Position numbers and translations under genes: made by a program. Source: a virus. From it: DNA of 20,835 bases. A model generated the notes under the pieces. That model saw only the letters and a program-made list of their open reading frames with translations, ran no database searches and was not told where the DNA came from. Location of the stretch: positions 1-20,835 of IMG/VR virus record IMGVR_UViG_3300048032_000088; one strand, given 5' to 3'. Shown piece by piece: positions 1 through 20,835 of this stretch (position 1 is its first letter; each line of letters opens with the position of its first letter).

Positions 1-78
1 CGCTCTGCAAGTCGCGTCCGATCCTGTGCGTTTTCACGAAATTCTGCGAATAAACTTTTTTAAATAAGAATAAGAAAA
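1..78. other. Leader before terminase small subunit
   Basis: These bases precede the first complete gene. All three forward frames close within them (stops at 61-63, 65-67 and 51-53), so at most the tail end of an upstream gene is present and I cannot say which frame would be real. The last 25 bases are very AT-rich and end in a purine-rich run of AAG and AAA units before the ATG at 79, with no clear Shine-Dalgarno core. In lambda-like phages the cohesive-end site lies just before the small terminase gene, but nothing here identifies one. Confidence 0.4.
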
Positions 79-579
79 ATGAAAAAAGCTAAGACGTGGA
101 AAGAGATCGCGGAGAAGATAGGAGTAACTCCTGAGACTCTCTCTAGATGGAGGAAGGATAACGACGATACTCCGAAGACCAAGGATCTCGAAGCTTGGCA
201 ACTCTGGACCGCTTCGAGAGCGAACGCTCAGGAGCAAGGAGCAGGACGTATCGCGATCGACGGAAGAGAATATACAGCTGCGGATATCGCGGATCTAAAA
301 GCGAAGCTTATCGCTGCACAGGAGCGAAGAGAGAACGCTATGGCTCAGATTCGAGAGCTAGAGTTACAGCAGAAGAGAGATAACTTAATCCCAGAGTCGG
401 AAGCTACGGAGAAGTTAATAAAGCTACTAACTCCGCTAAGGAGACTAATCGACGCGCTTCCTAGACAAGTAGCCGCGCAGGCTAATCCTTCTAATCCGAA
501 TATAGCAGAGCTAGCTATTCGTAACGGAATTGACGAAAGAATCTTTAGCGAGATAGAAAAATTATTTCCTGACGGGTAG
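79..579 (+). CDS. terS: Terminase small subunit (Nu1-like)
   Basis: 166 residues. A helix-turn-helix lies near residues 7-27 (WKEIAEKIGVTPETLSRWRK), the typical DNA-recognition end of small terminase subunits. A helical, charged stretch (about 65-105) suits oligomerisation, and a C-terminal helical part (about 108-164) resembles the region of Nu1-type proteins that meets the large subunit. The family recognises the packaging site on concatemeric phage DNA and hands it to the large subunit. Position supports this: it is the first gene, with the large terminase one gene downstream. The start at 79 is the first ATG and gives a complete helix-turn-helix. Its stop codon lies in the left arm of an inverted repeat (566-640), so its 3' end may be folded in the transcript. 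Identification rests on the domain and the order; I could not compare sequences. Confidence 0.8.
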   Translation: MKKAKTWKEIAEKIGVTPETLSRWRKDNDDTPKTKDLEAWQLWTASRANAQEQGAGRIAIDGREYTAADIADLKAKLIAAQERRENAMAQIRELELQQKRDNLIPESEATEKLIKLLTPLRRLIDALPRQVAAQANPSNPNIAELAIRNGIDERIFSEIEKLFPDG

Positions 580-640
580 TCTCGCTATTAAGATGCTAGT
601 CGGTTTAGTCGTGTTTGCCGTTACTACCACCCGTCAGGAA
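566..640 (+). repeat. 12-bp inverted repeat spanning the terS stop codon
   Basis: TTCCTGACGGGT (566-577) is matched perfectly by its reverse complement ACCCGTCAGGAA (629-640), with 51 bases between. Pairing can continue inward, AGT at 578-580 with ACT at 623-625, if three bases bulge out. A smaller hairpin is possible inside (CGGT 601-604 with GCCG 617-620). The left arm contains the terS stop codon. No T-run follows, so it is not a simple intrinsic terminator. It could be an RNA structure that tunes terS or the next gene, a processing site, or a DNA site used in packaging; I infer none of these firmly. Confidence 0.6.
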
Positions 641-652
641 TCTATTAACTAG
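593..652 (+). CDS. Possible 19-residue hydrophobic micro-ORF
   Basis: ATG at 593 opens a 19-codon frame ending TAG at 650-652. The product would be MLVGLVVFAVTTTRQESIN, a short hydrophobic run followed by a polar tail. It lies entirely in the gap between terS and the next gene and uses the right arm of the inverted repeat. There is no good ribosome binding site, and its codons (GGT, GTG, GCC) are unlike the neighbouring genes. It may simply be a chance reading of a structured RNA region. Confidence 0.15.
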   Translation: MLVGLVVFAVTTTRQESIN

Positions 653-664
653 AAGATCCTTTAT

Positions 665-1429
665 ATGAAGACTCAGATGAAGATAAACTCCGACGGATTT
701 AATCAGATGATGAGAGTCCTCGAAAAGAAGACAGGAGCTAGTTACGAGAAAGTCCTAAAAGGAATTACGGGCGAAGTCGTAACTCTAGCAGCTAGGAAGA
801 CTGGGAAGAGTAAGGCCAAACTTATTAAGGAATCCGTAGAAGCGTCTCTCGCGACTAAGTTCGTATCGAGCGCAGGCGATAAGATCCGAAAGGCTAAGGA
901 CGGATCTTTAATATATCGAGCGAACGGATGGAAGGGCGGACGATGGATAAGACTTAGGAGAGACTATAAGTTATCTCCTATAGGTAAGAAGAATCCTGCT
1001 GGTCAGACTCTAGATTCTAAAACTCAGTCTAGAGCTAATCGCGCTCTAGGTGAGTTAAGAAAGCTACAGTCTAAGATCCTAAAGATGAAGAAGGAGCGGA
1101 TCGCTTCCTCTCAAGGGTCTTTTCTACTAATGCTAAAGAAGCTCCGTATTCCGATCACTTCTTCGAGAGGACTAGGCCAAGCTATAAAAGCTACGATTAC
1201 GAAAGGACATAGGCGCGCGATCGGAGCTAAGTTCTTAAAGAGAAAATTATTCGCTACTATAATTCTAAGGAGTAAATCTATATCGGCTCTTAATCCTAAC
1301 TCTAAAGGATTTGTCGCTTTTAAAATGGCTATTAACGGAAAAGTTAAAGAGTTCGAGAATGCTTCTAAGAAAGACTTAAAGGGCTACGTTAAAAAGTTCG
1401 CAACACGACATGGCTTCACTTCTAGATAG
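665..1429 (+). CDS. Basic protein of unknown function between terminase subunits
   Basis: 254 residues, very rich in Lys and Arg along its whole length. The N-terminus (DGFNQMMRVLEKKTGASYEK, residues 11-30) is helical and resembles in style the openings of gp10-type tail-completion proteins and of lambda minor tail protein Z, which are also basic. There is a helical Lys-rich centre (about 125-145, LRKLQSKILKMKKER) and a mixed C-terminal part. No signal peptide or membrane segment. Its stop overlaps the large terminase start by 20 bases, so the two are translationally linked. A tail-completion protein between terminase subunits would be unusual; a DNA-binding packaging accessory is an alternative that fits the place and charge. 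I do not recognise the family. Confidence 0.6.
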   Translation: MKTQMKINSDGFNQMMRVLEKKTGASYEKVLKGITGEVVTLAARKTGKSKAKLIKESVEASLATKFVSSAGDKIRKAKDGSLIYRANGWKGGRWIRLRRDYKLSPIGKKNPAGQTLDSKTQSRANRALGELRKLQSKILKMKKERIASSQGSFLLMLKKLRIPITSSRGLGQAIKATITKGHRRAIGAKFLKRKLFATIILRSKSISALNPNSKGFVAFKMAINGKVKEFENASKKDLKGYVKKFATRHGFTSR

Positions 1430-3233
1430 AGAGCTAAAGAAACTATTCTCCGCTCGCTTGCTTCTTCCTCCAGTCGATTGGGCGTTCGATAATTGTGTTC
1501 TTCGAGATAACGTATCGGAGCTTCCAGGCTCTCTAAAAGTTTTTCCTTACGCGGAGTCTCCGTTAAACGATCTAGTAGATCCGACTATTAACAAGGTTAC
1601 GCTCTGCTGGGGATCGCAATCGAGTAAGACTACGACGATGTATGCGGGGATCGCTTATCTTCTTAGCGAGTTTCCTAAAGATACGTTATGGATTATGCCT
1701 AGCGCGGAGAACGCTCGTAACTTTTCGAAAGGACGTTGGCTTCCGTTTATCGACGACTGTAAGCCCTTGAAAGAGCAGTGTCCTATAAGCGCGGCATCTG
1801 GGAGAGTAGACTCCGATAAGATTACTAACATGCGTCAGGAGTTCTTATCTTGCACGCTTACGTTCGCGGGCGCAGGATCGGAGAATAACGTAAAGTCCGC
1901 TCCTGTTGCTTATCTAGTCCTCGACGAGATCGACGAGATCGATCCAGATATCCGTCTCGCCGCGCTAGAGCGGATTAAAGGACGACGCGAGTATAAGATT
2001 ATCCAGACAAGCACTCCGAAGGACGAGGCAGGAGGCATCTGGGAAGAGTATCTCTACGGAGACCAGAGGAAGTATTTCGTGCCCTGCCCACATTGCGGAG
2101 ATTCTATAGAGTTTACTTGGCGCCAGAAAGATAAGGACGGAAACTTACGTTACTCGATAGCTTTCGACGAGGACGCTAAACTCGAAGACGGAAGCTACGA
2201 CTTCCATAAGATCTACGCTTCCGCTCGATATCAGTGTCCAAGTTGCGACGGAGAGATCCTCGACGCGCATAAGCCGACTATGGTTAAGGAAGGAGAATGG
2301 AGATCGACGAATCCTAACGCTCCTATCGGACATAGGAGTTATCATCTTAATTCTCTCTACGCGCCCGCTATGACTTTCGGAGCTTTAATGGTTAATTGGT
2401 TACAAGTAAGTCACTCGTCTCACGGACTAAGGAAGTTCGTTCAGGGCAACTTAGCGGAGCCATGGCGAGAGGACTGGGCTAACCAAGACCAAGCGGACGC
2501 GAACGAACTCGAACTCGATTATGAGCGCGGAGATCTTCGCGGAGAGTTTCGCGTAATGGGAGTCGATACGCAGACGGACTCTTACTGGTATATCGTTCGA
2601 GGATTCGATCGAGACGGAAATAGTTATCTCGTAGACTTCGGACAGGTTGCTTCGTTCTCCGAATTAGATCTTATATACGATCAGCATAAATGTCATTCCG
2701 CTATAATCGACTGCGCGGGCGATAGAACTTCCGAAGTCTACGAAGAAGTCTTCCGTCGTCGCTCTAAATGGTTCGGATCGAGAGGCTGGGCTAACTTGCA
2801 AGGCGAGCAACCCTATAGGCTACAAATGAAAGATCCTTTTACGGGAGACGCGAAAGGACGAGCGGGACGATCTAAGATCCGCTATCTTCACGTTAATAAG
2901 AAGATCTACGAAGAGGATCTCGCTCGATTACGATCGAGACAGATCTCGGGCTTCTATACTTTTACGGATACTCCGTCGGTCTACTACGATCAGCTCTTCT
3001 CTACTTACTGGACTAAGGAGACGGATCGGAGCGGACATATTAAAGTAGTTAAGAAGCTAAAGCGGAGCAAAGGGGACCACTTGTGGGACTGCGAGATCCT
3101 CGCTCGCGCTCTTTCGAAGTTTATCGGAATCGCTAGAATCGATCGAGATACCGCTATAGCGGACGCGGAAGAGCGTAGACCTAGGAAGAATCCTGCTTCT
3201 AGGACTAGAAGCGCGACTAGTTTCTGGGGATAA
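1410..3233 (+). CDS. terL: Terminase large subunit, GpA family
   Basis: 607 residues, close to the 600-650 usual for lambda gpA-type proteins. The N-terminal ATPase has a Walker-A-like loop CWGSQSSKT (66-74), a hydrophobic Walker B strand ending in acidic residues AYLVLDEIDEID (167-178) and a coupling motif TSTP (200-203). Two Cys pairs, CPHC (226-229) and CPSC (276-279), form the zinc-ribbon insertion seen in this family. The C-terminal nuclease has the expected acidic residues: D386 in GVDTQTD, D434 in IIDCAGD and D560 in LWDCE. The enzyme pumps DNA into the prohead through the portal and cuts genome units. It starts inside the end of the preceding gene without a Shine-Dalgarno sequence. 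Assignment is firm. Confidence 0.93.
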   Translation: MASLLDRELKKLFSARLLLPPVDWAFDNCVLRDNVSELPGSLKVFPYAESPLNDLVDPTINKVTLCWGSQSSKTTTMYAGIAYLLSEFPKDTLWIMPSAENARNFSKGRWLPFIDDCKPLKEQCPISAASGRVDSDKITNMRQEFLSCTLTFAGAGSENNVKSAPVAYLVLDEIDEIDPDIRLAALERIKGRREYKIIQTSTPKDEAGGIWEEYLYGDQRKYFVPCPHCGDSIEFTWRQKDKDGNLRYSIAFDEDAKLEDGSYDFHKIYASARYQCPSCDGEILDAHKPTMVKEGEWRSTNPNAPIGHRSYHLNSLYAPAMTFGALMVNWLQVSHSSHGLRKFVQGNLAEPWREDWANQDQADANELELDYERGDLRGEFRVMGVDTQTDSYWYIVRGFDRDGNSYLVDFGQVASFSELDLIYDQHKCHSAIIDCAGDRTSEVYEEVFRRRSKWFGSRGWANLQGEQPYRLQMKDPFTGDAKGRAGRSKIRYLHVNKKIYEEDLARLRSRQISGFYTFTDTPSVYYDQLFSTYWTKETDRSGHIKVVKKLKRSKGDHLWDCEILARALSKFIGIARIDRDTAIADAEERRPRKNPASRTRSATSFWG

Positions 3234-3261
3234 TAATCTGAGAATAACAGGGGAATTAGCC

Positions 3262-3266
3262 TTGAC
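3262..3266 (+). promoter_or_regulatory. TTGAC start-associated motif before small ORF
   Basis: TTGAC begins 17 bases before a GTG at 3279. Unlike the other copies it is followed by a purine run GGAGGAGGAG that could serve as a Shine-Dalgarno sequence, so this copy is less clear-cut. Confidence 0.4.
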
Positions 3267-3278
3267 GGAGGAGGAGTC

Positions 3279-3350
3279 GTGTCCGAATATAGCAATATCG
3301 AGGCGCTACTCGACTCGAACTATAACCTAAAAAATACGAAAAATGAATAA
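3279..3350 (+). CDS. Possible 23-residue small protein
   Basis: GTG at 3279 opens a 23-codon frame (begins MSEYSNIEALLDSNYNL) that ends TAA at 3348-3350, overlapping the first 8 bases of the next gene. It is preceded by both a TTGAC element (3262) and a strong GGAGGAGG-type ribosome binding site, the best Shine-Dalgarno sequence in the window, and occupies the only gap after the large terminase. The product is acidic and polar with no recognisable domain. It might be a leader peptide whose translation couples to the next gene. Confidence 0.35.
   Translation: MSEYSNIEALLDSNYNLKNTKNE
3324..3342 (+). promoter_or_regulatory. Shared start-proximal element AACCTA..AATACGA (copy 1)
   Basis: AACCTA (3324-3329) followed by AATACGA (3333-3339), three bases before the ATG at 3343. 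The same two words occur in the same order before the ATG at 3916, and AATACGA alone directly before the ATG at 4948. The repeat suggests a promoter whose transcript has a very short leader, or a translation start signal. Not a family I recognise. Confidence 0.4.
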
Positions 3351-3855
3351 CTCAAACGAACTCCGCTCTTCACTCGAAACACTACGCCCTTCTCTAGAAG
3401 AGCACTATACCGAGTATTACTCAAATCTAGTTACTCGTCTTCTAGGAGATAACGGAATCGTAGATTCTCGCGAAGTTATCTACTACGACGTAAATTTGAT
3501 CTACTCGATGACTAAGAAATTAGACGAGAATAATAGCAGGATGTCCGCTCCTAGAGAACTTAATGTAGAGCGCATCGAGCGCGGAGCTTCTTCTTACGCT
3601 AGTAACGTAATCGAAAGCTTCGTCGCTAAGATCGATTCTAAGCTAGGAGCTTTAGAAAGCTCTAAAGTAATCTCTGGTCGCGGAGACTTCGAGTTCTTCG
3701 TAGAAGGAGTTAAGGACGGAAAGAACGTAAGCATTAAGCAAACTCTAAGACAGAACTGGTCTTCACAAGGACGCCCTTTCGATCAGTTCCCAGCACTTTG
3801 CTACATCGACGGAAAGAGAATCAAAGCTTCCGAATTTAAGAAGCTCTTCGCCTAA
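3343..3855 (+). CDS. Conserved-looking phage protein of unknown function (cassette gene 1)
   Basis: 170 residues, mainly helical in the first 110 (SLETLRPSLEEHYTEYYSN near residues 10-28) and with a compact C-terminal part about 113-170 that alternates strands and turns and ends IDGKRIKASEFKKLFA. No signal peptide, membrane segment or Cys pairs. It is followed by its own strong terminator (3864-3894) and preceded by the AACCTA..AATACGA element, so it appears to be transcribed independently of the morphogenesis genes. Arg codons are mostly CGC and CGT, like the capsid gene and the next gene, suggesting strong expression. I do not recognise the family; the setting suggests a cargo or early gene and not a virion part. 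Confidence 0.7.
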   Translation: MNNSNELRSSLETLRPSLEEHYTEYYSNLVTRLLGDNGIVDSREVIYYDVNLIYSMTKKLDENNSRMSAPRELNVERIERGASSYASNVIESFVAKIDSKLGALESSKVISGRGDFEFFVEGVKDGKNVSIKQTLRQNWSSQGRPFDQFPALCYIDGKRIKASEFKKLFA

Positions 3856-3863
3856 CCTTAATC

Positions 3864-3894
3864 CTCCTCGCTCTTCGGAGCGGGGAGATTTTTT
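3864..3894 (+). terminator. Intrinsic terminator after cassette gene 1
   Basis: A 10-bp stem (3864-3873 with 3878-3887, one G-T pair) is capped by a TTCG tetraloop closed by C-G, the most stable tetraloop class, and followed by six T (3889-3894). It isolates the gene at 3343 from the one at 3916. Confidence 0.9.
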
Positions 3895-3915
3895 AACCTA
3901 TATAAAATACGACCA
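3895..3915 (+). promoter_or_regulatory. Shared start-proximal element AACCTA..AATACGA (copy 2)
   Basis: AACCTA (3895-3900) directly follows the T-run of the terminator, and AATACGA (3906-3912) lies three bases before the ATG at 3916. Since transcription should end just upstream, a promoter must lie here or inside the preceding gene; TATAAAAT at 3901-3908 could act as a -10 box. Confidence 0.5.
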
Positions 3916-4860
3916 ATGATTACTAATAATATTAAAATTAAAACTCCTCGCGAATCCTTCCTCGCTAATACGGATATCGATACTCTATTCGATGTAGACG
4001 GATGCGAGATTACTCCTGCTAAAGATGCGATCTCCTTCGTTACTTCTCCTACGGGTATAGTAACTTGGACAGAAGCGACTACTTGCTCTCGCTGCGGAGG
4101 ATCTGGTCTATGGCGCGGAGGATACGGAGGAATCGTTATTAACGGAACTTGCTACGGATGCGACGGAAGCGGACACGGACGCGACGCTAGAGTTAAAGGA
4201 TACTCTAAGGACGCTTACGCTCGTTACGCGAAACGTAAGGAAGCTAATCTAGCTCGTAAGAATCTAAAGATCGAGCGCGAGACTAAGGAGCGTCTAGATA
4301 ACTTCCGCGAGGAACTCGACGCTCTAGAGGAGCTAGGAACAGCTCTTCTTCCTATCCTTAGTCGAGCTTACGTTAAGTCTAATAGTCAATCTAACGACGA
4401 CTGGAGCTTCGTAGATAAAGTAGCTAACACGCTTCTAGTAGTTCCTAATCGCGACTACTCTATTCGTCTCGAAGCGAGCGATCTAATACTTCGCTCTCGC
4501 GAGGAACTCTCTAGAGGTTGGATCGTTAAGTCTCCTAAGACTATCGACGCTCTCCGTAATATGTTAGCTCGTAAGATCGAGCAGGATAAGGAGAACGAGT
4601 CTATTCCTAACTGGACCGTCGAAGGACGTCAGGAGATCGAAGGAGAGATCCTCTCTACTAAAGTAGTCGAGAACGACTACGGAGTATCGGAGAAGATGCT
4701 CCTTAAACTTAGCGACGGGCGCAAATGCTGGGGAACAGTTCCTTCTAAATTAGACAAGTTTGACAAAGGAGATATCGTATCTATCAAAGCTACTATATCG
4801 ATCTCTAGAGACGATAAGACTTTCGCTTTCTTTAAGAGACCAAGTCTCTCGAAGTCGTAG
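3916..4860 (+). CDS. Zinc-ribbon and OB-like protein of unknown function (cassette gene 2)
   Basis: 314 residues in three parts. A DnaJ-style zinc motif uses C57, C60, C79 and C82, each pair within a Gly-rich CxxCxGSG frame. A charged, probably coiled helix covers about 95-145. A C-terminal beta-rich module (about 228-314) contains GEILSTKVVENDYGVSEKML, then CWGTVPSKL and FAFFKRPS. I recall this zinc plus C-terminal pattern as a widespread family in phages and Actinobacteria; the last module looks like an OB fold, which would suggest nucleic acid binding, but no function is known to me. The gene is bracketed by terminators at 3864-3894 and 4882-4918 and uses mainly CGC and CGT for Arg, like highly expressed genes. 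It is probably a separately expressed cargo gene. Confidence 0.75.
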   Translation: MITNNIKIKTPRESFLANTDIDTLFDVDGCEITPAKDAISFVTSPTGIVTWTEATTCSRCGGSGLWRGGYGGIVINGTCYGCDGSGHGRDARVKGYSKDAYARYAKRKEANLARKNLKIERETKERLDNFREELDALEELGTALLPILSRAYVKSNSQSNDDWSFVDKVANTLLVVPNRDYSIRLEASDLILRSREELSRGWIVKSPKTIDALRNMLARKIEQDKENESIPNWTVEGRQEIEGEILSTKVVENDYGVSEKMLLKLSDGRKCWGTVPSKLDKFDKGDIVSIKATISISRDDKTFAFFKRPSLSKS

Positions 4861-4881
4861 TAACATAGGATATAGTAACGG

Positions 4882-4918
4882 AAGCTCCTCTCGTCGTCGT
4901 ATTCGAGAGGAGCTTTTT
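4882..4918 (+). terminator. Intrinsic terminator after cassette gene 2
   Basis: A perfect 12-bp stem (4882-4893 with 4904-4915) encloses a 10-base loop and runs into TTTTT (4914-4918). It ends the cassette and separates it from the head operon. Confidence 0.9.
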
Positions 4919-4925
4919 CGTGTAA

Positions 4926-4931
4926 TTGACA
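4926..4931 (+). promoter_or_regulatory. AATTGACA start-associated motif before gpW-like gene
   Basis: TTGACA lies 22 bases before the ATG at 4948, just after the terminator. As a -35 box its -10 partner would fall on the start codon, so a sigma-70 role would require transcription to begin inside the gene. AATACGA (4941-4947) abuts the ATG. Confidence 0.5.
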
Positions 4932-4947
4932 TCGAGACGGAATACGA

Positions 4948-5190
4948 ATGGCCGCCACTACTTCTACAGCTCAGCTTATCGTTATAAGAGATAAGCTCCT
5001 TCTCGCTCTTAGCAAACTAGCAGAGGATGGAATTACGTCCTATAGTATAGGAGATCAGACGTTCTCTCTAGCGGACGTAGGAGATCTCCTTACGCAAGTA
5101 GAGCGACTAGATAAGCTAATAGCTCTAAAGGATCGGACGCTAGGCGGACGAGGACGGAATCGTATTACTTTAGAAAACTATAATGGCTAA
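4948..5190 (+). CDS. gpW-like head-tail joining protein
   Basis: 80 residues, close to the 68 of lambda gpW. The pattern is the same: a helix (about 8-28, LIVIRDKLLLALSKLAEDG), a short beta hairpin (about 31-40, SYSIGDQTFSL), a second helix (42-63, DVGDLLTQVERLDKLIALKD) and a basic tail. gpW-type proteins sit in the connector below the portal, where they close the packaged head and build the tail attachment surface. The gene lies immediately before the portal and overlaps it by 8 bases, just as W precedes B in lambda. Size, pattern and order together make this a good call. Confidence 0.75.
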   Translation: MAATTSTAQLIVIRDKLLLALSKLAEDGITSYSIGDQTFSLADVGDLLTQVERLDKLIALKDRTLGGRGRNRITLENYNG

Positions 5191-6874
5191 GAATAATAAA
5201 AAACCCACGCGCATAGGATTCGCTACGAAGCAATTTTTAAAAGCTTTTAGAGGATACGATGCTGTAAAGAATACTCGTTATCGCGCTCGTCGCGGAACGA
5301 ATCCGATCCGATCCGAAGAGATCGAGTTATCTAACTACGATCGTAATCAGCTCGTCTCTACTTGCTTAGAGTTCCGTCGAAATAATCCAGTCGTCGCGTC
5401 TCTATCGAGACTTCGGAAAGCGGATATCGTAGGACGAGGAATTATTCCTCAGCCGACTACTGGAGACGCGGATACAGACGCTAAGATTATAGAAGCGTGG
5501 AATAAGTTTTCTGAGAATCCTGAAGTAACTGGTATGCTCGATATGCGAGAGCTTCAACATCAGATGATCGACTCGCTCCTTTATTACGGAGACTGCGGAA
5601 TAATCGTAGGCAAGGATCAGCTACAATTTATAGACGGATCTAGAATCGGAAATCCTAACGGAGAAACTACTTCGGACGAGGACTCTAGCTTCCAGAACGG
5701 AGTAGAAGTAGATAAGATGGGTAAGCCCGTCTCTTACGCTGTAGGCAATCGAGTATCTGGGACTCTTAAAGATACTAAGCTAATCCCAGCGAGAGACTTT
5801 ATTCCGTTCCTAAAAAGAATCCGTCCTAATCAATATCGAGGAATCCCAGAGCTAGCTCCTGTAATCAATACCCTACAGGACTGCGACGAATACGATCGCG
5901 TCGAGATGATGGCCGCTAAAGTTAGCGCGTCTCTAGCGGTTGCTGTTAAGCGCGAGAACTCCTACGAGTTCGAACTACAGAATCGACTAGACGGAAGCGA
6001 GCAGGACGCTCTAGGCAATCTCGAAGAGTTCCAGCCTGGAAGATTCCACTATCTAGAACCTGGGGAAGACATAAGCGTTATCGGAGCGAACGGAAGACCG
6101 AACGTAGATGGTATCCAGTGGGTAAGTTATTTACTTAGAAAAGTAGGAAGCGCGGTAGGCATTCCGCTAGAGTTCCTTCTTATGGAGATCGGAGGAAGTT
6201 CTTTCTCCGCTTCTCAAGGCGTCGTTTTACAATATCAGCAAACAGTAGAGAACTATCAGACGGATCTTATTCGAGTAATGTCTCGACTCTATCGACGTTG
6301 GTTATCTCAGCAAATCGCTACTGATAAGTTCGATGTCTCTAACGCGAGTAATCCTTTCGGAGTCCGTTGGCAGCGTCCTGCTTTCCGTTGGATAAACAGG
6401 GCAGCGCAAGTTAAAGCGGATATGGATTACTTTAGAGCCGGCGCCATGTCGCTAGACGATATAACAGCTCCGTTCGGATATACAGCGGAGGACGTTATGA
6501 TTCGGAAGGCTCAGAATATAAGCCAAGCTAAGAAGATAGCGAAGGACTTTAATCTAGGATCTTGGTATGATCTAGTAAACTTCTATAATACTAGCGCGAG
6601 CGCGAACTTCTCCGATCTAACTACTCAGGAGCAGTTCAAGGCTCAGAGAGAGGACGCGGAAGAGAACGAAGTAGTTAGCGAGCCTCTTATTACTAAGATC
6701 GGAGCCGGAGGCGTAACTGCTATAGCGGAACTTATTAAAAATCTAGGAGAAGGACTTATCTCTTCTAGCCAAGTTATTAACATCTTAGTCTCCGTATTCG
6801 GATTATCCGAAGTAGAGGCTAAGAAGATCGCAGAATCGAACGTAATTCCGAAGCCCGTAGAGAATGAAGTCTAA
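5183..6874 (+). CDS. Portal protein, lambda type
   Basis: 563 residues, slightly longer than lambda gpB (533). Family landmarks are clear: residues 52-87 (NQLVSTCLEFRRNNPVVASL followed by DIVGRGI), the YYGDCGI strand-turn (134-140), NQYRGIPELAPVINTL (216-231) leading into a long helix, and VGSAVGIPLEFLLMEIGGSS (321-340) followed by the stem helices to about 375. The portal dodecamer forms the DNA entry channel, docks the terminase, and nucleates head assembly. Residues about 480-563 form an extension with a Gly-rich helical hairpin (KIGAGGVTAIAELIKNLGEG) not needed for the family fold. Its end overlaps the next gene by 11 bases. Confidence 0.92.
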   Translation: MAKNNKKPTRIGFATKQFLKAFRGYDAVKNTRYRARRGTNPIRSEEIELSNYDRNQLVSTCLEFRRNNPVVASLSRLRKADIVGRGIIPQPTTGDADTDAKIIEAWNKFSENPEVTGMLDMRELQHQMIDSLLYYGDCGIIVGKDQLQFIDGSRIGNPNGETTSDEDSSFQNGVEVDKMGKPVSYAVGNRVSGTLKDTKLIPARDFIPFLKRIRPNQYRGIPELAPVINTLQDCDEYDRVEMMAAKVSASLAVAVKRENSYEFELQNRLDGSEQDALGNLEEFQPGRFHYLEPGEDISVIGANGRPNVDGIQWVSYLLRKVGSAVGIPLEFLLMEIGGSSFSASQGVVLQYQQTVENYQTDLIRVMSRLYRRWLSQQIATDKFDVSNASNPFGVRWQRPAFRWINRAAQVKADMDYFRAGAMSLDDITAPFGYTAEDVMIRKAQNISQAKKIAKDFNLGSWYDLVNFYNTSASANFSDLTTQEQFKAQREDAEENEVVSEPLITKIGAGGVTAIAELIKNLGEGLISSSQVINILVSVFGLSEVEAKKIAESNVIPKPVENEV

Positions 6875-8900
6875 GAGTAGAATAGCTGTTAACGAGCCTC
6901 TAGGCGGGCTAGAATCGTCTTTAGAGACGAATAGCGACGAAGTATCTAAGACTATAGAGAAGTCGCTAGAAACGAAGCTAAAGGATCATAAGGAGGAAGT
7001 AGGATCGGATTCTAAGAAGCAGACTACTCTAAGGAAGCTAAAGATCGTCTTTAATCGAGGAGTCGGAGCTTATAAGAGTAATCCTTCTAGCGTCCGTCCT
7101 ACTGTTAAGAGTCCTGAGCAGTGGGCGCATGCTAGAGTAAACTCCTTCCTCTACGCTCTAAGGAATCTTAAATATCGCGGAGGTAAGCACGATACGGACT
7201 TACTTCCTAAGTCGCATCCTATGGCGGGCGAAAAGAAGAAAGCGGAGAGTCTGCGTAGTTATCCAGACGGAGAGTCGATTCCTTCGGAACTTCCAGAGAA
7301 GTATCGGAAGAGTCGGAAGGACGGAGAGACTAAAGGGCAGGCGTGTATTAACTGCGAATTTTTAGAGGAGACGGAGGATCATCGCTACTACTGCGATAAG
7401 TTCGAAGCTCCTGTCCGTCCTCAGTATTGGTGCGCTAAGTGGAAGAAGAGTAAGAACGCTCTCGCGGAGACTTATAACGATTATCCAGAGTCCGCTACTA
7501 ATAACGCTAAGAGAGCTTTAAAGTATCGAGACGAGAATCCTAAGAACAAATGCGGAACTCCAGTCGGATGGAAGCGAGCTAATCAGTTAGCTAGTAAGGA
7601 GAAGATAAGTAGATCTACGATCGCTCGAATGGCTTCCTTTAAAAGACACCAGCAACATAAGGACGTTCCTTACGACGAAGGATGCGGAGGACTAATGTGG
7701 GACGCCTGGGGAGGAGCTTCTGGAATAGAGTGGGCGATTCGAAAGCTCGCGCAAATTGACAAGGCTAAGACTAGTAGTATGTCGAAAAAATTTGCATTCG
7801 GCGTCTCTGGAATAAGTGAGACGCAAGTAGACCAAGATAGCGGAACTATGACTTCCGTATCTTTAATCTCCGTCGGTCCAGCTCTAGGACACGGACTATA
7901 CGTCGATAGTAAGTCTTTAGAAACTATCGAGGACGAACTAGACGGAACTAGACTTCCTGCCTATATTACGCATAGAGGAGCGATCTTCGAAGATCGACTT
8001 ACTCGCGAGATAGGAATGTTCGATAACTTTAGAATCGAAGGCGATAGACTCTTAGGAGACTTTCAAGCGTTCGATTCCTTTCGAGAGGATGACTCTCGCA
8101 AATATAATAGACTATTCGAGATAGCGGATAAGATGCCCGAACGATTCGGACTCTCTATCGTTTTCTCGGCTAACAGTGCGTGGTCTACGGCGGAGGGCGA
8201 TGTTTCTACCGACGATAAACCAGAGGACGCCTTATTCGATTATCCTTCTATTAGGGTCGAAGAGGTTTCTAGCGCAGACTTCGTGGATAGCCCTGCAGCA
8301 AACGAGCGGGGGTTATTCTCTAAAATTGACAACCCAATAACTCGTAAGATGACTAAAGCAGAACTCATAGAACTAACGGAGTCGCTCGAAGAAGAGAAAG
8401 TTTCTCTTCAGGAGCAGGCTAACCAAGCTTCCGTCGATAAGCTCGACGCTGAAGCGGAACTCGAAGGAGCTAAGTCTTCTTACGAGGAAAAAGAATCGGA
8501 ACTCGACGCTCTTAAAGCTGATCTCGCAGAGAAGCTCGAAGAGATCGAAGACCTTAAAGCGAAACTCGCGGAGAAGGAAGAGGAGCTAAATTCTAAGGAA
8601 GAAGCTATCTCTGAGAAGGACGAAGATCTCGCTAAGAAAGACGAAGAGCTAGAAGCTAGCGAAGAAGAAGAGGAGAAGATCAAAGCGGAGTCCGCAGAGC
8701 TTTCCTCTAAAGTCGTTAAACTCGAAAAGCTAATCGAAGGATCGGAGCTAGTAGAAGTATCTACTTCCGAAGAGATCTACGAGCCTAGCAAAGCGAATCG
8801 TTCTAAAATCATTTCTGAATTCGCTAAAGAAAACGGAATCTCTGAATTCGCGGCTACTCTCCGTCTAGGAAAAGAACGCCCTGAAATCTTTAAACTATAA
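6864..8900 (+). CDS. Head protein: N-terminal phage domain, prohead protease, scaffold
   Basis: 678 residues in three modules. Module 1 (1-305) carries VKSPEQWAHARVNSFLYALR (81-100), a four-Cys site (C161, C164, C177, C190) that could bind zinc or an iron-sulfur cluster, and the segment GWKRANQLA through CGGLMWDAWGG (235-284), which I recall as a recurrent domain of phage head proteins without a set function. Module 2 (306-495) looks like a U35-style prohead protease: H370 in YITHRG, S431 in GLSIVFS, and EEVSSADFVDSPAAN (466-480, E467 as third catalytic candidate). Module 3 (496-678) is an acidic coiled coil typical of a scaffold. It lies between portal and decoration genes, like lambda C with nested Nu3. 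In-frame ATGs at 7779 and 8349 start modules 2 and 3, each preceded by AATTGACA, so shorter forms are likely made. Confidence 0.82.
   Translation: MKSKSRIAVNEPLGGLESSLETNSDEVSKTIEKSLETKLKDHKEEVGSDSKKQTTLRKLKIVFNRGVGAYKSNPSSVRPTVKSPEQWAHARVNSFLYALRNLKYRGGKHDTDLLPKSHPMAGEKKKAESLRSYPDGESIPSELPEKYRKSRKDGETKGQACINCEFLEETEDHRYYCDKFEAPVRPQYWCAKWKKSKNALAETYNDYPESATNNAKRALKYRDENPKNKCGTPVGWKRANQLASKEKISRSTIARMASFKRHQQHKDVPYDEGCGGLMWDAWGGASGIEWAIRKLAQIDKAKTSSMSKKFAFGVSGISETQVDQDSGTMTSVSLISVGPALGHGLYVDSKSLETIEDELDGTRLPAYITHRGAIFEDRLTREIGMFDNFRIEGDRLLGDFQAFDSFREDDSRKYNRLFEIADKMPERFGLSIVFSANSAWSTAEGDVSTDDKPEDALFDYPSIRVEEVSSADFVDSPAANERGLFSKIDNPITRKMTKAELIELTESLEEEKVSLQEQANQASVDKLDAEAELEGAKSSYEEKESELDALKADLAEKLEEIEDLKAKLAEKEEELNSKEEAISEKDEDLAKKDEELEASEEEEEKIKAESAELSSKVVKLEKLIEGSELVEVSTSEEIYEPSKANRSKIISEFAKENGISEFAATLRLGKERPEIFKL
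7756..7761 (+). promoter_or_regulatory. AATTGACA motif before internal protease start
   Basis: TTGACA lies 23 bases before the in-frame ATG at 7779, inside the coding sequence. It forces the rare pair ATT-GAC for Ile-Asp, whereas nearly all other Ile-Asp pairs here begin ATC. The same context (AAATTGACAA) recurs 23 bases before the ATG at 8349. Confidence 0.55.
7779..8900 (+). CDS. Nested start: prohead protease plus scaffold
   Basis: ATG at 7779 is codon 306 of the 678-residue frame and would give a 373-residue protein starting MSKKFAFGVSGI. It begins exactly where the protease-like module begins. Phage maturation proteases cut the scaffold and themselves inside the prohead; the scaffold being joined to the protease and also made alone from a nested start is the known lambda C/Nu3 arrangement. 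The putative active site in this numbering is H65, S126 and E162; H65 equals the position reported for HK97 protease, which may be coincidence. The upstream AATTGACA is the main sequence evidence that this start is used. Whether the longer form from 6864 is also made cannot be told. Confidence 0.55.
   Translation: MSKKFAFGVSGISETQVDQDSGTMTSVSLISVGPALGHGLYVDSKSLETIEDELDGTRLPAYITHRGAIFEDRLTREIGMFDNFRIEGDRLLGDFQAFDSFREDDSRKYNRLFEIADKMPERFGLSIVFSANSAWSTAEGDVSTDDKPEDALFDYPSIRVEEVSSADFVDSPAANERGLFSKIDNPITRKMTKAELIELTESLEEEKVSLQEQANQASVDKLDAEAELEGAKSSYEEKESELDALKADLAEKLEEIEDLKAKLAEKEEELNSKEEAISEKDEDLAKKDEELEASEEEEEKIKAESAELSSKVVKLEKLIEGSELVEVSTSEEIYEPSKANRSKIISEFAKENGISEFAATLRLGKERPEIFKL
8326..8331 (+). 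promoter_or_regulatory. AATTGACA motif before internal scaffold start
   Basis: TTGACA lies 23 bases before the in-frame ATG at 8349, in context AAATTGACAA, coding Lys-Ile-Asp-Asn with the uncommon ATT-GAC pair. Spacing is identical to the element at 7756. Confidence 0.55.
8349..8900 (+). CDS. Nested start: capsid scaffold protein
   Basis: ATG at 8349 is codon 496 of the large frame and gives a 183-residue protein. Residues 1 to about 125 are an almost unbroken Glu/Lys/Leu/Ala coiled coil (for example LAEKLEEIEDLKAKLAEKEE), and the end (about 145-183) is a compact helical part with SKIISEFAKENGISEFAATL. A rod with a small basic-helical C-terminus is the usual form of scaffolds that bind the inside of the coat lattice. 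Placement before decoration and capsid genes fits. In lambda the scaffold Nu3 is made from a separate start inside gene C; this frame reproduces that layout. Confidence 0.6.
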   Translation: MTKAELIELTESLEEEKVSLQEQANQASVDKLDAEAELEGAKSSYEEKESELDALKADLAEKLEEIEDLKAKLAEKEEELNSKEEAISEKDEDLAKKDEELEASEEEEEKIKAESAELSSKVVKLEKLIEGSELVEVSTSEEIYEPSKANRSKIISEFAKENGISEFAATLRLGKERPEIFKL

Positions 8901-8917
8901 TAAACTAATTAACTATT

Positions 8918-9286
8918 ATGTCAGCCACAACTATTCAAAATTCTACTCGCTCTTTCCAAGCTGGTGAAGCTATCGACGCTTACACCCTTGTTAAGGTCGA
9001 TCCAGCAGGCACTGTCGTAAAAGCGACTGCTACTGCTGCCGAACCAAAAATCGGCTATACTGTCGCTTCCGTCGCTTCTGGCGAAGCAGCTACTATCTCT
9101 CTTATCCACGGCGGCGGTTCTTCCTACGCTATCGCTAACGAAGCTGTCGCTATCGGCGACTTCGTTTACGGAGACGCTAACGGCAAGTTAAGCGCATCTG
9201 GTTCTAGCGGTGATAAAGTAGGAGTTACTCTCACGGAAGCTACCGCAGATGGCGACGTCATCGAAGTTCTTCCTCTTCATTCATAA
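8918..9286 (+). CDS. Head decoration protein (DUF2190-like)
   Basis: 122 residues, Ala/Gly/Thr/Val-rich and beta-forming. The order AGEAIDAYTLVKVDPAGTVV (15-34), IGYTVASVASGEAATISLIH (45-64) and AIGDFVYGDANGKLSASG (78-95) is typical of DUF2190-type capsid cement proteins, which bind the outside of expanded capsids. It stands just before the major capsid gene, the usual place. Codon use changes sharply from the preceding genes: GGC, GGT, GCC, CCA and CAA appear often, as in the capsid gene, which fits a product needed in hundreds of copies. No Shine-Dalgarno; the leader is AT-rich. Confidence 0.82.
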   Translation: MSATTIQNSTRSFQAGEAIDAYTLVKVDPAGTVVKATATAAEPKIGYTVASVASGEAATISLIHGGGSSYAIANEAVAIGDFVYGDANGKLSASGSSGDKVGVTLTEATADGDVIEVLPLHS

Positions 9287-9302
9287 TTAAAATTATTTAA
9301 AA

Positions 9303-10223
9303 ATGAGCTTATATACATCAAGCACTTTCAACCCCGTTCTTTCGGAGGCCCTGAACAAGATCGGACTCAACCAATTCGTTGGCACCAAAGTTCTTCCTGT
9401 TCGCGATGTCGCTACTAAGAATGGTCAGTATCCAACATTTGGCGAAGACCAATTCGATCTTAACGCTTCTAAGGAGCGCGCAGCTGGTTCTCTCTTCGCT
9501 CGTCGCGACTTCTCTTACGGCCAACAGGACTACTCCTGTAAGCAGTATGCTCTCGAAGGCGTCCTTCCAGACGAAGACGAAAGCAAAGCTAACGACGACG
9601 GAATCACCGACGCCAAAGGAGCTATCGCTCAGAAGCTACAGCGCGATCTTATGGTCGGACACGAGCTTCGCGTAGCTGCCGCAATGGCTGCCGCAGGCTT
9701 TACAGCTACTGCAGCGACTGGCGCGATGGACGGAAGCGGAACTACTCCGACTCCTATCCGCGATATCCAGAACGCTGTAGAGCGCCTTAACGGCAATGGC
9801 TTCTATGACGGCCTAGCTCTTATCATCGAAACTTCTCTCTTTAACGAGATGATTAATACTTCGGATGTCCGCGGTATCTTTAATGGTAATGGTCAATATA
9901 CTAACCGCCAAGTTATCCTCGACGCTCTAGGCGTTCAGGAGATCATCATTACTCCTACTCGCTACAATAGCGCAGCTAAGGGTAAGGCAGCAACTCGCTC
10001 TAAGATCTGGTCAGACGACTCCTACTTCGTAGGTCAAGTCGCTAGCGGAGACTTCGCTAACGGAGGCTTCGGACGCACCCTTTCTTATGGTCCAGACGGC
10101 GGAGTATTCTCCGCAGAAGACTATCGCGACGAGCCAATTAAGAGCGACGTTCTTCGCGTTCTTAATAGCGTAGATGAGGCTATCATCAATACCAACGCTT
10201 GCGAAAAGATCACAGGCGCCTAA
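9303..10223 (+). CDS. Major capsid protein
   Basis: 306 residues. Features expected of an HK97-fold coat protein are an extended N-terminal arm, RDFSYGQQDYSCKQYALEGV (68-87) followed by an acidic loop, a long spine helix (about 103-132, DAKGAIAQKLQRDLMVGHEL and on), and a peripheral domain with IQNAVERLNGNGFYDGLALI and VQEIIITPTRYN. The protein forms the capsid shell; the protease encoded upstream probably matures it or its scaffold. Codon use is that of a highly expressed gene (CGC, GGC, GCC). It ends the head operon at a strong terminator. Assignment is by position, size, codon use and motif style; I cannot name the exact coat family. Confidence 0.85.
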   Translation: MSLYTSSTFNPVLSEALNKIGLNQFVGTKVLPVRDVATKNGQYPTFGEDQFDLNASKERAAGSLFARRDFSYGQQDYSCKQYALEGVLPDEDESKANDDGITDAKGAIAQKLQRDLMVGHELRVAAAMAAAGFTATAATGAMDGSGTTPTPIRDIQNAVERLNGNGFYDGLALIIETSLFNEMINTSDVRGIFNGNGQYTNRQVILDALGVQEIIITPTRYNSAAKGKAATRSKIWSDDSYFVGQVASGDFANGGFGRTLSYGPDGGVFSAEDYRDEPIKSDVLRVLNSVDEAIINTNACEKITGA

Positions 10224-10244
10224 TCTTTATAGATTAAAAACTAG

Positions 10245-10274
10245 AAGCCCTCTCGATTCGTCGAGGGGGCTTTC
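10245..10274 (+). terminator. Intrinsic terminator after major capsid gene
   Basis: A 12-bp stem (10245-10256 with 10261-10272, one G-T pair) with TTCG loop, preceded by an A-run and followed by a T-rich tail TTTCTTATTT. It separates head from tail transcription, so the tail genes need a promoter in 10275-10298 or read-through. Confidence 0.88.
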
Positions 10275-10298
10275 TTATTTACAGACGTATATAAGTAG

Positions 10299-10841
10299 AT
10301 GAGCCTAACAGATCTTATAAACGATAATCTAAAGTTCGCTATATCTCAGATAAGCGTCACTTTAGACGCTAGATTCGATATCCTCACGGAATCTCAAACA
10401 GGATCTCTCACTGCTAACGGAACTGAGGTTAATATAGGAGGATCTGGACTAGATACGTCCGCTACTCACGTAAGAGTAACCTCTTCGCCCATCTCCGAAT
10501 ATAACGGAATCTTTCCTATAGATTCTATGAGTTCCGTCTTCGTAAGTTATTCCGCAGCTGGTCCAGCAGGAGGCCCAGTTAGCTGTAATATAGAAGTAGG
10601 AACTACTACTAGATATACAGCTAATAAGCAGGACGTAGAGAGCGGATTCGAAATCTTCGAGGACGGACGAGAAGAGAATATAGATACTAAGTTCTATATC
10701 GCTCGATCCGAATACTCCGTCCTTCCGTCTAAAGGAGAGATCCTTTCCGACGGAACTACTAGCTTTAAAGTAATGTCCGTTCACGACGACGCTGTAGGAG
10801 TTACTCGTCGTCTCGATTGCGCTTCTGAATTCCAGAGATAA
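10299..10841 (+). CDS. Neck protein, probable head-tail stopper
   Basis: 180 residues, beta-rich. The N-terminus is a short helix (MSLTDLINDNLKFAISQI), then alternating strands. The ending PSKGEILSDGTTSFKVMSVH (143-162) followed by GVTRRLDC (168-175) matches in style the C-terminal strands of FII-like stopper proteins, where a Gly turn, a strand with Y/F-x-V and a basic strand close the barrel. It is the first gene after the capsid terminator and precedes the tail terminator, which is the usual stopper position. Residues about 38-105 (GSLTANGTEVNIGGSGLD and on) look like an inserted beta domain. The leader at 10275-10298 has no Shine-Dalgarno; GTATATAAG (10285-10293) is a possible -10 region. 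Confidence 0.6.
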   Translation: MSLTDLINDNLKFAISQISVTLDARFDILTESQTGSLTANGTEVNIGGSGLDTSATHVRVTSSPISEYNGIFPIDSMSSVFVSYSAAGPAGGPVSCNIEVGTTTRYTANKQDVESGFEIFEDGREENIDTKFYIARSEYSVLPSKGEILSDGTTSFKVMSVHDDAVGVTRRLDCASEFQR

Positions 10842-10843
10842 CC

Positions 10844-11647
10844 ATGAATATACTAGACTTCGAGACCAACTTCGAGACTGTAGCTAAAGAGTTTCTAGCG
10901 ACGGATTTAAGTTCGTTTACCTCTCTTCAGTTCTCTTCTTCTTTAGATAGGAGTAACTTTACTCTTCCTAGATTAGAGATTAATGCGGAGCTACAAGGCG
11001 CGGAAGATCCTCCTACTAAAGATTCCTTCGGAAGACTTAACTATTCTCAGTATTCTCTAAATTTAGAGATAAAGATTATTACGGATATGAGTAGCGACGT
11101 AGCGGACGAAGCTACAGGATTAGATCCTAGCAACCTACATAGGAAATTAAGAGAAGAAGTAAGAACTTCTATGTTACTAAGCTCTAGTAACTGGACCACT
11201 CCTAAGGCGGACTCCGTTATCGTAAGCGGAGCGGGATCTTCTATAGTAAACGGAACTTATAGTAAGACAGGAACTTTAAACAACAGAGGTGTTTATACTA
11301 AGCCCGCAGGAGCTTCCTATGGGAAAATTTACTATGACAATTCTCTGCCAACACCTTTCGATTGGGCGATATCCGTAGAAGGAGAATCTTCCGAAGATAT
11401 CTTCTATCTTGGCTACGCAGCAGGAGCCTCTTTTTTCCCATACGACGCTTCCTCTTGGTCTACTGTCGTAGATAACGCTTCCGATCCTCGTCCTAGCGTT
11501 TCTCAGGGATATATCCTAGAGGACTACGAAGTAAAGTATATGCGTCCCGCAGGGACTGACTACGAAGTAGACGGAGACTTAGGAATATCGACTTTAACTT
11601 ACGAAATAAAATTCACTACGATTCCTTCTAGATTGGAAGCCTCTTAA
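10844..11647 (+). CDS. Tail terminator-like protein with an inserted domain
   Basis: 267 residues, about twice the 120-150 usual for tail terminators. The outer parts fit the family: residues 1-120 hold the helix MNILDFETNFETVAKEFL, strands (SLNLEIKIITDM, 71-82) and a helix LHRKLREEVRTSML; residues 222-262 (GYILEDYEVKYMRP, then TLTYEIKFTTI) give the closing strands. Between them, about 124-220 reads as a separate beta domain (SGAGSSIVNGTYSKTGTLNN at 128-147, then YGKIYYDNSL and PFDWAIS), a pattern I recall from ornamental, perhaps carbohydrate-binding, domains on phage virions. Tail terminators form the ring that stops tube growth and joins tail to neck. Codons in the insert (GGT, CTG, CCA, ACA around 11288-11360) differ from the flanks. 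Confidence 0.6.
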   Translation: MNILDFETNFETVAKEFLATDLSSFTSLQFSSSLDRSNFTLPRLEINAELQGAEDPPTKDSFGRLNYSQYSLNLEIKIITDMSSDVADEATGLDPSNLHRKLREEVRTSMLLSSSNWTTPKADSVIVSGAGSSIVNGTYSKTGTLNNRGVYTKPAGASYGKIYYDNSLPTPFDWAISVEGESSEDIFYLGYAAGASFFPYDASSWSTVVDNASDPRPSVSQGYILEDYEVKYMRPAGTDYEVDGDLGISTLTYEIKFTTIPSRLEAS

Positions 11648-11653
11648 TTGACA
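11648..11653 (+). promoter_or_regulatory. AATTGACA motif, distant copy before tube candidate
   Basis: TTGACA, in AATTGACAA as at the other sites, but 55 bases before the next ATG (11703). Here a sigma-70 role is geometrically possible, though the hexamer 17 bases downstream (TCACTA, 11671-11676) is a poor -10 box. Confidence 0.4.
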
Positions 11654-11702
11654 AAGTAATTGTAGCTAGATCACTAATCACTAAATCCAACTTTAAATCA
11701 TT

Positions 11703-12029
11703 ATGGCTATCGTATCAGACGGAACCCAAAGGTTCGCTATTGAAAATGTAACTTTCGACGGACTAATCGTCGAAAGCTACACGCTAACAAGTCCCGCCAA
11801 TCGAGTAGATCTCGACGACGGAAACGGAGAGCCTCTAGGAGCTACTACAGTTCCTCAGAGACAGGAAGTATCTCTTACTGTTCAAGTCGGAGCTACTGCT
11901 CCTACTCTCGCAGTAGGCGACGAAGTAACTTACGATAGTAATACTATTATCGTTACCTCCGTAGATCTTAACGAGACACAAGCGGACTATCAGCGTTTAT
12001 CAGTAAGCGGATACGTTAAAACTAACTAA
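11703..12029 (+). CDS. Small beta-rich tail protein, tail tube candidate
   Basis: 108 residues, predicted almost entirely as strands: RFAIENVTFDGLIVESYTLT (10-29), a loop rich in Asp and Gly (VDLDDGNGEPLG), QRQEVSLTVQVGA, and TIIVTSVDLNETQADYQRLS near the end. It lies between the tail terminator and the assembly chaperone, exactly where the major tail protein belongs. It is short for a tube protein (150-250 is usual), so it would be a minimal tube fold; it could instead be a tube-associated protein, but no other tube candidate precedes the tape measure. The 55-base leader without Shine-Dalgarno and the AATTGACA upstream suggest separate control, as expected for an abundant protein. Confidence 0.5.
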   Translation: MAIVSDGTQRFAIENVTFDGLIVESYTLTSPANRVDLDDGNGEPLGATTVPQRQEVSLTVQVGATAPTLAVGDEVTYDSNTIIVTSVDLNETQADYQRLSVSGYVKTN

Positions 12030-12037
12030 CTACTAAG

Positions 12038-12655
12038 ATGCAATGGGGGGCGGCAACTTTTGATGACGCTGCCAAAAAGCGCATCGAAGAAGCATCGAAA
12101 TTCGAGAAGAAACTTCGTCTCGAATCTTTGCTAGGAATACCTCAATCGGTAGGCCCATTTGAGCTTAGGCATATAACTCCTAGAGATATATTAAAGCTAG
12201 AGTTCGCGGAGAATCGTATCGCCCTAGGAGAAGATCCTAAGCTAGACGATTACGTTCATCTAGTATGGAGTCTATCTAAGCAGAAGAGATTCTTTAAGAC
12301 TAGGCAGATTAGAAAGATAACGAACGAGATAAGAGATTCGGAGTTTCTAAAGGACGAGATATTAAGCTTCTACTTATCCTCCTTAAACGATCTTCCAGGC
12401 TCTACTAGCGAGGGCGACAGTAAGTCCGTATCCGAAGAGCATAAAAGCTCCGTTTACATCTGCTCTCTTATAGATAGCCTAGCGGACAGTTACGGCTGGA
12501 GTCTAGTAGAGATACTCGATCTACCCTTATCTGCCTGTCTACAGCTATTACAACGCGCTATAAAGCGTAATCTAGGAGATAAGTATTCTCTAAGGAATCC
12601 TATAACCCAACAGGCGAAAGCTAACGAACTTAATAGACTAAACTATCATGGCTAA
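12038..12655 (+). CDS. Tail assembly chaperone-like protein
   Basis: 205 residues, helical. It starts with a charged helix (AAKKRIEEASKFEKKLRLES), then PFELRHITPRDILKLEFAEN (40-59), a region typical of proteins that load the tape measure, and ends with YGWSLVEILDLPLSACLQLL (152-171) and a basic tail. Its place between tube candidate and tape measure is that of lambda G/GT. There is no second overlapping frame; the tape measure start overlaps its last 8 bases, leaving no room for a frameshift extension, so the G and GT roles would be served by one frame. The opening codons (ATGCAATGGGGGGCGGCA) are GC-rich and unlike the rest. Confidence 0.6.
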   Translation: MQWGAATFDDAAKKRIEEASKFEKKLRLESLLGIPQSVGPFELRHITPRDILKLEFAENRIALGEDPKLDDYVHLVWSLSKQKRFFKTRQIRKITNEIRDSEFLKDEILSFYLSSLNDLPGSTSEGDSKSVSEEHKSSVYICSLIDSLADSYGWSLVEILDLPLSACLQLLQRAIKRNLGDKYSLRNPITQQAKANELNRLNYHG

Positions 12656-14129
12656 CTTTTCTCTTCTAGCTAAAATCGGAGTCGATACTAAGGCCTTTTC
12701 GAGAGGACTTAAAGGAGCGCAAGGCAGGATAAAAGCGTTCTCTAGTTCCGCGATAGGACAGTTCGCTAAAGTCGGAGCAGCGTTCGCAGGTATAGGACTA
12801 ATTAAGTCGATAGGATCTTTAGGCGTAGCTGCAGCGGAAACTGCTTCGAAGTTTAAAGCTGTATTCGGTCCAGCTACGGCTTCGATGAATAAGGAGATCG
12901 AGAAGCTAAGACAGACGATTCCTAGCACGAAAGCGGAGATGCAGGACGCTCTCTCTACGTTCGCTTCTATGGCTAAAGCGTTCGGACTAAACGAAAAGGC
13001 CGCTTCTATGTTCTCCGTAGAGATGGTTAAAGTCGCGGGCGATATAGCTAGCTTTCATAATCTTCCTATCGAGGAGACTTTTACTAAGATACGGAGCGCG
13101 ATAAGCGGAGAGTTCGAGCCGATGAAGCAGCTCGGTATTGTTATTAACGAAGCTCGACTAAAGCAGGAGGCGCTTAATCTAGGAATCTTCGACGGAGTAG
13201 GACAGATGAACGCAGCTCAGAAGGCTCTAGCTGTTCAGTCTATAATGATTCGAGATCTAGGAGACGCTAACGGAGACGCGGCATCTACTGCGAATAGCAC
13301 AGCTAATCAAATTAAGTTTTTAAAGAAAGAGTTAGCGGAGACTGGAACGCAGATCGGCACAACGCTTCTTCCTGCTATCGCTACTCTAACGTCCGCGCTT
13401 TCTACTATGCTTACTAAGATAGTAGAAGGAACGGAGGGCCTAGGAGAATTTATAGGACGAGTCGCTTTTATGGGCGGTATGTCCGATATAGAGTTTCAGG
13501 CTAAGATGGATCTTCAAGCTGAAGGCGCTTTCGAAGGACTAAAAGGCAGGGGAGGAGCGAAGAAAATAAAAGCGATGATTCAGGAGCGCGTAAAAGAGAT
13601 CGAAGCCGAGAAGGCAGCGCGGAAGAAAGCTGAAGAAGATCGGAAGGCAGCTAGAGAGAAAGAGATAAAGGAGTCTGATGATCTAGGAGCAACTCTAGGG
13701 GAACAGATTAAAACGGAGACAGATCCTATAAGGGCACAAGCTCTAAAGGATAGACTCGCTGCGTATCAGGAACTAATTAAAGCGGCAGGAGATCTAGAGG
13801 GGATTGAGGCTTCTACGACTGAAAAAATTAAGGAAGGAGATGAAGCTAAAAAAGATGGGGTAGATAAAGAAGAAGAAGAGATAGCTAAAAGTTCTTTAAC
13901 TGGTCACGACTTAAGGAAGGCCGGAAATATAGCGGGCAAGAAAGAAGGAATTAGATTTGAGAAATTTGGAAACGGAGGATTTCAGGAGTTTATAAACGGA
14001 AGGAAGGGGAGGATTTTAACCGAAGAACAAATGCAAGTTAATTTACAAAAACAGATTGATAAGGATCCTACAGAATCTCTACTCGAAAAAATTAACTCTA
14101 CCCTAGAGGGCAAATTCGTATCACAATAG
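12648..14129 (+). CDS. Tape measure protein
   Basis: 493 residues. The start resembles many tape measures: LLAKIGVDTKAFSRGLKGAQ (6-25), a hydrophobic stretch about 36-66 (KVGAAFAGIGLIKSIGSLGV), then SIPST-like motif region (LRQTIPSTKAEMQDALSTFA, 87-106) and GEFEPMKQLGIVINEARLKQ (156-175). A charged coiled coil covers about 305-350. The family sets tail length at about 0.15 nm per residue, which would mean a tail near 75 nm. No lysozyme or peptidase domain is visible. From about 13800 the bases become AT-rich with GAT, GGG, AAA and TTT codons, unlike the first 380 residues, so the C-terminal 110 residues may be recently exchanged. Confidence 0.85.
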   Translation: MANFSLLAKIGVDTKAFSRGLKGAQGRIKAFSSSAIGQFAKVGAAFAGIGLIKSIGSLGVAAAETASKFKAVFGPATASMNKEIEKLRQTIPSTKAEMQDALSTFASMAKAFGLNEKAASMFSVEMVKVAGDIASFHNLPIEETFTKIRSAISGEFEPMKQLGIVINEARLKQEALNLGIFDGVGQMNAAQKALAVQSIMIRDLGDANGDAASTANSTANQIKFLKKELAETGTQIGTTLLPAIATLTSALSTMLTKIVEGTEGLGEFIGRVAFMGGMSDIEFQAKMDLQAEGAFEGLKGRGGAKKIKAMIQERVKEIEAEKAARKKAEEDRKAAREKEIKESDDLGATLGEQIKTETDPIRAQALKDRLAAYQELIKAAGDLEGIEASTTEKIKEGDEAKKDGVDKEEEEIAKSSLTGHDLRKAGNIAGKKEGIRFEKFGNGGFQEFINGRKGRILTEEQMQVNLQKQIDKDPTESLLEKINSTLEGKFVSQ

Positions 14130-14132
14130 ACC

Positions 14133-14849
14133 ATGGCTAGAATCGACGACGTTCCATCTTCTTTAACGGCTAGGATAACTCTAGACGATACTGCTAAATT
14201 CTTTATTAAAGATCCGCAGATCCCAGGCTCTTATGTAGTCGTAGAGAAACAGGTTCAGAATAAAGGAGTCTACACTCCTACTGATATCGGAACTCCTCAT
14301 CCGACTAAGATTACTTACTTCTTATACGAAGAATCAGTTAGAGATATAGGAAACGGACTCTTCGAGATCGAATCTAAATATGCTATCGTTCCTCCTACTT
14401 GGCATTCTTTCGAAGCGCAAAGCGTTCCTTTTACTAAGTTCGTCGGAGTTACAGTTACAGGATCTGGACCAATCGTAATATCTACTTCTAGTCGTTTTGG
14501 TTGGTTGAATCTACAAGGTATAGAAGACGTTAGAAACTTCGATGAGAATGTCTTCGCTTCTACGGAACAGAAGTCTGGTTCTATAAATTGCGTAGTCAGA
14601 GTTAAACATGAATATGCCTCCGCGACTCTAGCACAAATACAGGCAGGAACTCTAGTCCCTTTTACTATCGAGACTGCAGGATATGAGGAGAACCCTCTTA
14701 ACGGAACCGTAGGAAATATCGACGACAATTTACCTTTTACTTTTACTACTAGCTCGCCCTCTAATCCGATTAAGTTCGAAGCAGGTAAGTATGTCGGTAA
14801 CATTTACTATAATAAGACTTACGAAATAGTTAGCACGTTTACTATATGA
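14133..14849 (+). CDS. Baseplate-side tail protein of unknown function
   Basis: 238 residues, beta-rich, no signal peptide or membrane segment. It begins MARIDDVPSSLTARITLDDT and has a central part with YAIVPPTWHSFEAQSVPFTK (83-102), then VGVTVTGSGPIVISTSSRFG and a C-terminal block rich in Thr, Asn and aromatic residues. It follows the tape measure directly, where distal tail or hub proteins lie, and overlaps the next gene by 4 bases (ATGA). I do not recognise the family, and no hydrolase motif is visible. A structural role in the tail tip is the simplest reading. Confidence 0.65.
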   Translation: MARIDDVPSSLTARITLDDTAKFFIKDPQIPGSYVVVEKQVQNKGVYTPTDIGTPHPTKITYFLYEESVRDIGNGLFEIESKYAIVPPTWHSFEAQSVPFTKFVGVTVTGSGPIVISTSSRFGWLNLQGIEDVRNFDENVFASTEQKSGSINCVVRVKHEYASATLAQIQAGTLVPFTIETAGYEENPLNGTVGNIDDNLPFTFTTSSPSNPIKFEAGKYVGNIYYNKTYEIVSTFTI

Positions 14850-15424
14850 TCGAGAGACTTACTAAAAACGAAGCTCCTTCTCTACTCGATACGGATAAAG
14901 CGAACGAGCTTATCGACGCCGTAAACGGACTCTTTAATTCTAAGGGAGCTGGGGGAATCTCCGTAAGACAGAACGGAGACGGATCTCTTCTTATAGCTCC
15001 AGGCAAAGGAGACGATCTACTACTTAAATATAATCCGTTCGAAGTTATTAGCGTCGATAGTTCGGACGTAATAATTAACCCTGGGTTAGTAAACGGAGTC
15101 CTTCCTTCTAGCGTAACAGTATCGAACGGAAGCGGAACTAGCTATATCTGTCTAGATATCGATGCGGACGAGGACGGAATAACATCTGTCGATCTAGTTC
15201 GAGAGTCGTCCGCTCCTGACGGAATACCATTCGAGGAGAACGGAGTTAGCACTCGATTCAAATATCCTATAGCTATAGTAGGAGAGACGGAGGTTATAAG
15301 TCAGCTAGCAACCAGTAACTTATTCTTTACTGTTAATATCGCTTTCGAGCAACCCAAGGAATCTATAACGATCGGAGAGTATCCTAACGACATTTACTAT
15401 ACGTGGATTCAAACAGTAGGATGA
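14846..15424 (+). CDS. Tail tip protein of unknown function
   Basis: 192 residues. The N-terminal helix LTKNEAPSLLDTDKANELID (5-24) followed by AVNGLFN is a pattern I recall at the head of many phage baseplate or fibre-adaptor proteins, where it is followed by a beta-rich body. The rest is beta-rich with Asp/Gly turns (LDIDADEDGI near 102-111 and similar) and ends in NDIYYTWIQTVG. It starts within the stop of the previous gene (ATGA overlap) and is followed after 4 bases by the fibre-like gene. A role as adaptor between tail tip and fibre is inferred from place and the N-terminal pattern only. Confidence 0.6.
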   Translation: MIERLTKNEAPSLLDTDKANELIDAVNGLFNSKGAGGISVRQNGDGSLLIAPGKGDDLLLKYNPFEVISVDSSDVIINPGLVNGVLPSSVTVSNGSGTSYICLDIDADEDGITSVDLVRESSAPDGIPFEENGVSTRFKYPIAIVGETEVISQLATSNLFFTVNIAFEQPKESITIGEYPNDIYYTWIQTVG

Positions 15425-15428
15425 GGAC

Positions 15429-17741
15429 ATGGCTTTTACTCACGACATTCCTTATGGGACTCGAAACTACGCTGTAGGTTATAGTTTATATACAAACACG
15501 AATCAAATTGCGGGAGATACATTCAGTTCGGTTGAAACTCAAAGTGGATCTGGATCTACGTCTTCTTATACCACTGAATCGACCAGAGTAGATTCTTTTG
15601 ATGCTAGCAGTAAAAACTTCGTTAGCGATAGCTACTCTAATAGTTCTGAAGGCGATAATTTCACTCAAACTTTCACACGAAGTGGAATAGAGAATTTTTC
15701 TAGAACTGCAACGGATGGAAATTCTGGTCGAACTCAAACTGCGTCTAACGGCGGAGCAACCCAAGGCTATACCAATCTAGAAAGCACTTTATATGATAGC
15801 ACTCAAAGGGTTATATCTTATACTTCTACAAACTCAAATAGCGGTGAAAATAACTTAGGTAGTGGGTCTGGTTCTTCTCTATTTTCATCTATTAGTAATA
15901 GAGTAGATTCAAATTCCTACAATGCGACATCTGGCATAACTCAATATAGGGTAGCTGGATATACTGTAACTAGAACTAGCACAGATGATGATGGTAATAC
16001 TGCGAGGTATGTAACTACCGGAAGTGGCGAAACTAGTTATACTACATCGACAGCTTTTTCAGGAACAAAGTCACCAGTTACTAACAGACAAGCGACTTCT
16101 ATAGATACGACTGTTCTACAATTCGAACGGCTAATATTAGGAACTCAGACTACATCTACCCAAGCTACTTATTCTATTTTATCTTCGAATCTATTAACTA
16201 CTCAAAGTAGCTCCTATACTTTTAGGACTACTAGTGTTACTTATGGTTCCGTAGATGACTTAACTCTGGAGACGTTCATAAAGGAAACTATTACTTTTAA
16301 TAATTATACAGATGCTACATATAAAGTTCTCACAGTTAGCGGAGGAGGCTTCTTCGTAACAGGTTCAGATATTCTAGGAAATGGCGTATTAATAAATCCA
16401 GAGTCTACTTCTGTCGTAACTGAATCGAGAGCTTTCTCTACTAATTTTAATACTTACGTTCAGTCTAATAATGCTGGGATAGAAAATACCTTAACTACGA
16501 CCAAGTCTAGAGGATCTTTGGTTACTTCTACGATAACATCGATATTCTTTACTAATTCTACGGACACTAAATTAACTCATAGATTCACGACTACTAATTC
16601 TACTTTAGACTTCGGTGAAAGCGTAGATACAATAAAATCTTTTTATACGACTACATATCAAGTAGGATTCGAATCGGTTGGAAGTATTACTCGAAGGGCG
16701 TTTTCTAGTACAACTACATCTTCAACAGGCAAATCGACCTTTATAGCTCCCAACGTAGCGACAGTAGACGTAACAGTAACTAAGCCTGTTATGGCAGACG
16801 GATCGTTCAGCACCTTTCAGGATGTTGAAAGGGTTCAGAGCTTTATCTCCAATGCTACTATAACTTATAATTTAGGAAACTCTCGGACATACTCGAATTA
16901 TTTTAATCAAATAACTAGAGGGCTATTGCAGGGATCCGTTGCCTCTTCTACTAGAACAGGTGGAGCGGATAGTCAGCCTAATATACGAACTACTATCGCT
17001 ACTATCGATAAGGGATTACAGGGAGGAATACAGTATGAGACATCTAGCGATATATCAGGAGCTGTAAGAAGCTCTAGAGCGATAACAATAGCGGACGAGC
17101 TAATTACTACCAATACTGCTAGTTCTACTCATATAACTGTTAATAGCGCAGAGTCGCAGAGCTATACGAATAGCGCAGGATTCCCATTGGATCTAGACGT
17201 AAGCTTGAATCGATATATGTCTTTCTTCCCAGGCGGAAGATACGGAAGTATCTTTACTCAGTTCGAGTCTATGCCTTATCATTTAAGCTTAGAAGAAGGA
17301 GGTGAGTCTATAATTCAATTTACTACTACTGGTAAGTATTCCACGGGTGATACTGAATCTAGAGCTACTCAGTCTTTCTCTAGCGCATTAAAAGGGATAG
17401 TAGAAGTTCAACTAGGTAATGCGTTTCCTAACGGAACTGGAGTAAGAATACTATCTACAAATGGGAATGGCTTCTCCTCTAGTCAAGCTATCCATGGTGG
17501 AGCTAAATTTACCGATGCTGAGGGGATATACGTTTATAGTGGATATACCCCCATTCAAAGTATCTACGCCTTTGGCTCTAACGGATCTTCGCTTATTAGC
17601 CAAGGCTCGACAGCTTTCGATAATTCTTTTTCCTATGGGACTATAACTCTGCCAGCCAACTCTATGATTTTCGTTCCTAATACTACTGTCCTAGTAGCAG
17701 ATAGCATAAACAGTTTAAATACTTTCGATCATTCTCCTTAA
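15429..17741 (+). CDS. Large Ser/Thr-rich fibre-like protein
   Basis: 770 residues, extremely rich in Ser, Thr, Asn and Gly, with Tyr and Phe spaced along it. I find no Cys and no Trp. Short strand-like runs with S/T-rich turns repeat irregularly up to about residue 600, as in beta-solenoid or trimeric fibre shafts; about 600-770 is less biased (FPLDLDVSLNRYMSFFPGGR and on), a possible tip or capsid-binding domain. GAGG at 15422-15426 gives a weak ribosome site. Codons (AAT, GGT, ACA, GAA) depart from the phage's usual habit and it holds the window's only GTAC site and one of four CCGG sites, signs of recent exchange. Place after the tail tip and before sugar genes fits a host-binding fibre; it is also an obvious candidate for O-glycosylation. 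Confidence 0.6.
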   Translation: MAFTHDIPYGTRNYAVGYSLYTNTNQIAGDTFSSVETQSGSGSTSSYTTESTRVDSFDASSKNFVSDSYSNSSEGDNFTQTFTRSGIENFSRTATDGNSGRTQTASNGGATQGYTNLESTLYDSTQRVISYTSTNSNSGENNLGSGSGSSLFSSISNRVDSNSYNATSGITQYRVAGYTVTRTSTDDDGNTARYVTTGSGETSYTTSTAFSGTKSPVTNRQATSIDTTVLQFERLILGTQTTSTQATYSILSSNLLTTQSSSYTFRTTSVTYGSVDDLTLETFIKETITFNNYTDATYKVLTVSGGGFFVTGSDILGNGVLINPESTSVVTESRAFSTNFNTYVQSNNAGIENTLTTTKSRGSLVTSTITSIFFTNSTDTKLTHRFTTTNSTLDFGESVDTIKSFYTTTYQVGFESVGSITRRAFSSTTTSSTGKSTFIAPNVATVDVTVTKPVMADGSFSTFQDVERVQSFISNATITYNLGNSRTYSNYFNQITRGLLQGSVASSTRTGGADSQPNIRTTIATIDKGLQGGIQYETSSDISGAVRSSRAITIADELITTNTASSTHITVNSAESQSYTNSAGFPLDLDVSLNRYMSFFPGGRYGSIFTQFESMPYHLSLEEGGESIIQFTTTGKYSTGDTESRATQSFSSALKGIVEVQLGNAFPNGTGVRILSTNGNGFSSSQAIHGGAKFTDAEGIYVYSGYTPIQSIYAFGSNGSSLISQGSTAFDNSFSYGTITLPANSMIFVPNTTVLVADSINSLNTFDHSP

Positions 17742-18748
17742 TGAAAATAGCCACAGTAATCGTCGCGACTAAATCCTATATCGATCCTCTAGAGGTATGC
17801 CTAAGGAGAGTTAAGTGCGCTATGGATTACGCTTCGAAAGATATAGAGCATAGACTTATAGTCGTTACGGATAACGAGAGTAAGAAGAAGCTAGAGAATA
17901 TAACGGAAGGATTCGAGAGAGATATATTATCTATCGATCTAGAGGAGAGCGGAGAACACTATAAGAAGGATAGACAGATCCTTATCGCTACTCTTCAGTC
18001 CGTAGGATTCGATCGCGCTCGTAACTGGGGATGCGATCTTCTCTGGAGTGTAGAAGCGGACGTTCTAGTTCCGCATAACGCTCTATCCGTATCTCTAGAT
18101 ATGCTTAGATTCGATAACGGATACTACGACGTAGCCTTCGTTACTTATCCTTCTCAAGGCGGAGGAAGCTTCCTAGGAGGATACGGAAGCTATACGCATC
18201 CTATCGCGGAGGACTTTCTACCAGAGGAGAGAACTCTTCCTAGTAAGCTAAAGATATTACTAGAGTCCTGCGAAGAGAGACTAAAGAATAAGGATATATC
18301 GACAGAGTCCTTCGAGAAGGAGAATAAGAGAATGTCTCGTATCTACGATAGAATTAAGAAGTGTCCTCCTAGCGGAAACGTCTTCGAGCTAAACGCTAAG
18401 AAGTGGAGACGTAGAGGCTGGCTAGATAATAGCCATGTCGGAACGGGTAGAGGAGCAGTAATCGAGACGGACTGGACTGGCTTAGGTTGCACTCTAATGA
18501 GTTACAAAGCTGCATCTCTAGCTCACTTCGACGGATACGACGGAGGAGGAACTCAGGATCTATATCTTAACTGGAGGAAGTGGCACCCAGAAGGATTACG
18601 CTTCTGCTGTATAACCCACACGGTCTGCGACCACGTAGTAAGAGACGATAAGGAAGGGCTCGTAGTTCTAAAGAGTTACCACGAAACAGAAGGAGAAGCT
18701 AGAGGACATCTAAGATTTAGGAGAGCCCCTTTTCACAAATTTATATGA
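17741..18748 (+). CDS. GT-A-like glycosyltransferase
   Basis: 335 residues. The N-terminus is a Rossmann-type start, MKIATVIVATKSYIDPLEVC, with a strand, loop and helix like nucleotide-sugar GT-A enzymes. SVEADVLVP (103-111) provides an acidic E-x-D pair at the place of the DxD metal and nucleotide site. Later YGSYTHPIAEDF, DWTGLGCTLMSYKA and GGTQDLYLNWRKW resemble the acceptor side of GT2-like enzymes, including an acidic residue that could act as base. It has no membrane segment, so it works in the cytoplasm. Its ATG shares one base with the previous stop, and the next gene overlaps by 4 bases. With the dehydratase-like neighbour it forms a sugar-attachment pair. The substrate and acceptor are unknown. 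Confidence 0.65.
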   Translation: MKIATVIVATKSYIDPLEVCLRRVKCAMDYASKDIEHRLIVVTDNESKKKLENITEGFERDILSIDLEESGEHYKKDRQILIATLQSVGFDRARNWGCDLLWSVEADVLVPHNALSVSLDMLRFDNGYYDVAFVTYPSQGGGSFLGGYGSYTHPIAEDFLPEERTLPSKLKILLESCEERLKNKDISTESFEKENKRMSRIYDRIKKCPPSGNVFELNAKKWRRRGWLDNSHVGTGRGAVIETDWTGLGCTLMSYKAASLAHFDGYDGGGTQDLYLNWRKWHPEGLRFCCITHTVCDHVVRDDKEGLVVLKSYHETEGEARGHLRFRRAPFHKFI

Positions 18749-19731
18749 AGACACTATTAGTAACAGGAAGCGCAGGATTCGTCGGATCTCATACAGTAGA
18801 TTGGGCTATTAAGAATACGGACTGGAAGATAATCGGACTCGATTCTTTTCGTCACATGGGAGACGCGGAGCGAGTATCCGAAGATCCTCGATACTCGATG
18901 ATCTGCCACGATCTTAACTCTCCTATCTCGAAGAGAACTAAGTCTAGAATAGGAGACGTAGATTATATTATTAACTGCGCGTCTATCTCGCACGTCGATA
19001 CTTCGATCGAAGATCCTATCTACGTCTGGGAGTCTAATACTCGACTTATGGGAAACATCTTAGAGTTCGCTCGCGAGCTTCCTAGTCTAGAAAAGTTTAT
19101 TCACTGCTCGACGGACGAAGTATTCGGATCTGCTTACGGAGATCACTGCCACCACGAGTGGGACGTTATCGCTCCTTCTAATCCTTACGCTGCGTCTAAA
19201 GCCGCGCAGGACGCTCTAGCTTTCGCTTACTGGAGGACTTACGGAACTCCGATCGCGATAACGCACTGTATGAATATGATCGGAACGAAGCAAGATCCTG
19301 AGAAGTATCTTCCGAAGATCGTATCTCGCGTGCATAAAGGAGAGAGCGTTACGGTCCACGGGCAACCAGATAAAGTAGGATCGAGGATGTATATCGACTG
19401 CCGTAATCTAGCGGACGCTTGGTTATTCATGTTAAAGGAAGTCGATTTCGCTAAATACGGAGAGAAGTATAGTCGAATGACTAAATTCAATATAGCAGGA
19501 CTAGAGGAGATAACGAATCTAGAACTAGCTAAGAAGATCGCAGATAGGATGAATAAGGATTTAATATACGAGTTCGTAGACTTTCACAGGACTAGAGCAG
19601 GACACGATCTTCGATACGCTCTAGATAGTAGTAAGATCTACGAAGCAGGATGGCGTCCTCCTATCGAGCTAGAACAGACTTTCGACGAAGTAATCGGACA
19701 CGTTAGAGACCACGAAGAGTGGCAGGAATAA
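18745..19731 (+). CDS. dTDP-glucose 4,6-dehydratase-like NAD-dependent enzyme
   Basis: 328 residues, the normal length for extended short-chain dehydrogenases. The NAD-binding motif GSAGFVG lies at 8-14, the catalytic Thr-Asp-Glu of RmlB-type dehydratases in STDEVFG (122-128), and the Tyr-Lys pair in NPYAASK (Y148, K152). RAGHDLRYALD (284-294) is the C-terminal substrate-binding signature of RmlB-type proteins. The TDE triad, rather than a plain Ser, argues for a 4,6-dehydratase acting on a nucleotide sugar and making a 4-keto-6-deoxy sugar. It overlaps the glycosyltransferase by 4 bases, so the two are co-translated and probably work in one pathway. The exact nucleotide carrier (dTDP, CDP or GDP) cannot be read from the sequence. 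Confidence 0.82.
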   Translation: MKTLLVTGSAGFVGSHTVDWAIKNTDWKIIGLDSFRHMGDAERVSEDPRYSMICHDLNSPISKRTKSRIGDVDYIINCASISHVDTSIEDPIYVWESNTRLMGNILEFARELPSLEKFIHCSTDEVFGSAYGDHCHHEWDVIAPSNPYAASKAAQDALAFAYWRTYGTPIAITHCMNMIGTKQDPEKYLPKIVSRVHKGESVTVHGQPDKVGSRMYIDCRNLADAWLFMLKEVDFAKYGEKYSRMTKFNIAGLEEITNLELAKKIADRMNKDLIYEFVDFHRTRAGHDLRYALDSSKIYEAGWRPPIELEQTFDEVIGHVRDHEEWQE

Positions 19732-19737
19732 TTGACA
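19732..19737 (+). promoter_or_regulatory. AATTGACA start-associated motif before fibre gene 2
   Basis: TTGACA directly follows the stop codon of the dehydratase gene and lies 21 bases before the ATG at 19753. A T-rich stretch (CTTTTTAA) fills the space before the ATG, with no Shine-Dalgarno sequence. Confidence 0.5.
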
Positions 19738-19752
19738 CGGAGATCTTTTTAA

Positions 19753-20835
19753 ATGGGACAGTCTATAATTATAAACTTCGACTCCGACGACTTAACTACA
19801 GCTAGAGCGCGGAGCGTAACAGATTTAAGAAAGCAGGACTTCGCTCAGTTCGTTTCTGGCGACGCCTTGGTGTTAGATCTCTTCCTCACAGGAACTAGCG
19901 GACTTTTAAATATACAGGACTACGCGGAAGTAAGAGTAGGAATCGGAGATCTAGACGCTAGGCCTACGAACGGAACTTACTCGATAGATACTAGCAATAC
20001 TTTAAACTACAACCATAGCGCATCTGAGCTAGAGTCTATTATCGACTCAGCTGTAGCTGAAGCGACAGTAACGGAGTTAGCTAGCTTCGTTTTTAAGGTT
20101 CAATTCGACGCTGTAGGAGCGCAAACTATTCCTACTATCGATTCGCGACTACTAACTCCTAGTAGCACTGTTAGCGTAACGAAGCTCGTTACGGGAGACG
20201 CTACGACTAAGGAAACTTGGCTTTGGCGGATATATCAAAACCCCGCGGCCTTTACTAAGACTTTTACTGATATAAGCGGAGACGGAGTTCGAGGAACTCT
20301 ATCTCTAGCTACTTCGGGTATCTACGATCTACTAGGATCTAATCCGTCCGTAAAAACCTTCTTCGAAGTAGAGCTAACGGATTCGGACGGAACTGTTCAA
20401 ACAGTCCTGCAGGCTAGAGTAACTCTTAACGGAGAAGTTATCGGACACAACTTTACTGGATCGACTCCTGTTAGTCCTTCGATTCCTCCTTCCGCTACCG
20501 ACTTCTTAGAATCGTTTCCAGATCCAGAAATCGTAGGAACTCTTACAGTAGGAGATATCGAAATCGAATCTGCTAGCTCTACCGTAAACGATCTTCTAGA
20601 CGCATCTAGCGGACTTGAAGCTCGTGATGCTATCGGAGCAGTCAACTACCCCTACACTACGGACATTCAAGCTGGCACAGCGCAGACACGGAATCTTACG
20701 ACTATTGATGACACATCTGGGTATGACAACAACAATATCACTTCTATTTACATTGGAAGTAATGTGACTTCGATTGGAAATTATTCGTTTTACTACGCCC
20801 AAAACCTGACTAGCGTCAGTATTCCAGACAGCGTC
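19753..20835 (+). CDS. Tail fibre-like protein with C-terminal leucine-rich repeat (partial)
   Basis: The frame is open from ATG at 19753 to the window edge, 361 residues, with no stop. Residues 1-270 are beta-rich with Gly/Thr/Asp turns, for example LNIQDYAEVRVGIGDLDARP (52-71) and ATTKETWLWRIYQNP, a layout I associate with proteins that anchor fibres or form the base of tail tips. LLDASSGLEARDAIGA (about 281-296) is the Ala/Leu hinge that often links fibre shafts to exchangeable tips. From about residue 328, NNNITSIYIGSNVTSIGNYS and NLTSVSIPDSV match the BspA-type (LRR_5) leucine-rich repeat. Codon use changes near 20630 (ATT, GAT, GTG, CTG, CCC), so the repeat domain looks imported. It probably binds the host surface. 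The 3' end lies outside the window. Confidence 0.75.
   Translation, partial: MGQSIIINFDSDDLTTARARSVTDLRKQDFAQFVSGDALVLDLFLTGTSGLLNIQDYAEVRVGIGDLDARPTNGTYSIDTSNTLNYNHSASELESIIDSAVAEATVTELASFVFKVQFDAVGAQTIPTIDSRLLTPSSTVSVTKLVTGDATTKETWLWRIYQNPAAFTKTFTDISGDGVRGTLSLATSGIYDLLGSNPSVKTFFEVELTDSDGTVQTVLQARVTLNGEVIGHNFTGSTPVSPSIPPSATDFLESFPDPEIVGTLTVGDIEIESASSTVNDLLDASSGLEARDAIGAVNYPYTTDIQAGTAQTRNLTTIDDTSGYDNNNITSIYIGSNVTSIGNYSFYYAQNLTSVSIPDSV

Follow-up and report, generated by a model that had tools for sequence, protein, structure and literature searches.

How a single reading frame might yield several head proteins is the question raised by a 678-codon gene in the late region of a marine phage. 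The usual explanation of nested scaffold genes is that ribosomes start internally, and a first-pass annotation of this DNA had read the short, identical word upstream of two in-frame ATGs as a marker of nested translation starts. Here, the gene was analyzed in the window (i.e., the whole 20.8-kb virus record of 20,835 nucleotides) and in relatives collected by IMG/VR searches, which returned many matches.

A probable nested protease-scaffold gene

ORF calls and family matches gave a lambda-type order for the late genes of the window: large terminase (PF05876/PF20454), a gpW-like ORF, a lambda-family portal (PF05136), the 678-aa ORF, a cement protein (PF09956), and the major capsid protein (PHROG 1005). 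The translation of the 678-aa ORF (6864-8900, + strand) comprises N-terminal mobile modules, a protease module, and a coiled-coil scaffold, so that the scaffold sits in frame within the protease gene, with portal and capsid genes flanking. Codon 306 (ATG 7779) opens a nested ORF of 373 aa for protease plus scaffold (7779-8900, + strand), and codon 496 (ATG 8349) opens one of 183 aa for the coiled-coil scaffold (8349-8900, + strand), which confirms the coordinates and lengths given in the first-pass annotation. Among GenBank phages, neither the capsid nor the protease-scaffold part had a relative.

The N-terminal modules, which are found also in unrelated marine contigs, are mobile (window 6936-7410 and 7461-7770). 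Residues 25-182 of the ORF recur in Roseobacter, Salinibacter, and haloarchaeal viruses, and residues 200-302 recur in many marine contigs. The module spanning residues 306-495 has an invariant His and Ser and may be related to T4 gp21 and the herpesvirus capsid proteases, which were the top fold matches of its structure model, a model of moderate confidence (mean pLDDT 73). The similarity in fold is weak, with a best E of 0.02 and a TM of about 0.4, and neither Pfam nor PHROGs gave a protease match.

Conservation of the TTGACA words

The window has just two copies of the word AAATTGACAA (7753 and 8323). As described previously, the same element precedes each inner ATG by 23 bases: TTGACA begins 23 nt before ATG 7779 and before ATG 8349, with a spacer of 17 nt. 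The related word AATTGACA is present five times, compared with 0.21 copies expected from dinucleotide shuffles, and all five are on the + strand. Two of these copies belong to the inner elements of the protease (P site, 7754-7761, + strand) and the scaffold (S site, 8324-8331, + strand), and the remaining three, at 4924, 11646, and 19730, were absent from the first-pass annotation. Its remark that ATT-GAC is a rare choice for Ile-Asp was also borne out, as only 3 of 34 such pairs in the window use it, two of the three being the P and S sites. TTGA itself is strongly avoided in the coding sequence of the window (19 seen vs. 83 in synonymous shuffles), and the TTGACA words stand out because of this avoidance and the rarity of ATT-GAC.

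At the protease start, TTGACA and the ATG were kept in 59 of 60 readable contigs (47 distinct contexts; these are contigs, not independent events), with a distance of 17, 14, or, once, 13 nt between them; the remaining contig has TTGACG. At the scaffold start, TTGACA-N17-ATG was found in 56 of 62 readable relatives (39 distinct contexts, again not independent events). Both inner ATGs and the TTGAC words are kept at the nucleotide level in the majority of relatives, a point that the first-pass annotation had proposed to check in an alignment of homologs. Homologs without the words, which it would have counted as refutation, were found at the scaffold start, where six of the 62 relatives lack the word yet retain the ATG.

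Synonymous sites were scanned in a codon alignment of 26 non-redundant homologs with a median pairwise nucleotide identity of 64%. Conservation peaked exactly at both TTGACA words, with z-values of 5.7 (P site, the top peak) and 4.6 (S site), the SD over all windows of the scan being 1.6. Further peaks fell on the codons just after the protease and scaffold ATGs (z = 4.8 and 3.0), a pattern that would be expected of real starts. In contigs L015 and L091, Ile is replaced by Leu while TTGACA is unchanged, and in L105 the upstream frame is shifted, although this shift may stem from misread bases in a homopolymer of A. In L133 the N-terminal modules are gone and the protease is a separate gene that begins at the "internal" ATG; TTGACA-N17-ATG is retained, and TTGACA now encodes Leu-Thr in the frame of the portal gene, at its end. 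This arrangement supports ATG 7779 as a true start and argues strongly against a protein-level cause for conservation of the word. Because synonymous conservation peaks at the words and TTGACA survives in the portal frame of L133, selection acts on nucleotides. With both internal ATGs conserved among relatives as starts of the protease and scaffold modules, the nested starts are well supported, and it is highly probable that the long ORF joins mobile N-terminal modules to a prohead protease with a nested coiled-coil scaffold and that ATGs 7779 and 8349 are real starts.

The element at other late genes and in a second clade

The element is not restricted to nested starts. A AATTGACA copy at 4924-4931 (+ strand) lies 16 nt before the ATG (4948) of the gpW-like gene (4948-5190, + strand; 80 aa, its name taken solely from its place and its conservation), just downstream of a terminator-like hairpin and T run (4883-4918, + strand) recognized by sequence reading. 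In 28 distinct contexts from relatives, TTGACA occurs 14-17 nt before the gpW ATG with a terminator-like hairpin, of varying sequence, preceding it. Another copy (19730-19737, + strand) is 15 nt before the ATG of g21 (19753), with TTGACA at 15-16 nt in relatives. The copy upstream of a tail gene, called MTP by position (11646-11653, + strand), is 49 nt before ATG 11703, and the corresponding distance in relatives is 37-56 nt. Sequence reading also identified TTTACA (10278-10283, + strand), a variant of the element, behind a hairpin and about 15-16 nt before the ATG of g11. The cement, capsid, portal, and terminase starts have no TTGACA element. Across 251 starts of seven genomes, TTGACA at 13-18 nt upstream was among the most enriched words (15 seen vs. 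0.6 expected, a figure inflated by the kinship of these genomes).

Other candidate features were rejected. The hairpin that precedes the element at gpW and g11 is not general, and the word TAACCT, which is enriched near starts, was discounted as part of a leader repeated before small inserted genes. In the tail-gene leaders of the window clade, a small hairpin that follows the element folds in some relatives only and not in the window.

Contigs of a second clade (clade 2) have a 42-47% identical capsid protein and keep the gene order. In five of them (L157, L158, L164, L169, and L170, some of which are closely related), an element of ~26 bp is common to the gpW, scaffold, and tail sites and reads, depending on the genome, AAGGTAGACGTTTCGnCCTTTAGTA, AAAGGGTGACAAATnnACtAAGGGTA, or AAGGTTGACACCGGGCCCATTTATAG. 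The three to five copies in one genome are similar, whereas those of different genomes differ. When each locus was scanned with its own gpW copy, the tail site ranked first or second and the scaffold site was within the first few matches; in four loci a further match preceded a gene upstream of gpW. Weight matrices placed three to five sites per locus, all on one strand, at 30-43 bits and the rest below 12 bits, a gap that is partly by construction because the matrices were built from these very sites. The internal layout of the element is constant but its distance to the ATG is variable: the gap is 0-13 nt at gpW and scaffold and tens of nt at the tail gene. The amino acids encoded at the scaffold site change with the element (Val-Asp, Gly-Asp). 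No copy of the ~26-bp element was found at the clade-2 protease start, and no shared element was evident by eye in L163, L165, L171, and L172. The tail-gene leaders of clade 2 can form a hairpin whose first base lies a few nt beyond the element and in which L164 and L170 differ by one compensatory change, in keeping with an RNA that would start at the 3′ edge of the element.

Three further observations concern non-coding sequence. The window (at about 585-640) and other relatives have a conserved block, GTCGGTTTAGTCGTGTTT, in the interval from the small-terminase ORF to g2, and 66-68 nt matches to the ends of the tmRNA model occur near g2 in L015 (1209-1274) and L124 (2437-2504); the block and these matches may represent a small structured RNA. 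A cluster of TTGACA/TGTCAA repeats, operator-like in appearance, occurs just before the first late-region genes (G001, 17810-18067; G002, 20849-21129; G005, 113-237, including TTGACAcgTGTCAA; G004, 1730-1842). Lastly, a promoter-like cassette is repeated in G002 at 11967, 19336, 25641, 26465, and 31631, where it precedes several small inserted genes; it consists of GTGAATA..GGTATTGAC ... TATCTTTCATATCG, followed by a hairpin and a TAACCTAAAA..ACACGAC leader.

A candidate late promoter and its alternatives

The element is conserved at the nucleotide level, stands at the head of several genes, and is similar within a genome while diverging between genomes. We consider it somewhat better than an even bet (roughly 55%) that each TTGACA word forms one box of a late promoter that is short, directional, and specific to the phage. 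Constant layout, a single orientation, and placement at the heads of units, often behind terminator-like hairpins, are traits that a promoter would show. Because the element is genome-specific, its copies are alike within a genome, and its spacing from the ATG is variable, a promoter that co-evolves with its reader is favored over a ribosome signal. We infer that the transcription machinery recognizes the element as DNA, through a phage or host factor, and that its 3′ edge, or a position close by, would be where RNA starts. From the inner copies, separate mRNAs with short or no leaders would then arise: a protease-plus-scaffold mRNA from the P site, and from the S site an mRNA that would cover scaffold, cement, and major capsid protein and end at the terminator-like hairpin that follows the capsid gene (about 10247-10270). 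The gpW, tail, and g21 units would each be headed by one of the remaining copies. Several findings count against a promoter: in the window clade, the words at gpW, protease, and scaffold stand at an almost constant distance from the ATG, which a translation signal would need as well; the same clade has a degenerate Box B; the scaffold copy is absent in six relatives; and the element fits no known promoter class.

No RNA polymerase or recognized late activator gene was found in the relatives (the control of the polymerase-family search was silent), and in G001, which is near-complete, no ORF large enough for a polymerase is left unexplained. G001 does encode a small HTH protein and a DnaA-C-like protein (a PF08299 match that scores below the curated cut-off); G002 and G003 have both, and the corresponding genes of L134 lie at 10907-11215 (HTH) and 10563-10913 (DnaA-C-like). 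The genes common to G001 and a clade-2 contig, among which a reader was sought, were packaging and structural only. A host search of GTDB genomes with the major-capsid alignment gave no relative. Missing Shine-Dalgarno (SD) words and a BT4734-like primase domain hint at a Bacteroidota host, and the Bacteroidota-type promoter TTG-N-TAnnTTTG was not enriched on the coding strand. We tentatively suggest, at less than even odds, that these uncultured marine siphophages, with no RNA polymerase of their own, use a compact, rapidly diversifying late promoter at which a phage factor would redirect the host polymerase, and that a promoter inside the protease-scaffold gene would yield the nested proteins from separate, nearly leaderless mRNAs.

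The main rival to the promoter generalizes the shared start signal of the first-pass annotation: the word would act within a long late mRNA to promote internal translation starts, either as the binding site of a phage or ribosomal factor or as the target of an endonuclease. Such a role agrees with the nearly fixed spacing (14-17 nt) that the window clade shows at gpW, protease, and scaffold, and the strand bias suits RNA as well as DNA. Moreover, SD-like words are missing from almost all genes of this clade, which leaves room for other start signals, although this scarcity may be a property of the host. An RNA-level role is harder to reconcile with the tail-gene copy about 50 nt upstream of its ATG, with clade-2 copies ending anywhere from 0-13 nt to tens of nt before theirs, with well-expressed genes such as cement and capsid that have no word, and with the frequent position of the word after terminator-like hairpins; we regard it as possible but rather unlikely. 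The same tail-gene distance, the copies before gpW and g21, and the genome-specific element of clade 2 with its variable spacing do not fit the view of the element as a marker of nested starts.

TTGACA is also the textbook -35 hexamer of sigma-70, and ordinary host promoters of this type would have -35 and -10 boxes 16-18 bp apart and an RNA start before the gene. That arrangement was not found: the reading fails because, with a 17-bp spacer, the -10 box would begin on the ATG, where there is no TATAAT-like word. RNA would start inside genes, and the clade-2 elements (TAGAC, GTGACA) are not -35 boxes, making sigma-70 promoters very improbable. Finally, Ile-Asp might be kept for the protein, e.g., as a maturation cleavage site, with the DNA word merely following, given that the words lie at module borders and encode Ile-Asp in most relatives, but this is contradicted by the synonymous constraint, the different frame in L133 and perhaps L105, the non-coding copies at gpW, the tail gene, and g21, and the clade-2 residues that follow each genome's own element, and it can be given hardly any weight.

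The comparative evidence points to a conserved element before each inner product and other late units, with copies that diverge in concert from one phage lineage to another. Should it be a promoter, both the running of late genes without an obvious polymerase and the setting of scaffold, protease, and capsid protein ratios become testable. Promoters of T7-type phages are compact, occur in several copies, some of them inside genes, and vary in sequence between related phages. The element described here is likewise compact (about 23-26 bp), multicopy, partly intragenic, and different among related phages, but its internal layout differs and no single-subunit RNA polymerase gene was found (no match to the T7-type polymerase family PF00940 in 14 contigs, a search whose control was silent). 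In-frame nested scaffold genes are known; no description of such an element, of intragenic scaffold promoters, or of a conserved promoter-like element before both nested products was found in the open-access literature searched. In lambda, the scaffold Nu3 is encoded by an in-frame nested gene, and the analogy drawn in the first-pass annotation holds for gene architecture: as in lambda C/Nu3 and the Mu type, the scaffold lies in frame in the 3′ part of the protease gene, before the decoration and capsid genes, and its inner ATG is conserved, even in the six relatives that have no word. Mu and PaMx73 have an in-frame nested scaffold whose inner start carries an SD word (PMC4378225), whereas an SD-like word was present in none of 34 distinct scaffold-start contexts here and in 11 of 38 distinct protease-start contexts. 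Unlike the lambda and Mu type, two inner products are proposed in the present phage, each behind a conserved element that it has in common with other late genes.
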